Source of the DNA: Pedobacter arcticus A12
Lineage (GTDB): Bacteria > Bacteroidota > Bacteroidia > Sphingobacteriales > Sphingobacteriaceae
Length of the DNA: 64,000 bases
Direction of reading: 5' to 3'
NCBI RefSeq assembly: GCF_000302595.1
Contig: NZ_JH947126.1
Location: 649,223-713,222 of the forward strand
Each line of letters starts with the position of its first letter. The stretch's first letter is position 1. The position numbers were made by a program, and so were the translations under genes. Positions 1 to 64,000 of this stretch are shown in pieces. The notes under the pieces were generated by a model. It was not told where the DNA came from, made no database searches, and saw nothing but the letters and a program-made list of their open reading frames with translations.

Positions 1-330
1 AGAAAAGCACTTGCTTTTAAAACCACTTGTCATGGCTTGTAAAGTATTGATGGCGATCAAAGGGATATCAAGTGCATAACACAGACCTTTAGCAGTGGAC
101 ACCCCAATTCTTAAACCTGTGTAAGAACCAGGCCCCATACTCACCGCAATGGCGTCCAAATCTTTAAAGGATTTATTGCTCTGCTTTAAAACCTCTTCAA
201 TAAACAAAGTAATATTTGATGCGTGAATATTTCTATCCGTTTTTTCGATAACGTTTAGCAATTCGCCGTTTTGGGCAAGTGCAACAGAACAAGTTTGTGT
301 AGCCGTTTCTATTTGAAGTATTAAAGACAT
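1..330 (-). CDS. tsaB: tRNA N6-threonylcarbamoyladenosine biosynthesis protein TsaB, partial
   Basis: The first 110 residues of TsaB; the C-terminus runs off the left edge of the window. TsaB is the catalytically inactive ASKHA-fold partner of TsaD in the bacterial complex that makes t6A37 on ANN-decoding tRNAs. The N-terminus MSLILQIETATQTCSVAL and the segment VSMGPGSYTGLRIGVSTAKG (about residues 64-83) are diagnostic. The start is the ATG at 328-330. The identification is firm from the glycine-rich motif; only the truncation limits it. Confidence 0.93.
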   Translation of the reverse strand, partial: MSLILQIETATQTCSVALAQNGELLNVIEKTDRNIHASNITLFIEEVLKQSNKSFKDLDAIAVSMGPGSYTGLRIGVSTAKGLCYALDIPLIAINTLQAMTSGFKSKCFS

Positions 331-456
331 TTTATGATGATATAAAATCTAACAGTTAATTTATCCTGTATAAAAGTTTTCGCTTTCAGTTTTTTCCTTT
401 TCACTTTCAACTTTTTACTTTTTACTTTCTACTTTTCACTTTCTACTTTTCACTTC
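331..456. repeat. Pyrimidine-rich repeat tract between yidD and tsaB
   Basis: Between yidD and tsaB the + strand consists of repeated ACTTTT/CACTTT/CTACTTTT units, densest at about 395-455. A nearly identical tract (CTTTCTACTTTTCACTTTC and onward) recurs at 63424-63457, after the cysteine desulfurase gene. It has no coding potential or terminator-like hairpin. It looks like a low-complexity dispersed repeat. Confidence 0.6.
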
Positions 457-690
457 TTAAGGAACAGGATCATGGCCGTGACTTCCCCATGGATGGCACC
501 TGCCAATTCGTTTAAGCGTTAGCCAACCACCTTTAAAAGCACCATGTTTTTTGATGGCTTCTATTCCGTACTGAGAACAAGTGGGCGTAAACCTACATGA
601 ACTACCTAAAAGTGGAGAAATAGCGTATTGATAAATCTTGATGATCGCTAAAAACAAAAAACCAATAAGCTGTTGAAAAAGGCGTATCAT
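457..690 (-). CDS. yidD: Membrane protein insertion efficiency factor YidD
   Basis: Small 77-residue protein of the YidD family, which sits at the inner face of the cytoplasmic membrane and aids YidC/Sec-dependent insertion. It shows the short hydrophobic N-terminal helix ([20 protein letters not shown]) and the family signature [19 protein letters not shown] followed by [16 protein letters not shown] start at 711 would add seven residues. I prefer the ATG at 690 because it forms an ATGA overlap with the rnpA stop codon, which implies translational coupling. It is the last gene of the classic rpmH-rnpA-yidD cluster. Confidence 0.93.
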
Positions 691-1085
691 TTGATTACCT
701 GATTTAAACATTCAACAAACATAAGGTTTAATTTTTTCTCAAGAAAAGAAGAATCATGCGCCTGGTTACCAACATAGTTTATTGCTAAAACAAGTTTGGT
801 GTTGTGGGCTACAAGTGCTTGATAAAAGTGTTGTTCTTTATTTAAACGATAAGCTTCTTTGATGCGCCTTCTGATTAAATTACGATCAACGCTACGTTTA
901 AATCTTTTCTTGGGCACAGCGATAACTACTTGCGCAGGAAAAAGCTGATCTAGGTTTGGAGACCTTAGCCAAGTAACCCGATAAGGGTATAATAAAAAAG
1001 AAGAACCGTTTTTAAAAAGCTCATCTAAGAGTTTTTTACTATATAACCGTTCTTCTTTTTGAAAATTGTATATTTTGGATGCCAT
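687..1085 (-). CDS. rnpA: Ribonuclease P protein component
   Basis: Protein subunit (132 aa) of RNase P, which assists the RNA subunit in removing 5' leaders from pre-tRNA. The family signature appears as [20 protein letters not shown] plus RRRIKEAYR, equivalent to the basic RNR motif, at about residues 53-78. It lies 66 bases downstream of rpmH and overlaps yidD, the conserved bacterial order. It is presumably transcribed from the rpmH promoter. Length is normal for the family. Confidence 0.95.
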
Positions 1086-1151
1086 TACCGACTTTTAAAT
1101 CTTTAAACACCGGCTAACTATCAAATTATTGATAATTAAAAGCAATCAAAA

Positions 1152-1310
1152 TTATGCTTTATGACGACGTTCGTCTGATACGGTTAGTCTTTTTCTGCCT
1201 TTTGCTCTTCTAGAAGCTAATACTCTTCTACCGTTAGCAGTAGACATTCTTTCTCTGAATCCGTGTTTATTTCTTCTTTTTCTTTGAGAAGGCTGGAATG
1301 TTCTTTTCAT
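1152..1310 (-). CDS. rpmH: 50S ribosomal protein L34
   Basis: A 52-residue, highly basic protein beginning [19 protein letters not shown] and continuing with [19 protein letters not shown], the invariant L34 sequence. It is a structural protein of the large ribosomal subunit. The C-terminal extension [13 protein letters not shown] resembles that of other Bacteroidota. It is the first gene of the rpmH-rnpA-yidD unit, with a clear promoter at 1350-1381. Confidence 0.97.
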
Positions 1311-1349
1311 GATGTTATATTGTAAATCTCTCTTTTAAAATCAAGAGTG

Positions 1350-1381
1350 CAAATATAGGGTTGTTATTTTAAAAAAGCAAT
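1350..1381 (-). promoter_or_regulatory. Bacteroidota-type promoter of rpmH
   Basis: Read on the - strand, the -7 element TATATTTG (1350-1357) is preceded by ATTG (1378-1381) with a 20-base spacer. This fits the Bacteroidota consensus TTTG-N19-TAnnTTTG. It lies about 40 bases ahead of the rpmH start codon and probably drives rpmH-rnpA-yidD. Confidence 0.75.
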
Positions 1382-1433
1382 GATTAAATAAAAAAATCAA
1401 TCTTTATTTAATCATTGCTAAAGATCAACCAGC

Positions 1434-1817
1434 TTACTTGTTTTTCAATAAATCTCTGATTTCTGCAAGTAACACTTCTTCTTTGGTTGGAGCTGGTGGC
1501 GCAACTGGCGCAGCAACTTCTTTCTTTTTTAACGAGTTAATGCCTTTGATAAGCATAAACAACACTAAAGCAACAATTACAAAACTGATTATTGCTGATA
1601 AAAAGCTACCGTATTTAACCGTTCCAAAAATAGTGAGTTCTTCAATATTTGTTAAATGTGCAGCATCTAAAGCTGGCTTTAGCAATAATGGCGTAACAAT
1701 ATCCTCAATAAATGAGTTAATTATTTTACTAAAAGCTGCTCCAATAACAACTGCAACAGCCAAATCTACCACATTCCCTTTTACGGCGAATTCTTTAAAC
1801 TCTTTTACAAATCCCAT
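1434..1817 (-). CDS. mscL: Large-conductance mechanosensitive channel MscL
   Basis: 127-residue MscL, the homopentameric inner-membrane emergency valve that opens at high membrane tension during hypo-osmotic shock. The N-terminal amphipathic helix (MGFVKEFKEFAVKGNVVDLA) and the pore-lining first transmembrane helix AVAVVIGAAFSKIINSFIEDIVTPL are characteristic. A second helix (about residues 66-90) and a charged C-terminal bundle (KEEVLLAEIRDLLKNK) follow. It is a single-gene unit, divergent from rpoN. Confidence 0.96.
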   Translation of the reverse strand: MGFVKEFKEFAVKGNVVDLAVAVVIGAAFSKIINSFIEDIVTPLLLKPALDAAHLTNIEELTIFGTVKYGSFLSAIISFVIVALVLFMLIKGINSLKKKEVAAPVAPPAPTKEEVLLAEIRDLLKNK

Positions 1818-1964
1818 AATTTTATATTTTTTAGAATATCCAAGTTAATAAATTGAAATATTAAATGTTAAAAAAAATTAATTATTTTTAAGAAAATTGG
1901 TTTGAAAATTGATAACGCCAATGCTCTAGCTTTTTTTAACTTTGGATTTAACTTACATTTATAC

Positions 1965-3437
1965 ATGCTAAAACAGAACCTTCAACAAAAACTTTTACAA
2001 AAACTTTCGCCACAGCAAATACAGTTCATCAAACTGTTGCAAGTTCCAACCGTATCATTAGACAGTCGGATTAAAGAAGAATTGGAGGAAAATCCGGCGC
2101 TGGAAGACCTAAGTCTTGCCGACATGAATGAGCCTGTGGAGGAATATCCTGATAAAGACCCTGACGATGATGTTAGAACCGAAAGCAAGGATGAGATGAC
2201 CGATGAGTTTAATGTTGATGATTATTTACAGGACGACAACATTAATGACTACGGGAGCAGATATGATAATAATGACGATGAAGACGACAAAAAAGAACTT
2301 CCGTACGCAGTAACAAATACATTTTTCGAGAATTTACAAGCGCAATTAGACTTGGTGAATTTAGAAGACAAAGAATACATGATTGCCCAACAAGTAATTG
2401 GCAGTTTAGATGATGATGGTTATTTACGCAGAGCGGTACCATCGTTAATTGACGACTTGGCATTTTCTCAGAACATTTTTGCAGAAGAAGATGAAGTTGA
2501 AGAAATGCTGAAGGTGATCCAAACTTTTGATCCGGCAGGTATTGGTGCAAGAGACCTGCAAGAATGCTTGTTGATTCAGTTACGAAAAAAAGACAGCAGC
2601 AACCCAACTATTAAAAAAGCAATAGCAGTTGTTGAAGACCACTTAGATGAATTTACAAAAAAGCATTACGATAAATTAGAAAAATCGTTAGGCATCAATT
2701 CTGATGAGTTAAAAGAAATTGTAGGTGAAATTTTAAAGCTTAACCCTAAACCAGGTGATTCTGGCGCATCTAATGTGAAACAGATGCAGGTTATTCCTGA
2801 TTTTCACATCGCCAAGAATGAAGGTGTTTTGATTCTGACGCTAAACTCAAAAAACGCACCGGAGTTAAGGGTCAGCAAATCATACCAGGAGATGTTTCAG
2901 CACTATGAAAAAACATCAGACAAGGACAAGAAATTAAAAGAGGCGGTACAATTTGTAAAACAGAAATTAGATTCGGCAAAGTGGTTTATTGACGCCATTA
3001 AACAAAGACAGCAAACATTGTTAAAAACAATGAATGCAATTATGAACTACCAATACGAGTTCTTTTTGTCTGATGGTGATGAGCGCAATCTTAGACCAAT
3101 GATTTTAAAAGATATCGCTGACCGTATTGGGATGGATATTTCAACAGTATCAAGGGTGGCTAACTCTAAATACGTACAAACAGAATTTGGTACATTCTTA
3201 TTAAAATCTTTTTTCTCTGAAGCGATACAGACCGACAGCGGAGAAGAAGTTTCTAATAAAGAGGTTAAAATGATTTTGGAGGAATGTATTGGCAAAGAAG
3301 ACAAACACAAACCTTTGGCCGATGAAAAATTAACCGAAATATTGCGAGATAAAGGTTATAACATTGCCCGGCGAACGGTCGCTAAATACCGAGAGCAACT
3401 GGGCATTCCTGTTGCTAGATTAAGAAAAGAACTTTAA
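1965..3437 (+). CDS. rpoN: RNA polymerase sigma-54 factor RpoN
   Basis: Sigma-54, which directs RNA polymerase to -24/-12 promoters and needs AAA+ activators. The N-terminal glutamine-rich region I (MLKQNLQQKLLQKLSPQQIQ), an acidic region II (about residues 55-115), the core-binding domain and the C-terminal RpoN box ARRTVAKYREQLGIP near residue 475 are all present. An upstream start at 1902 is possible, but the ATG at 1965 (490 aa) gives the typical Bacteroidota N-terminus. No sigma-54 activator gene lies in the window. A strong terminator follows directly. Confidence 0.95.
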   Translation: MLKQNLQQKLLQKLSPQQIQFIKLLQVPTVSLDSRIKEELEENPALEDLSLADMNEPVEEYPDKDPDDDVRTESKDEMTDEFNVDDYLQDDNINDYGSRYDNNDDEDDKKELPYAVTNTFFENLQAQLDLVNLEDKEYMIAQQVIGSLDDDGYLRRAVPSLIDDLAFSQNIFAEEDEVEEMLKVIQTFDPAGIGARDLQECLLIQLRKKDSSNPTIKKAIAVVEDHLDEFTKKHYDKLEKSLGINSDELKEIVGEILKLNPKPGDSGASNVKQMQVIPDFHIAKNEGVLILTLNSKNAPELRVSKSYQEMFQHYEKTSDKDKKLKEAVQFVKQKLDSAKWFIDAIKQRQQTLLKTMNAIMNYQYEFFLSDGDERNLRPMILKDIADRIGMDISTVSRVANSKYVQTEFGTFLLKSFFSEAIQTDSGEEVSNKEVKMILEECIGKEDKHKPLADEKLTEILRDKGYNIARRTVAKYREQLGIPVARLRKEL

Positions 3438-3440
3438 AAG

Positions 3441-3469
3441 AAAAGGCTGAAAGAAATTTCAGCCTTTTT
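3441..3469 (+). terminator. Rho-independent terminator after rpoN
   Basis: Stem AAGGCTGAAA (3443-3452) pairs with TTTCAGCCTT (3457-3466) across a GAAA loop and is followed by a T run. It begins four bases past the rpoN stop codon. Confidence 0.9.
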
Positions 3470-3523
3470 AAGTTATTTCACTAATAATCAAGATAGATTT
3501 ATAGGAAGAATTTCGACAAGTAT

Positions 3524-4885
3524 TTATCCAGAAATCGCATTAATAATATCGTACTGCGTAATAATCTCAATTTTACCAGTAACATCCTCCACCAGCACCG
3601 CACAATTGTCTTTATTGATTAAACCCGATATTTTGTCGATAGAGGCGTTTAGATCAACGAATGGAAAAGGATTGGTTTGGATGCTTACTACTTTTGCGGA
3701 TTTTACTGATGGGTTTTCTAACAAGGCATTTAGTACATCCGTTTCGGTAATTTTACCTACAATCATCCCTTTTTGCATAACGGGAATTTGGGAAACATGC
3801 AGGGCTTTCATAATATTGATCGCTTCCAGCACTGTTTTCTCACTATCAATCGCAATCATCTCTTGGGGCTTACGCTTTGTTAAAATAGACTTAGCTGTGA
3901 GTTTGTTGTCTTCTAAAAAACCACGCTCACGCAACCAATCATCGTTAAACATTTTACCCATGTAACGTGTACCATGGTCATGAAAAATAACCACAACCAC
4001 GTCGTCTTTTTTCAATTCGCTTTTAAGCTGTAATAATCCAGCAATGGCAGCCCCAGCGGAGTTACCCACAAAAATCCCTTCTTTGCGAGCAATCTCACGA
4101 GTCATTAATGCGGCATCTTTATCGGTTACTTTCTCAAACCGATCTATCAGGTCAAAGTTTACGTTTTTGGGTAAAAAATCTTCCCCGATGCCCTCCGTAA
4201 TATATGGGTATATTTCTTTTTTATCTAAAATCCCGGTTTCTTTGTACTTTTTAAATACGGAACCATAAGTATCGATGCCCCAGATTTTAATAGCTGGATT
4301 TTGTTCTTTTAGGTATTTAGCGGTTCCCGAAATTGTTCCACCTGTACCTACTCCTACCACCAAATGGGTAATCTTCCCTTCTGTTTGTGTCCAGATTTCG
4401 GGACCTGTCTGCTCATAATGGGCTAAAGAATTCGCTGGATTATCGTATTGATTAGGTTTCCAAGAATTCGGATTCTCTTGCTCTAAACGTGTAGAAACAG
4501 AATAATACGACCTCGGGTCTTCTGGATCTACATCTGTGGGGCAAACAATTACCTCTGCTCCAAAAGCTCTTAAAGCATCCATTTTTTCTTTGGATTGTTT
4601 ATCGGTGGTGGTAAAAATACATTTGTAGCCTTTTATTACGGCAGCAATCGCTAAACCCATCCCGGTATTCCCGGAAGTACCTTCAATGATCGTTCCACCA
4701 GGCTTAAGTTTTCCTTCTTTTTCGGCAACCTCAATCATTTTGATTGCCATACGGTCTTTTATTGAGTTCCCTGGGTTAAAGGTTTCTATTTTAGCCAGAA
4801 TGGTGGCGTCAACACCTTCCACCAACTTATTAAGCTTTACCAAAGGTGTATTACCGATTGTTTCTAAAATATTATTGTACCACAT
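3524..4885 (-). CDS. Cystathionine beta-synthase-type PLP enzyme with C-terminal CBS domains
   Basis: 453-residue fold-type II PLP enzyme. The catalytic domain (about residues 1-320) carries the PLP lysine in NPGNSIKDRMA (K43), the substrate loop EGTSGNTGMG and the phosphate loop GVGTGGTISG. Two CBS domains (about residues 335-453) follow, as in cystathionine beta-synthases; the N-terminal heme domain of animal enzymes is absent. It condenses serine or O-acetylserine with homocysteine or sulfide. Cystathionine synthase and cysteine synthase activity cannot be separated from sequence alone. It stands alone, with no sulfur genes adjacent. Confidence 0.88.
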   Translation of the reverse strand: MWYNNILETIGNTPLVKLNKLVEGVDATILAKIETFNPGNSIKDRMAIKMIEVAEKEGKLKPGGTIIEGTSGNTGMGLAIAAVIKGYKCIFTTTDKQSKEKMDALRAFGAEVIVCPTDVDPEDPRSYYSVSTRLEQENPNSWKPNQYDNPANSLAHYEQTGPEIWTQTEGKITHLVVGVGTGGTISGTAKYLKEQNPAIKIWGIDTYGSVFKKYKETGILDKKEIYPYITEGIGEDFLPKNVNFDLIDRFEKVTDKDAALMTREIARKEGIFVGNSAGAAIAGLLQLKSELKKDDVVVVIFHDHGTRYMGKMFNDDWLRERGFLEDNKLTAKSILTKRKPQEMIAIDSEKTVLEAINIMKALHVSQIPVMQKGMIVGKITETDVLNALLENPSVKSAKVVSIQTNPFPFVDLNASIDKISGLINKDNCAVLVEDVTGKIEIITQYDIINAISG

Positions 4886-5056
4886 AAGGTAAAGTTAAAC
4901 ATCTTATGGTTTGGGGGATACCCAAAAGAGAAATAAAAATAAATCGTTACGATTATGACAACCAGTTATGCTTCAATATTTGCCAGCGATTTACTGCATA
5001 CTGTTATTGGCTTTTAGCTTTCAACCGCCACCAACATTCATAAAATGAATATAAAA

Positions 5057-5089
5057 CAAAAAAGCCATCCCGAAAAACGGAATGGCTCT
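5057..5089 (-). terminator. Rho-independent terminator after rpsO
   Basis: Read on the - strand, the stem GAGCCATTCCG pairs with CGGGATGGCT around a short T-rich loop and is followed by TTTTTTGTTTT. It lies 20 bases after the rpsO stop codon. Confidence 0.88.
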
Positions 5090-5108
5090 TTGTAAAGAAA
5101 ATCTAAAA

Positions 5109-5393
5109 TTAGATAGACTTAATGATATCTCTTAAACCTAAAGCTTTGATAATCGCTCTGTATCTGTTAATATCTTTTTTGAAAAGGTAAGCTAATAAAG
5201 CTCTTCTTTTACCAACTAGTTTTTGTAGTGCTAATTGTGTAGAAAAATCTTTTTTGTTTTTCTTTAAGTGACCAGTTAAATGCGCAATTCTGTAAGTGAA
5301 TAATGCTACCTGACCTTCAGCAGAACCTGTGTTTGTTGCTACTTCTCCGTGTTGTGCGAAGATTTCTTTCTTCTTTTCTGTACTTAAATACAT
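5109..5393 (-). CDS. rpsO: 30S ribosomal protein S15
   Basis: 94-residue S15, a primary 16S rRNA-binding protein of the small subunit platform. The segments NTGSAEGQVALFTYRIAHLT and LVGKRRALLAYLFKKDINRY (residues about 20-80) match the conserved RNA-binding helices. It is slightly longer than the usual 88-89 residues because of a short C-terminal tail. It is monocistronic, with its own promoter (5440-5470) and terminator; pnp, a frequent neighbour elsewhere, is not adjacent. Confidence 0.96.
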   Translation of the reverse strand: MYLSTEKKKEIFAQHGEVATNTGSAEGQVALFTYRIAHLTGHLKKNKKDFSTQLALQKLVGKRRALLAYLFKKDINRYRAIIKALGLRDIIKSI

Positions 5394-5439
5394 TCTTGAA
5401 TAATATTAAAGTTGTTAAAATTTATTTTTTAACAGGTCG

Positions 5440-5470
5440 CAAATGTAAGCTTATTTATTTATTATTCAAA
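5440..5470 (-). promoter_or_regulatory. Bacteroidota consensus promoter of rpsO
   Basis: On the - strand TTTG (5467-5470), a spacer of exactly 19 bases, then TACATTTG (5440-5447): an exact match to the Bacteroidota primary-sigma consensus. It lies 46 bases upstream of the rpsO start codon, leaving an untranslated leader in which an autoregulatory S15 site could sit. Confidence 0.85.
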
Positions 5471-5473
5471 CAA

Positions 5474-6256
5474 TTAATCAGCAAAGTTGTGGATATCCAA
5501 AGTCCAATCATAAGTACCGTAATCTATCGACGGATTGCTATCTTCTGGAATTAATTGAAATGCTTTCAAAATTTCCTTGGTTCCAGATTTCCCACCAAAA
5601 TCCCCTCTAAACCAACTGGTGAGCGTAGAGGTGCTAACCGCGTTCTTGTTTTTATCATATTTTGTGTGCGTAGTCAAATAAGACTTCGCTGCGTTTTGCA
5701 ACTGACTGTTAACCGTTTTCGCTTTGTAAACGCGTACTGGAGGACAACTTTTTGCACCACAATTGATCGCAAAGTGAATTCTATAATCGCGGTGTTTAAC
5801 ACAAAGACGACGTTCAAAACTTGGCGGAAAAATTTTTCCAACGTAGCCCAAGCCAAATTTATATTGCGATTTTCTGATCATACCGTTTTCAATATCATCA
5901 AAGCTCAATGTATTACCTGCGATGGTAATCTGCTTTTTTGTAAAAAACGTCCCCCTATCCTTAAACTGGTCTTTATCCTTTTTTAAAATATCGATAATAT
6001 AACCGTTGTAAACATTTAGCCAGAACGCTTTGCGTTGTTCATCAAGCTTTAAGGTTTCGTTTAATTCAGCTTCATCTACCTTTGCAAGCATACTTTGTAT
6101 AGCAGTTACGCTTTTGTTGGTTTTTAAATTATTAACTAAATCTTCTGAAAGCTTGTTATACTTTGTAGTTTCAATAGGCTTATCACTTTCTTTTGGTCTT
6201 TTAATGCCACAGCTACCTAAGCTGGTAACAATCAGTAAAAGGGCTAATATTTTCAT
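5474..6256 (-). CDS. DUF547 domain-containing lipoprotein
   Basis: 260-residue predicted lipoprotein: signal MKILALLLIVTSLGSCG with the lipobox LGSC, so probably anchored in an envelope membrane. The rest is a DUF547 domain, recognised by AFWLNVYNGYIIDIL, the FDDIENGMIR segment and HFAINCGAKSCPPVRVY with its conserved cysteine-histidine surroundings. The biochemical function of DUF547 is not established; a papain-like fold has been suggested, and the conserved Cys and His are compatible with that. The start at 6256 is preferred over 6283 because it puts the signal peptide at the very N-terminus. Confidence 0.85.
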   Translation of the reverse strand: MKILALLLIVTSLGSCGIKRPKESDKPIETTKYNKLSEDLVNNLKTNKSVTAIQSMLAKVDEAELNETLKLDEQRKAFWLNVYNGYIIDILKKDKDQFKDRGTFFTKKQITIAGNTLSFDDIENGMIRKSQYKFGLGYVGKIFPPSFERRLCVKHRDYRIHFAINCGAKSCPPVRVYKAKTVNSQLQNAAKSYLTTHTKYDKNKNAVSTSTLTSWFRGDFGGKSGTKEILKAFQLIPEDSNPSIDYGTYDWTLDIHNFAD

Positions 6257-6344
6257 TGATTTTTTTATTTGTATAAATCTCATTTGCTTAAAGCAACGTA
6301 ATTTATTTTAACTTGGTTTTTATTCCTTTTTTTTTGAGCGATAG

Positions 6345-7070
6345 ATGAGCACAGATTCAACAATGTTATTAAGTATAATTATCCCAACCTATAACGAGGG
6401 TGCTAACATTCAAAAGCTCATCCATCAGTTACAAAAACCTGCCCACAAAAATGTAGAAATCATTGTTTGTGACGGCGGAAGTACCGACAACACCGAAGAG
6501 CAAGCAAGTGCTTTAAATATAGCATTTTACACATCGCCAAAGAAAGGTCGGGCACAACAATTAAATTACGGTGCCAGCAAAAGCAAAGGTAGTGTATTGT
6601 ATTTTGTCCATGCGGACACCTTACCACCCACCACCTATTTAGAAGATATTGAAAATGCGATTAACGAAGGTTTCTCGATTGGCTGTTATCGCTTTCAATT
6701 TGATTCAGATAAACAAATACTAAAGTTTAATGCTTATTGTACTCGGTTTGATCGGCTAATGTGCAGAGGTGGAGACCAGTCTCTGTTTATTACTAAAAAT
6801 CTGTTTGCCAAATTAAATGGCTACTGCGAGCTCCATAAAATAATGGAAGATTACGATATCATTACTAGAGCGAGGAAAATAGAGAAATTTAAGATTATCC
6901 CTAAAAATGTAATCGTGTCTGCCCGCAAGTATGATTACAACAGCTATTTAAAAGTCAATTTGGCAAACCTACTTGCATTTGTAATGTACTACGCAAAGGT
7001 GGATCACAATTGGATTATCCGGGTTTATAAAAAGCTATTGAACCATCCCAACAGCGAAATGAAATACTAG
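6345..7070 (+). CDS. Family 2 glycosyltransferase (TIGR04283-like)
   Basis: 241-residue GT-A glycosyltransferase: N-terminal LLSIIIPTYNEGANI, the nucleotide-binding CDGGSTDNTEE (about residues 46-56), the DxD-like HADT and the acceptor-side MEDYD near residue 168. The pattern fits the TIGR04283 subfamily of short soluble transferases. The donor and acceptor are not predictable. It ends three bases before the VOC-domain gene, so the two are probably cotranscribed. Confidence 0.85.
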   Translation: MSTDSTMLLSIIIPTYNEGANIQKLIHQLQKPAHKNVEIIVCDGGSTDNTEEQASALNIAFYTSPKKGRAQQLNYGASKSKGSVLYFVHADTLPPTTYLEDIENAINEGFSIGCYRFQFDSDKQILKFNAYCTRFDRLMCRGGDQSLFITKNLFAKLNGYCELHKIMEDYDIITRARKIEKFKIIPKNVIVSARKYDYNSYLKVNLANLLAFVMYYAKVDHNWIIRVYKKLLNHPNSEMKY

Positions 7071-7073
7071 TTT

Positions 7074-8132
7074 ATGAGAAAAAAGATTTGTGGCATACAG
7101 CAGGTTGGAATAGGATGCGGAGACATTCAGGAAGCATGGAAGTGGTACCGTAAGTATTTTAAAATGGATGTTCCCGTTTTTGAAGATTTAGCCGAAGCCA
7201 CTTTGATGACAAAATATACAGGTAACAAAGTCCATAAACGACATGCTATTTTAGCGATGAATATGCAGGGCGGTGCAGGTTTTGAGCTTTGGCAATTTAC
7301 AAACCGCAAGCCAGCTAAATCTGCTGTGGAACTAAAACTGGGAGATTATGGCATCAACATTATTAAAATTAAAGCAAAAGACGTTGCAAAAACCTACGAG
7401 TTTTTTAAATCAGAAAATCTAAACCTTAAAAGTAATCTGGTAAAATCCCCAGAAGGGAAACTGCATTTTTACGTAGCAGATCCATATCAAAATTTATTTG
7501 AAATTATAGGCAGTGAGGATTGGTTTAACCGTGACCAGAATCTTACTGGTGGCGTTTGCGGATTGGCTATCGGAGTTTCTGACTTGGATGCCTCATTAAA
7601 ACTGTATAAAGACATTTTAGGCTACAACGAGATCGTTCATGATAATACAGCGACTTTTGAAGATTTAGCTCAAATTAATGGTGGCAAAACAGAATTTAGA
7701 AGAGTTTTACTGCGACATTCGGAAGCTAAATCTGGCGGTTTTAGTAAGCTTTTTGGCGCTACAGAAATTGAACTGATTGAAAGAATTGATAAACAAGGCG
7801 TAAAGGTTTACAAAAACAGGTATTGGGGCGATTTAGGCTTTATCCATGTTTGCTTTGATGTAATAGGAATGAATTTGCTGAAGCAGGAATGTGCAGATGC
7901 TGGGTTTAATTTTACGGTTGATAGCGGGGACAGCTTTGGAATGGGTAAAGCGGCTGGGCATTTCTCTTATATTGAAGATCCAGATGGTACTTTGATCGAG
8001 TTTGTAGAAACGCACAAAGTGCCCATCTTAAAAAAACTGGGTATCTATTTGAATATGAAAAAGAGAAATCCAGACAAAAACCTTCCCGATTGGCTGGTTA
8101 AACTATTGGCTTTAGCGAGGGTTAAAGACTAA
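7074..8132 (+). CDS. Two-domain VOC (glyoxalase/dioxygenase-fold) protein
   Basis: 352 residues with two vicinal-oxygen-chelate modules. The first (residues about 5-145) begins IQQVGIGCGDIQEAWKWYRK; the second (about 158-315) begins GLAIGVSDLDASLKLYKDIL and ends with HFSYIEDPDGTLIEFVETH. The second module keeps histidines and a glutamate in typical metal-ligand positions (GFIHVCFDV; LIEFVE), so a metal-dependent enzyme of the glyoxalase or extradiol dioxygenase superfamily is likely. The substrate is unknown. Its last 11 bases overlap the convergent acyltransferase gene. Confidence 0.8.
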   Translation: MRKKICGIQQVGIGCGDIQEAWKWYRKYFKMDVPVFEDLAEATLMTKYTGNKVHKRHAILAMNMQGGAGFELWQFTNRKPAKSAVELKLGDYGINIIKIKAKDVAKTYEFFKSENLNLKSNLVKSPEGKLHFYVADPYQNLFEIIGSEDWFNRDQNLTGGVCGLAIGVSDLDASLKLYKDILGYNEIVHDNTATFEDLAQINGGKTEFRRVLLRHSEAKSGGFSKLFGATEIELIERIDKQGVKVYKNRYWGDLGFIHVCFDVIGMNLLKQECADAGFNFTVDSGDSFGMGKAAGHFSYIEDPDGTLIEFVETHKVPILKKLGIYLNMKKRNPDKNLPDWLVKLLALARVKD

Positions 8133-9357
8133 ATTCCGATACAATTTGCCCCCTAGTTTCTTTTAGTTTATCGACCTGCGTTTGCTGGGTTAGTTTACGC
8201 TTTTGCTTTTCAAACAAATTAAAATCCGAAAAAATATGGTAATAGCAGTACATTAAGCTTAGCACAATTATGAGCGTAAGCAGATAGTTCTGGAAAGCCA
8301 AATTCAACAGCGCACTAACCGTTAAAATATAAATGAGATATATAAACAAAGACAAAACCATCCTTACTGAACTTTTAAACTGCTCCTCCCTAATTTTTGT
8401 ATTTACAATGTTTTCTAGAAAAACAACTGGTAAGCTGTTTAAAAAAAATCCAGAAATATAAAAAGGGAAAAGTAATATGATTTTTAAGATAGGGATTTGT
8501 TTTGCTATAATAGCTTCATCTGTTAATCTTTCGCTTTTCAATAGCTCAAAATACGCCTCCGTTCGGTTTTTCAAATTTTCAAACTTTAACGCATTATTGA
8601 TTTTGAGTTGACTTAACCTTTCGCTCAATTTTACTTGTTTGCTTACAAATTCAATATCCGTTAAAACAACCGAATTTCTTTGCATGAGTAGTACGCTTTC
8701 AAAAAAAGTATCATCCGTTTCATCTGGAATATAAACCATGTGTTGCCTTAAAGCATCGTGAGTTTTCTTCATCAGTAGCTTATTAAAATCAAATTCATTC
8801 TCACCAGTTGAGCGCTTGATTTCTTCTACGGAAATGGGCTTTAAAAAACTCAAACTCACATCCGTATTAAATTCCGTGGGTTGGCTATAGTTTATGGCAA
8901 CTGGCATAACCTGTAAATTAGGTAGGGAAGAATTAAAAGCCAAATGGACAAAACCTGTTTTAAAAGCCCGTAATCTCTTTTCTACAATGCAGTTCCCTTC
9001 CGGAAAAATCACAATGGCACCATTGTTTTCCAATATTTTCCTGCATTTCAGAAAAATACTATCGTTGTTTTTCAAAGCCTCCCTCCCATCCCTAATCCTA
9101 TAAATCGGCATCATATTCAATCTACCAAAAAACCATCGCTTAAAAGGTGTATCGAACACATCGGCTCTGACCAAAAAATGTAAGGTGCGTTTGCTATTTA
9201 TTGCAATCAATATGGCATCCATAAAAGAATTACCATGGTTTGCGCAGATAATTAAAGGATTTTTAAAGTCGAAATTTTCGGGGTGGTATATTCGTGTTTT
9301 TTTAAAATAGAAGAAACAGGTGAGTTTTATGAGGTAGTAAAACAGTCGGTATATCAT
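8122..9357 (-). CDS. Membrane-bound PlsC-like acyltransferase with C-terminal membrane domain
   Basis: 411 residues. The N-terminal PlsC domain has the HX4D acyltransferase motif in ANHGNSFMDAI (about residues 38-48), a downstream arginine block (NMMPIYRIRDGREAL) and FPEGN near residue 119. After about residue 285 there are three or four hydrophobic helices (ILLFPFYISGFFLNSLPVVF; LFIYLIYILTVSALLNLAF; YLLTLIIVLSLMYCYYHIF). It probably esterifies glycerophospholipids or a related lipid. The extra membrane domain makes it longer than PlsC itself, which is about 240 residues. Confidence 0.82.
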   Translation of the reverse strand: MIYRLFYYLIKLTCFFYFKKTRIYHPENFDFKNPLIICANHGNSFMDAILIAINSKRTLHFLVRADVFDTPFKRWFFGRLNMMPIYRIRDGREALKNNDSIFLKCRKILENNGAIVIFPEGNCIVEKRLRAFKTGFVHLAFNSSLPNLQVMPVAINYSQPTEFNTDVSLSFLKPISVEEIKRSTGENEFDFNKLLMKKTHDALRQHMVYIPDETDDTFFESVLLMQRNSVVLTDIEFVSKQVKLSERLSQLKINNALKFENLKNRTEAYFELLKSERLTDEAIIAKQIPILKIILLFPFYISGFFLNSLPVVFLENIVNTKIREEQFKSSVRMVLSLFIYLIYILTVSALLNLAFQNYLLTLIIVLSLMYCYYHIFSDFNLFEKQKRKLTQQTQVDKLKETRGQIVSEFSL

Positions 9358-9708
9358 ATTTGAATAAAGCTTAAAGCTAATAATTCTTTTGCGATCGCTA
9401 AAGGAAAAGCTTGTAAGTAGATCGCCGCCAAGCGTTATTTATTATTACACCAAATATATTTGTTGACTGCCCAATTTTGGTGGATAAAAAGCCACGAAAT
9501 CACATGGTTTTTATGTAAGATAGGCTGCTTTTTTAAGCTACCCGAGCCCTTTTCCTAGACCATGCGCAGAAAGTTCACTTTAACTGAAATTGATTCCTCT
9601 GATCTTAGAAACTAAAGCAAAAAAAAGTTCCAATAGAATTTTTTTTTAACTCAATTAATAAGTCATTAAACTATTGAGTTTACAATAATCACTTGGAGCA
9701 ATTAGAAA
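9358..9708. other. Intergenic stretch without recognisable gene
   Basis: About 350 bases between two - strand genes. I see no open frame with family resemblance, no strong terminator and no tRNA-like fold. Several AT-rich runs occur near 9630-9700. Confidence 0.5.
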
Positions 9709-10257
9709 TTATTTTGGAAATTGTTTTAATAAATCAGCCCCTTCTTTACTTCCCAAATCCGCTGCCGATTGCCAATCTTGCCTCGCCAATTCAAACTTGC
9801 CAATTTTATGATAAACTAAACCTCTATTCAGGTAATTTTTAGCATTCTTATTTTGGACTTTTATCAACGATGCAAAGGTCTCTAATGCACTTTCATCATC
9901 ATTTAGCAAACTTCTGATAATACTTATATTAAATAAAGCGTCGATATTTGACGGATTATCTTTCAACAAAATCAAATAGTTTTCCTGTGCAACCTTAAAG
10001 TCACCCAACTCGTAATAAACATGCGCTAAATTATATCTTGCAAAGCTTAAAGATGGATTTATGTCTAACAAACTATTTAAATCTTCTAGTGCCCCCTTAA
10101 AATCTTGCTTGTCCATTTTTTTAGAAGCCGCATCGTACAACGCAGAAGTTTTAACACTTGATTCATCGCCTGACTTATCTTTTTGACCCCCATTTTTTTC
10201 CTGGGCAAAACAAAATCCAGACACCAATAAAAACAATGTTAAAATTCTAATCTTCAT
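9709..10257 (-). CDS. Secreted tetratricopeptide-repeat protein
   Basis: 182 residues with a signal peptide (MKIRILTLFLLVSGFCFAQ, cleavage after FAQ) followed by about four TPR units (for example ALYDAASKKMDKQDFKGALE, SFARYNLAHVYYELGDFKVA, KNYLNRGLVYHKIGKFELA). TPRs mediate protein-protein contacts; the partner is unknown. The start at 10257 places the signal peptide at the N-terminus; the upstream alternative at 10287 adds ten charged residues. A -7-like TAGTTTTG lies at 10285-10292 on the same strand. Confidence 0.82.
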   Translation of the reverse strand: MKIRILTLFLLVSGFCFAQEKNGGQKDKSGDESSVKTSALYDAASKKMDKQDFKGALEDLNSLLDINPSLSFARYNLAHVYYELGDFKVAQENYLILLKDNPSNIDALFNISIIRSLLNDDESALETFASLIKVQNKNAKNYLNRGLVYHKIGKFELARQDWQSAADLGSKEGADLLKQFPK

Positions 10258-10493
10258 AACACAAACCTTTTTAACCTTTATACTCAAAACTAATCTAAAA
10301 GTTTAATTTATTTTTAAAAATATCGAAAAGCAAAAAAAGCCAAATACTTAATAATGGTATTAATTATTTAACCTGTAACTCAAAACAACTTACGGTATAA
10401 ATTTAACACCATTAAAAAATCAACTGTTATGAGATAGCCTATCCTAAGCAATTATTTTTTAATTTCGTCACAGTTTTAAACTTCTGCTTTCTG

Positions 10494-11276
10494 ATGACAA
10501 AGAGTCAAATACGTTCTTATTTTCAAAAATTGAATGATTTAAATGAGGAACAAAAACTCTATTTAGAAATACATGCAAAAAGATTTGAGATTATTTTAAA
10601 CTGGTCAAACAATAAAAATTTTAGTTCGGTATTGGATATTGGTCCGTCTTTTTTGAGCGAATTATTATTCGCCAGATTCAATGAAAAGCTTTCCATAATG
10701 GGCTTTAATGCAACGGAAAGTTTGGGCGGACATTTAGCCAGTCCTAATATTTTCAAACAGGCAAATTTTATCCAGCAGGATTTAAACTTTTTAGATGCAA
10801 AAATGCTCCATCAGAAATTTGACCTGATTGTTTGTGCCGAAGTAATTGAACATCTTTACACCTCTCCAAAATGCCTAATTCAGCAACTTTCTCAAATGCT
10901 AAACGCTGATGGTTATTTACTTATACAAACGCCAAATGCTGTTTCATTGCGGAAAAGACTTTCATTTCTGACAGGAAAAAATCCGTTTGAAATCCCTAGA
11001 GAAAACCTAAAAAATCCAGGTCATTATCGGGAGTATACCGCAAAAGAACTCAAACAATTGGCAGCACAAAGCGGTTTTACAGTAGAAAAACTGATTTTGG
11101 ACGAATATTTTGAGTATCCATCTACCATCTCGAGAATATACAGAACGTTTAAAAACATTATTCCCCCTACTTTAAGAAGTGGCATTACTATCATACTGAA
11201 GAAAGAGCCTCATCCTCAGTCCTTCTCCGAAGGAGAAGGAAGCGTAGGAGAAGAAACGGCGGAAAGAGAAGCGTAA
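10494..11276 (+). CDS. Class I SAM-dependent methyltransferase
   Basis: 260 residues with a Rossmann methyltransferase core: motif I VLDIGPSFLSEL (about residues 45-56), FDLIVCAEVIEHLY (motif II/post II) and LNADGYLLIQTPNA (motif III). The substrate is unknown; the late NPGHYREYTAKELKQLAAQ segment resembles UbiG/glycosyl-cluster methyltransferases. The last roughly 23 residues (EPHPQSFSEGEGSVGEE and on) are encoded by a degenerate copy of the intergenic hairpin repeat found at 11757 and 24885, so the natural C-terminus has been extended by repeat DNA. Confidence 0.82.
   Translation: MTKSQIRSYFQKLNDLNEEQKLYLEIHAKRFEIILNWSNNKNFSSVLDIGPSFLSELLFARFNEKLSIMGFNATESLGGHLASPNIFKQANFIQQDLNFLDAKMLHQKFDLIVCAEVIEHLYTSPKCLIQQLSQMLNADGYLLIQTPNAVSLRKRLSFLTGKNPFEIPRENLKNPGHYREYTAKELKQLAAQSGFTVEKLILDEYFEYPSTISRIYRTFKNIIPPTLRSGITIILKKEPHPQSFSEGEGSVGEETAEREA
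11208..11240 (+). repeat. Degenerate copy of gene-end hairpin element, inside a coding region
   Basis: CCTCATCCTCAGTCC followed by the palindrome CCTTCTCCGAAGGAGAAGG (11221-11239). It matches the first part of the elements at 11757-11808 and 24885-24936, in the same orientation relative to the upstream gene, but is read through as codons at the end of the methyltransferase. Confidence 0.7.
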
Positions 11277-11333
11277 GAAAACAAAGTGTGGGGAGCGCCG
11301 AAGTGTTTATGAAAATATAAATTGAAATAAAAA

Positions 11334-11753
11334 ATGACCGACAAAAAATATTCCAGATTTACCACCAACCATAAAGTTCGTCCGGATGATATTGACATGT
11401 TTAACCATGTGCACAATAGTATTTATTTAGATTATGTTTTGGCAGCCCGTTATGAGCAGATGGAGCTTTTTTACGGCATGTCTATGGAAGAGTTTTTAGG
11501 GATGGGCTACGGATGGGTGGTAAAAAGCGTTCAGATAGATTACAAAAGACCTTTAGGTTTGGGTGATCATTTTTCGGTAGAAACAGGCATCATTGAAATT
11601 AACAGAAAAGGTTGTCGCGTTACTTTTGACATCATCAATCTTAAAACAAAAAAAACCAGCACAAGTGGCTGGTTTGATTTTGTAATGATTGACTTAAAAA
11701 CCGGAAAAGGTGTAGAAGTTAGCGAGGAAATGGTGAGGCTTTATAGTATTTGA
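11334..11753 (+). CDS. Acyl-CoA thioesterase, hotdog fold (4HBT/YbgC-like)
   Basis: 139-residue single hotdog-domain protein. The motif KVRPDDIDMFNHVHNSIYLDYV (about residues 13-34) carries the aspartate and histidine positions of the 4-hydroxybenzoyl-CoA/YbgC thioesterases. It probably hydrolyses an acyl-CoA or acyl-ACP; chain length is not predictable. It is followed at once by a hairpin repeat element. A second thioesterase of the same fold lies at 15364-15771. Confidence 0.85.
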   Translation: MTDKKYSRFTTNHKVRPDDIDMFNHVHNSIYLDYVLAARYEQMELFYGMSMEEFLGMGYGWVVKSVQIDYKRPLGLGDHFSVETGIIEINRKGCRVTFDIINLKTKKTSTSGWFDFVMIDLKTGKGVEVSEEMVRLYSI

Positions 11754-11756
11754 AAA

Positions 11757-11808
11757 GCCTCACCCCAGCCCTATCCGAAGGAGAGGGAGCTACTTGCTAA
11801 CGGTAATG
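11757..11808 (+). repeat. Gene-end hairpin element, copy A
   Basis: A roughly 52-base element beginning GCCTCACCCCAGCCC, with a CCC-ATCC/GGAGAGGG hairpin centred on CCGAAGG and ending CTAACGGTAATG. It starts four bases after the thioesterase stop codon. It is 48 of 52 identical to the inverted copy at 24885-24936, which sits in the same orientation after guaA. Confidence 0.85.
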
Positions 11809-12028
11809 AATAAATTAATTTTGAAGGGGTGAATGAAGAACTCACTGCTGATTGTTCATTACTGACTAATTCCTAATGATTAAAGAGTAGAATTTTGGAG
11901 GAGTGAATGAATAACTCAGTATTGACCGTTCACTAATGAACTCTTTCTACTAACGACTAACCACTTAACTAACTAAAAACCAACTAAAAACTAACTAACT
12001 AAAAACTAACCATCTAACAAAAGACGAC
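11809..12028. repeat. Low-complexity spacer with GAATGA snippets and CTAACTAAAAAC repeats
   Basis: Contains two copies of a degenerate unit AATTTTG(A/G)AGG-(G)-GTGAATGA (11816-11835 and 11890-11911), then tandem CTAACTAAAAAC-like units at about 11965-12010. It has no coding potential. The GAATGA unit recurs at 62108-62131 and, inverted, near 58490-58560. Confidence 0.55.
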
Positions 12029-13021
12029 CTAACCACCTACCAACGCATCCTCAATCAATAAACTATAAAACTCTGTCATTGTCATTCCGGTTGCTTTTAC
12101 CTGTTGTGGAATTAAACTTGCTGCCGATTGCCCAGGAACGGTATTTATCTCAATAAAGTAGAAATCATCGGTAAAATCCTGTAAAATAAAATCTACCCTA
12201 ACCACTCCTTTACAATTCAGTTTTGCAAAAACGTTTCTTACAATTTCGCTTATTTTCTCAGTTTGCTCAGCTGAAAGATCAGCTGGTGTAATTTCTTCGG
12301 TAACGCCTTTTGTGTACTTTGCTTCGTAATCAAAAAATTCTTTAGATGACTTAATCTCCGTCACCGGCAAAACAACTACTTCGCCCTTCGCTTTATAAAT
12401 CCCGACAGTAAACTCCCTACCGTTTATAAACTCCTCTACCAAAATCTGCGAATCCTCTGCGAAAGCTTTATCCAATGCGCCTTTTAAATCCTCCCATTTA
12501 TTCACTCTAGACATGCCAATACTACTACCGCCGTTGTTGGGCTTGATAAAAAGAGGTAGTTTTAGCTGGCTTTGAATCTCTTGTTCAATGGTTAAATTAT
12601 TGGTAAAAAGCTGTAAAGAAGAAGCGACATTTAAGTTACTGATACCAGAAACGACCGCTTTGGTATAACCTTTATTCATCGTAAGTGCCGATGTTGTGGC
12701 ATCGCAAGTGGTATAAGGAATTTTCAATAGATCAAAATAACCTTGTAGTTTACCGTCCTCGCCTGGCGAACCATGAATGATGATAAACACGATATCAAAA
12801 GTTATTTTTCCGGATGCGGTAACAATGCTAAAATCATTTTTATCGATAATAGATTTCTCTCCGTTTTCTGCCTGGTAATACCATTCCTCCTGTGTAAATA
12901 TAATTTTGTAAACGTTGTACAAATCATAATCTAACACCGATTCAATTTGCTGTGCACTGTTTAAAGAAACTACGGATTCGCCTGTGTAACCTCCCGCCAA
13001 TAAGGCTATGTTCTTTTTCAT
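12029..13021 (-). CDS. ddl: D-alanine--D-alanine ligase
   Basis: 330-residue ATP-grasp ligase that makes the D-Ala-D-Ala terminus of peptidoglycan precursors in the cytoplasm. Motifs: N-terminal LLAGGYTGESVVSLNSA, IIHGSPGEDGKLQGYFD (about residues 83-99), LFIKPNNGGSSIGMS (about 155-169), ILVEEFINGREFTVGIY and the Mg-binding FYFIEINTVPGQS (about 288-300). It is divergent from the PASTA-protein gene; -7-like elements lie at 13112-13119 (- strand, TATATTTG) and 13183-13190 (+ strand). Confidence 0.95.
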   Translation of the reverse strand: MKKNIALLAGGYTGESVVSLNSAQQIESVLDYDLYNVYKIIFTQEEWYYQAENGEKSIIDKNDFSIVTASGKITFDIVFIIIHGSPGEDGKLQGYFDLLKIPYTTCDATTSALTMNKGYTKAVVSGISNLNVASSLQLFTNNLTIEQEIQSQLKLPLFIKPNNGGSSIGMSRVNKWEDLKGALDKAFAEDSQILVEEFINGREFTVGIYKAKGEVVVLPVTEIKSSKEFFDYEAKYTKGVTEEITPADLSAEQTEKISEIVRNVFAKLNCKGVVRVDFILQDFTDDFYFIEINTVPGQSAASLIPQQVKATGMTMTEFYSLLIEDALVGG

Positions 13022-13111
13022 TTTTTGAGCTATTTAAATATGTTTTGGTTGCTAATAAATATTTTGTTGAGTGAAAAACATCCCCAAAAATTAAACGTTT
13101 AATTTACCGTT

Positions 13112-13119
13112 CAAATATA
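13112..13119 (-). promoter_or_regulatory. Candidate -7 element upstream of ddl
   Basis: TATATTTG on the - strand, an exact TAnnTTTG match, about 90 bases before the ddl start codon. No clear TTTG -33 box at the right spacing. Confidence 0.45.
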
Positions 13120-13182
13120 AATTTAATGTTTAAAGTAACGCTTATTAACACATTTAATTCGGTCAAATTCTTTAATTTTGGC

Positions 13183-13190
13183 TAAGTTTG
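13183..13190 (+). promoter_or_regulatory. Candidate -7 element of the PASTA-mltG cluster
   Basis: TAAGTTTG on the + strand, an exact TAnnTTTG match 22 bases ahead of the PASTA-protein start codon. The -33 box is not obvious. It would drive the PASTA-rhodanese-mltG-thioesterase-yihY run. Confidence 0.5.
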
Positions 13191-13212
13191 AAAAAATAAA
13201 CAAAGCCCTTAA

Positions 13213-13980
13213 ATGAGTAGATTTTTTAAATATTTAGCTAGTCCAGAATTTAGAAAACAGGCAATCATCGCCTTTACGGTGATTGTGGTACTCGTTTTTA
13301 CCCTTTTTATAAGTTTAAGGTTTTATACTCGCCACGGCGAAGGCAGACCTGTTCCAAATTTTAAAGGCTTAAATATCGAAAAGGCCGTTGAAATTTTAGA
13401 ACAAGAAGGTTTTAGGTATCAGGTAGATTCGGTTTTTATATTAGACAAACCAGCAGGCTTGGTAACCGAACAAGACCCAGATGCAGGTACAAATGTAAAA
13501 GACAACCGTATGATTTATTTAACGATTGTTAGCTCGCAAACACCTGATGTGGTTTTTCCTGATATTACAGATAAAACTTTTATTGAAGTTAGGGCAATGC
13601 TTACCAATTATGGATTAAAATTGGGCGATACCACTTACCAGTCTGACATTGCTAAAGATGCAGTTTTATCTTTTTCATATGCAGGTCAAAAACTTAGGGT
13701 TGGACAAAAAATACCGAAAGGATCAAGAATTGATTTGGTATTGGGCGATGGATTTGGCGCAAGCGAAGTGGAACTACCGAATTTAGTAGGTTTAACGCTT
13801 AGTGAGGCTATGTTTTCAATCAAAGGAGCTTCCTTATCTGTGGGTGAATTGAGTTATGAGGGCGTGGTTAGAGACTCTTCAAACGCCATCATCAAGCATC
13901 AATACCCATCTTACACGCCAGACTCTTTAAATAAAATTAGTATTGGTACAAAAATTAACTTGGTATTATCAAACGATTAA
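13213..13980 (+). CDS. PASTA-domain membrane protein
   Basis: 255 residues: a cytoplasmic start, one transmembrane helix (AIIAFTVIVVLVFTLFISL, residues about 17-35) and three PASTA domains outside it (VPNFKGLNIEKAVEILEQEG; FPDITDKTFIEVRAMLTNYG; LPNLVGLTLSEAMFSIKGAS). PASTA domains bind peptidoglycan stems or beta-lactams in penicillin-binding proteins and Ser/Thr kinases, but no kinase or transpeptidase is fused here. With mltG and ddl adjacent, a cell-wall role is plausible. It heads a tightly packed five-gene run. Confidence 0.88.
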   Translation: MSRFFKYLASPEFRKQAIIAFTVIVVLVFTLFISLRFYTRHGEGRPVPNFKGLNIEKAVEILEQEGFRYQVDSVFILDKPAGLVTEQDPDAGTNVKDNRMIYLTIVSSQTPDVVFPDITDKTFIEVRAMLTNYGLKLGDTTYQSDIAKDAVLSFSYAGQKLRVGQKIPKGSRIDLVLGDGFGASEVELPNLVGLTLSEAMFSIKGASLSVGELSYEGVVRDSSNAIIKHQYPSYTPDSLNKISIGTKINLVLSND

Positions 13981-13982
13981 AA

Positions 13983-14297
13983 ATGCAAGATATAGAAGTT
14001 GAAGAATTTGCCGAACTGATCAAACATCCGCTTTATGTACAGCTGATAGATGTTAGAGAAAATTTAGAATTCCATACTTTCAATGTGGGTGGCAAAAACA
14101 TTCCTTTAGGGCAACTACCGCAATTAATTGCTGATGAAGATTTGGAATTAGACACAGCGCAACCCATCATTGTGATCTGCCAAAGAGGTTTAAGAAGCAA
14201 AACTGCAAAACAAATTTTGGTAAATGCTGGCTATTTAAATACAAGAAACCTAATTGGTGGCTTGTTGAAATTACAAAGAATTACATCCGACTTATAA
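13983..14297 (+). CDS. Single-domain rhodanese-like protein
   Basis: 104-residue rhodanese domain with the active-site loop ICQRGLRSKTA (cysteine near residue 62), the usual CxxGxR/S sulfurtransferase cradle. N-terminal VQLIDVRENLEFHTFNVGGKNIPLG is the standard first half. It starts two bases after the PASTA gene stop, so it is cotranscribed. The sulfur acceptor is unknown; such proteins move persulfide or act as thiol chaperones. Confidence 0.88.
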   Translation: MQDIEVEEFAELIKHPLYVQLIDVRENLEFHTFNVGGKNIPLGQLPQLIADEDLELDTAQPIIVICQRGLRSKTAKQILVNAGYLNTRNLIGGLLKLQRITSDL

Positions 14298-14315
14298 AAC
14301 ACATTTATACATCTA

Positions 14316-15362
14316 ATGGCTAATAAATTAACAAAAGGAAGCACCGTTGCGATCATATTACTGCTCATTTTAGTAGTTACAGGCTTGGCAATTATCCCCA
14401 AGCTTTACAAAAAGTATTTAAAAGATAACACCAACGTTGAGCAAAAGACTTACTTATACATCCCAACAGATGCTTCATTTCAGCAAGTAAAAGATTCTAT
14501 TGCAAAAAACAACTTACTGATTGATAGCAGTACGTTTTACAGTTTAGCAAAAGACAGAGCGTACAGTTCCAAAATCAAATCGGGAAAATATCCTTTTAAA
14601 AAGGGAATGAACAACCGTGAGGTGCTGAACATGCTAATTGCGGGGAACCAAGAAGCAGTGAAAATTGCTTTCAGAAACGTTCGTTTAAAAACCAGTTTGG
14701 TGGCTATGGTGTCAAAAAAACTGGAGTTTGATTCTTTATCATTGATTAACCTTTTAGATTCGGGCGCTTATGTAAAAACTTACGGTTTTAATACAGACAA
14801 CATTTACACAATGTTTATCCCAAATTCTTACGAAATGTATTGGGACTTGAGCGCTAAGGATTTCTTTGAAAGGATGAACAAAGAATATACAAAATTCTGG
14901 AATGCAGAACGCTTACAAAAAGCTGGGGCGTTAAATCTTAGTCCGCAGGAAATTACTATTCTGGCTTCCATTGTAGATAGCGAAGCGCTGATGGATAACG
15001 AAATGCCAACCATCGCGGGTTTGTATTTAAACCGTTTGCACAAGGGCATTAAATTAGAAGCAGATCCAACTGTGATTTTCGCTAATAACGATTTCACCAT
15101 CCGTAGGGTTTTAAACAGGCATTTAACTAAAGATTCACCCTATAATACTTATAGAAATAAAGGTTTACCTCCAGGACCAATCACCATGCCTTCTATAAAA
15201 GCTATAGACGCTGTTTTGAGCCCTAAAACCCACGATTATATTTACATGTGTGCTAAGGAAGATTTCTCTGGCTATCATAACTTTGCTTCAACTTTATCAG
15301 CACATTTAGTAAATGCCCGGAGATTTCAGCAAGCCTTAAATCAAAGAAATATAAAGAAATAG
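14316..15362 (+). CDS. mltG: Endolytic murein transglycosylase MltG (YceG-like)
   Basis: 348 residues with one N-terminal transmembrane helix (TVAIILLLILVVTGLAIIP) and a periplasmic YceG domain. The catalytic region reads ILASIVDSEALMDNEMPTIA with downstream INRL-type YLNRLHKGIKLEADPTVIFA and GLPPGPITMPSIKAIDAVL, all conserved. MltG cuts nascent glycan strands and sets their length. The commonly seen SIVEKE is SIVDSE here, keeping the final glutamate of the motif. It lies in the run between rhodanese and a thioesterase. Confidence 0.93.
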   Translation: MANKLTKGSTVAIILLLILVVTGLAIIPKLYKKYLKDNTNVEQKTYLYIPTDASFQQVKDSIAKNNLLIDSSTFYSLAKDRAYSSKIKSGKYPFKKGMNNREVLNMLIAGNQEAVKIAFRNVRLKTSLVAMVSKKLEFDSLSLINLLDSGAYVKTYGFNTDNIYTMFIPNSYEMYWDLSAKDFFERMNKEYTKFWNAERLQKAGALNLSPQEITILASIVDSEALMDNEMPTIAGLYLNRLHKGIKLEADPTVIFANNDFTIRRVLNRHLTKDSPYNTYRNKGLPPGPITMPSIKAIDAVLSPKTHDYIYMCAKEDFSGYHNFASTLSAHLVNARRFQQALNQRNIKK

Positions 15363-15363
15363 C

Positions 15364-15771
15364 ATGTTTAGCTTCGAAACAAAAATTAGGATTAGATATG
15401 CCGATACCGACCAAATGGGTTATATGTACTATGGTAATTATGCTACCATGTATGAAGTTGCCCGTACCGAAATGCTGAGAAGTTTGGGCATGTCTTACAG
15501 GTCTATGGAAGAAGCCGGCGTGATGATGCCTGTTTTAGAATTAAAATGCAAATACATTAAGCCTGCGCTTTACGATGATTTAATCAGGATCAAGGTGATT
15601 ATAGACGAAAAACCAAGAGCCAGAATTGTTTTTAAGTATGAGCTTTACAACGAAAACGAAGTGTTGATTAATTTGGGAGAAACCACCTTGGTATTCGTAA
15701 ATATTGAAAAGAACAAGCCATGTATGGCACCTAAAAACTTCATGAACGCTATTGAAAGTTATTTTTCATAA
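15364..15771 (+). CDS. Acyl-CoA thioesterase, YbgC/FadM-like
   Basis: 135-residue hotdog protein with RIRYADTDQMGYMYYGNYATMYEVARTE (about residues 8-35), the aspartate-containing catalytic motif of YbgC-type thioesterases. It begins two bases after the mltG stop. YbgC proteins associate with the Tol-Pal/envelope systems in Gram-negatives; whether this one does is not shown. The substrate is probably a short or medium acyl-CoA. Confidence 0.88.
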   Translation: MFSFETKIRIRYADTDQMGYMYYGNYATMYEVARTEMLRSLGMSYRSMEEAGVMMPVLELKCKYIKPALYDDLIRIKVIIDEKPRARIVFKYELYNENEVLINLGETTLVFVNIEKNKPCMAPKNFMNAIESYFS

Positions 15772-15780
15772 ATTAGATTG

Positions 15781-16743
15781 ATGCAGTGGCTACACAAGTT
15801 CCTTTTACGCTTTAGGTTTTACCGTACTTTTATAGCATGGTCAAAACATATTGTACTACCTGGTTTTAGTCCGCTCCCCTTATACACCGTTGCCGTTTTC
15901 TTTTTTCAGGAGATACAAAAGGACTCTTTATTAAATAAAGCTTCATCGCTGGCCTACAACTTTATGATGGCGCTTTTTCCGTCCATTATTTTCCTTTTCA
16001 CTTTAATCCCTTACATTCCCATCAGCAATTTCCAAAACCAGCTGATGGCAATTATTGCCTTGCTTTTGCCAGAGAATGCTTATTTGGCTTTTGAATCTAC
16101 TTTGGAGGATATCGTAAAAAACCAGAATGGTAAATTGCTCTCCTTAGGTTTTATATTGGCTTTGGTTTTTGCAACCAACGGAATCAATACATTGATGCAG
16201 GCTTTCAATAAATCGTCGTTAATTGTAGAAACCCGTACTTTTCTTAAACAAAGGTACGTCGCGTTAAACCTCACCTTACTCACCGCTTTTTCTTTAATTA
16301 TTGGCGTTTCTGTAATGGTAATCGGCGAATTTGTAATTACGTTTGTACGCAACGAACTTCACTTTGCCGACGGTGCTTTTTGGATTTATTTGATTATGAT
16401 TAGCCGTTGGGCGATTATTATAATCGTTTATTTTGTTACCACCTCTTTGTTGTACAGATACGGCCCAGCAAATTCAAAAAAATGGAAATTTTTTAGCGCA
16501 GGATCTTTGTTGGCTACTGTTTTGGCAGTCCTCACTTCCTTCGGTTTCACATTTTACATCAACAATTTTGGAACTTACAACAAGCTTTACGGCTCTATTG
16601 GAACATTACTGGTGGTTATGATTTGGCTTTACCTCAACTCCCTGATTTTATTGATTGGTTTTGAGTTAAATGCGAGTTTAGATTTATCTAAAAGGAGCAT
16701 CAAACTAGTAGTACCACCTAAAAAGAATGCTTTTAGATCCTAG
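15781..16743 (+). CDS. YihY/BrkB-family inner-membrane protein
   Basis: 320 residues with about six transmembrane helices and the YihY signatures KASSLAYNFMMALFPSIIFLF (about residues 59-80) and FGTYNKLYGSIGTLLVVMIWLYLNSLILLIGFELNA near the C-terminus. The family was once annotated as ribonuclease BN in error; its transport function remains unclear. The ATG at 15781 is preferred over a TTG at 15778. It is the last gene of the PASTA-mltG run. Confidence 0.9.
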   Translation: MQWLHKFLLRFRFYRTFIAWSKHIVLPGFSPLPLYTVAVFFFQEIQKDSLLNKASSLAYNFMMALFPSIIFLFTLIPYIPISNFQNQLMAIIALLLPENAYLAFESTLEDIVKNQNGKLLSLGFILALVFATNGINTLMQAFNKSSLIVETRTFLKQRYVALNLTLLTAFSLIIGVSVMVIGEFVITFVRNELHFADGAFWIYLIMISRWAIIIIVYFVTTSLLYRYGPANSKKWKFFSAGSLLATVLAVLTSFGFTFYINNFGTYNKLYGSIGTLLVVMIWLYLNSLILLIGFELNASLDLSKRSIKLVVPPKKNAFRS

Positions 16744-17120
16744 ACTTAAAGATTTAATTTGCGTTGAGCTTTAGCGCATCGTAATCTGTACAATTGATTT
16801 TTTGGCTAAAGCCCGATGAAAACTATCCATTTAAAACGGGATGAAGCCCAATGTCATTATTTAAACGGTTTTTCTCTTCAGGCCGTCAGGTCGAGGATAC
16901 AAGACATCTCACTTTCAGGGTTTCCATGCTAACAGGACACCTATTTGTGAGATGTTTCACTATCGTTCAACATGACGCCCGCCTTAACTTAACTGCATTG
17001 GGCTAAAGCCCATTTCTATTGATCTTCGAAAAATTAATACCCGAACTTAGTTATTATAAGCGCTTACATTCGTCCGGTTAACTTTACTTGCGAGATGCTT
17101 CCAACCGTCAGCATGGCGAA
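16744..17120. repeat. Intergenic region with degenerate dispersed repeats
   Basis: No gene. It holds two related snippets, GAGATGTTTCACTATCGTTC (16951-16970, followed by AACATGACG) and GAGATGCTTCCAACCGTCAG (17092-17111, followed by CATGGCG), plus two GGCTAAAGCCC motifs (about 16805 and 17002). These resemble decayed copies of short extragenic palindromic repeats common in this phylum. Confidence 0.45.
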
Positions 17121-17126
17121 AAAACA

Positions 17127-17162
17127 AAAAGCTCCGCTAGAAATAAATCTAGCAGAGCTTTC
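17127..17162 (-). terminator. Rho-independent terminator after TPR protein gene
   Basis: On the - strand AAAGCTCTGCTAGA pairs with TCTAGCGGAGCTTT around TTTATT and runs into TTTTGTTTTTT. It lies about 35 bases past the TPR-gene stop codon. Confidence 0.88.
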
Positions 17163-17195
17163 ATATTGATGTTTTCTAATCTGCGAAAGCAAATA

Positions 17196-18374
17196 TTACA
17201 TTTGATCTAAAGTCTTTTTAACCTCCGTTGCTTTGTCCAACTTACCTAACTTAATATAAACCTCTCTTAAGGTAGTTAATGTGTTTACATCTTTAGGATT
17301 TAGCTCTCTAGCTTTTTCTAATAAAGGCATTGCGTTTGACAACTCTGTTTCAAATTTCTTTTTTAAATCGTTGTACTTAGCATCTGAAGCCTTGTTTTGA
17401 GGCAATTTATTTGCAGCAGTAATATAATCATTACCCTTATTGATGTAAATAACGGCTAGGTTATAAATAGCGTCTGTATAAGCTGGATCAATTTCTAACG
17501 CTTTTTTGTAAGCTTCTATAGACTTATCGCTTTGCTTATTAGCAGAGTAGGCAATCCCCGCAACAAAGAGTAAAGTCTTGTTCTTTGGATCTTTCGCTAT
17601 TGCGTTCTCAATTTTCGAAATCTGCTTTGAAGTTTCTCCTCTATTTAAATAGATGTTAAGCTCATCAAAAATCAGATTCATGTTTTCTGGATGCAAAGCT
17701 CTACCTTCTTCAATCACTTTAAGTGCGCCTGCAGTATCTGCTTTAGCAATATAAACGCGTTCCAGTTCCTGGTATAATCCTGGGTTTTTTGGATTTAATT
17801 TGATGGTTTGCTTGTAGTACTTAATTGCCTCATCATACATTTGCGAGCTGTTTGCAGCAATTGCAGTGTACATATTAAACAACGAATCCTCTGGCATTAC
17901 GTCGGCAATAAACTTGAAAGATTTATAAGCTTCTTTATAGTCCTTTTTGTTGAAAGCGGCAACACCTCTATTTTGCATCATAATCGAAAGGTTCTTTTCT
18001 GCACTTTCGGTAATTTTAGCATACTCTTTTTTTCCGTCCAATGTTTTCGCTTTCGTGATTGCTTCCTGTGCTGAATCAAAAGCAGAACTTGCATTGGCTT
18101 TGTTTACCGTATCTGTAACAGATATTGAAGACAATATCAACGACCTATAAGCCCAAAGTTCTGCATTATTCGCTGTTTTTGAGTTTTCAACGGCTTTATC
18201 TGTAGATTCCTTTGCCAGTTTTAAAGTCTCCAATTGTTTCTTCATTGGAGTTTTGGTTTGCATACCAACTTCATAAAGGGCATAATTATTTTTTGCTGCA
18301 CTAATTTCGCTCTTTTGGGCATTAGCTGCAAAAAAGAAGGAAACAAGCAGCATGCTTAAAATTGTCTTTTTCAT
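17196..18374 (-). CDS. Secreted tetratricopeptide-repeat protein
   Basis: 392 residues with a signal peptide (MKKTILSMLLVSFFFAANAQ, cleavage after ANA or NAQ) and about six or seven TPR motifs (for example ALYEVGMQTKTPMKKQLETL, AAFNKKDYKEAYKSFKFIAD, AIAANSSQMYDEAIKYYKQT, AGIAYSANKQSDKSIEAYKK, IYNLAVIYINKGNDYITAAN). Probably periplasmic, acting as a protein-interaction scaffold. It starts 29 bases after the gyrA stop codon, so it is probably cotranscribed with gyrA, though a functional link is not evident. Confidence 0.87.
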   Translation of the reverse strand: MKKTILSMLLVSFFFAANAQKSEISAAKNNYALYEVGMQTKTPMKKQLETLKLAKESTDKAVENSKTANNAELWAYRSLILSSISVTDTVNKANASSAFDSAQEAITKAKTLDGKKEYAKITESAEKNLSIMMQNRGVAAFNKKDYKEAYKSFKFIADVMPEDSLFNMYTAIAANSSQMYDEAIKYYKQTIKLNPKNPGLYQELERVYIAKADTAGALKVIEEGRALHPENMNLIFDELNIYLNRGETSKQISKIENAIAKDPKNKTLLFVAGIAYSANKQSDKSIEAYKKALEIDPAYTDAIYNLAVIYINKGNDYITAANKLPQNKASDAKYNDLKKKFETELSNAMPLLEKARELNPKDVNTLTTLREVYIKLGKLDKATEVKKTLDQM

Positions 18375-18403
18375 CTCTGAACTTTTTTCTGTTTATTATT
18401 TAT

Positions 18404-21001
18404 TTAATCTTCGTTTTTATCTTCTTCTGTTTCGTCATCGCCCGCAACATCGTCTGCTTCGTCATCTTCAACTTCATCTGTACCACCTTCTGCTACATCT
18501 GTTTCATCAATAACTACTGCTTCTGTTTCCTCTTCCTCATCATGCTGAACTTTAGCCACAGATGCGATAGAATCTTCACCTTTAAGGGTAATCAACCTAA
18601 CGCCTTGCGTAGCCCTACCCATCACTCTTAAGTGACTCATGGCGATTCTAATCACAATTCCAGAGCGGTTAATGATCATCAAGTCATCAGTATCTGTAAC
18701 GTCTTTAATAGAAACTAATTGTCCGGTTTTCTCGGTTACGTTAATGGTTTTAACACCTTTTCCACCTCTATTTGTTACACGGTAATCTTCAATATCGGTA
18801 CGTTTTCCGTAACCTTTTTCAGATACCACTAAAATAGTGCTTTCAGAATTTTCGATACTCACCATACCCACAACTTCATCTTTATCATGTGCTAACCTAA
18901 TTCCACGAACACCAGTTGCGGTACGTCCCATTGGTCTAACCGTAGATTCGTTGAATCTAATCGCTCTACCAGAACGTAAAGCCATCACAATTTCTGATGA
19001 TCCCGAAGTTAGGTTCGCTTCTAATAGTTCATCATCATCGTTAATGTTAATGGCGTTAATTCCATTTGAACGTGGACGACTGTAAGCCTGTAAACTTGTT
19101 TTCTTAATGGTACCTTTTTTGGTACACATGATAATAAAGTTGTTTTCTAAGTAATCCTGATCTTTCAGGTTTACCACTTTAATGTACGCTCTTATGCGCT
19201 CATCTTTATCAACGTTAATGATATTTTGTATTGCTCTACCTTTACTGGTACGTGAGCCTTCCGGAATTTCAAATACTCTTAACCAATGGCATTTTCCTTT
19301 ATCCGTAAAGAACAATAGGTAATTATGGTTTGATGCAACAAAGATGTATTCGATAAAATCATTATCTCTGGAATTAGATCCTAAACTTCCTTTACCTCCA
19401 CGTCCTTGTGTGCGGTATTCTGTTAAAGGAGTTCTTTTGATATAACCTTCTCTAGAAATTGTAATTACTACTTCTTCATCTTCAATGAAATCTTCGGTCA
19501 TCATCTCTGCAGCCGAGTGTACAATTTGAGTTCTACGCTCATCACCGTACTTTTCTTTCATTTCCGCCAATTCGTCTTTGATGATCTGCATACGCAAACC
19601 TTCATCAGCTAAAATTGATTTTAAGTAATCGATGGTTTTCATCAACTCATCATATTCGTCTTTAATCTTGTCTCTTTCCAGACCAGTTAAACGACGGAGC
19701 GTCATGTCCAAAATAGCTCTCGCCTGTAAATCAGACAAAGCAAACTGAGCCATTAAGCCTTCACGAGCTTCTTCAGGTGTTTGGGAAGCTCTAATTAACT
19801 TAATTACTTCATCTAAATGATCTAAAGCAATTAAATAACCTTCTAAAATATGTGCTCTTTTCTGAGCCTCTGTTAATTCAAACTGCGTTCTTCTAACAAC
19901 AACCTCATGGCGGTGATCCACAAAATGGCGGATACAATCTTTCAGGTTCAGCATCATTGGTCGGCCTTTAACCAACGCAATGTTGTTTACACTAAAAGAA
20001 GTTTGTAAAGCGGTATGCTTGTACAGGTTGTTTAAAACAATAGCTGCGTTCCCATCACGTTTGATTTCGTAAACGATACGCATTCCCTCTCTATCAGACT
20101 CATCTCTGATCTCAGAAATTCCTTCAATTTTCTTCTCATTTACCAATTCAGCAGTCCGCTCAATCATCATGGCTTTATTTACCTGATAAGGTATCTCGCT
20201 CACAATAATACGTTCTCTGTCGTTTGGTAAAGTCTCAATTTCGGCAACACCACGCATCATCACACGGCCTCTACCTGTTTCAAAAGCATCTTTAACGCCT
20301 TCGTAACCGTAAATGATACCGCCTGTAGGAAAATCTGGAGCTTTAATAAACTCCATCAACTCTGGAATGGTAATTTCTGTATTTTCAATATAAGCTACAA
20401 TCCCGTCAATTACCTCTGTAAGGTTATGTGGCGCCATATTGGTAGCCATACCTACCGCAATACCAGACCCTCCATTAACCAAAAGGTTAGGGAATTTGGA
20501 CGGTAAAACGGTTGGCTCCTGCAAGGAATCATCAAAGTTTAAGCGGTAATCGATGGTATCTTTGTTGATATCTGCCAACATTTCCTCGGCCATTTTCTTG
20601 AAACGGGCTTCGGTATAACGCATTGCTGCGGGCGAATCACCATCAATAGAACCAAAGTTACCTTGCCCATCCACCAAAGGATAGCGCAGAGACCAAGTTT
20701 GTGCCATACGCACCATGGTGTCGTAAACGGAACTATCACCGTGTGGGTGGTACTTTCCTAAAACCTCCCCCACAATACGGGCAGATTTCTTATAAGGCTT
20801 ATTACTTGCCAAACCTAAATCAAGCATACCGTAAAGTACCCTGCGGTGAACGGGTTTTAAACCGTCTCTTACATCTGGTAAAGCTCTGGAAACAATAACC
20901 GACATCGAATAATCGATATACGCCGATTTCATCTCCTCCTCAATATTAATTTTAATGATTTTGTCGTGTTGTCCTTCGTTCTGATCCGTTTCTTCAGCCA
21001 T
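18404..21001 (-). CDS. gyrA: DNA gyrase subunit A
   Basis: 865-residue cleavage-rejoining subunit of DNA gyrase. The catalytic tyrosine is Y129 in [10 protein letters not shown]; the quinolone-resistance region [19 protein letters not shown] keeps serine (S90) and aspartate (D94), the susceptible-type residues. The GyrA box in the C-terminal beta-pinwheel appears as [12 protein letters not shown] (about residue 535). The protein ends in a roughly 45-residue, strongly acidic tail (ETEEDKNED at the end). It is monocistronic or leads a two-gene unit with the TPR protein downstream. Confidence 0.97.
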
Positions 21002-21523
21002 GTTCTGTTTTAAAATCTAAATTGCAACAATTTTAAAAAAAGTGTTTTGCGAAGTTAACAATTTAAGGCAAATAGACCAGCTGTGTTGATAATTTTTTAC
21101 CCAATGTTTTAGGGGAGATTTTAGATTGAGGGATAAAATTTGAGGCCTATAGGGTGCGCTATAATTACTTGTTTTTAAGGACTAAAATCTGAGAAATGGT
21201 TTGTCTCTCACTTTTTTAGGCTATTCAATCTCGACCAAATGAAAATTGGCGAAATTTCTTTTTTGAAAGAAGTCAATTGGTAGTTTTCAACAACAGACAG
21301 TCCCCGGCTTTCCGCTGTATTTTTTTGTTTGTTTTTATGTAAATTTTTAGGGCAACAAAAAAGATGTCGCTTCAATCCGGCTTAGGTACTCGGGTTCAGA
21401 TGGGTTAACAGAGTGCATCATCTCCAACCAACAACTCTATCTCCAAGCCCCCCTGCATTCGTTTGGCTCACCCTACAGATTACCCTCGTACCTGGTTCGG
21501 GATGACCGCATTGGTTGAAAAAA
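21002..21523. other. Long intergenic region between fasciclin gene and gyrA
   Basis: About 520 bases with no recognisable gene. It must contain the gyrA promoter, but I could not assign it with confidence. The stretch 21295-21525 is less AT-rich than the rest and includes AGTCCCCGGCTTTCCGCTGT (21299-21318) and CCTGGTTCGGGATGACCG (21491-21508), which look like pieces of decayed dispersed repeats; no open frame supports a gene. Confidence 0.45.
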
Positions 21524-21558
21524 AGCAAAACCCCATTCGTTGCCGAATAGGGTTTTGA
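21524..21558 (-). terminator. Rho-independent terminator of the fasciclin gene
   Basis: On the - strand CAAAACCCTATTCG pairs with CGAATGGGGTTTTG (one mismatch) around GCAA and runs into CTTTTTTTC. It lies beyond an (AATC)n microsatellite that separates it from the stop codon. Confidence 0.9.
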
Positions 21559-21561
21559 AAA

Positions 21562-21635
<74 letters not shown>

Positions 21636-21647
21636 GATCTTAGTATT

Positions 21648-22244
21648 TTACATTTTCGGCATTAAAACCGCATCAATCACATGAGTAACACCGTTACTAG
21701 AAACAACATCAGCTGTAGTTACTTTGGCATTACCTACCATTACAACACCATCTTTAATTGAAACTTTTAGTTTTTCACCTTCAACTGTAGTTAATTCCAT
21801 ACCGTCTGTTAAGTCAGCTGCTTTTAAAGCGCCTGTAACAACGTGGTAAGTTAAAATTTTAGCCAATTTACTTTTGTTTTCTGGTTTTAATAAACCTTCA
21901 ACAGTACCAGCCGGCAAAGCATCAAACGCAGCGTTAGTTGGTGCAAAAACTGTAAATGGCCCTGCTCCGCTTAAAGTTTCGGCAAGATCAGCAGCTTTAA
22001 CGGCCGCTACTAAAGTTGTGTGTTCGCTAGAGCCTGCAGCATTTTCAACAATGTTCTTAGATGGAACCATCATTGCGCCACCAACCATAACGCCTTCTGT
22101 TTCCATAGCCATAGAATCAACTGCCATACTGTCCATCGCCATAGTGTCTGCGTTCTGGTCTGCTGTTTTGTTACTGTTACAAGCTGTAAATGTGGCGCCA
22201 ATTAAAGCAGCTACCATTACCAAGCTTAAAAATGTCTTTTTCAT
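21648..22244 (-). CDS. Fasciclin (FAS1) domain lipoprotein
   Basis: 198 residues. A lipoprotein signal (MKKTFLSLVMVAALIGATFTAC, lipobox FTAC) is followed by a threonine/serine/methionine-rich linker and one FAS1 domain (about residues 70-198) with the H1 motif GPFTVFAPTNAAFDALPAG and H2 region VTTADVVSSNGVTHVIDAVL. FAS1 domains mediate surface adhesion. The start at 22244 places the signal at the N-terminus. Next to its stop codon is a long microsatellite. Confidence 0.92.
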   Translation of the reverse strand: MKKTFLSLVMVAALIGATFTACNSNKTADQNADTMAMDSMAVDSMAMETEGVMVGGAMMVPSKNIVENAAGSSEHTTLVAAVKAADLAETLSGAGPFTVFAPTNAAFDALPAGTVEGLLKPENKSKLAKILTYHVVTGALKAADLTDGMELTTVEGEKLKVSIKDGVVMVGNAKVTTADVVSSNGVTHVIDAVLMPKM

Positions 22245-22344
22245 GTTATTAGTTTTGAATGTTTTACCCACTTACGCAATTATTTACGGTGTGGTTTTTA
22301 ATCAGTTAAATTTTATAACAATGAAACCACGGAATTGTTTCAAA

Positions 22345-23508
22345 TTATTGTTTGATCAATCTAGCAACAAATAGTGTATCTGCTTTAGCTTGATAGCCTT
22401 CAATTAATTTTTGCTCTTCCACCTTCAGGTTAAAACTATTGCATAACCAAGTTACCTGTTCTTCGTTTTCTGATTTAAAAACAGAGCAGGTAATATAAAT
22501 TAACGGCTTTCCAACCTTTAAATACTTCAACACATTGGTGGCAATTTTTCTTTGTAACTCCGTGTAAAATTTAAGTTTGCTTTCGGTAAACGAGGTGATC
22601 ATCTCTGGAGTTCGGCCCCAAGTGCCTGAACCGCTACAAGGCGCATCTAAAATAACCCCGTCAAATTCGTAATCATGTAATAACAGATCTTGGTTTTGGG
22701 TTAAATCCAATACTTTACGTTGATAACCTTTAATTCCGGCAAAGAAAAAACGCTCTCTCAAATTTTCTAAAATTGACTCCCGGTTATCGGAAACCAATAG
22801 TTTTACAGTAGGTTCTTCATCATGCAAAAGCAAAGACTTTCCGCCCGAAGCGGCACAGCAATCCCACCATTTTTCCCATTTATTGGGTTTAAAAAATTTG
22901 CCTACTTTTTGCGATGAAACATCCTGTACCTCATAAATTCCCTGATCGGTAATTGCCTGATCTAGCTTTGTACCGTTGGGCAACGCTAAAGTTTGATCAT
23001 TTACTTGATCGAAAACTAAAGAGGCACTTCTTAACAAGTTCGTTATTTGCTTTTCTTTGCCTCTTTGCATACGGATATACAAATCTGGCTGAACAAAAAA
23101 CGATTTATAAAAACGTTGTTTATCAACTGCATCATCCAATTTATTATTGAACGGAAAAACATCTGACAGATTGAAATCCGGGAATTTATTTTTCAGCAGT
23201 TCTAATTTATCATCCAGACCTAAGTGGATAAATTCCTCAAATTCTGGCTTATAATAGGCGATAAAAGAATTGGTTTCTGTGTTGCACAAAAACTCGGCAA
23301 CAGAAAGTCTATCGGCTAAAGTTTCATTGGGTAAAGCCTTACCTAAACGGAAATAGTTATAGATTAAATGGCTGGCAACCCGCCTATCTTTAGAGCCCAT
23401 CTGCTTATTTTGCCGATAGTATGTTGCTAAAAAACGATATAAGGGCTGGTCAAATGCAAACTGATTTAGAATGGTCTCTACAGTTGCTAATTGATGAAAT
23501 GCTTTCAT
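22345..23508 (-). CDS. RsmB/NOP-family rRNA m5C methyltransferase
   Basis: 387 residues. The C-terminal half is a Nol1/Nop2/Sun methyltransferase: VWDCCAASGGKSLLL-type SAM motif (read as WWDCCAASGGKSLLL), LVSDNRESILENL, ILDAPCSGSGTWGRTPEM (motif IV with the resolving cysteine) and YITCSVFKSENEEQV (motif VI with the nucleophilic cysteine). The N-terminal domain is divergent. It methylates cytosine C5 in rRNA, probably 16S. It lies one base after a periplasmic-binding-protein gene and is cotranscribed with it. Confidence 0.88.
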   Translation of the reverse strand: MKAFHQLATVETILNQFAFDQPLYRFLATYYRQNKQMGSKDRRVASHLIYNYFRLGKALPNETLADRLSVAEFLCNTETNSFIAYYKPEFEEFIHLGLDDKLELLKNKFPDFNLSDVFPFNNKLDDAVDKQRFYKSFFVQPDLYIRMQRGKEKQITNLLRSASLVFDQVNDQTLALPNGTKLDQAITDQGIYEVQDVSSQKVGKFFKPNKWEKWWDCCAASGGKSLLLHDEEPTVKLLVSDNRESILENLRERFFFAGIKGYQRKVLDLTQNQDLLLHDYEFDGVILDAPCSGSGTWGRTPEMITSFTESKLKFYTELQRKIATNVLKYLKVGKPLIYITCSVFKSENEEQVTWLCNSFNLKVEEQKLIEGYQAKADTLFVARLIKQ

Positions 23509-23509
23509 C

Positions 23510-24754
23510 TTAATCTACTTTTATTAATTGTGCGTTCTCGTATTTCAGCATCATTAAACTGCTGTTATAATAGCCTGTTTTACTATCCTTTTTAAAATGG
23601 AAATCGTTATGAATACCATCGAAACTGTTATTCAATAAACCATCCATAAACTGGTGCTGTTTTTTGTTCATCAGCGTAGCAAAATAGTAACCAATATCAA
23701 AACCTTTAAACGCATATTCGCTAGGTTCTAAAGAAAATTTGGAACGATAATAATTCACGAAAGATTTACCACGATTCGATTGATAATCAATCTGGTAAGA
23801 CGATGTAAGGTAAGCATTGATACGCTCCATTTGCTGAAAATCCAAAAACGTAGCTTTTTCCCAACCGGGATGACCAATTACCGCTATTTGAAAATTACGG
23901 CTGGCTTTTTCTAATTCTTTGAAAATAGTTAACAGAAAAACTCGGTCGGTGGAGGGCAACACAATTACGTTTAAACCGGCTGGGTTAAGGTGTTTATAAA
24001 CGTTTTCGTAACCAATGGCCTTGATACCAAGCTCTGAAACGGAGATACCTTTTGCTAAACTGTCCATTCCTTTTTTAAAGGGGATAGCGTATTTGTATTC
24101 ATCGGCTTGGCCACTTCTTATCAATAAAACTTTTTTAGGTTTTAAATCGCTTTTGATAAATCGGGCAGCTTTATAAGCATGTTGATCTAAAGAATTATTT
24201 ACGGTAATAAGGTAAGGGTTGTGAAACAATTCTGGGTCTGATGCTGCCAACGGTGAAACCATTGGTTTTTCCATATTTTTACTGTAAACCGAGAAAGCTT
24301 TTATGCCATTAGGAAATACCGGACCTATAATTAAATCGGAGTTCTTAATAGCGGGTTTCATGGCTAATGCACCCAATGCCGTAGGATTATCGTTCGAATC
24401 AAAAACCTGCAACTTAAAATCTACATTGCTATTTTGGTTGGCAACCGAATCTAAAGCCATTTTAAAACCCTGATAAAAATCAATGGCAATCTCCGCTTTT
24501 CGTAAATCAGCAACTTCTGCCGTTCTATAATTTATAGACTTTAACTCAAAAGGTAAAATCAAGGAAATTACCATTTCTGGCTTTTCCTTGATTTTCTTTA
24601 TAGGTTGCTCTTTTTTGGTGTTGTTCTCTTTAGTTTTTTCTTCGACTTTTGGTATTTCTGGCTTTTTAACAACGGGAACAGTTTTGGGGGAACAGGCGGA
24701 GACAAAGTAAAAAGCTGAAAGTAAAAAGCAATAAGTAGCGGATTTTAAAGTCAT
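23510..24754 (-). CDS. Lipoprotein with type 1 periplasmic-binding fold
   Basis: 414 residues. The signal ends in the lipobox VSAC (residues 18-21), then a lysine/glutamate-rich linker to about residue 58, then a type 1 periplasmic-binding domain (MVISLILPFELKSINYRTAE; DLIIGPVFPNGIKAFSVYSK; MEKPMVSPLAASDPELF; KVLLIRSGQADEYKYAIPF). Family members include branched-chain amino acid receptors and LpoA-like activators of penicillin-binding proteins. No transporter permease is nearby, so an LpoA-like or sensory role is more likely than import. A LysM domain, frequent in relatives, is absent. Confidence 0.78.
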   Translation of the reverse strand: MTLKSATYCFLLSAFYFVSACSPKTVPVVKKPEIPKVEEKTKENNTKKEQPIKKIKEKPEMVISLILPFELKSINYRTAEVADLRKAEIAIDFYQGFKMALDSVANQNSNVDFKLQVFDSNDNPTALGALAMKPAIKNSDLIIGPVFPNGIKAFSVYSKNMEKPMVSPLAASDPELFHNPYLITVNNSLDQHAYKAARFIKSDLKPKKVLLIRSGQADEYKYAIPFKKGMDSLAKGISVSELGIKAIGYENVYKHLNPAGLNVIVLPSTDRVFLLTIFKELEKASRNFQIAVIGHPGWEKATFLDFQQMERINAYLTSSYQIDYQSNRGKSFVNYYRSKFSLEPSEYAFKGFDIGYYFATLMNKKQHQFMDGLLNNSFDGIHNDFHFKKDSKTGYYNSSLMMLKYENAQLIKVD

Positions 24755-24783
24755 TGGTTTATTTAGTCATTAGTTCATTTATT

Positions 24784-24807
24784 GAGTAGTGAGTAGTGAG
24801 TAGTGAG
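24784..24807. repeat. Short tandem GAGTAGT repeat
   Basis: Three tandem copies of GAGTAGT upstream of the periplasmic-binding lipoprotein gene. Part of a repeat-rich intergenic stretch that also holds a hairpin element at 24885-24936. Confidence 0.7.
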
Positions 24808-24884
24808 TTGGCAAAACATTCTGCCGTTAGTTCGTAAAGAGTTCATTTAGTTCAGTAGTCATTAGTATAAGGATACAACTAGTC

Positions 24885-24936
24885 ATTACCGTTAGCAGGT
24901 AGCCCCCTCTCCTTCGGAGAGGGTTGGGGTGAGGCT
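24885..24936 (-). repeat. Gene-end hairpin element, copy B
   Basis: Reverse complement of the element at 11757-11808 with four differences in 52. On the - strand it reads GCCTCACCCCAACCC, then the palindrome CCCTCTCCGAAGGAGAGGG, ending CTAACGGTAATG. It begins one base past the guaA stop codon. The hairpin is perfect, so it could act in termination or mRNA 3'-end protection, but there is no clear T run. Confidence 0.85.
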
Positions 24937-24937
24937 T

Positions 24938-26470
24938 TTATTCCCACTCAATTGTTGCTGGTGGTTTTGAACTGATATCATACACTACTCTATTTATTCC
25001 TTTTACATTATTGATGATCTCGTTAGAGATTTTCGCCAATAGTTCATAGGGTAAATGACTCCAATCGGCTGTCATCCCGTCCACAGAACCTACCGCTCTT
25101 AACGCAACAACGTTCTCATAAGTACGTTCGTCGCCCATTACACCAACCGACTGTATCGGTAAATAAATAGTTCCTGCCTGCCAAACTTTATCATACCAGC
25201 CAGATTCTTTTAAATTTTTGATGTAGATGTAATCTGCATCTTGCAAAATCTGTACCTTTTCTGGTGTAACATCGCCCAAAATACGGATTCCTAAACCTGG
25301 GCCAGGAAATGGGTGGCGATTTAAAATATCCGCAGGCAAACCTAAAGCCTTTCCTACCCTACGCACTTCGTCTTTAAACAAAGATTTTAACGGTTCAACA
25401 ACTTTAAGTTTCATAAAGTCAGGTAAACCACCTACGTTATGGTGAGATTTTATAGTTGCAGACGGACCTCCGTTTACAGAAACAGACTCAATTACATCTG
25501 GATATATGGTACCTTGTGCTAACCATTTTACATCAGAAATTTGGTTGGCTTCTTCATCAAAAACTTCGATAAAAACCCTACCAATAGCTTTCCTTTTTAA
25601 TTCTGGATCTGTTAATCCGGCTAAAGCATCGTAAAATTTTTGTTTTGCATCTACGCCTTTTACGTTTAAGCCTAGTTCTTTGTAAGAATCTAAAACCGAT
25701 TCGAACTCGTGTTTACGCAACAAACCGTTATCAACAAAAACACAATGTAAGTTTTTGCCTACTGCCTCATGCAAAATTAAAGCGGCTACAGACGAATCTA
25801 CTCCGCCAGATAAGCCTAAAACTACTTTATCATCATTCAACTGTTCTTTTAAAGCTGCAATGGTTTCTTCAGCGAAAGCGAAAGGAGTCCAATCTTGTGT
25901 GCAACCGCAGATATCCAAAAGGAAGTTTTTCAATAGTTGACTCCCGTCTGTTGAATGGGTAACTTCTGGATGAAACTGGATACCGTAAGTTTGGGTGCCT
26001 TTAATTTGATAAGCAGCCACTTTTACAGATTCTGTACTGGCTATAATTTCAAAATCTGCGGGAATATCTTTAATGGTATCGCCATGAGACATCCATACTT
26101 GCGAATGCGCAGGCATATCTTTCATCAAAGCGTTGTTGGTATGAACATATTCGAGATTTGCTCTACCATATTCTCTAATTTCCGAAGGAACAACCTGTCC
26201 GCCAGAATGTTGTGCAATATATTGCGCTCCATAACAAACACCTAATAAAGGTAGTTTTTTATGAAACTGTTGAAAATCTACTTGTGGCGCACCTTCCTGA
26301 CGAACAGAAGAAGGACTGCCCGAAAGAATTACACCTTTGGTAAATTCATCTATTTCTGGAATTTTATTGAATGGGTGGATTTCACAATAAACATTTAGTT
26401 CACGCACTCTTCTTGCTATCAATTGAGTGTACTGAGAACCAAAATCGAGGATAAGGATTTTCTCTTGCAT
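24938..26470 (-). CDS. guaA: GMP synthase (glutamine-hydrolysing)
   Basis: 510-residue bifunctional GuaA that converts XMP to GMP. The N-terminal glutamine amidotransferase has the nucleophile in [12 protein letters not shown] (cysteine near residue 79) and HPEVTHS. The ATP-pyrophosphatase domain has the P-loop-like [14 protein letters not shown] (about residues 217-230), and the dimerization domain contains [15 protein letters not shown]. The ATG at 26470 gives the standard [16 protein letters not shown] start. A TATCTTTG -7 box ends three bases before this ATG, which suggests a leaderless transcript. Confidence 0.97.
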
Positions 26471-26473
26471 GGG

Positions 26474-26507
26474 CAAAGATAAAAATTTTTAGGTGCTACG
26501 GGACAAA
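26474..26507 (-). promoter_or_regulatory. Bacteroidota-type promoter of guaA
   Basis: On the - strand TTTG (26504-26507), a 22-base spacer, then TATCTTTG (26474-26481). The -7 box lies three bases from the guaA ATG, so transcription would start at or next to the start codon. Confidence 0.65.
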
Positions 26508-26586
26508 ATTAGAAATTTGATACGGTTTATTAATTTAACCTTCGTAATTTTAAAACCGAAGCCTAAAAAGGCAAATATCCAATTTG

Positions 26587-27264
26587 ATGAAGAAAAATTT
26601 ACTCGGCATATTTACGATTGTTCTTTTGCTTTTTAGTGTAGCCACCTGTGATTATATCCCAAACAGAACTAATATTATTACTGCCAGTAGAAGCGTTATT
26701 GACACTGGAGTTAGGTACATTGTAGTACAACGCGACACCAGCAAGCCAGCCCCCATTATAAATTTGGATAGCGTTTCTAAAAAAAAGACAGACAGTTTAG
26801 CACTTACAAAACAGCCCGATACTATTGCAACAGCAGCTAAACCTATTGAAAAACCTACTGGTGCCGCAAACCCAAAAGTTACCGCCTTAACGGATTATGC
26901 AAAAAGCATGATTGGTAAACCTTACGTTTATGGCGCTAATACACCCGAGAAAGGTTTTGACAATTCGGGCTTTGTAAATTTTGTTTTCAATCATTTTGAC
27001 ATTAAACTGCCTAAATATGCTCCTGCGTTTATTACCGTGGGCGAAAACGTTGTACCATCCGAAGTTATGGAGGGAGATATTGTGCTGTTTTCTAAAACGG
27101 ATAGCGTTAAAAAAGTGGTTTATCAAGTTGGGATTGTAGTTTCTACCAAGGGGAGTCCGGTAAGTTTTATACATGCCAGTGCAGGTAAAATGAACGGCGT
27201 TGGAGTGAGTGCCTTAAGTAGCTATTATCAAAAAAAAGTAATGGGGTTTAGGAGGATGTTTTAA
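26587..27264 (+). CDS. NlpC/P60-family lipoprotein lacking the catalytic cysteine
   Basis: 225 residues. A lipoprotein signal (MKKNLLGIFTIVLLLFSVATC, lipobox VATC), a threonine/proline-rich linker and a C-terminal NlpC/P60 domain (about residues 105-225). The family motif GFDCSG reads GFDNSG here, so the cysteine nucleophile is replaced by asparagine (N126, codon AAT). The histidine in FIHASAGK and the GDIVLF segment are kept. It therefore looks like a peptidoglycan-binding or regulatory pseudoenzyme rather than an endopeptidase. The ATG at 26587 is preferred to the TTG just before it. Confidence 0.88.
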   Translation: MKKNLLGIFTIVLLLFSVATCDYIPNRTNIITASRSVIDTGVRYIVVQRDTSKPAPIINLDSVSKKKTDSLALTKQPDTIATAAKPIEKPTGAANPKVTALTDYAKSMIGKPYVYGANTPEKGFDNSGFVNFVFNHFDIKLPKYAPAFITVGENVVPSEVMEGDIVLFSKTDSVKKVVYQVGIVVSTKGSPVSFIHASAGKMNGVGVSALSSYYQKKVMGFRRMF

Positions 27265-27356
27265 ATTATGAATGGGCAGTTAGAACTTGCTGATTCAGCA
27301 AAAGAACAAAATTACCTAACAGGTTTTTAACTGTTTTAAAAAAAAGACGACATTAA

Positions 27357-28283
27357 ATGCTTAGAAAACTAAAGTTAACTTACATCCTCTACAATATTTT
27401 CAATAAGAGAAAGCTGACTCATAACCTAAAGCTGTATAAAAAACTAGGTTTAAAGAAGTTTTACTTTTCTCCAATTTCAAGCAAAGACTTTAAGAATCTT
27501 GACAAAAACCTTCTTAACGAATCGGGCGCTGTATGTAACTTAGCGGACACTAAGCTTTTCAAAAATATAGATGAGCGTTCCCAACAAAGTCTGCTTGGCT
27601 TTGAGCAAGAGGGTTATGCAATTTTAAATCAACATTTACCTAAAGACACAATTAACGCTATCAATACCGAAATTGAGAACTTGCTTGCACAAAAGAAAGT
27701 GAGTTTTAATAATGCAAATAAAATTATGTTTGCTATCCACCAATCAAACTTTTTGAAAAGCATAGGAGAAGATGAGAACCTTTTAGCACTGCTATCATCA
27801 ATAATGGGTGAGGAAGTGAAGTTATTTCAAAGCATTAACTTTAAAATGGGGAGTGAGCAGCATACGCATTCAGACAGTATTCACATGACCACTTTTCCCT
27901 TAGGCGGGCTTTTGGGGGTTTGGATTGCTTTGGAAGATATAGAATTGGATAACGGACCGCTACAATATTTTCCCGGAAGTCATAAATTACCTTATTATTT
28001 AAACCAGGATTATAATAACGAAGGCAATGCGTTTCTTCTAGGCAGTAAAACGTATTCGGCTTACGAAGCTATGATTGAGGAAAAGTTGCAGGAATATTCC
28101 CAAAAAAAACAAGTTTTTACTGCCAAGGCCGGCGACGTGTTGATATGGCATGCAAATCTTTTTCATGGCGGAGAACCACATTTGAACAAAGCAAAAACCA
28201 GAAAAAGCATGGTTTTACATTATTTTGCACCCAACAGAATTTGTTACCACGAGATTACACAGCGACCAGCATTGATGGGTTGA
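27357..28283 (+). CDS. Phytanoyl-CoA dioxygenase (PhyH)-family protein
   Basis: 308 residues of the Fe(II)/2-oxoglutarate-dependent PhyH family. Iron ligands: the HxD motif in EQHTHSDSIHM and a distal histidine in IWHANLFHGGEPH; the 2-oxoglutarate-binding arginine is probably in KTRKSMVLHYF. The segment DNGPLQYFPGSHKLPYY is typical of PhyH proteins. Substrates range from lipids to secondary metabolites, and none can be deduced here. It is transcribed alone; no related pathway genes are adjacent. Confidence 0.85.
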   Translation: MLRKLKLTYILYNIFNKRKLTHNLKLYKKLGLKKFYFSPISSKDFKNLDKNLLNESGAVCNLADTKLFKNIDERSQQSLLGFEQEGYAILNQHLPKDTINAINTEIENLLAQKKVSFNNANKIMFAIHQSNFLKSIGEDENLLALLSSIMGEEVKLFQSINFKMGSEQHTHSDSIHMTTFPLGGLLGVWIALEDIELDNGPLQYFPGSHKLPYYLNQDYNNEGNAFLLGSKTYSAYEAMIEEKLQEYSQKKQVFTAKAGDVLIWHANLFHGGEPHLNKAKTRKSMVLHYFAPNRICYHEITQRPALMG

Positions 28284-28418
28284 GATAACGTTATTAATTT
28301 TCTTTACTAAAAGCTGTAAACAGAATTTGTTCCTTATCGGAACCCATAATTTTTCACAAGTGCTGGTCGAAGTATAAGCCCTACGCTCTCCTTCGACTTG
28401 GCTAAGAGTGACTGCCAT

Positions 28419-29696
28419 TTAAACCTCAATAGATTGATTTGCGCTTCCCAATGTTCTAGAGAAATCCAAACCACTCGGCGATTGAAAAATATCTAGCTGA
28501 AAATAATGTGCTGCAGCAAAAAGATGATCAAAAATATTTGATTGTACTTCCTCGTATTCGGCCCATTTTACAGATTTTGTAAAGCAATAAATCTCGATAG
28601 GCAAACCTAAATGTGTGGCTTCTAGTTGACGAACAAGCAAGGTCATATTTTGGTTTATTCCTTGATGACTTTTTAGATAAGACTCCACATAAATTCTAAA
28701 AACACCAATATTTGTCATCCGTCTTCCGTTGATTAGGGTAGTGGTATCAAAAGTATTGGTTACATTGTAATTTTCAATTTCCGATTGTCGGTTACTTATG
28801 AAATCACTGATGAGGTGAAATTTTTTAAATGCTTCTCGCATCTCTTCATCTACGAAACGGATACTGGAAGTGTTGATGTTAATGGTCCGTTTTATTCTAC
28901 GGCCTCCACTTTGTTGCATCCCTCTCCAGTTTTTAAAACTATCTGTAATAAAATAATAGGTAGGTACCGTGGTAATGGTTTTATCCCAGTTTATAATTTT
29001 TACGGTGTTTAGGTTGATGGCTATTACGTCGCCATCCGCATTGTATTTAGGCATTTCTACCCAATCTCCTACCCTAATCATATCATTGGTAGAAATTTGG
29101 ATACTGGCTACCAAACCCAGAATGGTATCTTTAAAAACCAATAATAAAACCGCCGTCATCGCCCCAAAGGCACCCAAAAAGTAAAAAGGTGATTTACCTA
29201 AAAGAATAGATAATCCTAAAATAAACAAAGTAACATACAGGATTAATCGGCCAAGCTGGAAATAACTAGCAATCGGCTTATCCATAAAAAATTCAGCGTC
29301 CGAAAGGTATTCCTCTGATCCTTTCATAAATACAACGATGATCCGGAGGATTACGAAAAGAAAATAAACTTCAACAAGCTTCTCTAAAATTGGTTGCAAA
29401 CGAGGAAAATCCTCAAATATGGTGGGTATTGTAACGCTCAATATCATTACAGATACTAATGAAGCCAATGCTGGAAAAAGCTTATGTTTAATCAACAGAT
29501 CATCCCAACGGGTGGGTGTTTTTCTGATAAACCGCCCTACTACGTTTAACAATACTTGGCGGGTAACTTCTCTAAGGAAATAAACAAGCAAGAACGTAAG
29601 GACGAGTAAAATCAGCATGGATACATAGGGTACCGCTATTTTTAACACATCGTAGTTGGATAATAATTTTTCTATCCAGTTTTTCAAATCAATCAT
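28419..29696 (-). CDS. Small-conductance mechanosensitive channel, MscS family
   Basis: 425 residues. Several N-terminal transmembrane helices precede the MscS core (about residues 145-300): pore helix YFLGAFGAMTAVLLLVFKDTILGLVASIQI, then the beta domain IRVGDWVEMPKYNADGDVIAINLNTVKI. The extended N-terminus and soluble C-terminus resemble the YbdG/MscM branch, which gives milder channels than MscS. The ATG at 29696 is preferred to a GTG two codons upstream. Confidence 0.92.
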   Translation of the reverse strand: MIDLKNWIEKLLSNYDVLKIAVPYVSMLILLVLTFLLVYFLREVTRQVLLNVVGRFIRKTPTRWDDLLIKHKLFPALASLVSVMILSVTIPTIFEDFPRLQPILEKLVEVYFLFVILRIIVVFMKGSEEYLSDAEFFMDKPIASYFQLGRLILYVTLFILGLSILLGKSPFYFLGAFGAMTAVLLLVFKDTILGLVASIQISTNDMIRVGDWVEMPKYNADGDVIAINLNTVKIINWDKTITTVPTYYFITDSFKNWRGMQQSGGRRIKRTININTSSIRFVDEEMREAFKKFHLISDFISNRQSEIENYNVTNTFDTTTLINGRRMTNIGVFRIYVESYLKSHQGINQNMTLLVRQLEATHLGLPIEIYCFTKSVKWAEYEEVQSNIFDHLFAAAHYFQLDIFQSPSGLDFSRTLGSANQSIEV

Positions 29697-30133
29697 ATTC
29701 ACTAATCGCTAACAAGTGGCGAATTTACGGATTAATAAACGGGGATAAAAACTTGAAGCTAGTAGCGGAGTAAAAAGCGAGTGCTCTTATGCTTCACATA
29801 AAAGCACTTTCCAAATATGATTTTTTGCTTTTATTCAAAACACGTAGTTGATAACAATTTGAAAGCCTTATCCTATTACCCCTCTTTTCAAAAAACACAT
29901 TAAGCAAGTGCTAAATAATTCATGAATAGACCAAAGGCACAAAACATTTTGAACAGACAAATAATACTAATCTGTTTTATCAAACAAGCCCATTCAAAAA
30001 ACTCGTAAAAAAGCGTCAATTATAAAAAAATCGTAATTTAGAAAAACTAGTGTAGCTACTATTGAAAATAAAACCACGCCATAAACTCAAAATAGAGCTT
30101 TTGGCAAGAACGCACCTTTTACAATAAAAACGA
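29697..30133. other. Intergenic region with one hairpin
   Basis: No gene seen. An imperfect hairpin at 29780-29808 (AGTGCTCTTATG against CATAAAAGCACT) has no T run. The rest is AT-rich and holds the divergent promoters of the flanking genes, which I could not place. Confidence 0.5.
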
Positions 30134-30673
30134 TTGAAACCAAAACTCATCATCCTCTCCGATTTATGGGGGAAAGCAAATTTTGAATGGACTGCTTATT
30201 ATATCACTATTCTGAAAAAGCACTTTGAAATAAGCTACTACGATTCTTGTGAATTAGGCGATATTGACACTTTAAACTACACCGAGGATAATTTGCACCA
30301 GCAATTCAACAACGGTGGAATAGACAAAGCAGTTGAAAACCTATATAAACTGGAGCCAGAGCTATCCATCGTGTTAGGGTTTAGCGTTGGTGGTTACATC
30401 GCCTGGAAGGCGTTGTTAAACCATAAAATGACGAATCATATATTTGCTGTTTCTTCTACACGTTTAAGAAAAGAAACAACGAAACCAAACGGAAAAATCA
30501 ATCTATTTTTCGGAGAAAACGATATTTATAAACCTAATAACGAATGGTTTAAAACACTGGCCTTAAAAAAACAATTGATTAAAAACGAAGGTCACAATTT
30601 TTACAGAAACCCTGTCTGGGCCGAAAAATTATGCCAAGAAATCATTCAAAAAACTACAACACAAAGCTCTTGA
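30134..30673 (+). CDS. Small alpha/beta-hydrolase
   Basis: 179 residues. The nucleophile elbow GFSVGG (about residues 81-86), an acidic residue in LFFGENDIYKPN and a histidine in NEGHNFYRNP form a plausible catalytic triad. The protein is shorter than typical hydrolases, lacking most of the cap. The substrate is unknown. The start codon is TTG at 30134 because no ATG lies upstream in frame and MKPKLIILSDLWG is a reasonable first strand. It is followed by a membrane protein gene on the same strand. Confidence 0.75.
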   Translation: MKPKLIILSDLWGKANFEWTAYYITILKKHFEISYYDSCELGDIDTLNYTEDNLHQQFNNGGIDKAVENLYKLEPELSIVLGFSVGGYIAWKALLNHKMTNHIFAVSSTRLRKETTKPNGKINLFFGENDIYKPNNEWFKTLALKKQLIKNEGHNFYRNPVWAEKLCQEIIQKTTTQSS

Positions 30674-30743
30674 TTTTCGATACCTTTACTTCCGAAGTAG
30701 CACCTATTAAAGTTAAAAACAATGGTGATTTAATTGCTCAAAA

Positions 30744-31469
30744 ATGTTTAGGCATCAAGGTAAACACCGAACTTTAAAACATAACCTACAAATTGCAGCG
30801 GTTCTATCTTTCGTTGCGGGAATAGTGAATGTCGTTGGATTTTTAGCAATAACACAGCTCACCACTAACGTAACCGGACATTTTGCACTTTTTATTTATG
30901 ACGTTGCCCATTTTGAATTTTGGAAAGGAACCGTTTATTTTCTTTACATATTCTCGTTTTTGGCAGGCTCATTTTCATCCAGTATCCTAATTGAAACATT
31001 TAAAGAAAATCAAAAACTCAACGTTTTTGTTTTACCAACCCTAATCGAATGTATCATATTAATTTCAGTTGCAGTTCTTGGCAGTTTTGTTCAATTGAAA
31101 TATCCAAACTTAATTGCCTGTTTATTACTTTTTGCAATGGGTCTACAGAACGCTTATGTTACTAAAATTTCGAATGCTACGGTAAGAACCACACACCTTA
31201 CTGGACTTTTCACCGATTTGGGAATCGACCTCTCCCATCTGTTTTTCTACAACACTGCGCTCCAAAGAAGCAAATTAAAGTCGGCCATTAAACTTCGTCT
31301 TTACATTATCTCATTCTTCTTTGGTGGTGGTTTAATAGGTGGTTTTCTGTACTCAAAACTAAATATGGAACTAAATACGCTAATTTTTGCGGCCGCAGTT
31401 CTGTTGATCAGTCTGTTTTATGATGAATTTAGGTTTTATATCATCCAAGCTAAAAGGAAACATCGCTAA
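30744..31469 (+). CDS. DUF1275 (YoaK-family) membrane protein
   Basis: 241 residues with about six transmembrane helices. The first helix AAVLSFVAGIVNVVGFLAI and the following TTNVTGHFALFIYDVA, then FAMGLQNAYVTKISNATVRTTHLTGLFTDLGIDLSHL, are the DUF1275 signature. Function is unknown. It lies 70 bases after the hydrolase gene and may share its transcript. Confidence 0.85.
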   Translation: MFRHQGKHRTLKHNLQIAAVLSFVAGIVNVVGFLAITQLTTNVTGHFALFIYDVAHFEFWKGTVYFLYIFSFLAGSFSSSILIETFKENQKLNVFVLPTLIECIILISVAVLGSFVQLKYPNLIACLLLFAMGLQNAYVTKISNATVRTTHLTGLFTDLGIDLSHLFFYNTALQRSKLKSAIKLRLYIISFFFGGGLIGGFLYSKLNMELNTLIFAAAVLLISLFYDEFRFYIIQAKRKHR

Positions 31470-31518
31470 CAAAATCTCAGTCATTAAAACATTTAAATAA
31501 ACAAGTGGTTTATCCATT

Positions 31519-31890
31519 ATGGAAGATAGAGATTTAAACATCCAGCAAATAAGACCTCAGATTGATTTCGGAGAAATTCATCAACCTTTAGATCGGTTTC
31601 AGGAAGTGCTTAGACAAGTATTAAAATTCCAGAACGATATTTTAGTTCAGCTTTCTATCCACTTCTTAGAAAAGAAATACAAAAGTTTCGCTACACGTGA
31701 TGAAACCATTAAAAAAGACCTTTTTTATCAAAGTTTAAAAAAAGATATACCTTTTAAAAAGGAACTCATTGGCGTTTTAAACGGATTGTTCACAAAACCA
31801 GAAATGGATTTTTACCTCGCAAACCGACAAGAAATCAATAAACGTTTGGTAGAGTTTATTTATAAGCGATTGGTTGCGCAAATTCTTTAG
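31519..31890 (+). CDS. Conserved-looking soluble hypothetical protein
   Basis: 123 residues, not recognised. It has no signal peptide or membrane helix, is helix-rich and charged (DRFQEVLRQVLKFQNDILVQ; RQEINKRLVEFIYKRLVAQ). It starts 49 bases after the DUF1275 gene on the same strand. The composition and ATG start look like a real gene; no family assignment is offered. Confidence 0.6.
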   Translation: MEDRDLNIQQIRPQIDFGEIHQPLDRFQEVLRQVLKFQNDILVQLSIHFLEKKYKSFATRDETIKKDLFYQSLKKDIPFKKELIGVLNGLFTKPEMDFYLANRQEINKRLVEFIYKRLVAQIL

Positions 31891-32022
31891 CTATTTTGAC
31901 TACTATCAACCTAGTTCTCTAAGTTTCGTGACGCGCAACCGGAGAACCATTCAAAGTACAATGTTATACTCTACGCTGAACAACCGTCAATCCCTCAAAA
32001 AAAACCTACTAACTAGCTGATA

Positions 32023-34446
32023 TTAAAACGTAAATTGCAAAGTCCCATAAATTGCTCTTCCTTCTGAAGAGATTATACCTGGACCTGGAAATCCAATCGC
32101 TCTTCTTGTAAAGTACTTCTCATCTGTAAAATTATTTATAGACATGGAAAGTTTCCACTTCTTAAACTTATAACTCGTAGTAAAATCAAAAGCATGATAA
32201 GCTGGGATTAATCCCACGCTCCCATCGCTAGATGAAAATGCATTTGTGGCATCAGAAAACTGTGCATCTGTATACGAATACTGGATGGTACCACTCAGCG
32301 CTCCGAATAAATAGTCGATACCGAAACGATCAATCCAAGGTGCTGCATATTCTACTTGCTTACCTTCAAACTGCTTTCTATCGGCCGGGATGTTGATATA
32401 ACTCGCGTTTGTATACGCCACTGATCCATAAATAGAAACTTTATCTTCGGTGTATTTTAAACTGGGGATAAGATGTAACAAATTAATTTCTGCGTAAAGC
32501 TCTGTTCCAAAGCTTCGGGAATCACTAATATTTGTTTTGTACTGATAAATCTCGCCACCGCCATCGCTCTGTAAGAGTGTCCCAACCCTATTTTTGTAGA
32601 GCATATAAAATCCGCTTACATCGAAATTCACAAGGTTACCAAACCGTCCGCGATAGCCTAAGTCTACGTTATACCCTTTTACATCTTTTAGGTTAGGATC
32701 TATCCGAGTGGCAGGCTGTATAATTACGATATCACTAAAATTCACAGGGCTAAAATTCTGTGAAAAATTGGCATACGCGTTTGTTTTGTTTGTTATCTGA
32801 TAGGCCAGGCCCAAACCAAATAACGGGAATGATCGATTTACGCTTTCATTACCGAATACTTGTTGTGTTATCGAGGTGTCTGGCCTTGTATAACCTTTAG
32901 CATTGGTTTCTAAAAATTCGAAACGCACACCGGGAGTTACAGAAAATTTATCCGTTACCTGAAAAATATTCTCGGCAAAGGCGGCTAAATTATATGATGG
33001 AAAACGATAATCTATCTGCAATTCATCACCGTTTCTGGTGGTAAAATCAGCATTAGAACCTGTGTAGTTATAACCTTGGATACGGTGTGTGTTTCCGTGG
33101 TAAAAACGCAGGCCACCAACCAAAGAAGATTTTAAATTTTCAACCAATTGATAATGGTGGATATATCGCGATTCTACAAAATAGTTTCGGTATTCGTCGT
33201 TCATTACAATACGAGGTTGCGAAGCATCATCTGGAAAGATAATTGGATTTAAATTACCCACATTTTTACGTGTTGCAATTAACGCATAGGTTTTAACACT
33301 TAAAAAATTGTTGCTGTCTATGGTATAATCTAAACTCAACGCTGGGATATTCCAGTTTGCAGCAAACCAGTTTCTACTACGCGTAGATTGCCTTGCATCT
33401 TGCTTAAATTGAATATCTGTTAACCCTCCAGGCTGTTTCATCTGATAATCCATAAAAGTATAATCAAAACCTAAAGTCAGTTTTTTAGAGAGTGCGTATT
33501 GAAGCGAAGCGTAACCGTTATGAATATCAAAACCTGTATTTTTTCGCCAACCGTCACTGCGTTTATAATTATAAAAACCGTAATAATTCAGATTTTTCTG
33601 CTGCCCGCCGATGCTATTGAAAGAGTTAAAAAAACCGTAACTACCTGCCGTTTGCTTAGTCACCAGCTCAAAAGGTTTGCTTGTTGAACCTTTTTTCATG
33701 TTAAAGTTTAGCAAACCGCCAAACTGGGTCCCAAACTGTAAGCCTGCTGCCCCTCTAATAATTTCAATGCTTTCCACGCCATCTGTTGGCGGTGTATAAT
33801 AGTTTTCGGGATAACCAATGGGGTCTGCACTAATATCATATCCGTTTTGGCGGGAGTTGAACGCTGTAGTTCTGTTTGGATTTAATCCTCTGGTACCAAT
33901 ACTCAACTGAACCCCTGCATCATCATTTTCGATGATATTTACACCTGCTATTTTGGCGTAAATTTGCCTAGTGCTGTTAATTGCTGTATTGGCTGGTTTT
34001 GAACTGAGTAAAATGAGTTCGTTTTTTTTTCCTTCGTATATGGTAGTACCTTTTGTTTTTGTTTGTGAAGTAACACTAAAAGGATCTTTTACACCTTTGA
34101 CGGTTACACCATCTAACTGGTATATAGATTCTTGCAATAAAAAAGTCCGACTACCTTCATTTGCAACAATATCCCAACTAAACGCTTGCGTTTTATAACC
34201 ATCTGCAGAAATAATTCCTTTATATTTCCCTCTCTCAATACCTAAACTAAAAACGCCGTTGATATCACTGGTGTAGTTTCTATCGCCATTAAGGTATAAT
34301 CTCGCAAAAGGAATGGCTTGCTTACTTATAGAATCTTTGGCAAAGATGCTTACTGGTATTTGTTGTGCAATTGCATCTAACGCTAAAAAAAAGCTAAAAA
34401 GAAGTACAGCAAAACTTTTATAAATCAATCTATTTTTGGAATTCAT
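32023..34446 (-). CDS. TonB-dependent outer-membrane receptor, FecA-like
   Basis: 807 residues: signal peptide (cleavage near AIAQQ), a carboxypeptidase-regulatory-like domain (about residues 30-110), a plug domain (IYAKIAGVNIIENDDAGVQL; GVESIEIIRGAAGLQFG) and a 22-strand barrel ending in the aromatic YGTLQFTF. It imports a metal chelate across the outer membrane using TonB energy. Similarity of the plug (NPNRTTAFNSRQNGYDI) is to ferric-citrate-type receptors. It is the last gene of the imelysin locus, and its start overlaps the HTTM gene by 17 bases, so the two are translationally coupled. Confidence 0.9.
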   Translation of the reverse strand: MNSKNRLIYKSFAVLLFSFFLALDAIAQQIPVSIFAKDSISKQAIPFARLYLNGDRNYTSDINGVFSLGIERGKYKGIISADGYKTQAFSWDIVANEGSRTFLLQESIYQLDGVTVKGVKDPFSVTSQTKTKGTTIYEGKKNELILLSSKPANTAINSTRQIYAKIAGVNIIENDDAGVQLSIGTRGLNPNRTTAFNSRQNGYDISADPIGYPENYYTPPTDGVESIEIIRGAAGLQFGTQFGGLLNFNMKKGSTSKPFELVTKQTAGSYGFFNSFNSIGGQQKNLNYYGFYNYKRSDGWRKNTGFDIHNGYASLQYALSKKLTLGFDYTFMDYQMKQPGGLTDIQFKQDARQSTRSRNWFAANWNIPALSLDYTIDSNNFLSVKTYALIATRKNVGNLNPIIFPDDASQPRIVMNDEYRNYFVESRYIHHYQLVENLKSSLVGGLRFYHGNTHRIQGYNYTGSNADFTTRNGDELQIDYRFPSYNLAAFAENIFQVTDKFSVTPGVRFEFLETNAKGYTRPDTSITQQVFGNESVNRSFPLFGLGLAYQITNKTNAYANFSQNFSPVNFSDIVIIQPATRIDPNLKDVKGYNVDLGYRGRFGNLVNFDVSGFYMLYKNRVGTLLQSDGGGEIYQYKTNISDSRSFGTELYAEINLLHLIPSLKYTEDKVSIYGSVAYTNASYINIPADRKQFEGKQVEYAAPWIDRFGIDYLFGALSGTIQYSYTDAQFSDATNAFSSSDGSVGLIPAYHAFDFTTSYKFKKWKLSMSINNFTDEKYFTRRAIGFPGPGIISSEGRAIYGTLQFTF

Positions 34447-35818
34447 GATCTGTTGATTCTGGCATTATCCAATATTTGGGTGCAAAGCTATCTTTTTGAT
34501 TTGCTAAATCTATATCTGGATCAATAAAAGTTTGACCGGCTTTAGCATTTAATGATGCGTAAGCATCTGCATACACTGCTACAGAATGCTTCAGTTGATC
34601 TTGATACTTTGCTGCCAAAAAGTGCGCATACTGTAAAATCATATCTGGCTGTGTACTCATCATCCGTTCTTGCAAAGGCGTTAGATATTTTTTTGGGTAT
34701 TCAATAAATCGCTCGCCCGTTTCCTTATCCTCCACATAAAAATAGATAACTGCATCTTTTTCCATCAGCATTACATTCCAAGCGTAACGGTAACCCTGTT
34801 CTGTCCACATTACGTTTCCTTTATACATCAAATAACGTAAAGGCATTAAAAATTGCCATAAAAAGTAGACAATAAATAAGCCACTGAATACTTCTTTATG
34901 CCCAGTAAATGTGTAAACCGCTTTTTCTGGATTGTGTTTTGGCTGTAGCCAGAAGAAATATTTTTCTAAAAACCGTCTGTGAAAAGCCGAAGAAAAAAAC
35001 ACCAAAGCTACGCCAATCATCACGATCGGAAAAACACCGATATAAAACAACCAAAAAGTCACTAAATGAAAAAACACAATTAAAGCGTATTCAAATGGTC
35101 GGGTTTTTTTATTGAGCAATAGAAACGGGGCGCTGATATCAAAAAACATTCCTCCCCAACTAAAAACATACGCGGTAAAAGGCATCGACAAAAATTTGCC
35201 TACCCAAGGGATATTTTGGCAAGTTAACAACCATGTTTTTAAAGGTTGTGCCATAATTAACCAATCGTACTTAATTTTAGAAACACCAGCAAAAAAATAA
35301 ACTAAACCTATTTGCAGTCGTAATATAGATAATGTCCAACGAGGAACGGTTGCCGGCTGTTGCCATTTTTTAGCATCTAAACTAAAGCTTACGTTCATGG
35401 GCAAAAAAATCATGGCGAAAGCCAATAGCGTAATTAGATAGTAATGGTTCAAGTAGTTGCTTAAATCCAGCAATTCGGTGTAAGAGAAAAGAAAGAAAAA
35501 TACGACGATTGCAAAACGATAATATTTACCAACAATAATAAATACCAAACTGATGACCATCAATACCCAAGGTAAATACATCCAATTGCCAGGCAATGCT
35601 TGCACCCAATGAAACCCAAAATATTTAAAAAAGAATTTAGGCTGAATGTAAAACAGATCGACCCAACCTTTTGATAAAAAGCGGACCTGACTAAAAAGCA
35701 TGATACAACCAAACAGTATCCTAAAAAATGCCAACGATGCGGCGTCAATAGGTTCGCTCAGTTTATTTTTTAAAGCTGAAAAGTAATAACCCGAGGTTTT
35801 AACCGATGCTTTTTCCAC
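34430..35818 (-). CDS. HTTM / vitamin K-dependent gamma-carboxylase-like membrane protein
   Basis: 462 residues with at least six transmembrane helices up to about residue 330 and a soluble C-terminus. Segments match gamma-glutamyl carboxylase: NHYYLITLLAF (H125, aligned with the essential histidine of GGCX), YFFAGVSKIKYDW (K181, aligned with the catalytic lysine) and FFHLVTFWLFYIGVFP (about residues 249-264). The family oxidizes a quinol to drive carboxylation or epoxidation; bacterial roles are poorly known. The start codon is GTG. It sits nine bases after an imelysin gene, inside a metal-uptake-like locus. Confidence 0.85.
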   Translation of the reverse strand: MEKASVKTSGYYFSALKNKLSEPIDAASLAFFRILFGCIMLFSQVRFLSKGWVDLFYIQPKFFFKYFGFHWVQALPGNWMYLPWVLMVISLVFIIVGKYYRFAIVVFFFLFSYTELLDLSNYLNHYYLITLLAFAMIFLPMNVSFSLDAKKWQQPATVPRWTLSILRLQIGLVYFFAGVSKIKYDWLIMAQPLKTWLLTCQNIPWVGKFLSMPFTAYVFSWGGMFFDISAPFLLLNKKTRPFEYALIVFFHLVTFWLFYIGVFPIVMIGVALVFFSSAFHRRFLEKYFFWLQPKHNPEKAVYTFTGHKEVFSGLFIVYFLWQFLMPLRYLMYKGNVMWTEQGYRYAWNVMLMEKDAVIYFYVEDKETGERFIEYPKKYLTPLQERMMSTQPDMILQYAHFLAAKYQDQLKHSVAVYADAYASLNAKAGQTFIDPDIDLANQKDSFAPKYWIMPESTDHEFQK

Positions 35819-35826
35819 CTTAAATT

Positions 35827-36933
35827 TTAGTCGCCATCTGTATCAGAAAAAGTGATGGTGACCCCTAAATTGTTTGCAACATCTACTTTTAAATAAGCAA
35901 TTAAGGTTTTTAAGGAGTTGAAAACATCTTGTACTTGTTGTTTATTATTATTTACGGCGCTAGCATACGGAGAATTGACGGCATCTATTTTGGCAATCAC
36001 CTCGTCAAACTGAGCACCCACTACCACAGAAAGATTTTTACCATCTTTCTGTGCTTTTACATAGTCCAGTAAGTCATCTATCCCCTGCCCCGAACCGCCA
36101 TTGAAAACGCTTTTCATTACTAAAACATTTGCTCGCATAACTTCCAAAGACTGCTCTGCAAGTGTATATTCAATAATGTCTGGGTGCGATTTATTGTCGT
36201 TCACCTTCACTCCAATACCAATTGGGTTGGCCACTTTCATGTTTTTTATTTCATCTAAATAAAGTGCAATGCCATTTACTGTTTGGCTTAAAGAACTACT
36301 TACATCATTCCCCTTAGCATTGATAAATGAAGTAAAATAACCCTTTGTCCAAGCGTTATTTAGGTTAGTTGCTTGCGCCACTAATTCAGTAGATACACTA
36401 TTTAAAAAAGCCTTTCTAGCAACAGCGTCTGTTGCGGTGGTATATTTAACTAGCACCTCAGCATCTCCATTTTTATCGAATAAAAGATATTCCAATCCTT
36501 TTAAACCTTTAGTATCGGCCCCAACACCCGTAGCACCTATTTGATTGGCAACTGCTGTCTCCATTTTTACGGGCTTTGCAGGCCAAGTATCAATATTGGC
36601 TGCGATTAGCTCAGTTTGCATGGGTCCAAAATTGAAAGGTGCTACTTTAGCCCAGTTTTGTGATAAGATCTTAAAATAATCTTGTGCTGCTTTTAAAGTT
36701 GCAAACGTTGGATTGCCCGTAAAGTTTTCAACGATTACCAAGTTTTCTTTGGTGTTTCCTTGGAATGAAGTTATATCGGAAAGCAAAATCTGATTCGCTA
36801 TATTTTCTAACATTACCGCCTGATCATAAGTACCAAACAGGTTTTCGTTATTATTCTTTGGACTTTTAGAGCAGGCCACCAAAATCAACATCATCCAAAA
36901 TATGGCAACAAACTTACTTTTCACTTTTATCAT
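35827..36933 (-). CDS. Imelysin-family lipoprotein with variant active motif
   Basis: 368 residues starting at the ATG at 36933, with a lipobox LVAC at about residue 21. The imelysin fold (peptidase M75 family) is supported by the DTKGLKGLEYLLFDK segment, the position of the family GxHxxE motif. Here it reads GLKGLE (residues 143-148), with lysine in place of histidine. Imelysins bind metal or heme in the periplasm or at the outer surface. It starts seven bases after the di-heme gene stop codon. Confidence 0.82.
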   Translation of the reverse strand: MIKVKSKFVAIFWMMLILVACSKSPKNNNENLFGTYDQAVMLENIANQILLSDITSFQGNTKENLVIVENFTGNPTFATLKAAQDYFKILSQNWAKVAPFNFGPMQTELIAANIDTWPAKPVKMETAVANQIGATGVGADTKGLKGLEYLLFDKNGDAEVLVKYTTATDAVARKAFLNSVSTELVAQATNLNNAWTKGYFTSFINAKGNDVSSSLSQTVNGIALYLDEIKNMKVANPIGIGVKVNDNKSHPDIIEYTLAEQSLEVMRANVLVMKSVFNGGSGQGIDDLLDYVKAQKDGKNLSVVVGAQFDEVIAKIDAVNSPYASAVNNNKQQVQDVFNSLKTLIAYLKVDVANNLGVTITFSDTDGD

Positions 36934-36940
36934 TCTACTT

Positions 36941-38383
36941 TTATAAATCATTAACAAATTTAATTACTGCATCACGGTCTGTTGCAGAGAGCTTCATAAA
37001 AGCCTTTTTAGAATTATCTGCTTCTCCTCCATGCCATAAAATTGCTTCTTCAATAGACCTGGCTCTACCATCATGCATCAAAAATAAACCTTGGGTTTTA
37101 TTAACTAAATTAGCCAAACCAATTCCCCATAATGGTGGTGTACGCCATTCTGTTCCGGTTGCTAAATAATCCGGACGATTATCTGCCAAATCTATTCCCA
37201 TATCATGTAATAACAAATCGGTATAAGGATGAATTATTTGATTAGACAACAAAGGCAGTTTTGCAAAATTGCTGGTCTTTATCTGAGGGATATGGCATTT
37301 ACCGCAAGAAATATCCAAAAATAGTTGCTTTCCCCTTTTCACGGTTGCATCTGTCCAGTTTCTACGCTGTGGAACGGCTAAAGCTTCGGTATAAAAAACT
37401 GTATGTGTAAAAAAAGGCTCGGGCAATTCCACCTCGCCAGGTGCATTACTTCCGGTTGCCAAACCTCCATACAGATCAAACTGTTTTCCGGAAAGGTTTT
37501 CTTTTGTGAATATTGGCGATGTAATGCCCATATCACCACTTAACGCACCCGCAACTTGCTGGCGCACACTTGGCTCGTTGGCTTTCCAGCCAAAACGACC
37601 TAGAACAGTTTTATTATTTTCATAATCCCAAACATAATTTGCCCTGCCCGAAATCCCATCTTTGTTTTTATCATTTTCATCTACAAAAGAAAGAATGGTG
37701 CTTTCAGAAATCGCTTCTAATAAGCCCATCCCAACAACCTGTGGTGCAATACGTGGCGAAAACAGAAAGTTAATTGGGTGTCCGCCTCTTAAATTCTCAA
37801 ACCTATATTTAGGAACTCGCAGGGTAACGCTGGTTCCATCGGCGTAAGCAATAACTTTATCAGTATAGTCTACAAAAACATTTCCATCTGGCTCAGCATT
37901 TATGGTAGACCTGTTTCTAAACTGTAAACCTAAATCTGGCACTGGTTTAGGACCGCCATGCTCATCATTTCCCGCTATGCTTAAGCGGATTAAAACAGAA
38001 CTTAACTGCTCATCGGAAGAAAAAGGCGTACGCCCCCTACCATCTTCTATATGGCAACTATTACAAGAAATTGCGTTAAATAAAGGTCCAACACCGTCAA
38101 CTGCATTTGTAGATGCGGGCGCTGTAACCCAACTGGTATGAAAAAAGGAACGTCCAACTTTAAAGTTTAAAACATCGGCAGTTAACATTGATGGGATAGG
38201 CTGTGCAAACGAGTTACTATTTTGCATGTTAATAGTTCCGTTTTCTCCGCCCTGTAACGCTTCGTTTTTTTGGATTAAATCGTCTGCGCTACTGTCTTTT
38301 TTGCAGGCAGGCAGATAAATGCTAACTACAATAAAAGCGAAAATGATAAAAACTACTAAACTCTTATTACTGAATGGTTTCAA
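36941..38383 (-). CDS. DUF1111 di-heme oxidoreductase lipoprotein
   Basis: 480 residues. The lipobox is LPAC (residues 24-27). Two CxxCH heme-attachment motifs are present: CNSCH (C107, C110, H111) and CGKCH (C360, C363, H364). The arrangement and motifs such as IEDGRGRTPF and LMHDGRARSIEEAILWHGGEA (near the C-terminus) define the DUF1111 (thiol oxidoreductase-like) family, distantly related to di-heme peroxidases. It probably handles electrons at the envelope, perhaps changing iron redox state. The start codon appears to be TTG at 38383. It lies downstream of an imelysin, separated by a hairpin. Confidence 0.9.
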   Translation of the reverse strand: MKPFSNKSLVVFIIFAFIVVSIYLPACKKDSSADDLIQKNEALQGGENGTINMQNSNSFAQPIPSMLTADVLNFKVGRSFFHTSWVTAPASTNAVDGVGPLFNAISCNSCHIEDGRGRTPFSSDEQLSSVLIRLSIAGNDEHGGPKPVPDLGLQFRNRSTINAEPDGNVFVDYTDKVIAYADGTSVTLRVPKYRFENLRGGHPINFLFSPRIAPQVVGMGLLEAISESTILSFVDENDKNKDGISGRANYVWDYENNKTVLGRFGWKANEPSVRQQVAGALSGDMGITSPIFTKENLSGKQFDLYGGLATGSNAPGEVELPEPFFTHTVFYTEALAVPQRRNWTDATVKRGKQLFLDISCGKCHIPQIKTSNFAKLPLLSNQIIHPYTDLLLHDMGIDLADNRPDYLATGTEWRTPPLWGIGLANLVNKTQGLFLMHDGRARSIEEAILWHGGEADNSKKAFMKLSATDRDAVIKFVNDL

Positions 38384-38463
38384 GCTTTTAAATTTACTTT
38401 ATTATTTTAGGGTGCAAATTTGCGATAAATAGCTGTGTATTGTACACAAATATTTAAAAACAC

Positions 38464-38490
38464 AAAAACAACGGTAAAGTTTTACCGTTG
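38464..38490 (-). terminator. Intrinsic terminator or attenuator between imelysin and di-heme genes
   Basis: A perfect 10-base stem CAACGGTAAA/TTTACCGTTG (38469-38490), followed on the - strand by TTTTTGTGTTTTT. It lies between the first imelysin gene and the di-heme gene of the same strand. It could end most transcripts after the first gene and let the rest be read through. Confidence 0.75.
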
Positions 38491-38514
38491 CTCCCGTTGT
38501 TATATATATTGTAA

Positions 38515-39771
38515 TTAATTCTCATCAGGTATATTTACCTGACTTAATTTTAAATCTTTCGCAATTTGCGAAACCCAATCTGCAACGGCACTTACATCAA
38601 GCACAGCGGTATTTACAATTTGATTTCCAGACGCATTACCCGCTTGTATCAATAAATCAAACGGCTTATTGTCGTTAATAACTTTTAAGCTAGCTTGGGC
38701 TTTGGTAAGTAATGTCCTCATTTTAGCGTCATCGGTTTCATTAAATGATTTTACATAATCACTTATACCCAAACCACTAATTACCGTTCCGTTTGTACGG
38801 GTATATTTTCCGGTGTAAGCATTTACCATTCCTTGCATATCCAGCACTAAATCTCGGTGTGTATTATCGCTAAAACATGAATGTTCTTGCTCCTGAGCAT
38901 TTAAAGTTAATGGCACAAACATTCTTTCGCCAGCTAACTCTCCTTTTGCCAACCTTCCAATACCATTAAACATATTTGCAATTGCCGCAGCATTATTGCT
39001 TTCAAAAGTTTTTCTGTAATTATTGGTATTAGGCTTCCATTCATCAACCAAAGTTTTTAAATTATTTACTAAAAGTTGTGTTACTGCCGTTAAATAAGTG
39101 GCTCTTCTATCTCCGTTTGGCGCAGTCGCTTCTGCAGTTATCAAATAATCTTTATATGATCTTTGACCAGCTTTTTTGTCAGCGGCAGGCGTATTGTCTT
39201 GTCCCCACAATAAGAATTCAATAGCGTGGTAACCCGCAGAAACCGAAACATCATCGCCATTGCCATTTACCGTACCACCGTCTGGCTGATTGTTATTTAC
39301 CAAAAAGTCGATATCGATTGTTGGATACGTTGTTTTCTTGTTGATAATCCCAAAACTTGTATTGAAAGTGGGATAAGCCGAATGACTGTGAGAGTCTCCT
39401 GCTAAGTAATCTATATAACCTTCGTCTAAAGGCCAAGAGTTCAATAAACCATCGCCGTTGTCTTCATCAATTGGACCACCATAAAAACGGGCAAATTCTG
39501 TTTGCATATAAGGTTCGCGAGCGGCTAGCCAAGCGTTTTTCGCATCAGTCAGTTTTTGCTCAGACGGCGCAGCTAAAAACGCCTGTATCTTGGTTTGCAT
39601 ATTAACAGCAGCATCATAAGAATCCTGGTAACCTGCATATAAAATAGCTGAATAATTTTGAACAATTTGAGATTGTTGGTCTGCCGAGAGACCTTTACCT
39701 GCGTTGTCTGATTTTTTACAGGCCCCAAATATTAGAGCAACCGAGAATGCTGCAACTATAGTTTTTTTCAT
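38515..39771 (-). CDS. Imelysin-family lipoprotein with GxHxxE motif
   Basis: 418 residues. Lipobox FGAC (residues 15-18). The imelysin motif GYHAIE (180-185), embedded in SAGYHAIEFLLWGQD, is intact, and the GERMFVPLTLNAQEQEHSCFSDNTH segment also matches family members. Imelysins are surface or periplasmic metal-binding proteins (the EfeO/IrpA type is linked to iron uptake). It is the first gene of the five-gene locus and has the regulated promoter at 39796-39831. Confidence 0.92.
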   Translation of the reverse strand: MKKTIVAAFSVALIFGACKKSDNAGKGLSADQQSQIVQNYSAILYAGYQDSYDAAVNMQTKIQAFLAAPSEQKLTDAKNAWLAAREPYMQTEFARFYGGPIDEDNGDGLLNSWPLDEGYIDYLAGDSHSHSAYPTFNTSFGIINKKTTYPTIDIDFLVNNNQPDGGTVNGNGDDVSVSAGYHAIEFLLWGQDNTPAADKKAGQRSYKDYLITAEATAPNGDRRATYLTAVTQLLVNNLKTLVDEWKPNTNNYRKTFESNNAAAIANMFNGIGRLAKGELAGERMFVPLTLNAQEQEHSCFSDNTHRDLVLDMQGMVNAYTGKYTRTNGTVISGLGISDYVKSFNETDDAKMRTLLTKAQASLKVINDNKPFDLLIQAGNASGNQIVNTAVLDVSAVADWVSQIAKDLKLSQVNIPDEN

Positions 39772-39795
39772 ATTTAAATTTTGTGAGTATGGTCA

Positions 39796-39828
39796 CAAAT
39801 GTAAAATATTATTTAGATTAAATCCAAA
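39796..39828 (-). promoter_or_regulatory. Promoter of the imelysin locus
   Basis: On the - strand TTTG (39825-39828), a 21-base spacer, then TACATTTG (39796-39803): a Bacteroidota primary-sigma promoter. Predicted transcription start about 20 bases before the imelysin ATG (39771). The -33 box lies inside the palindrome at 39809-39831. Confidence 0.75.
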
Positions 39829-39831
39829 TAA
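39809..39831 (-). promoter_or_regulatory. Candidate metal-repressor operator (11-1-11 palindrome)
   Basis: Arms TTATTTAGATT (39809-39819) and AATCCAAATAA (39821-39831) around a central A at 39820; 10 of 11 positions pair. It overlaps the -33 box and the spacer of the promoter, so a bound protein would block transcription. The AT-rich dyad and the gene content point to a Fur-like iron repressor; this is inference. Confidence 0.6.
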
Positions 39832-39976
39832 AAGAAGAAACGAAAAGTTACATCATGGAACATACCGCCGAAAACCGCCTGAGACAACAAAAAAACAGCT
39901 ATTTTTTGATATTATTTTCTCTTGCAAAATTTATAGATCTTATTAAACGTGGAAGGTTGTGGATGCTACCCTTATA

Positions 39977-41224
39977 CTATTTCGATCGTATCGCTTCTAC
40001 AGGATCTAGTCTCGCTGCCGAAAAAGCAGGCCAAAACCCGGAAATCACACCAATGATTACAGAAATACTTATTCCCCTAACAACGTTGCCAGCGTCTAAA
40101 ACAATCTTTAAATCAAAACCATAAGTCGCAATCAATGTCCCCAAATAAACAATCGCTAAACCTATCAACCCGCCAATAATACATAGCGCAATGGCTTCAA
40201 ATAAAAACTGCATTAAAATAAAGTAATTCTTAGCACCCAAAGATTTTTGGATCCCTATGATATTGGTCCGTTCTTTTACAGATACGAACATAATATTGGC
40301 AATACCAAAACCACCCACCAAAATGGAAAAACCACCAATAATCCAACCGGCAACATCAACAATGCCAAAAAGCTGATCTAATTGATCGGATAAAACAGTG
40401 GTTTTGTTCAGTGCAAAATTATCCTCATCAACAGGTCTAATTCGTCTAATCGACCGCATTAAACCTCTTAATTCACTTTCTACATCCGCTACGCTATAAA
40501 TTTCTTTCCCTCTTACAGTAATCTGCGGACCGTATCTTTCGCTTTGTACATCAACTAAATTCTTGGCAAAATTTAACGGAATCAACAAGGTTTTATCAGA
40601 CGAAGTCCCCAATAAGTCCTCCCCTTCGCGTAAAAAAACACCTATAACAGTCACGTTACGCCCCATTACTTTTACGGCTTTACCCGTAGCAACCTGGTTT
40701 GGAAAAAGCCCCTCAGCCAAATCTGCACCTATCAAACAAACCGGCGATCCACTTTTAGATTCATTATCAGTAAAATACCTTCCCTCAGATAAATCAAAAT
40801 TTGAGGTTTTATCATAATCATGTGAAGCCGCAGAAATTTGTGCGCCCTCAATACTATTGCTCCGGTATTTTAAGGTACGGTTTGGCAAACTAATCTGATA
40901 AGATATACCTTGCACCGTAGTCACCCGCCCTTTTAAAGCTTCATAATCTCTCAACGTTGGTTCTGGCCGTTGCATATATTTCCACCAAGGGTAATCTCCA
41001 AAACCGCCCCAAGGCCATTTCTGTATATAAACCGTTTTACTCCCCAACTTATCTACGCTTGTTTGCAGATTGCCTCTAAACGTATCTACTGCAGCAAAAA
41101 CTGTAATAATGGTAAAAATGCCAATTGTAATACCTAATAACGAAAGAAATGTGCGTGTTCGGTTTTGCCGAAGTGCATCAAAAGCAAAAATAAAGCTTTC
41201 TTTGAAGAGTTTTAAAAATAGCAT
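39977..41224 (-). CDS. MacB-like ABC transporter permease
   Basis: 415 residues with one N-terminal transmembrane helix (FLSLLGITIGIFTIITVFAAV), a MacB periplasmic core domain (about residues 50-260) and three C-terminal FtsX helices (VAGWIIGGFSILVGGFGIANIMF; FEAIALCIIGGLIGLAIVYL; VRGISISVIIGVISGFWPAF). The typical end PVEAIRSK is present. MacB-type permeases work with a LolD-like ATPase to export or extract molecules at the envelope. No ATPase is adjacent; the nearest candidate lies at 45657-46379. Confidence 0.88.
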   Translation of the reverse strand: MLFLKLFKESFIFAFDALRQNRTRTFLSLLGITIGIFTIITVFAAVDTFRGNLQTSVDKLGSKTVYIQKWPWGGFGDYPWWKYMQRPEPTLRDYEALKGRVTTVQGISYQISLPNRTLKYRSNSIEGAQISAASHDYDKTSNFDLSEGRYFTDNESKSGSPVCLIGADLAEGLFPNQVATGKAVKVMGRNVTVIGVFLREGEDLLGTSSDKTLLIPLNFAKNLVDVQSERYGPQITVRGKEIYSVADVESELRGLMRSIRRIRPVDEDNFALNKTTVLSDQLDQLFGIVDVAGWIIGGFSILVGGFGIANIMFVSVKERTNIIGIQKSLGAKNYFILMQFLFEAIALCIIGGLIGLAIVYLGTLIATYGFDLKIVLDAGNVVRGISISVIIGVISGFWPAFSAARLDPVEAIRSK

Positions 41225-41868
41225 ATTATTGGTTTGACGCTTTTTGCAAAGAATAGTTACAATATCCGTAATTATTTTTAAGCAAAAAAGTATTTAACAT
41301 TTATCAAAAGTATTGGGGCATTTCCAGCAGAAAAAGCTGGTCACGCTTTTCGCTATATCTTTTTTCACCCCTCAACTCAGCCCACAACCACAAAAAAAGG
41401 ATAATGCTACAATCGTTAATGCAAATCCCCCTATCAAAAAATTAACCATTAAATAAATCCGAGTTTCGTAGCTGATAAAAACACCAAGCTTAAGAAAAAA
41501 AAGCTCCAGATGAACCGAAAGCGCATCGTTTTAATTTCTCTGTAACCAATAAACAATTATAAAAAACCAACTTCAAAGGAAAAAGGAAAAGAAAAAAAGC
41601 CCCCAGCTCTGTGCTCTCCGCGTCCTCCGTGGTTAAAAAAAACAACTTCGAATTGGTTGGTGATAACACCACAAAGAACCCTCCCCCCCAGCTCTGTGCT
41701 CTCCACGTCCTCAGTGGTTAAAAAAAACCATCTTTTCATAACCCAAAAACCGCTATACTTTCTGTAAAAAACTCAGTTCACGCTGTGGTTATCTCAAGCT
41801 CATAAACACCCCAAAAGTCACCTAAATACCATTATAACAACTAATTAAATATTTGAAGATATTTTTCT
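41225..41868. other. Intergenic region carrying a duplicated repeat unit
   Basis: About 645 bases without a convincing gene. Two copies of a CTCTGTGCTCTCC(G/A)CGTCC unit at 41602-41643 and 41687-41728 are separated by 43 bases. Short open frames translating as LTTEDAESTELG-like peptides on the - strand are products of these repeats. Confidence 0.65.
41602..41728. repeat. Pair of direct repeats (GCTCTGTGCTCTCC units)
   Basis: Two roughly 42-base copies, 41602-41643 and 41687-41728, differing at few positions; each reads CCCAGCTCTGTGCTCTCC and ends GTGGTTAAAAAAAAC. Similar GTGCTCTCCGTGG-type sequences are widespread as short extragenic repeats in bacteria of several phyla. Confidence 0.8.
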
Positions 41869-41876
41869 TAAATTTG
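41869..41876 (+). promoter_or_regulatory. Candidate -7 element of queA
   Basis: TAAATTTG, an exact TAnnTTTG match 23 bases ahead of the queA ATG. A TTTG at 41852-41855 is closer (13 bases) than the usual spacing. Confidence 0.5.
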
Positions 41877-41899
41877 CGCTCCAAATTATTGTTTAATAT

Positions 41900-42949
41900 A
41901 TGAAGTTATCACAGTTTAAATTCAATTTACCAGAGTCTCTAATCGCCCATACACCATCTGAAAGTCGTGACGAATCACGTTTAATGGTTTTAGACAAAAA
42001 AACAGGTAAAATAGAACACAAGATTTTCAAAGACGTTCTTGGCTATTTTGAAGAGAAAGATGTGATGATCTTAAACAACACCAAAGTTTTCCCTGCCCGG
42101 TTATATGGAAACAAGGAAAAAACGGGTGCTACCATCGAAGTTTTCTTGTTAAGAGAATTAAACAAAGAACTTAGGTTATGGGATGTTTTGGTTGATCCAG
42201 CTCGTAAAATCAGAGTAGGCAATAAACTTTATTTTGGCGACGATGATTTATTAGTTGCAGAAGTAGTTGACAATACCACATCAAGAGGCCGTACCATCCG
42301 TTTCCTTTTCGACGGAACAGATGAAGAGTTCAGACAAAACATTGAAATCTTAGGCGAAACTCCACTTCCAAAATACATTAACCGCAAACCTACCGCAGAA
42401 GATAAAGAACGCTACCAAACCATTTTTGCTAAAAATGAAGGTGCCGTTGCTGCGCCAACTGCAGGTTTACACTTTAGCCGCGAGCTATTAAAAAGATTAG
42501 AGTTAAAAGGTGTTGAATTTGCAGAAGTAACATTACACGTTGGTTTAGGAACCTTCCGCCAGGTAGAGGTTGAAGATTTGACCAAACACAAAATGGACTC
42601 TGAGCAGATTATTATTGAGCAATCAGCCGCGAATATCGTAAACAAAGCAAACGAAGAAAAAAGAAGAGTTTGTGCAGTAGGTACAACAGCAATGAGAACC
42701 ATTGAATCTGCTGTTTCTGCAAACCACATGTTAAAACCAATCAATGATTGGACTTCTAAGTTCATTTTCCCTCCTTACGAGTTTAGTATAGCAAACAGCA
42801 TGATTACTAATTTCCATACGCCAGAATCAACATTATTGATGATGGTTGCTGCATTTGGAGGTTACGATTATGTGATGAAAGCGTACGAAGAAGCAGTAAA
42901 AGAAAAATACAGATTTTACAGCTATGGCGATGCCATGTTGATCATCTAA
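41900..42949 (+). CDS. queA: S-adenosylmethionine:tRNA ribosyltransferase-isomerase
   Basis: 349-residue QueA, which transfers and isomerizes the ribosyl of SAM onto 7-aminomethyl-7-deazaguanine in tRNA, the penultimate queuosine step. Motifs include [54 protein letters not shown] and [25 protein letters not shown], ending with [18 protein letters not shown] strong terminator follows, so it is monocistronic. Confidence 0.97.
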
Positions 42950-42956
42950 AAAACAA

Positions 42957-42986
42957 AAAAAAGACCGAAAATTTCGGTCTTTTTTG
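42957..42986 (+). terminator. Rho-independent terminator after queA
   Basis: Palindromic AAGACCGAAA/TTTCGGTCTT stem with a minimal loop followed by TTTTTTG, beginning about ten bases past the queA stop codon. The ispD start lies 16 bases beyond it. Confidence 0.9.
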
Positions 42987-43001
42987 CTTAATCGCTTTTG
43001 T

Positions 43002-43685
43002 ATGAGTAATCATTCTTTTTATGCAATTATAGTTGCCGGCGGTAGCGGAACCAGAATGGGTAGCGACATCCCGAAACAGTTTTTAGAACTGAACGGGAAA
43101 CCTGTTCTAATGCACACCATTACTGCATTTCAGCAAAACAAACACCATCCTCATATTATTCTAGTTTTGGCTTCGACCCACCTAGAACGCTGGGCAGAGC
43201 TGAAAAAGAAACATAATTTCGATATTCCTCATCAAATTATTTTTGGAGGAGCAGAAAGATTTAATTCCGTAAAAAACGGAATAAGTTTAATCCAGCAAAA
43301 AAATTCTATTGTAGCTATACATGATGCTGTTCGTCCATTAGTTTCGCAAAACACCATTAACAATTGTTTTCAAACAGCAATAGAAAGAGGGAACGCTATC
43401 GCAGCTGTACCGGCAAAAGATTCTGTACGTAAACTCAAAAATGGAAAATCAGAAGCTTTACAACGCAGCGAAATCTATTTGGTACAAACCCCGCAAACAT
43501 TCCAGATTGAGCAGCTAACCGCTGCATATCAACAAAATTTTGATCCTTTTTTCACTGATGATGCTTCTGTTGTAGACAAAGCAGGCTTCCGAATCAACCT
43601 AGAAAAAGGCGACGAGTTTAACTTTAAAATTACGTTTAAAGAAGATTTAAAACTGGCAGAAACCATCTTGAAAATGCAAGATTAA
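43002..43685 (+). CDS. ispD: 2-C-methyl-D-erythritol 4-phosphate cytidylyltransferase
   Basis: 227-residue IspD of the non-mevalonate isoprenoid pathway, making CDP-ME from MEP and CTP. N-terminal AIIVAGGSGTRMGSDIPKQF (CTP loop with arginine and lysine), IHDAVRPLVS (about residues 105-114) and the C-terminal GDEFNFKITFKEDL segment are family hallmarks. The ATG at 43002 is chosen over an upstream TTG within the queA terminator. Its stop codon overlaps the convergent toxin gene. Confidence 0.95.
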   Translation: MSNHSFYAIIVAGGSGTRMGSDIPKQFLELNGKPVLMHTITAFQQNKHHPHIILVLASTHLERWAELKKKHNFDIPHQIIFGGAERFNSVKNGISLIQQKNSIVAIHDAVRPLVSQNTINNCFQTAIERGNAIAAVPAKDSVRKLKNGKSEALQRSEIYLVQTPQTFQIEQLTAAYQQNFDPFFTDDASVVDKAGFRINLEKGDEFNFKITFKEDLKLAETILKMQD

Positions 43686-44014
43686 TATCGCAGGATATCA
43701 TTTAAAGTAGCGATTGCCAATTCAAGTTCTTTTTTATCTATTTTTCCAGCTCGTTTAACCAGGCGGTCTTTAGATATTGAACGGATATGAAAAATCATCA
43801 ACTCCGAAACCTCTTGCAAACCATTATCTGCACCAGGAGGTATAATAGGATTCCCTCTATAATTTTTAATTTTGGTAGTAAGGGGCGCAGTAATTACAAC
43901 TTGCAGGTGCTGGTTGAGCATGTTGCCACTCAGAATCACAACCGGACGGTAACCGGCTTGTTCACTTCCCTTTGTTGGATCTAAACTGGCATACCAGATT
44001 TCCCCCTGTTTCAA
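43682..44014 (-). CDS. MazF/PemK-type mRNA interferase toxin
   Basis: 110-residue PemK-like toxin: MKQGEIWYASLDPTKGSEQAGYRPVVILS (residues 1-29) with the conserved RP and RPVVI, then VVITAPLTTKI. Members cut RNA at short sequences and are neutralised by the partner protein. The start codon is TTG, overlapping the antitoxin stop as TTGA, so toxin synthesis is translationally coupled and probably weaker. It ends convergently with ispD. Confidence 0.9.
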   Translation of the reverse strand: MKQGEIWYASLDPTKGSEQAGYRPVVILSGNMLNQHLQVVITAPLTTKIKNYRGNPIIPPGADNGLQEVSELMIFHIRSISKDRLVKRAGKIDKKELELAIATLNDILRY

Positions 44015-44244
44015 TCTTTAAGCTGTTTAAAATATTCTTCCATGCCTTCTTCTGCCATAACCAAAATATCATCGTCATCTCCGGCATTCCTGTATGATTT
44101 TACATATTCTGCTTTATTAAGCTGATCTAAATAAATTTCCAATGCTTTTTCTATCAGCTTATTTTTAGGAAGCTTTAACGCTTTTGCCTTATCGGAAAGC
44201 ATTTTCATTAAATCATCGGGAAGTGTACTGGTAAAAGTTATCAT
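44011..44244 (-). CDS. Ribbon-helix-helix antitoxin of the MazF pair
   Basis: 77 residues. The N-terminal MITFTSTLPDDLMKMLSDKA and the following KALKLPKNKLIEKALEIYLD form a ribbon-helix-helix DNA-binding domain; the acidic C-terminus (GDDDDILVMAEEGMEEYF) would bind and block the toxin. It precedes the toxin by a 4-base overlap, the typical order. A near-palindrome at 44277-44301 upstream is a likely autoregulatory operator. Confidence 0.88.
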   Translation of the reverse strand: MITFTSTLPDDLMKMLSDKAKALKLPKNKLIEKALEIYLDQLNKAEYVKSYRNAGDDDDILVMAEEGMEEYFKQLKD

Positions 44245-44276
44245 AACAATCGCTTTAGTCTATACGAATTTACAAT

Positions 44277-44301
44277 TTATATTTATAAATCATAAATATA
44301 A
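44277..44301 (-). promoter_or_regulatory. Candidate operator of the toxin-antitoxin module
   Basis: Perfect inverted repeat TTATATTTAT / ATAAATATAA with a 5-base centre, 32 bases upstream of the antitoxin start codon. RHH antitoxins usually repress their own promoter through such sites. Confidence 0.55.
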
Positions 44302-44331
44302 AAAGCAAAACACCATTGGTATTTTGCTTTC
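44300..44331 (-). terminator. Rho-independent terminator after the small membrane protein gene
   Basis: AAAGCAAAATACC pairs with GGTGTTTTGCTTT (one mismatch) on the - strand, followed by a short T run (TTTTTAT). It ends transcription of the 44355-44504 gene just before the antitoxin operator. Confidence 0.8.
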
Positions 44332-44354
44332 TATGTCCGAATTAATTAATCTGA

Positions 44355-44504
44355 CTAAGCGCCTCTTATTACTCTTAATAAGATTGCTATAATTGCAATA
44401 ACTAAAAGAATGTGGATTAAGCCTCCTCCAAAAGGAGATACAAAAGCTCCTAAAATCCAAATTATAATTAAAACAACTGCAATTAAATAAAGTAAATTTC
44501 CCAT
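44355..44504 (-). CDS. Lmo0937-family small membrane protein
   Basis: A 49-residue protein with two hydrophobic helices (LLYLIAVVLIIIWILGAF; IHILLVIAIIAILLRVI) separated by VSPFGGGL. This matches the widespread lmo0937 family (DUF5670-like), small stress-related membrane proteins of unknown mechanism. The gene is short and easily missed, but the ATG, the conserved FGGGLIH motif and a terminator right after it support it. Confidence 0.85.
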   Translation of the reverse strand: MGNLLYLIAVVLIIIWILGAFVSPFGGGLIHILLVIAIIAILLRVIRGA

Positions 44505-44650
44505 GATCGATTTTTTTTATAAGGTTTAACAATAATATATATGTTAGAACTTATCTAAAAGTAGACCAATTGACATAAATCAGACAAAAACAACCTTAAA
44601 CCGCTTTTTAGGTAAGGTTGACTAAAAATGAGTTGTATAAAATTTAATAC

Positions 44651-44680
44651 AAAAAAAAGACTCAAATATTTGAGTCTTTC
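44651..44680 (-). terminator. Rho-independent terminator after the DUF2795 gene
   Basis: The palindrome AAAGACTCAAATATTTGAGTC followed on the - strand by TTTTTTTTG, four bases beyond the DUF2795 stop codon. Confidence 0.92.
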
Positions 44681-44683
44681 TTT

Positions 44684-44905
44684 TTAGTATTCATCTTCGT
44701 TAAAGAAGAAGTCATCCTTGGTTGGATAATCTGGCCAAATTTCTTCAATGTTTTCATAAGGCTCACCGTCATCTTCCAGTGCTTGTAAGTTTTCTATAAC
44801 TTCTACCGGTGCACCAGAGCGAATTCCGTAATCAATTAATTCGTCTTTGGTTGCTGGCCAAGGAGCATCTTCAAGATGTGATGCTAATTCTAATGTCCAA
44901 TACAT
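44684..44905 (-). CDS. DUF2795-domain protein
   Basis: 73 residues. MYWTLELASHLEDAPWPATKDELIDYGIRSGAPVEVIENL is the DUF2795 domain; the C-terminus is acidic with an aromatic end. Function unknown. It is common as a small stand-alone gene in Bacteroidota. A -7-like TAGTTTTG lies at 44935-44942 upstream. Confidence 0.88.
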   Translation of the reverse strand: MYWTLELASHLEDAPWPATKDELIDYGIRSGAPVEVIENLQALEDDGEPYENIEEIWPDYPTKDDFFFNEDEY

Positions 44906-44983
44906 AATCTTAGAATTTGTGTTTTAATGATTTGCAAAACTAAATTAAAATTTAAGGTTTACTAAAAAAGTTATCAACATTCT

Positions 44984-45532
44984 TTAAATCCTCGGAATCC
45001 AGGTATTCTCCTCGTTTTTATTGTTAAAAACTACCTTCCGGCTTAAAGTAAATAAATAATCAGACAAACGGTTTAAATAAATAATTACCTTTTCATCTAC
45101 AAACTCTGATTCTGCCAAGTGTACAGCTAGTCTTTCCGCTCGTCTGCACACACACCTTGCAACGTGGCAATAAGATGCGGTTGTGTTACCTCCAGGTAAA
45201 ATGAAGTGTTTTAAAGGTGATAGAAAAGTATTCATCTCATCCATCTGCTTTTCAAGCAATTCAATATCAGTCTCTAATAAATCAGGGATTTTCATTCTTG
45301 ATTTTTCTGGGTCGGATGCTAAAGTTGAACCTACCGTAAACAACCTATCTTGGATTTCTTTCAAAATTTCTTTATCCTCCGCTAAAATATCTTGATCTTT
45401 TATCAAACCGATGTACGAATTAAGTTCATCCACTGTTCCGTAACTTTCTATTCGTAAATGATGTTTTGGCACTCTTGTACCCCCTATTAAAGAAGTGTAT
45501 CCTTTATCGCCTGTTTTAGTATATATTTTCAT
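44984..45532 (-). CDS. Cob(I)alamin adenosyltransferase, PduO type
   Basis: 182 residues of PduO-type ATP:cob(I)alamin adenosyltransferase, which makes adenosylcobalamin from ATP and reduced cobalamin. The ATP-binding N-terminus KIYTKTGDKGYTSLIGGTRV and the later helix LPGGNTTASYCHVARCVCRRAERLAV with the conserved RRAER (about residues 138-142) are diagnostic. No cobalamin synthesis genes are in the window, so it probably works on imported cobalamin. Confidence 0.94.
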   Translation of the reverse strand: MKIYTKTGDKGYTSLIGGTRVPKHHLRIESYGTVDELNSYIGLIKDQDILAEDKEILKEIQDRLFTVGSTLASDPEKSRMKIPDLLETDIELLEKQMDEMNTFLSPLKHFILPGGNTTASYCHVARCVCRRAERLAVHLAESEFVDEKVIIYLNRLSDYLFTLSRKVVFNNKNEENTWIPRI

Positions 45533-45607
45533 AAAATGATTGATTCCTTTTCTGCTCTAAACAGATTAACAACAATGCTAACAAGATAATCGAAAAATTG
45601 TTCAACA

Positions 45608-45640
45608 AAAAAAGGTAAGCTAAAAAAACTCACCTTTTTG
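45608..45640 (-). terminator. Rho-independent terminator after the LolD-like gene
   Basis: AAAAAGGTGAG pairs imperfectly with CTTACCTTTTT on the - strand and runs into a T tract, 17 bases past the LolD-like stop codon. Confidence 0.8.
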
Positions 45641-45656
45641 TCGGATACATCGAAAT

Positions 45657-46379
45657 CTATAAATTCTGCATTTTTGAATGCACCGTCCTTATATCTGTGT
45701 TCTGATAATCTTCTTCAATAAGCCCATCTCTCATTCTTACAATCCGGTGAGCGTGTTGTGCAATATCTTCTTCGTGGGTTACAATAATAATCGTATTTCC
45801 TTTGGCATGAATATCCTCGATTAAACCCATAATTTCTATAGAAGTCTTGGTATCCAAGTTCCCTGTGGGTTCATCGGCCAAGATAATAGACGGATTGTTG
45901 ATCAAAGCTCTGGCAACGGCCACCCTTTGTCGCTGTCCTCCAGAAAGTTCGTTAGGCTTGTGGTGTACCCTATTTCCGAGTCCAACGTTTTCTAAAGCTT
46001 GAATTGCTCTTTCATCGCGTTCTTTTCTTTTGATGCCTGCATAAATTAAAGGCAAGGCCACATTATCTTGTGCGGAAGAACGCGGTAATAAGTTAAAAGT
46101 TTGAAAAACGAAACCAATTTCTTTGTTTCTAACTTCCGCTAGCTCGCTATCTGTCATCTGGCTAACATTAATGCCATTCAAAACATACTCGCCTTTGGTA
46201 GGTGTATCTAAACAGCCTAACAAGTTCATCAAAGTAGATTTTCCTGAACCTGAAGGCCCCATTAAAGCAACAAACTCTCCTTTATTTATAGTTAAAGAAA
46301 CAGATTTTAGGGCATGGATAACCTCAGCACCTATAACGTACTTACGCCCTAAATCTGTAATCGTAATTAATGGTTGCAT
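45657..46379 (-). CDS. LolD/MacB-type ABC transporter ATPase
   Basis: 240 residues. Walker [18 protein letters not shown] (about residues 39-55), Q-loop [10 protein letters not shown], signature [15 protein letters not shown] and Walker [13 protein letters not shown], typical of the LolD/FtsE/MacB group that powers extraction of lipoproteins or export. Its membrane partner is not adjacent; the MacB-like permease at 39977-41224 is a candidate. It follows gatC by 55 bases and is probably cotranscribed. Confidence 0.92.
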
Positions 46380-46434
46380 TTTTCCTTTTCTATTCAGACG
46401 GTTAGAAACCGATTTTGTTACGCTAAAGCAATAA

Positions 46435-46725
46435 CTATTTCTGAATTACTTTTGAAACTTTGATGTACTCCTCGTTTCTTAAAGGTGCGTTTTTCAGCGC
46501 TTCGTCACGAGTAAGTTCTTGAATTACAACGTCGGGGCGCAAAACGTTTACAGCCTCGTTCATGTAAATTAAAGGTTTAACGCCAGAAGTATCCAATTCA
46601 TTCAGCTTTTCCATAAAGCTCAAAATCTCACTTAATTCTTCAATCGACCTGTCTTTCTCTGCTTCCGTTAATTCTAACCTAGCTAAATGAGCTATTTTAT
46701 CTACCGTTTCTTTATCTATTTTCAT
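46435..46725 (-). CDS. gatC: Aspartyl/glutamyl-tRNA amidotransferase subunit C
   Basis: 96-residue GatC, which stabilises GatA in the GatCAB complex that converts Glu-tRNA-Gln (or Asp-tRNA-Asn) to the amide. Signature: [26 protein letters not shown] (residues about 10-35) and the C-terminal VLRPDVV and [15 protein letters not shown]. gatA and gatB are not nearby. Confidence 0.93.
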
Positions 46726-46885
46726 TGTTCTATTTTAAAGAGTCCGTGGTCCACAGAGTTTGACTCGTTTTTTTAAATTACTCTTCAAAAACCACTATCC
46801 AATCCAAAAATATTTGTTGTCGCAAATACTTAACACGTACTAGCTATCATCCCAGACCTCGGGCTACCGACCCCTGGCTGCGGAC

Positions 46886-47620
46886 TTAAACCTCATAGTC
46901 CAACTTCGATTTTATCTTTTCAAAAACCAAATCTCTTAAAAGTTCATCATCTTTAATACCGAAACCAGAGACATCAATGGGTTTGTGTACGCAAATATGC
47001 GAAACTCCGGGCTTGCATCCATATTTTATCCCATCATCCCACCAAATTTTCCAATTATCTTTTAAAGTTACCGGAATTATTGGAATCTGATGTTCGATTG
47101 CCAAGCGAAATGGCCCGTTTTTAAACTCATGCAAAACAGGTGGATACTCATCCCCAATCTTTCCCTCTGGAAAAATCACAGGTGACATTCCTTCTAAAAT
47201 TCTTTCTGATGCTTTTTTAAACGCTCTAAAAGACGACATTTTACTTTCTCTGTTAACGGGGATATCTATCGTTTGAAAAAAAATTCGGGTTACTGGATTT
47301 TTAAGCAATGATTCTTTTCCTAAAAAAAAGAAATTGCCTTTAGCAACTAAGCTCATGGCAAAAATATCAAGATTTGAAGCGTGATTTGGACAAATGATAT
47401 AAGTTTTGTTCCAATCTATAACTTCCTCGTAATCAATTTTGTAAAAAACACCTGTTAACATCGACGGGATAAATGCACATATTTTTCTAAAAAAATTAAG
47501 CTGCGGATAGGTGTTTTTTCGTCTCGAAAGAAAATAAACAAATGGGAAAGTCAGTACAAAAATCACAGCTACCATTGCTAGGTGCCAGTACCTCATCATC
47601 TGCCTTAAAATTTGTCTCAT
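46886..47620 (-). CDS. 1-acyl-sn-glycerol-3-phosphate acyltransferase, PlsC family
   Basis: 244 residues. The HX4D motif NHASNLDIFAM (about residues 79-89), VNRESKMSSFRAF and PVIFPEGKIGDEYPP are standard. An N-terminal hydrophobic helix (LAMVAVIFVLTFPFVYFL) anchors it. It makes phosphatidic acid from lysophosphatidate and acyl-ACP or acyl-CoA. A start at 47659 is possible, but 47620 leaves room for the divergent trpS promoter. Confidence 0.9.
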   Translation of the reverse strand: MRQILRQMMRYWHLAMVAVIFVLTFPFVYFLSRRKNTYPQLNFFRKICAFIPSMLTGVFYKIDYEEVIDWNKTYIICPNHASNLDIFAMSLVAKGNFFFLGKESLLKNPVTRIFFQTIDIPVNRESKMSSFRAFKKASERILEGMSPVIFPEGKIGDEYPPVLHEFKNGPFRLAIEHQIPIIPVTLKDNWKIWWDDGIKYGCKPGVSHICVHKPIDVSGFGIKDDELLRDLVFEKIKSKLDYEV

Positions 47621-47660
47621 CGCTCTCAAAATTATAAATTTTCTGTACTTTCGTCGCATT

Positions 47661-48656
47661 ATGGAAACTGTTGTTAGCGGAATTAGATCTACAGGTAAGT
47701 TACACCTTGGAAATTATTATGGTGCAGTGCGAAATTTTGTGCAGATGCAAAATGAACATAACTGCTTTTTCTTTATTGCTGATTATCATTCATTAACTAC
47801 CCACCCAACGCCAAGTGACTTACACGGTAACATTAAACAGGTTTTAGTTGAATACTTAGCTGCCGGTCTGGATCCAGAAAAAAGCACTTTGTACATCCAA
47901 TCTGATGTTCCAGAAATCGCTGAACTGTATTTATACATGAATATGAATGCTTATTTGGGCGAATTAGAGCGAGGCGCTTCTTTTAAAGATAAAATTAGAG
48001 CAAATCCAAATAATGTAAATGCAGGTTTGCTAACCTACCCCGTTTTAATGGCTGCGGATATTTTAATTCACCATGCTACTAAAGTGCCCGTAGGTAAAGA
48101 TCAGGAACAGCATTTAGAAATGACCCGGACGTTTGGTAACCGCTTTAACAATTTGTATCAAACAGACTACTTTAAAGAACCTTTTGCGTTTAATTATTCC
48201 AAAGATTTGGTTAAAATCCCCGGGTTAGATGGCAAAGGAAAAATGGGAAAATCGGAAGGTGAAATGAATGCTGTTTACCTATCAGACAGTCCAGAAATTA
48301 TCAGAAAAAAAGTAATGAAGGCCGTTACGGATGGCGGACCTACACAAGACAACCAAGAAAAGCCACAGGAAGTACAAAACTTGTTTGACCTGATGAGAGT
48401 GGTTTCCTCTACTGATACTTTATCACATTTTGAAGAGTTGTATAATAAAGCTCAAATTAGATACGGCGATTTTAAGAAGGCTTTGGCTGAGGATATGATC
48501 ATTGCAACGCAACCAATCCGCGAGAAAATTGAGCATATATCTGCAGATACTGTATTATTACGCCAAGTTGCAAAGCATGGTGCTGCAAAGGCCAGAGAAA
48601 GTGCACAAAAAACCATTAAAGAAGTAAGAGAAATTATTGGTTTTAGAAATTTTTAG
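47661..48656 (+). CDS. trpS: Tryptophanyl-tRNA synthetase
   Basis: 331-residue class I TrpRS. HIGH-like LHLGNYYGAVRNF and KMSKS-like KGKMGKSEGEMN (about residues 193-204); VPVGKDQEQHLEMTR is the conserved helix. It charges tRNA-Trp. TACTTTCG (47646-47653), close to the TAnnTTTG element, lies seven bases before the ATG, which suggests a very short or absent leader. Confidence 0.96.
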   Translation: METVVSGIRSTGKLHLGNYYGAVRNFVQMQNEHNCFFFIADYHSLTTHPTPSDLHGNIKQVLVEYLAAGLDPEKSTLYIQSDVPEIAELYLYMNMNAYLGELERGASFKDKIRANPNNVNAGLLTYPVLMAADILIHHATKVPVGKDQEQHLEMTRTFGNRFNNLYQTDYFKEPFAFNYSKDLVKIPGLDGKGKMGKSEGEMNAVYLSDSPEIIRKKVMKAVTDGGPTQDNQEKPQEVQNLFDLMRVVSSTDTLSHFEELYNKAQIRYGDFKKALAEDMIIATQPIREKIEHISADTVLLRQVAKHGAAKARESAQKTIKEVREIIGFRNF

Positions 48657-48695
48657 TAGCTTAATAAAATTAAAACCATTTTAAAAAATCATTTT

Positions 48696-49313
48696 ATGCA
48701 TATAGCTATAGTAGGTAACATTGGTGCTGGTAAAACTACCTTAACAGAATTGTTAGCGAAAAATTACGGATGGGAGGCAATGTATGAAGCCGTTGATAAC
48801 AATCCTTACCTCGAAGATTTTTATAGTGATATGAAAAGATGGAGTTTTAACCTACAGATCTATTTTTTAAACAGCAGGTTTCAACAAATTAAAGAGATCC
48901 AAAAGGGTTCTAAAACTATTGTACAGGATCGAACTATTTACGAGGACGCCTACATTTTTGCGGAAAACTTACATGATATGGGCTTAATGACCACTAGAGA
49001 TCATGACAATTATCGCTCAATTTTCAGTAGTATGACCTCTTTTATCAATCCGCCAGATTTGTTGATCTACTTAAAAGCATCTGTACCGACATTGGTAGAA
49101 AACATTCAACGCCGTGGCAGAGAATACGAAGCGGGAATAAGAATTGATTATTTACAGAAACTGAACGAAAAATACGACCGCTGGATAAAAGGCTATAAAG
49201 AAGGTAATTTATTGATTTTAGATAAAGACAAACTAGATTTCACCAACAATCCCGACGACTTGGCTTTTATTATAGAAAGCGTTGAACGAGAAATTAACGG
49301 ACTTTTTAAATAA
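48696..49313 (+). CDS. Deoxynucleoside kinase
   Basis: 205 residues. P-loop IVGNIGAGKTTLTELL (about residues 5-20), the catalytic QDRTIYEDAYIFAENLHDMG (DR motif near residue 76), and the lid-like RRGREYEAGIRIDYL. It phosphorylates deoxynucleosides for salvage; deoxyadenosine/deoxyguanosine or broad specificity cannot be settled. The kdsB start follows 8 bases after its stop, on the same strand. Confidence 0.9.
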   Translation: MHIAIVGNIGAGKTTLTELLAKNYGWEAMYEAVDNNPYLEDFYSDMKRWSFNLQIYFLNSRFQQIKEIQKGSKTIVQDRTIYEDAYIFAENLHDMGLMTTRDHDNYRSIFSSMTSFINPPDLLIYLKASVPTLVENIQRRGREYEAGIRIDYLQKLNEKYDRWIKGYKEGNLLILDKDKLDFTNNPDDLAFIIESVEREINGLFK

Positions 49314-49321
49314 CACTCCCT

Positions 49322-50068
49322 ATGAAAATTTTAGGTATCATCCCAGCTAGGTTCGCCTCTACCCGTTTTCCGGGAAAACCGCTGATAGATTTGGCAGGTA
49401 AAAGTATGATACGTAGGGTTTATGAACAGGCAAAAAAAGCATCGTCTTTGGCGGAAGTTGTAGTTGCAACAGATAGCCCGGAAATTTTTAACGCAGTAAA
49501 GCTTTTCAACGGAAATGTAATCATGACGTCAGACCAGCACCAAAGCGGGACAGATCGGTGTGCAGAGGTTTGTGTAAAAATGACAGGTTATGATGCAATC
49601 ATCAACATACAGGGCGATGAACCGCTAATTGACCCAAAGCAAATCAATTTATTGGCAAGCTGTTTTAACGATATTTCTACTGATTTAGCAACGCTGATCA
49701 AAAAAATAAGCACTCCAGAAGAGCTATTTAACTTCAATACACCAAAGGTCATCATCAACAACCGGTCAGAAGCGATTTATTTTAGTCGCCAGGTGATCCC
49801 GTATTTGAAAGATGTTGCTCAAGAAAATTATTTATCCAAACACACTTTTTATAAGCACATTGGCATTTACGGTTACCGCACTACCACGTTGGGTATTATC
49901 GCCGGCATGAAGTTAGGCAACCTAGAATCTTCTGAAAAACTGGAGCAACTTCGTTGGATTGAAAATGGCTGTAAAATTAAAGTTGCCATCACCGAAACGG
50001 AAAGCTTGGCAATTGATAGCCCTGAAGATGTAACGAAGGTTTTAGAATTGCTGTCGAATCAGTGCTAA
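49322..50068 (+). CDS. kdsB: 3-deoxy-manno-octulosonate cytidylyltransferase
   Basis: 248-residue KdsB, which activates Kdo as CMP-Kdo for lipopolysaccharide core assembly. N-terminal IIPARFASTRFPGKPLIDLAG and IINIQGDEPLIDPKQI (about residues 93-108) are the nucleotide-binding and metal-binding motifs. It lies downstream of the deoxynucleoside kinase, with a gap of 8 bases, so it is probably in the same transcript. Confidence 0.96.
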   Translation: MKILGIIPARFASTRFPGKPLIDLAGKSMIRRVYEQAKKASSLAEVVVATDSPEIFNAVKLFNGNVIMTSDQHQSGTDRCAEVCVKMTGYDAIINIQGDEPLIDPKQINLLASCFNDISTDLATLIKKISTPEELFNFNTPKVIINNRSEAIYFSRQVIPYLKDVAQENYLSKHTFYKHIGIYGYRTTTLGIIAGMKLGNLESSEKLEQLRWIENGCKIKVAITETESLAIDSPEDVTKVLELLSNQC

Positions 50069-50184
50069 GGCAAATTCAGCTATTCCTATCCCATCTAATT
50101 TAAAACATTTCAACCTCTCGAAACAAAAGCGTATAACCTTCCGCGACTGCTTCATGAATCAGAATCAACGGCTAATCAACTAAC

Positions 50185-51087
50185 CTAACTCTGTAACGGG
50201 CGTTGCTTCACCATACCTCCGTAAGTATCATCTACTGTATGCATTACAATAAAAGCTTGCTTATCTATGCTCCTTACCATATTCCTAAGTTTGGTTACCT
50301 CTAATCTTGTAACTACAGTAAACACAATTTTCATATCAACTTCATCAGGACTTAGATTTTTTGTATAGCCTCTTTCCCCTTTATAAATTGTTACCGCTCT
50401 TCCTAAAATTTTGGTAATAGCCTGTCGTATTTGCTCATTTTTTGAAGATATTATAGTAACTCCGATATATTCTTCCACACCGTGAATTATAAAATCGACC
50501 GTTTTAGATGCAGAGAGATAGGTTAGAATAGCATAAAGTGCTGTTTCTATATTTAAAACCCAAGCTGCAACGCAAAAAATCAAAATATTGAACAGCAAAA
50601 TAATATCACCCACACTTAAACTCACGTTTTTGGAGATAAATAGGGCTAAAACCTCGGTCCCATCAATAACTGCTCCTCCCCTAATGCTTAAACCAACACC
50701 TGCGCCCAAAAAGAAACCTCCGAACACGGCAATTAGTAACTTATCTGAAGTAACAATCGGGAAAAAATCAAAAGAAAGCATTAAAGCTAAACCCGCAATT
50801 GCAAGTACCGTTTTTATTGCAAAATTCTTGGAAATCTGTTTCATCCCCAATAAAACAAATGGAAAATTTACTACGATTACGATTAAACTTAAACTAATAC
50901 CCGTTTTTATATTCAATAACAAGGAAATACCCATGGTACCGCCATCTAAAAAATTGTTCGGTAATAAAAAACTTTTCAGTCCAAAAGCAGCAGAAGTGAT
51001 ACCCAAAAGAATTAATGTGGTCTCTTTAAGTATCGTAGGTAAATGCGCTTTTCGGTATAAAAATTGTACCCTTCTCTGTAATCTCAT
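50185..51087 (-). CDS. YitT-family membrane protein (DUF161/DUF2179)
   Basis: 300 residues with five or six transmembrane helices (TLILLGITSAAFGLKSFLLP; SLSLIVIVVNFPFVLLGM; TVLAIAGLALMLSF; LLIAVFGGFFLGAGVGLSIRGGAVIDGTEVLAL; IILLFNILIFCVAAWVL) and a C-terminal DUF2179 domain (EEYIGVTIISSKNEQIRQAI). Function is unknown. The ATG at 51087 replaces a TTG at 51096. Confidence 0.9.
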   Translation of the reverse strand: MRLQRRVQFLYRKAHLPTILKETTLILLGITSAAFGLKSFLLPNNFLDGGTMGISLLLNIKTGISLSLIVIVVNFPFVLLGMKQISKNFAIKTVLAIAGLALMLSFDFFPIVTSDKLLIAVFGGFFLGAGVGLSIRGGAVIDGTEVLALFISKNVSLSVGDIILLFNILIFCVAAWVLNIETALYAILTYLSASKTVDFIIHGVEEYIGVTIISSKNEQIRQAITKILGRAVTIYKGERGYTKNLSPDEVDMKIVFTVVTRLEVTKLRNMVRSIDKQAFIVMHTVDDTYGGMVKQRPLQS

Positions 51088-51150
51088 ATTTAACAAATAT
51101 AGAGTTCAAGACAATAAAATTAATTTGTATCTGAAAATAAATTGATAAAA

Positions 51151-52518
51151 ATGATAATCAAAAGCATTAACCCCGCAACCGATACGCTAATCCAAACTTA
51201 TATAGAGCTTTCCAAACAAGAAATACAACAAAAAATAACCGCAACAGAAAAAGCTTGGGAAAAGTGGCGTAAAGTAAGTTACGCGGATAAGGCAGCGTTG
51301 ATGCTAAAGCTTGCAACGGTTTTAAAATCAAAAAAGGAAGACCTGGCAAGAGTAATGACGTTAGAGATGGGTAAACCATTAAAAGAAAGTATTGCTGAGC
51401 TTGAAAAGTGCGCTTCGGTATGCGAGTATTATGCAGAAAATACCGAAACCTTTTTAAAAGATAAAATTGTTAAAACAGATGCCAACAAAAGCTACATAAG
51501 CTATCAACCTATAGGGGTTATTCTAGCTGTAATGCCTTGGAACTTCCCATTTTGGCAGGTGTTTAGGTTTTTGGCGCCAAACTTAATGGCAGGTAACTGT
51601 GGTGTTTTAAAACATGCATCTAACGTTTCGGGCTGTGCACTTTTAATAGAAGAATTGGTGCTAGAGGCTGGATTCCCTGAAAACGTTTTTAGCACTTTAC
51701 TGGTAGCAGGAAAAAATGTAAACCAAATTATTGAGCATCCGATAATTAAAGCGGTTACCTTAACCGGCAGTACAGAGGCAGGCAAAAAAGTAGCAGAAAA
51801 AGCAGGCTCAGTTTTAAAAAAATGTGTATTAGAACTTGGCGGAAGCGATGCATATCTTATCTTGGAAGATGCAGATTTAGAAATGGCTGCAGAAGCTTGT
51901 GTTAACGCTAGGCTTATCAATAACGGCCAAAGCTGTATTGCTGCAAAGCGTTTTATCGTTATTGAATCTGTTTTAGAAGAGTTTACGCAATTATTATTAA
52001 CCAAAATAAAAGCTAAAAAAACGGGCGATCCTTTTGATGAAAATACAGATTTGGGTCCAATGGCGAATAAACAATTACGAGACGATTTGCATGAGCAAGT
52101 GAGAAAGTCCATATCCTTAGGTGCAAAATGTATTTTAGGTGGCGAAATACCAGTTGGCGAAGGTGCTTTTTATCCGGCAAGCATCCTTACTAATGTAAAA
52201 AAAGGAATGCCCGCTTTTGACGAAGAACTATTTGGACCAGTAGCAGTGATAATATCCGCCGATACTATAGATGAAGCCATCAACATTGCAAACGACTCGG
52301 TCTTTGGCTTGGGTGGAGCAGTTTTTACAAAAGATGAAACCAAGGGAAATGAGATTGCTAGAAATCAACTTCAAGCTGGAAGTGTGTTTGTAAATCAGGG
52401 CGTAAAATCTGACCCGAGATTACCTTTTGGAGGTATTAAACAATCTGGTTATGGCAGAGAACTCGGATTAAATGGTTTATTGGAATTTATGAATATCAAA
52501 ACCATCTCTATTAAGTAA
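51151..52518 (+). CDS. NAD(P)-dependent aldehyde dehydrogenase, succinate-semialdehyde type
   Basis: 455 residues. Asn-motif IGVILAVMPWNFPFWQVFR, nucleotide-binding LTGSTEAGKKVAEKAG, general-base glutamate in VLELGGSDAYLIL, and catalytic cysteine in INNGQSCIAAKRFIV. Closest to succinate-semialdehyde dehydrogenases (GABA shunt or related); other short aldehydes are possible. The ATG at 51151 is preferred to the TTG at 51142. Confidence 0.9.
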   Translation: MIIKSINPATDTLIQTYIELSKQEIQQKITATEKAWEKWRKVSYADKAALMLKLATVLKSKKEDLARVMTLEMGKPLKESIAELEKCASVCEYYAENTETFLKDKIVKTDANKSYISYQPIGVILAVMPWNFPFWQVFRFLAPNLMAGNCGVLKHASNVSGCALLIEELVLEAGFPENVFSTLLVAGKNVNQIIEHPIIKAVTLTGSTEAGKKVAEKAGSVLKKCVLELGGSDAYLILEDADLEMAAEACVNARLINNGQSCIAAKRFIVIESVLEEFTQLLLTKIKAKKTGDPFDENTDLGPMANKQLRDDLHEQVRKSISLGAKCILGGEIPVGEGAFYPASILTNVKKGMPAFDEELFGPVAVIISADTIDEAINIANDSVFGLGGAVFTKDETKGNEIARNQLQAGSVFVNQGVKSDPRLPFGGIKQSGYGRELGLNGLLEFMNIKTISIK

Positions 52519-52525
52519 AATTGTT

Positions 52526-53146
52526 TTACCGAATGTCTGACAAAAGTTGTTTTGATCTCTCAATTTGTGCCATAATATCCCTTCGGTACCCAGATTCTTC
52601 TAAAACCTTTTGAAAATCTGCAATGGAAGAATTACAAGCACTTATCGCGATAGACTTACTATAAACATCTGGGATACGTTGGCTTTTGTACAAAGCATAA
52701 TCTTGATAAGCTAGTCCTCGGTTCTGATATAGTTTATAATCATTCGGGGTTAAATCCAAAGCAGACGAAAAATCTTTGATAGCACCACAGATTAACCGCT
52801 CGTGTTCTGGTGATTTAGCTTCCTTAAAAGTGGCAGAAAACAACACTTTTGCCTTGCCACGATAATAATAGGCTGCTGTTTCGGTCGGCTTCATAGCGAT
52901 CAATCGGTCAAACGCCTCAATACATTTCCTATATTCTGCCGCATGGTAATTGGAGTAACCCATTAACCATAACGCGTTCATATTACTACGGTCGTTGGCA
53001 TAGGCTTTCTCAAAATAACCAGCTGCAGTAGTAAATTCACCTGCTGTCATGGCCTTTTGTCCTAAACGTTCAAACGGTGTTTGCGCAACGGCAATATTCG
53101 TAATTAAAGAAATTCCAGTTAAAACTAAAATAAATTGTGTTTTCAT
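52526..53146 (-). CDS. Secreted tetratricopeptide-repeat protein
   Basis: 206 residues. Signal peptide (MKTQFILVLTGISLITNIAVAQ), then about four TPR motifs (AGYFEKAYANDRSNMNALWLM, SNYHAAEYRKCIEAFDRLIA, YYYRGKAKVLFSATFKEAKS, YQNRGLAYQDYALYKSQRI). Probably periplasmic. Convergent with the aldehyde dehydrogenase; a start at 53170 would place charged residues before the signal. Confidence 0.85.
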   Translation of the reverse strand: MKTQFILVLTGISLITNIAVAQTPFERLGQKAMTAGEFTTAAGYFEKAYANDRSNMNALWLMGYSNYHAAEYRKCIEAFDRLIAMKPTETAAYYYRGKAKVLFSATFKEAKSPEHERLICGAIKDFSSALDLTPNDYKLYQNRGLAYQDYALYKSQRIPDVYSKSIAISACNSSIADFQKVLEESGYRRDIMAQIERSKQLLSDIR

Positions 53147-53398
53147 CTTTCGGCAATACTCCCCTATCAAAAATAAATTAATAAATTAATAACGTATTTG
53201 TGCGGGAAATATTTCGCATAATTGGTACTGACGTAATTTCACTTTTTTTTGTTAAAAAACGCTACTTTGATACATTTTTCTTAAAAAAAACTTTTAAAGT
53301 TCATTGGCATAAAGCTTGTAAATTATAGTTCACTATATCGTTATAGCTTAAATTGCAGTTTAACCTGTCAATTTGGCGTTTCATCATAAAAAAAATAC

Positions 53399-55879
53399 AT
53401 GAGCAATTTTGATCAGTTCGATTTCCATCACGCATCACCTCTTATAAATGAAGATACTGAGTTTTTTCCCTTAATGTCTCCAGAAGATGAGGAAGAAATG
53501 AATAATGAGCAAACACCAGAAATCCTTTCTATTTTACCTTTAAGAAACACGGTTCTTTTTCCGGGCGTAGTTATCCCAATCACCGTTGGTAGAGATAAAT
53601 CTATTAAACTGATTAAAGATGCCTATAAAGGAGATAAAATAATTGGGGTTGTTGCCCAAAAAGATGTAAACATTGAAGATCCTACTTTTGACGAGTTAAA
53701 TAAAATTGGAACGGTTGCAATTATTGTAAAAATGTTGCAGATGCCCGATGGAAATACTACAGTAATTATTCAGGGAAAAAACAGGTTTAAATTAGGCGAG
53801 CAAACACAAACAGAGCCATATTTAAAGGCTAGCGTAGAAAAATTCGAAGAAATACGCCCAAAATCCGATAAAGAGTTTAAAGCCATGGTTTCTTCTGTTA
53901 AGGAACTTGCCATGCAAATCATCCAGTTTTCGCCAAATATCCCGTCAGAGGCAGCTATTGCAATCAAGAACATTGACAGCGTTCCGTTTTTGATCAATTT
54001 TATATCATCAAATATGAACGCCAGCGTGGCTGAAAAGCAACTGATGTTGGAAGTGGCAAATCTGCGTGAACGAGCCACAATGGTTTTAAGTCATTTGAGC
54101 ATGGAATTACAAATGCTAGAACTTAAAAACCAAATCCAAAGCAAAGTAAAAGTTGATTTAGACAAACAACAGCGTGATTATTTTTTGAATCAGCAATTGA
54201 AAACTATACAAGAAGAGTTGGGTGGCAACTCTCCAGACATGGAAGTTGATGATTTAAGGATGAAAGGCAGAAAGAAGCGCTGGAGCAAAGAAACTGATAT
54301 TCATTTTAATAAAGAGCTTGATAAATTAGCCAGGATGAATCCGGCTGCAGCCGATTATTCTGTACAGATCAATTACGTAGAAGTACTTTTGGATTTACCT
54401 TGGGGCACTTTTACCAAGGATAATTTTGACTTAAAACGAGCACAAAAAATATTAGATAAAGACCATTACGGTTTAGATAAGGTTAAAAAACGTATTATTG
54501 AGTATTTAGCAGTTTTAAAGCTAAAACACAATATGAAAGCACCAATTTTGTGCTTAGTTGGCCCTCCCGGAGTTGGTAAAACTTCTTTAGGAAAATCAAT
54601 TGCGAAAGCTTTGGGTCGTAAATATGTTCGTATGGCCTTAGGTGGAATTAGAGACGAAGCCGAAATCCGAGGACACCGTAAAACTTACATTGGTGCAATG
54701 CCAGGGCGGGTAATTCAATCGCTAAAAAAAGCTGGTTCATCAAATCCTGTTTTCGTTTTGGATGAGATTGATAAGGTAGGAAACGATTTTAGAGGCGATC
54801 CGTCTTCTGCCCTATTGGAGGTTTTAGATCCAGAACAGAATAACGCTTTCGCGGATAACTTTGTAGAGTTGGATTATGACCTTTCTAGCGTGATGTTTAT
54901 TGCTACAGCAAACTCATTAAGTAGCATTCAACCCGCATTGCTAGACAGAATGGAGATTATTGAGGTAAACGGCTACACCATTGAGGAGAAAGTTGAAATT
55001 GCTAAAAAGCATTTGTTACCCAAACAAAAAGAGACACATGGTTTAAAAGCGAAGGATATTGCATTGAAGCCAACAATTATCGAAAAAATAATTGAAGACT
55101 ATACCCGCGAATCTGGTGTGCGTAGCTTGGAGAAAACATTGGGTTCTGTAGTGCGGAGCGCTGCAACCAAAATTGCTATGGAAGAGGAATATAATACCAA
55201 TTTCTCTTATGATGATGTTCAAAAAGCGCTTGGTGCAGCTTACTTTGATAAAGATGCTTATGAGAATAACCATGTTGCAGGTGTAGTAACCGGTTTAGCT
55301 TGGACTTCTGTAGGTGGCGATATTTTATTTATAGAGGCTAGTTTAAGTCCTGGAAAGGGAAAAATGACCCTGACTGGAAATTTGGGTGATGTGATGAAAG
55401 AATCTGCGGTAATTGCTTTGGCCTATATTAGAGCACATGCAGAAGATTTAGGTATTGATTTCCGCATTTTTGATCAGTGGGATTTACATATCCACGTTCC
55501 CGCTGGTGCAACTCCTAAAGATGGACCATCTGCGGGTGTTACCATGTTAACTGCTTTAACATCGGCGTTTACGCAAAAACAAGTGAAACAAAATTTAGCC
55601 ATGACTGGCGAGATTACCTTGCGAGGAAAAGTTTTGCCTGTTGGCGGAATTAAAGAGAAGATTTTAGCTGCAAAAAGAGCAAATATTAAAGAAGTTATTC
55701 TATGTAAATCAAACCAAAAAGATATTTTAGAAATTAAAGCCGATTATATTAAGGATATGGATTTCCATTACGTTACGGATATGTTAGACGTGGTAAAACT
55801 TGCTTTGATGCCTAATAAGGTTAAAAATGCTTTGAATATTGTTTACCGTGATGATAAAAAACCAGAACCGGTAAGTTAG
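53399..55879 (+). CDS. lon: ATP-dependent protease Lon
   Basis: 826 residues. N-terminal substrate-binding LAN domain (about residues 40-240), AAA+ module with Walker A CLVGPPGVGKTSLGKSI (about residues 383-399) and VFVLDEIDKVGNDFRG, and the C-terminal protease with the dyad S711 (PKDGPSAGVTML) and K754 (GGIKEKILAAKRAN). It degrades misfolded and regulatory proteins. A 250-base upstream region holds its promoter, which I could not place. A terminator follows. Confidence 0.97.
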   Translation: MSNFDQFDFHHASPLINEDTEFFPLMSPEDEEEMNNEQTPEILSILPLRNTVLFPGVVIPITVGRDKSIKLIKDAYKGDKIIGVVAQKDVNIEDPTFDELNKIGTVAIIVKMLQMPDGNTTVIIQGKNRFKLGEQTQTEPYLKASVEKFEEIRPKSDKEFKAMVSSVKELAMQIIQFSPNIPSEAAIAIKNIDSVPFLINFISSNMNASVAEKQLMLEVANLRERATMVLSHLSMELQMLELKNQIQSKVKVDLDKQQRDYFLNQQLKTIQEELGGNSPDMEVDDLRMKGRKKRWSKETDIHFNKELDKLARMNPAAADYSVQINYVEVLLDLPWGTFTKDNFDLKRAQKILDKDHYGLDKVKKRIIEYLAVLKLKHNMKAPILCLVGPPGVGKTSLGKSIAKALGRKYVRMALGGIRDEAEIRGHRKTYIGAMPGRVIQSLKKAGSSNPVFVLDEIDKVGNDFRGDPSSALLEVLDPEQNNAFADNFVELDYDLSSVMFIATANSLSSIQPALLDRMEIIEVNGYTIEEKVEIAKKHLLPKQKETHGLKAKDIALKPTIIEKIIEDYTRESGVRSLEKTLGSVVRSAATKIAMEEEYNTNFSYDDVQKALGAAYFDKDAYENNHVAGVVTGLAWTSVGGDILFIEASLSPGKGKMTLTGNLGDVMKESAVIALAYIRAHAEDLGIDFRIFDQWDLHIHVPAGATPKDGPSAGVTMLTALTSAFTQKQVKQNLAMTGEITLRGKVLPVGGIKEKILAAKRANIKEVILCKSNQKDILEIKADYIKDMDFHYVTDMLDVVKLALMPNKVKNALNIVYRDDKKPEPVS

Positions 55880-55908
55880 TAGCTAAACCATTAATAAATG
55901 TTTATTTT

Positions 55909-55935
55909 TAAAGCCGATTGTTTTCGGCTTTTTTT
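55909..55935 (+). terminator. Rho-independent terminator after lon
   Basis: AAAGCCGA pairs with TCGGCTT around TTGTT, followed by seven T. It ends one base before the ATG of the LpxR-like gene. Confidence 0.85.
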
Positions 55936-56880
55936 ATGCGCTTTATTCTCAGTTTTTTTGCCTTTATTTTACTAACTCTTCAAAGTTTTTCTCAAGAAAA
56001 AATTTATCAGAATGAGTTGGGCTTTAGATCAGATAACGACGCTTATTTGGGCACCAAGCAAGATCGATATTACACAAACGGACTTTTTATCCATTTCAGA
56101 AGAGCCATCGAGAACAAAAACGACAGTACAACCAAGAAGATTTGGAGCTTAAATTTAGGGCATGAAATGTACAATGCCCGAAGTGGCCAGATTACAGAAA
56201 TTGAAAATGTAGATCGCCCGTTTGCTTCCTATTTGTACGCTGGCGGTAGCTTACAATGGCTAAAACCAAATGAAAACATCTTAAAATTAGCAATTCAAAT
56301 GGGCACAATTGGCCCCGCTGCTTTAGGTAAAGAGGTACAAACAGTATTACATGATTTTGTTGGATTTTACGATATTTCTGGCTGGCAGTACCAAGTGAAT
56401 GACGAGTTTGGAGTAAACCTAAAGCTGAACTTGCAGTATTTTTTATTCAGGAACAAGAATAAAAATCTCGATTTTTCTTTACCCATAAATGTAAGTTTAG
56501 GAAATACTTTTACAGGTTTAGATGCTGGCATTTTATTCCGGACAGGGAGCATTAACCCTTTTTACCATTCAGTGGCAACACAAAGCAATATTGCTACAAA
56601 AGTCCAAACGGGATTAAAAAAACAAGAGTTTTACTTTTTTTTAAAACCAGCTTTAACCTATGTTGCTTATAATGCAACCATACAAGGTGGCTTATTTGTA
56701 AAAGATAAAGGTCCGGTAACCTACAAGCCAATACCTTTCGTGTTTTCGCAACAGATTGGCGCTTCTTATGCAAACAAAAGATTTACGGTTGACTTATCTG
56801 TTATTTTTAAAAGTAAAGAGCTGGCGAGTGCTACAAAATCAGAACAATATGGTTCTGTAGCATTTTATTACCGCTTTTAA
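55936..56880 (+). CDS. LpxR-like outer-membrane lipid A deacylase family protein
   Basis: 314 residues. Signal peptide (MRFILSFFAFILLTLQSFSQ), then a beta-barrel of the LpxR family (DUF2219): FRSDNDAYLGTKQDRYYTNGLFIHF with the conserved N-D and T-N-G, NLGHEMYNAR, and a final aromatic GSVAFYYRF. LpxR removes the 3'-acyloxyacyl chain of lipid A; activity is inferred, not shown. Its ATG lies one base after the lon terminator, so it is either expressed by read-through or from a promoter inside lon. Confidence 0.82.
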   Translation: MRFILSFFAFILLTLQSFSQEKIYQNELGFRSDNDAYLGTKQDRYYTNGLFIHFRRAIENKNDSTTKKIWSLNLGHEMYNARSGQITEIENVDRPFASYLYAGGSLQWLKPNENILKLAIQMGTIGPAALGKEVQTVLHDFVGFYDISGWQYQVNDEFGVNLKLNLQYFLFRNKNKNLDFSLPINVSLGNTFTGLDAGILFRTGSINPFYHSVATQSNIATKVQTGLKKQEFYFFLKPALTYVAYNATIQGGLFVKDKGPVTYKPIPFVFSQQIGASYANKRFTVDLSVIFKSKELASATKSEQYGSVAFYYRF

Positions 56881-57287
56881 TAATCGTTGTTGCTGTTTCG
56901 GTTGATCTTTTTGAGCGCTTGTTTTCTTTTATTATCCAAACGTTTTTGCACAGAAGCAAAGCTTGGTTTAGACTTTTTTCTAGGTTTTTCTACCATTAAG
57001 CTATGATCAATCATATAAAAGGCTTTACTAAGCGCAATTTCCTTATTGCGCAGCTGCGATCGATCTTCCTCTGCAGTTACAGAAAAAACACCATCGTTGT
57101 TGATGCGGTTGGCTAGTTTCAGTTTAATTCTGCTTAGCTCGGCCTCAGAAAAAACCACACTCGCATCCAGTTTCCAAAGTAGTTCTACTTTAGTTTCAAC
57201 CTTATTCACGTTTTGTCCGCCTTTGCCACCACTTCTAGAAGTTTTAAAACTAAACTCCTTTTGCAAAAGCTCTTTATTAAATTTCAT
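56877..57287 (-). CDS. arfB: Alternative ribosome-rescue factor ArfB
   Basis: 136 residues with the GGQ motif in TSRSGGKGGQNVNKVETKVELLW (about residues 17-38), plus a basic C-terminal tail (KPRKKSKPSFASVQKRLDNKRKQALKKI) that enters the mRNA channel. It hydrolyses peptidyl-tRNA on stalled ribosomes. A longer start at 57380 would overlap the divergent porQ gene; 57287 gives the usual length. It is convergent with the LpxR-like gene. Confidence 0.93.
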   Translation of the reverse strand: MKFNKELLQKEFSFKTSRSGGKGGQNVNKVETKVELLWKLDASVVFSEAELSRIKLKLANRINNDGVFSVTAEEDRSQLRNKEIALSKAFYMIDHSLMVEKPRKKSKPSFASVQKRLDNKRKQALKKINRNSNNDY

Positions 57288-57311
57288 AATTAAAGCTAAA
57301 TTAGCCATATC

Positions 57312-58361
57312 ATGTTTAAAAAGATCCTCTTCTTGCTTTTTTGTACGATATTTTCGGCTTATCATGTATGCGATGCGCAAACTGGAGGAAAAGGAGTTTT
57401 TCGTTTTTTAAACTTGCCTAATTCGGCAAAAGTAGCCGCTTTAGGTAATGCATATCCCATGCAAACTGAGGCCGATTTTGATGAAACCTTTGCAAACCCC
57501 TCTTTACTTTCAAATTTGCACCAAAATTCTTTATCGCTAAATTATAGCAACTACGTTTCTGACATTAATTTTGGGAATATACAATATGCACTAAAAGTTA
57601 AAACTACCCAAACCTTATCTTTGGGTTTAACGTTCATTAACTACGGCAGTTTTGACGAATATGACGCTACCGCAACCCCAACTGGCGCAAACTTTACTGC
57701 AGGAGATTATTTATTGAACGTAGGTTACGCCAAAAACTGGAAAAACAAAATCTATTATGGCGCCAATGCAAAAGTGATTTATGGCTCTTATGACATCTAT
57801 AATTCTTCGGCCATTGCAACCGATTTAGCGGTGACTTATAAAGATACAACCCGCAATTTAGCTACTGGTATTGTTTTTAAAAACATAGGCTATCAGCTTA
57901 ACGCTTTTGATCAACAGAGAGAGAATCTTCCGTTCCAGATTGCTGTTTCCTTATCAAAAAAATTGCGCTTCGCCCCTTTCAGGTATCACATAACCTATAA
58001 TAATCTACAGCAGTTCAATCTAAATTATTACAACCCAAATACAGGTGACGACACTGATTTAATAACCGGAGAACCAAAAGATAAGGGCGCTAATTTTACA
58101 AATAAGCTAAGTCGTCACTTTATTTTGGGTGCAGAAATTCTACTGTCGCCAGCATTCAATTTACAAGCAGGCTACAACTTACAGCAAAGCAAAGAACTAA
58201 GCATTAGTGGTTTAAATGGCTTGTCGGGTCTTTCATTTGGATTTTCTCTTCACCTTAAAAAACTAAGTTTAGGTTATGCACATTCAACTTTAAACCTCGC
58301 TGGTAGCAACAATTATTTCTCACTAACGCTAAACCCAAGTTTTTTGAATTTTGCTAAATAG
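57312..58361 (+). CDS. porQ: Type IX secretion system protein PorQ
   Basis: 349 residues. Signal peptide (MFKKILFLLFCTIFSAYHVCDAQ), then a beta-rich PorQ barrel with KGVFRFLNLPNSAKVAALGNAY (about residues 28-49) and a late SFGFSLHLKKLSLGYAHSTLN. PorQ is associated with type IX secretion in Bacteroidota, helping maturation or attachment of secreted proteins. The start lies 25 bases from the divergent arfB start. cmk follows on the same strand. Confidence 0.9.
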   Translation: MFKKILFLLFCTIFSAYHVCDAQTGGKGVFRFLNLPNSAKVAALGNAYPMQTEADFDETFANPSLLSNLHQNSLSLNYSNYVSDINFGNIQYALKVKTTQTLSLGLTFINYGSFDEYDATATPTGANFTAGDYLLNVGYAKNWKNKIYYGANAKVIYGSYDIYNSSAIATDLAVTYKDTTRNLATGIVFKNIGYQLNAFDQQRENLPFQIAVSLSKKLRFAPFRYHITYNNLQQFNLNYYNPNTGDDTDLITGEPKDKGANFTNKLSRHFILGAEILLSPAFNLQAGYNLQQSKELSISGLNGLSGLSFGFSLHLKKLSLGYAHSTLNLAGSNNYFSLTLNPSFLNFAK

Positions 58362-58594
58362 TTGATTGTCGATAGTCCATGGCAAATTATCTTAGACTTG
58401 AAAAGCATTCTCTCCTTAGTATCAAGAAGCAAGACACAATAATCAAGATTATTTTTTCTTAGCAATCAAAAATTAACCTTTTCATCCAATTCTTCATTCA
58501 CCCATTATTATCACACTGGCCAAGCATTCAATCCTACTATCATTCACTCATTCAAAATTCGACCCTTCTCTCAAAATTATTTATATTTACGGCA
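58362..58594. repeat. Intergenic stretch with inverted GAATGA-type repeat
   Basis: Between porQ and cmk. On the - strand 58540-58560 reads GAATTTTGAATGAGTGAATGA, a copy of the unit found at 11816, 11890 and 62108. No gene or terminator seen. Confidence 0.5.
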
Positions 58595-59269
58595 ATGGTT
58601 AATAATATCGTGGTCGCTATTGACGGCTATTCTTCTTGTGGAAAAAGCACACTTGCAAAGGCATTAGCTAAAAAGCTCCACTTTATTTATGTAGATAGTG
58701 GCGCCATGTACAGGGCGGTAACCTTATATTTTTTAAGGAACAATACCGACTTAAAAAATCATGATTTAATTGTTGATGCGTTAGAGCATATTGATTTAAA
58801 TTTCCATTCGAGAGACTATGAATCGCATATTTTATTGAATGGCGAGGAAGTTTCGGAAGAAATTAGACAGATGCCGGTTTCTGAAAACGTTAGCTTAATA
58901 GCGTCTATTAAAGAAGTGCGTAAGGCGATGGTGCGCAAGCAACAGAAAATGGGAAAATCCAAGAATATGATTATGGACGGGCGTGATATTGGAACTACGG
59001 TTTTCCCGGATGCGCAGGTTAAGCTTTTTATGACTGCCGACCCTAAAATCAGAGCTGAAAGACGTTATAACGAGCTAATTGCTAAAGGTGAAAACGTAAG
59101 TTTAGAAGAGATTTTTGACAACCTGGCTCACCGCGATTTTTTGGACACTACCCGAGAAGAAAGTCCACTGGTTAGAGCCGAAGATGCTATTATTTTAGAT
59201 AACACCAATTTAACCCAAGAAGAACAACTGGCTTTTGCCATTGAACAGGTTAAACCTTTTATTGTTTAA
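58595..59269 (+). CDS. cmk: Cytidylate kinase
   Basis: 224 residues. P-loop VVAIDGYSSCGKSTLAKALA (residues about 6-25), the base-binding YVDSGAMYRAVTLYFL and the MDGRDIGTTVFPDA segment are typical of bacterial CMP kinase, which makes CDP and dCDP. It is a + strand gene after porQ, with its own upstream region of about 230 bases. Confidence 0.95.
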   Translation: MVNNIVVAIDGYSSCGKSTLAKALAKKLHFIYVDSGAMYRAVTLYFLRNNTDLKNHDLIVDALEHIDLNFHSRDYESHILLNGEEVSEEIRQMPVSENVSLIASIKEVRKAMVRKQQKMGKSKNMIMDGRDIGTTVFPDAQVKLFMTADPKIRAERRYNELIAKGENVSLEEIFDNLAHRDFLDTTREESPLVRAEDAIILDNTNLTQEEQLAFAIEQVKPFIV

Positions 59270-59296
59270 TAAAATTGGTTCTTTAGCTTTATTTTT

Positions 59297-59395
59297 TGAC
59301 GAAGAGCATTTTGCGTTAACGATGAAAGCGGATACCGGCCAAAAGCTTAAGGCCTGTGGCGTATGAGCGGACAGCGTGTTAAAACGCCCAAAAAT
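59297..59395. repeat. Structured dispersed element after cmk
   Basis: About 99 bases of more GC-rich DNA with GCGTTAACG near the left end and GTGTTAAAACGC near the right end, which can pair, a GGCC/GGCC hairpin around AAGCTT in the middle, and two AGCGGA(T/C)A copies. It resembles a family of short palindromic intergenic elements known in Bacteroidota. No protein-coding potential. Confidence 0.5.
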
Positions 59396-59413
59396 TATAC
59401 GCTATCTATAATC

Positions 59414-59872
59414 TCAACAACAAACTAGAACGAAATAATAAGTCCAGCCGATAATAATAAGCTGTTCCGGAATTTTAAAGAACAGATAAGCAATTCCTTT
59501 ACCGGTATAATTGCCTCGCTTCACGCTGATGTTTTTGACGCCCGCATTCACCTGGGTAACCAAGCCCAAAATGAGATAAATTAGAATTAGGGGAACAATA
59601 ACTCTGGCAACGTCTGCAAACACCAATCCAGCCGCTATTGCAAACTGCAGATCGCCTACAGCAAAAACCAATTTAATTTTATTGATCTGCGACAAAAAAT
59701 CTGGATAGGTTAGATAAATACCATCACGGTATTTCACATGTAAAACACCCGAAAACAAAAACATTGCAGCAAGCGCTAAACGTCCGGAAACAGCATAAGC
59801 AGGGTCGTTGTAAAATATAAAACAACCTCCGCACACCAATAAAAAAACGGATAATAATACAACTAGTTTCAA
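59414..59872 (-). CDS. DoxX-like small membrane protein
   Basis: 152 residues with four hydrophobic helices (LVVLLSVFLLVCGGCFIF; LALAAMFLFSGVLHV; LVFAVGDLQFAIAAGLVFA; VIVPLILIYLILGLVTQV) and a polar C-terminal region ending in another helix. The pattern resembles DoxX-family proteins, though without strong motifs. The start codon is TTG. Function unknown. Confidence 0.65.
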   Translation of the reverse strand: MKLVVLLSVFLLVCGGCFIFYNDPAYAVSGRLALAAMFLFSGVLHVKYRDGIYLTYPDFLSQINKIKLVFAVGDLQFAIAAGLVFADVARVIVPLILIYLILGLVTQVNAGVKNISVKRGNYTGKGIAYLFFKIPEQLIIIGWTYYFVLVCC

Positions 59873-60011
59873 TACAAATAATTTACTACGTATAAACGTT
59901 GACGACTTTCACGCAATTTCACGATTTTTTAGCTAAAAGTATTTACGTTCTAAAACAATTTTCTTTTTATCTTTCGCCATATTTAAATTAATACTTCTTG
60001 TTGCCCCAACC

Positions 60012-60815
60012 ATGGAAACTTTAAAGCATTATGTAGAGACTTACACAAACACTGCTGAAACCAATGATTTTGTGTGGGAACATTTTAGAGATGAAGTAAA
60101 TAAAAATCCGTTTTTAAAGAATCACAGAGATTATGTGGAAGAAAAGCAAGCTGGATTTGGCGACCGCTCTTTTCACCATATGTGGTATCTTTTATTGCAA
60201 GATTTAAAAGAGAAAAAGGAAGAAATAACCTGTTTAGAAATTGGGATTTTTAAAGGTCAGGTGATTTCTTTATGGGCCTTAATTGCCAAAGAAATAGGGT
60301 TAAAAGCAAAGATTACAGGGATTTCTCCCTTAGAAGGCAATTACCCAAATAACAGCTTGTTCAGAAATTATTACATCAGGAAACTGCTTTCTTACGTGGT
60401 TCCTTCTATCCGTAGGGATTTTGCTGATGGTAACATTCATATCCAAGAAGATTTTATTGGGCACATACAAAAGATGTTTGATAATTCTGGTTTGGATTTA
60501 AGAGAGGTAAACTTGATTAAAGGGTATTCAAATGATGAAAATATTTCGTCGCAGGTGCAAAATCAAAAGTTCGATATTGTTTATATAGACGGAGACCACA
60601 GCTATAAAGTTTGCAAAGAAGATTTGGATAATTATGCAAAAATTATTAAGCCGAACGGCTATTTGGTAATGGATGATGCTTCGAATTTTAACCCGGGAAC
60701 CAAGTTTTTTAAAGGTATTGTGGAAGTTTCTAAAGCTTGTGAGGAGATTGACGCTACCATATTTAAAAATATTTTAAACGTAGGACATAACCGCATTTAC
60801 CAACGAGTGGGCTAG
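60012..60815 (+). CDS. Class I SAM-dependent methyltransferase (TylF/MycE-like)
   Basis: 267 residues. Motif I ITCLEIGIFKGQVISLWAL (about residues 74-92) and the acidic metal-binding segment FDIVYIDGDHSYKVCKEDLDNY (about residues 189-210) with LVMDDASNF are typical of metal-dependent O-methyltransferases of the macrocin type or of sugar methyltransferases. The substrate is unknown. It ends convergently with the GNAT gene. Confidence 0.82.
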   Translation: METLKHYVETYTNTAETNDFVWEHFRDEVNKNPFLKNHRDYVEEKQAGFGDRSFHHMWYLLLQDLKEKKEEITCLEIGIFKGQVISLWALIAKEIGLKAKITGISPLEGNYPNNSLFRNYYIRKLLSYVVPSIRRDFADGNIHIQEDFIGHIQKMFDNSGLDLREVNLIKGYSNDENISSQVQNQKFDIVYIDGDHSYKVCKEDLDNYAKIIKPNGYLVMDDASNFNPGTKFFKGIVEVSKACEEIDATIFKNILNVGHNRIYQRVG

Positions 60816-61237
60816 GCTTTAAAAACCATTTTATAATGCTGAATGCCCGCTTCTTCAAACTGGCTTCCTTCAGCAACAAACCCCATTTTTTGATATAAAG
60901 GAACTGCGGTTAATTGAGCATGTAGGTAAATATAATGTGCTTCTTTGGGTAAATCGTTCAGGATTGTTTTAATCATTTCTTGCGCAATTCCTTTTCCTCG
61001 AAATTCTTTTAAAACAGCAAAACGTTCTAATTTATACCCTTTTTCTATTTTGCGCCACCGGCAAGCACCAGCATCTTCGTTATTATATTTCGCTAAAAAA
61101 TGGATGGAAACATCTTCGTTTTCCCATTCCAATTCGGGAGGGCAGTTTTGCTCTTCCACAAAAACTGTTTTGCGGATGGCGAAGACTTTTTGGAGGTCTT
61201 CGGGATTGGTGACTTTTGTTATGGTTATTTTCAACAT
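60812..61237 (-). CDS. GNAT-family N-acetyltransferase
   Basis: 141 residues. The acetyl-CoA-binding motif FRGKGIAQEMIKTIL (Q/RxxGxG/A, about residues 76-90) and the preceding ERFAVLKE beta strand define the fold; YQKMGFVAEG is the usual C-terminal segment. The acyl acceptor is unknown. The ATG at 61237 is preferred to a TTG at 61252. It follows the DUF2200 gene closely. Confidence 0.88.
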   Translation of the reverse strand: MLKITITKVTNPEDLQKVFAIRKTVFVEEQNCPPELEWENEDVSIHFLAKYNNEDAGACRWRKIEKGYKLERFAVLKEFRGKGIAQEMIKTILNDLPKEAHYIYLHAQLTAVPLYQKMGFVAEGSQFEEAGIQHYKMVFKA

Positions 61238-61244
61238 TTCGTTT

Positions 61245-61610
61245 TTATCCAACCCTTAAAATTTTTTCCATTTTTTGGCCTTTCGCCAACTCATCCACCA
61301 ATTTATCTAAATACCTTACCTGCCTTGTCAAAGGATTTTCTATTTCTTCAATCCGATAACCACAGATTGTCCCGCTAATGAGGTGCGCATTTGGGTTTAA
61401 TTTGGCAGTACTAAAAAATTCCTCATAAGTTGCTTCCTTTTCAATAAGTTCGTTGATTTTTTCCTTTGTAAAACCGGTAAGCCATTTTATAACTTGTTGC
61501 AATTCTTCTTCGGTTCTTCCTTTTCGCTCTACTTTTTTCACAAGGAGTGAATACACCAATGCAAATGTCATTTTTGCTACTCGCTGGTTATGTTCGGGTG
61601 TTGTGTTCAT
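61245..61610 (-). CDS. DUF2200-domain protein
   Basis: 121 residues. RVAKMTFALVYSLLVKKVERKGRTEEEL (about residues 10-37) and LISGTICGYRIEEIENPLTRQVRYLDKLVDELAKG (about 78-112) are the DUF2200 signature. Function unknown. It ends seven bases before the GNAT start, so the two form a unit. Confidence 0.85.
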   Translation of the reverse strand: MNTTPEHNQRVAKMTFALVYSLLVKKVERKGRTEEELQQVIKWLTGFTKEKINELIEKEATYEEFFSTAKLNPNAHLISGTICGYRIEEIENPLTRQVRYLDKLVDELAKGQKMEKILRVG

Positions 61611-61769
61611 GCTTTTAAAGTAGTGCTAAATTTACTCTCGGTTTTAAATTCTTGTAAAATCGGGAGTCAGAGACTTCTATCTATTATTCAATCCTTCGAG
61701 ACGCTTCGCTTAAACTAAGGACAGGTTGGGGCATTCTTTCTAAGACCTAAATTACAAAAAACAACCCAC

Positions 61770-61799
61770 AAAAAAAGCGAAGTCCTTTCAGAATTCGCC
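61770..61799 (-). terminator. Probable terminator after a small hypothetical gene
   Basis: GCGAATTC pairs with GACTTCGC (one mismatch) around TGAAAG on the - strand, followed by seven T. It lies 22 bases past the stop codon of the 66-residue gene. Confidence 0.75.
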
Positions 61800-61820
61800 T
61801 AAATATTTTGGTTGAAAGAC

Positions 61821-62021
61821 TTACATCTGACCGGCATCTCTATCAATCCCGATAGCACCTTTATTAACACGAGCTTTGTCAGCTGAAGTCTCAGAATACG
61901 AACCTTTTTTCTCTGGTATTTCTTCTGCATTAGTTGGCGCACCTAAATCCTCTTTTTTAATCGGATTTTTCTCTTCCAACTCTTCTTTAAAATCGTTCAT
62001 TCTTTCTGCTGGGCTTTTCAT
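61821..62021 (-). CDS. Small charged hypothetical protein
   Basis: 66 residues, very hydrophilic (MNDFKEELEEKNPIKKEDLG; NKGAIGIDRDAGQM), with no signal or membrane helix. Its ATG start, terminator and composition favour a real gene, probably intrinsically disordered. No function is assigned. Confidence 0.65.
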   Translation of the reverse strand: MKSPAERMNDFKEELEEKNPIKKEDLGAPTNAEEIPEKKGSYSETSADKARVNKGAIGIDRDAGQM

Positions 62022-62039
62022 GGTTTCTCTTTTTAGTTT

Positions 62040-62237
62040 TGATAAATAGAATATAAATATGTTAAAACAAATATGTTGCCAAGGAGGATTAATGATGGAA
62101 GGAGCTAATTAATTTTGAAGGATTGAATGATAGGATACTTTTCAAGTTTCTTAATAATGATTAAATTTTGAATGAGTGAAGGATTAAATGCTTTCGAGTT
62201 TTTTAGCCTCTTGGTTCTTGGATATTGATTCTTACTT
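62040..62237. repeat. Intergenic stretch with GAATGA-type repeat copies
   Basis: Holds AATTAATTTTGAAGGATTGA (62108-62127, continuing ATGA), close to 11814-11833, and AATTTTGAATGAGTGAAGGA (62165-62184). No gene seen. Confidence 0.5.
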
Positions 62238-63380
62238 CTAAGACAGACTTGCTTTCGCAAAAACCTCTTTTACTTTTTCTACCGTATAATCTATTTCTTC
62301 TTTGGTATTAAACTTTGAGAAAGAAAACCGTATTGACGGATGACCTGGATTGCCACCAATTGCAGTCAACACGTGTGAACCAATGTTTGAACCGGATGAA
62401 CAGGCACTCCCGCCCGATGCCGAAATCCCATTGATATCCAAATTAAATAAAAGCATATCTGCCATATCCATTTTTGGAAAACGGACATTCAACACGGTGT
62501 ATAAACTTTTATCAGCATCTGTTTCTCCATTAAAATCTATCGTTGGAATTGCTTTTTGCAAAGCTTCTTTCATATAATTCTTTAAATCTTGGATGTGGTT
62601 TTTATGTAAATCCATATCAGCGTAAGCTAATTCTAAAGCTTTTGCTAAACCAACAATGCCATAAACATTTTCTGTTCCGCCACGCATATTACGTTCCTGT
62701 GCGCCACCGTATAGCAATGGTTTTATCTTAACAGCTGGATTTACAAATAAAAAACCTACACCTTTTGGCCCATGCAATTTATGAGCAGAGCAAACCACAA
62801 AATGCGCTTTTAAGGTGCTTAAATCATGCGGATAATGCCCCATCGTTTGTACCGTATCTGTATGAAAAATAGCATTATATTTTTCGCAGACCTCACCCAC
62901 ACTTTCAATATCTGTTAGCGTTCCAAGTTCGTTATTAGCATGCATTAAAGAAACCAAACTCCGTTCATTTGCAGTCAATAATTCTTCCAGATGTGCATAA
63001 TCGATATTACCTTTTTCATCAACATTAACATAACTCAATTTTATAACTCCAGTATTTTCAAGCATCTCTAAGGTATGCAAAACAGCATGATGCTCTATTT
63101 TTGAAGTGATGGCATGAGTTAGTTCGAAATCTCGGACAGCAGACCGAATTGCAGTATTATCCGCTTCTGTTCCGCCAGAAGTGAAAAAGATATTTGATGG
63201 TGCAGTTTTCAACAACGTAGCAACAGACTTACGGGCTTTTTCTACCAAGGTCCGTACTTCTCGCCCATGCGAATGAATAGATGATGGATTGCCATAATAG
63301 TTATCCATCACCTCTACCATCACTTTTAATACTTCTTTATCAATGGGCGTTGTTGCTGCGTTATCGAGGTAAATTTTCAT
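62238..63380 (-). CDS. Cysteine desulfurase (NifS/IscS family)
   Basis: 380 residues of class V PLP cysteine desulfurase, which supplies persulfide sulfur for iron-sulfur clusters or tRNA thiolation. N-terminal IYLDNAATTPIDKEVL, the PLP lysine in VVCSAHKLHGPKGVGFLF (K near residue 205) and the sulfur-carrying cysteine loop in SGGSACSSGSNIGSHVL are characteristic. Adjacent genes do not show an isc or suf cluster, so its role is not settled. Confidence 0.94.
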   Translation of the reverse strand: MKIYLDNAATTPIDKEVLKVMVEVMDNYYGNPSSIHSHGREVRTLVEKARKSVATLLKTAPSNIFFTSGGTEADNTAIRSAVRDFELTHAITSKIEHHAVLHTLEMLENTGVIKLSYVNVDEKGNIDYAHLEELLTANERSLVSLMHANNELGTLTDIESVGEVCEKYNAIFHTDTVQTMGHYPHDLSTLKAHFVVCSAHKLHGPKGVGFLFVNPAVKIKPLLYGGAQERNMRGGTENVYGIVGLAKALELAYADMDLHKNHIQDLKNYMKEALQKAIPTIDFNGETDADKSLYTVLNVRFPKMDMADMLLFNLDINGISASGGSACSSGSNIGSHVLTAIGGNPGHPSIRFSFSKFNTKEEIDYTVEKVKEVFAKASLS

Positions 63381-63423
63381 GGTTTTAATAATGATAGAAT
63401 TTTGAAGTGAAGAGCGTTAAAAT

Positions 63424-63457
63424 CTTTCTACTTTTCACTTTCTACTTTTGACTTTTT
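63424..63457. repeat. Pyrimidine-rich repeat tract, second copy
   Basis: CTTTCTACTTTTCACTTTCT and following, nearly identical to 424-455 between yidD and tsaB. It overlaps the very 3' end of the glmM gene. Confidence 0.6.
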
Positions 63458-64000
63458 AAAATCTCTTTTATATCCGCAATTATCTTATTCGCCAAACTCT
63501 CCGCGGCCGTTTCGGAACTTGCCTCAGAATAAATTCTGATAATAGGTTCTGTGTTTGATCTTCTTAAATGCACCCACTGTTTATCAAATTCAATTTTTAA
63601 ACCATCAATAGTACTGTGTGGTTGCGCTTTATATTTCTCTTCCACCTTCAACAACAAATTATCGATATCCATTTCTGGCGTTAATGTGATTTTGTTCTTA
63701 GAGATAAAATATGATGGATAACTAGCTCTCAATTTAGAAATTGTACCGCCAAATTTAGCCAAATGCGTTAAAAATAAAGCAATCCCTACCAAAGCATCTC
63801 TTCCGTAATGCAATTCTGGATAAATTACCCCACCATTTCCTTCACCACCAATTACAGCATTTTTTGCTTTCATTAGGTTTACTACGTTCACCTCTCCTAC
63901 TGCAGAAGCGTGATATTCGCCACCAGCCTTTTCGGTAACATCGCGTAGCGCTCTTGTAGATGAAAGGTTAGAAACCGTATTTCCCTTTTTATTTTTTAGG
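63442..64000 (-). CDS. glmM: Phosphoglucosamine mutase, C-terminal part
   Basis: About 186 residues of the C-terminal half; the N-terminus with the phosphoserine lies beyond the right edge. The sugar-binding GGEGNGGVIYPELHYGRDALVG and the phosphate-binding loop VHLRRSNTEPIIRIYSEA (about 40 residues before the end) identify the alpha-D-phosphohexomutase superfamily. GlmM (glucosamine-6-P to glucosamine-1-P) is likely; a phosphomannomutase is possible. Confidence 0.85.
   Translation of the reverse strand, partial: LKNKKGNTVSNLSSTRALRDVTEKAGGEYHASAVGEVNVVNLMKAKNAVIGGEGNGGVIYPELHYGRDALVGIALFLTHLAKFGGTISKLRASYPSYFISKNKITLTPEMDIDNLLLKVEEKYKAQPHSTIDGLKIEFDKQWVHLRRSNTEPIIRIYSEASSETAAESLANKIIADIKEILKSQK

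Follow-up and report, generated by a model that had tools for sequence, protein, structure and literature searches.

The window, i.e., the whole 64,000-nucleotide stretch of Pedobacter arcticus A12 DNA that was analysed, carries five genes on its minus strand in the order imelysin-1, DHOR/DUF1111, imelysin-2, VKGC/HTTM and TonB-dependent receptor, based on ORF calls and Pfam. This confirmed the one-strand order of the original prediction, with a Pfam match for each gene. The features of the locus are as follows:

39811..39829, minus strand: Fur-box-like palindrome ATTTGGATTTAATCTAAAT, upstream of imelysin-1
38515..39771, minus strand: imelysin-1, 418 aa, ICMP/LruB-like, putative lipoprotein by its N-terminus
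38462..38497, minus strand: terminator-like hairpin between imelysin-1 and DHOR
36941..38383, minus strand: DHOR/DUF1111 di-haem oxidoreductase, 480 aa, putative lipoprotein by its N-terminus
35827..36933, minus strand: imelysin-2, IPPA/PA4372-like, putative lipoprotein by its N-terminus
34430..35818, minus strand: VKGC, consisting of HTTM and VKGC lumenal domain, homologous to human GGCX 52-505
32023..34446, minus strand: TonB-dependent receptor, 807 aa, PF00593

PF09375 was matched by both imelysins (E 7e-70 and 2.5e-34), PF06537 by DHOR (E 2.6e-106), PF05090 HTTM (E 5.6e-69) and the PF22777 VKGC lumenal domain (E 7.1e-53) by the VKGC, and PF00593 by the receptor (E 1.8e-32), which fell under every NCBIfam cut-off for named receptors. 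The GxHxxE motif of imelysin-1 reads GYHAIE (residue 180), DHOR has two CxxCH motifs at residues 107 and 360, and imelysin-2 has a GxxxxE motif (GLKGLE) and ends in ...TDGD; the features of an imelysin-1/DUF1111/imelysin-2 operon, namely a GxHxxE imelysin, a di-haem DUF1111 protein and a GxxxxE imelysin on one strand, are present in the window. For imelysin-2 the ATG at 36933 was chosen as start, while the mechanical ORF begins at TTG 36957 (this type of caller may set starts wrongly and, where G+C content is high, pick shadow ORFs). The DHOR/imelysin-2 junction is 7 bp from this ATG (a 17-base overlap if the TTG start is used), the imelysin-2/VKGC junction is 8 bp, and the VKGC and receptor genes overlap by 17 bp, so that three of the four junctions are, as had been predicted, overlapping or under 10 bases. 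The fourth, between imelysin-1 and DHOR, is 131 bp and contains the terminator-like hairpin, with a folding z of -4.54 for the hairpin region; given this hairpin, imelysin-1 expression may be separate from, or above, that of the DHOR-to-receptor genes.

The genetic context of the VKGC was surveyed in 395 Bacteroidota genomes. The results showed that imelysin-2, VKGC and TonB receptor lie together at 70 of the 96 VKGC places; the unit is thus real and beyond chance, and the HTTM/VKGC gene is conserved next to an imelysin across relatives. This being the commonest VKGC arrangement in the draw, the inclusion of a carboxylase-like gene is not the unusual trait it had been taken for. VKGC and imelysin (M75) occurred together in 72 genomes, VKGC only in 10, M75 only in 18 and neither in 295 (Fisher p 3e-50, uncorrected for relatedness). 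The order imelysin-2/VKGC/receptor was found in 8/8 strong loci of the order draw, imelysin-2 lies directly upstream of VKGC in 76 of the best 80 named loci, and the receptor gene is immediately 3′ of VKGC in Bacteroidota units, commonly with an overlap. The position upstream of imelysin-2 is usually held by a DUF4856-family gene, and the window arrangement, with imelysin-1 and DHOR in its place, is a rare variant of a known iron locus. As used here, 'DUF4856-family' denotes genes detected with an HMM built up from a single DUF4856 protein; PF16148 is matched at E<=0.1 by three of five such proteins tested and not by the other two. Profile-profile comparison of DUF4856 with imelysin gave a probability of 89 (E 2.5e-6) over 149 columns at only 8% identity, Foldseek gave no match at E<=0.001, and in structure comparison 3n8u (Z 4.3) and 4ecg (Z 4.1) appeared among unrelated helical rows. 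In the PubMed Central CC papers to which the literature searches were limited, no mention of DUF4856 was found, nor any description of the VKGC-imelysin association beyond a Riemerella table.

In Chloroflexota, imelysin-2 adjoins VKGC in 10 of the 10 VKGC-bearing loci examined, a count that leaves out one fragmentary second match (genome G722); none of these loci has a TonB-dependent receptor, and a receptor barrel match was obtained in 0/3 genomes tested among those with VKGC/imelysin-2 loci. For the Myxococcota group, 20 loci from 19 genomes were picked among the listed places, with longer contigs and strong matches favoured, and imelysin-2 immediately adjoins VKGC in 13 of them. Two loci (L276 and L286) have imelysin-2 with the VKGC masked by the mechanical ORF choice, L289 has imelysin-1 and DHOR, L271, L283, L288 and L290 are without a tagged imelysin, and in L279, which reads imelysin-1/DHOR/imelysin-2/VKGC, no receptor is tagged. 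The imelysin-2/VKGC adjacency is therefore found in three phyla with differing, in some cases convergent, gene orders, a recurrence that suggests the purpose of the bacterial VKGC; as the Chloroflexota pairs lack a receptor, it is imelysin-2, and not the receptor, that stays constant as partner.

The palindrome ATTTGGATTTAATCTAAAT has 3 mismatches to a Bacteroidota-type Fur-box consensus. A genome pattern derived from ATTTGGATTTAATCTAAAT itself, whose own exact match is thus by construction, had one further exact place in the genome, and among the sites examined close matches precede feoB, another TonB receptor, and a small ORF followed by ferritin. Of 75 units, 59 carry a Fur-box-like site with <=3 mismatches in their upstream region, compared to 0.3% of block-shuffled upstreams, the control being shuffles with permuted two-base blocks and not real upstreams of other genes; these are 75 of 78 units, those with <150 bases upstream being left out. 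The named-locus scan covered 75 of 80 loci, those without a tagged DUF4856 gene being left out, and the two sets of 75 have some organisms in common. No Fur-box-like site was detected at <=5 mismatches upstream of the DUF4856 gene in the Riemerella locus L213, nor, with the Bacteroidota consensus, at this threshold in the places examined in Chloroflexota loci. Table 4 of PMC5609570 gives Riemerella WT-Fe/WT+Fe ratios of 2.11 for the TBDR, 2.64 for VKGC, 3.07 for imelysin and 2.41 for a hypothetical gene; for VKGC, it lists only 1.39 for delta-fur+Fe over WT+Fe and an iron effect that persists in the fur mutant (2.77). Outer-membrane vesicles of Tenacibaculum are described in a passage of PMC10288586 as rich in a FecA homologue and in the imelysin-like lipoproteins associated with it. 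The Leptospira imelysin/DHOR operon responds to peroxide too, according to a passage of PMC7567364, and hence iron may not be the only signal involved. The iron link of the original prediction was supported by the palindrome, present in the window and most relatives, together with the Riemerella genes published as iron/Fur-responsive (PMC5609570, tabulated data), and the window unit is apparently iron-regulated, and may be so by Fur acting at this putative Fur box.

In sequence comparison the window VKGC matches human GGCX chains across residues 52-505, with nothing matched beyond residue 505, and its predicted fold gave a TM of up to 0.85 by query length. The likeness takes in the transmembrane domain, the first part of the lumenal domain, the catalytic Lys, the active-site His/Asn and the quinone pocket, whereas C99, C450 and K217 of the human enzyme are not conserved and its region after 505 is unmatched. 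The catalytic base and active site are kept (window K181, H125 and N124 for human K218, H160 and N159), as is the quinone pocket (F250/F258/F263 for F286/F294/F299), and the equivalents of K218, H160, N159, F286 and F299 are invariant in 134 aligned sequences (78/78 unit VKGCs, 24/24 other Bacteroidota, 11/11 Chloroflexota and 21/21 Myxococcota-group). The positions of human K217, N158 and R436, which belong to domain coupling and substrate-backbone contacts, hold S180, L123 and M386 in the window; across the aligned VKGCs, N158 is replaced by Leu, R436 by Met/Gln and others, and K217 by Ser/Ala. At the position of Y395, which contacts the Glu side chain, Bacteroidota units and Chloroflexota have Tyr/Phe and the Myxococcota group mostly Met (11/21). 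Sequence and predicted fold identify the HTTM protein as a genuine homologue of VKGC over its catalytic core. Its earlier description as a carboxylase-like enzyme holds to that extent and not for K217, N158 and R436; as we take these three residues to serve substrate handling in the animal enzyme, the window protein is claimed as a VKGC homologue and not as a proven carboxylase. A carboxylase homologue of Leptospira is cited in a passage of PMC4555120.

No motif that clearly resembles a Gla acceptor was found. A single conserved Gla acceptor was rejected because no Glu column is kept across phyla among VKGC-linked imelysin-2 proteins: depending on the alignment, E263 is present in 74/77 Bacteroidota, 13/13 Myxococcota-group and 2/9 Chloroflexota sequences, and E156 is Glu in 15/77 Bacteroidota and mostly Asp otherwise. 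The C-terminal Asp-Gly-Asp did not emerge as a VKGC-specific tag: it also ends the Psychrobacter structure 3pf0, from an organism that may or may not have a VKGC, and it is found in 5/5 imelysin-2 proteins not scored as adjoining VKGC, which form no true control (a second copy in L210, L276 and L286 with a hidden VKGC, and L222 and L230 with VKGC elsewhere in the locus). VKOR had no match in the organism's own genome, and its presence in 10 of 25 hand-picked genomes with VKGC versus 12 of 25 without does not fit an obligate partner.

Our leading explanation, put forward tentatively and at somewhat below an even chance, is an iron-acquisition unit with a menaquinol-dependent gamma-carboxylase, or a derivative of one, acting on imelysin-2 or its complex. 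The known imelysin-1/DUF1111/imelysin-2 module would form the base of this iron-regulated unit; the VKGC, at the periplasmic face of the inner membrane, would consume menaquinol, O2 and CO2, and one or more Glu residues of imelysin-2, or of a protein of the imelysin complex, would be gamma-carboxylated during export. The modified lipoprotein might then bind or pass on iron with help from the di-haem protein, whose part would be played by the DUF4856-family protein in most relatives, and in Bacteroidota the iron would be handed to the partner TonB receptor. For the window unit we infer the quinone used, the carboxylation, its substrate, the iron chemistry and Fur binding.

Alternatively, the VKGC may keep only the quinol-epoxidising half of the reaction, with no protein carboxylation, and spend menaquinol and O2 on some other job in the iron unit, e.g., a different kind of modification, the conversion of a small molecule, or a redox reaction that assists iron release or the di-haem protein. 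This is doubtful, though a substantial possibility. In its favour, the quinone pocket and catalytic Lys are kept while substrate-backbone contacts are lost, imelysin-2 has no Glu acceptor common to the phyla, and VKOR coupling is absent. Rishavy reportedly described a Leptospira VKGC with altered activity in 2005, which also counts for epoxidation alone. The kept lumenal domain speaks for carboxylation instead, as does the invariance of N159 and H160, which in human GGCX contact the Glu side chain of the substrate (PMC12589487).

If the genes share iron regulation only, the VKGC would have an independent function and sit in the operon since it is needed under iron limitation. We consider this unlikely, as imelysin-2 adjacency has been kept despite varied gene orders and the imelysin-linked VKGCs form a clade, all on one side of a split with support 1.0 in the tree; on the other hand, a second VKGC clade is located elsewhere without imelysins (beside ribF in 15 of 24 stand-alone places), and L121 has an imelysin-clade VKGC on its own, with no imelysin adjoining. 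That the VKGC modifies or serves the receptor, as the original prediction allowed, is suggested by the position of the receptor gene directly 3′ of VKGC, often with an overlap, but the receptor-free Chloroflexota and L279 loci make it very improbable. Returning to carboxylation of imelysin-2 or its complex, a general form, in which the bacterial VKGC is an imelysin-maturation enzyme and gamma-carboxyglutamate serves iron capture, must be called rather unlikely. If true, imelysin-2 or its complex would carry gamma-carboxyglutamate as a metal ligand akin to malonate, bacteria would have a Gla-protein system on menaquinol that occurs both with an outer-membrane receptor and without one, and the family giving rise to the animal clotting/bone enzyme would have had iron handling among its ancient functions. 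The constant partner, the likely Fur/iron regulation and the variants with and without receptor make the role of bacterial VKGC directly testable and may shed light on how vitamin K-dependent carboxylation arose.

What imelysins do biochemically is termed poorly understood in a passage of the structural paper PMC3143127. EfeUOB resembles the window unit in that its iron uptake combines an imelysin-domain protein with a haem enzyme (PMC3143127), but the window unit genes are without the EfeU/Ftr1 permease. Riemerella anatipestifer RAYM_09779-09794, tabulated in PMC5609570 as TBDR, 'vitamin K-dependent gamma-carboxylase', imelysin and hypothetical gene, is iron-/Fur-responsive, and its order agrees with that of locus L213, which differs from the window in that imelysin-1 and DHOR are replaced by a DUF4856-family gene, together with one of 253 aa; no comment on the carboxylase was found in the available portions of PMC5609570 beyond the table entry. 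Pseudomonas aeruginosa PA4370-PA4372 and Leptospira lruB/DHOR/imelysin are iron-regulated with two imelysins around a DUF1111 protein, and the Leptospira operon has a TonB receptor gene nearby, according to passages of PMC3143127 and PMC13066512, from whose texts, as searched, the word 'carboxylase' is absent. In contrast to these operons, the window unit also includes VKGC and receptor genes, tightly packed with the others.

The five genes of the locus were confirmed by gene calls and domain searches in the order originally predicted, all on the minus strand. The tight packing claimed for three of the four junctions was also found; the fourth, between imelysin-1 and the DHOR gene, spans 131 bp and holds a terminator-like hairpin, so that imelysin-1 may be expressed above the other unit genes.

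39811-39829: 19-bp Fur-box-like palindrome, matching its own pattern by construction because the search pattern was drawn from this site
38515-39771, minus strand: imelysin-1, GxHxxE type (GYHAIE), matching the LruB model below its cut-off
38462-38497: terminator-like hairpin in the imelysin-1/DHOR gap (region folding z -4.54)
36941-38383, minus strand: DHOR/DUF1111 protein, two CxxCH motifs
35827-36933 (counted from ATG), minus strand: imelysin-2, GxxxxE type (GLKGLE)
34430-35818, minus strand: VKGC, a homologue of human GGCX, with HTTM and VKGC lumenal domains
32023-34446, minus strand: TonB-dependent receptor (TBDR), from gene calls and domain search

A PF22777 profile search over 395 Bacteroidota genomes gave matches in 82 genomes at 96 places, and 95 fetched loci plus the window were analyzed by classing neighbors with HMMs from the window genes and one DUF4856 gene. 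The results showed imelysin-2, VKGC and TBDR on one strand at 70/96 VKGC places, partial units at two (L124, at a contig edge, and L131, with DUF4856/VKGC/TBDR) and stand-alone VKGCs at 24; all eight strong VKGC loci of an order-level draw were likewise imelysin-2/VKGC/TBDR. Among named relatives (the best 80 of at least 556 matches were used), imelysin-2 was directly upstream of VKGC in 76, TBDR directly downstream in 74, a DUF4856-family gene present in 75 and all three together in 71. Given these counts (70/96, 8/8 and 76 of the best 80), inclusion of the carboxylase, which the original prediction had called unusual, is the rule, and imelysin-1/DHOR in front is the variant; the proposed survey of HTTM neighborhoods thus upheld the imelysin adjacency. 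Imelysin-1/DHOR, or DHOR, was near seven of 78 units, standing in line with the unit only in the window, L147 and the contig-cut L109. Across the 395 genomes VKGC occurred in 82, imelysin in 90 and both in 72 (Fisher p 3e-50, relatedness ignored), and DUF4856 in 57, 52 of them with VKGC (p 1.5e-37, relatedness again ignored).

The DUF4856-family gene lay directly upstream in 67/78 units and elsewhere in the locus for four more. Proteins of this family (L239:5579-6817 and others) gave a confident all-helical model (pLDDT 90) with no clear PDB match, and in their consensus the motifs EHHWDEAFGY and HxLSEAxGF resemble each other, a likeness that may reflect internal duplication. In Riemerella anatipestifer, an extra gene (L213:6043-6804) between DUF4856 and imelysin-2 encodes a 253-aa protein in which a weak carbohydrate-binding domain and a sorting tail for type IX secretion were recognized.

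Outside Bacteroidota, VKGC was found in 10/350 genomes from the phylum to which a Chloroflexi MAG belongs and in 68/282 (66 above cut-off) from that of a Myxococcales MAG. In Chloroflexota, imelysin-2 adjoins VKGC in 10/10 loci (two co-directional, eight tail-to-tail); 9/10 carry imelysin-1 and DHOR as well, and none of the 10 contains a TBDR; TonB_C was not found in the two genomes tested, nor a receptor barrel in the three tested. The Anaerolineae locus L236 starts at VKGC, with no imelysin on its other side. One Chloroflexi MAG (L210:2782-9326) carries imelysin-2/imelysin-1/DHOR/imelysin-2/VKGC, without a receptor, flanked by DUF1501 and rpoB genes. In the Myxococcota group, imelysin-2 was beside VKGC in 13/20 hand-chosen loci, with gene order varying among them. 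The order imelysin-1/DHOR/imelysin-2/VKGC occurs in L279 and L272 without an adjacent receptor, L272 having one elsewhere in the locus. Since the 10 Chloroflexota loci pair imelysin-2 with VKGC without TBDR, the receptor, earlier proposed as a client of the enzyme, is unlikely to be its common client.

The VKGC tree has a split (support 1.0) with all unit VKGCs of the three phyla plus L121, L131, L236, L271 and L283 on one side and only stand-alone VKGCs on the other. The 24 stand-alone places in Bacteroidota had ribF directly upstream in 15 and serS nearby in nine (directly downstream in seven), and a second VKGC clade without imelysins includes L110, L115, L119, L127, L128 and L133. L121 is stand-alone yet belongs to the imelysin-linked clade; its neighbors match in size the genes flanking the complete unit at L102, so that L121 looks like a unit that has lost DUF4856, imelysin-2 and receptor and kept VKGC. 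A clade with support 0.85 joins the window VKGC to 78 other Bacteroidota sequences as their sister, and the 78 on their own have support 0.99. Next outside this clade come L210, L257 and L236 from Chloroflexota and L147 from Bacteroidota (inner supports low); the window, L210, L257 and L147 have imelysin-1/DHOR/imelysin-2/VKGC order in common. HTTM had no match in three genomes from the same genus as the window, which makes horizontal acquisition of the window unit likely.

The window HTTM protein aligned with human GGCX residues 52-505 (E 2.7e-41 for the single sequence and 2.5e-71 when a profile was used), with no match beyond residue 505 in these alignments. Its AlphaFold model (mean pLDDT 90.6) had 16 PDB matches at E<=0.001, every one GGCX (TM by query length <=0.85). 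Residues named in PMC12589487 were transferred through the window/GGCX alignment, allowing for the 31 residues by which the numbering of construct and full-length chain differs. Human K218, H160 and N159 correspond to window K181, H125 and N124, F286/F294/F299 to F250/F258/F263, M402 to M350 and Y395 to Y343; the K218, H160, N159, F286 and F299 equivalents are invariant across 134 aligned bacterial VKGCs. Not kept are K217 (Ser in the window, Ala in most bacterial VKGCs), N158 (Leu in unit VKGCs) and R436 (Met in the window, mostly Gln in units), and C99 and C450 are both Phe in the window. At the Y395 position, Bacteroidota units and Chloroflexota have Tyr or Phe, the Myxococcota group mostly has Met, and 22/24 of the non-unit Bacteroidota VKGCs, whose catalytic residues are kept, have His. 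In the literature searched, we found no description of this three-phylum VKGC/imelysin association or of the kept active site.

As imelysin-2 is the constant partner, we propose that VKGC would act on imelysin-2 or its complex and, because of the homology and the kept Lys, His and Asn, we infer that it would carboxylate. That VKGC runs a changed reaction is a serious rival: the imelysin-2 alignment has no Glu column conserved across all three phyla, human substrate-backbone contacts are lost, and VKOR, a possible partner, had no match in the window's own genome and is not enriched with VKGC (10/25 hand-picked genomes with VKGC vs 12/25 without). Imelysin-2 ends in an invariant Asp-Gly-Asp (window 35830-35838), exactly terminal in 76/77; the two Asp residues occur in 77/77 sequences from Bacteroidota, 9/9 from Chloroflexota, 13/13 from the Myxococcota group and 5/5 others. 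Given that residues 384-389 of the Psychrobacter structure are reported as disordered (PMC3143127), this tail may bind a partner.

The predicted iron link was supported. In 59/75 loci the first unit gene was preceded by a sequence within 3 mismatches of a Bacteroidota-type Fur-box consensus, against 0.3% in shuffles, and 60/75 named loci likewise had such a site. In the window's own genome, the palindrome at <=3 mismatches gave 105/102 matches, fewer than the reversed control pattern (132/136), so only the best few are meaningful. The sole other exact match (L062:8044-9043) lies directly ahead of a 123-aa ORF that has no hit in Pfam and precedes a ferritin gene. One one-mismatch site is ~280 bp before feoB and two more fall within coding sequence; from an examined subset of two-mismatch sites, a pair precedes a TonB receptor gene, one precedes a cytochrome c gene and one is at an ankyrin-repeat gene two genes ahead of a PepSY/flavodoxin reductase. 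The unit's iron response is already visible in a published Riemerella anatipestifer table (PMC5609570): TBDR, VKGC, imelysin and a neighbor show ratios of 2.1-3.1 without vs with iron, and of 1.4-1.9 in the fur mutant vs wild type with iron.

The locus belongs with imelysin iron loci. The Leptospira lruB/DHOR/imelysin operon has, like the window, imelysin/DHOR/imelysin genes; limiting iron induces this Leptospira operon (PMC13066512), and so does peroxide (PMC7567364).
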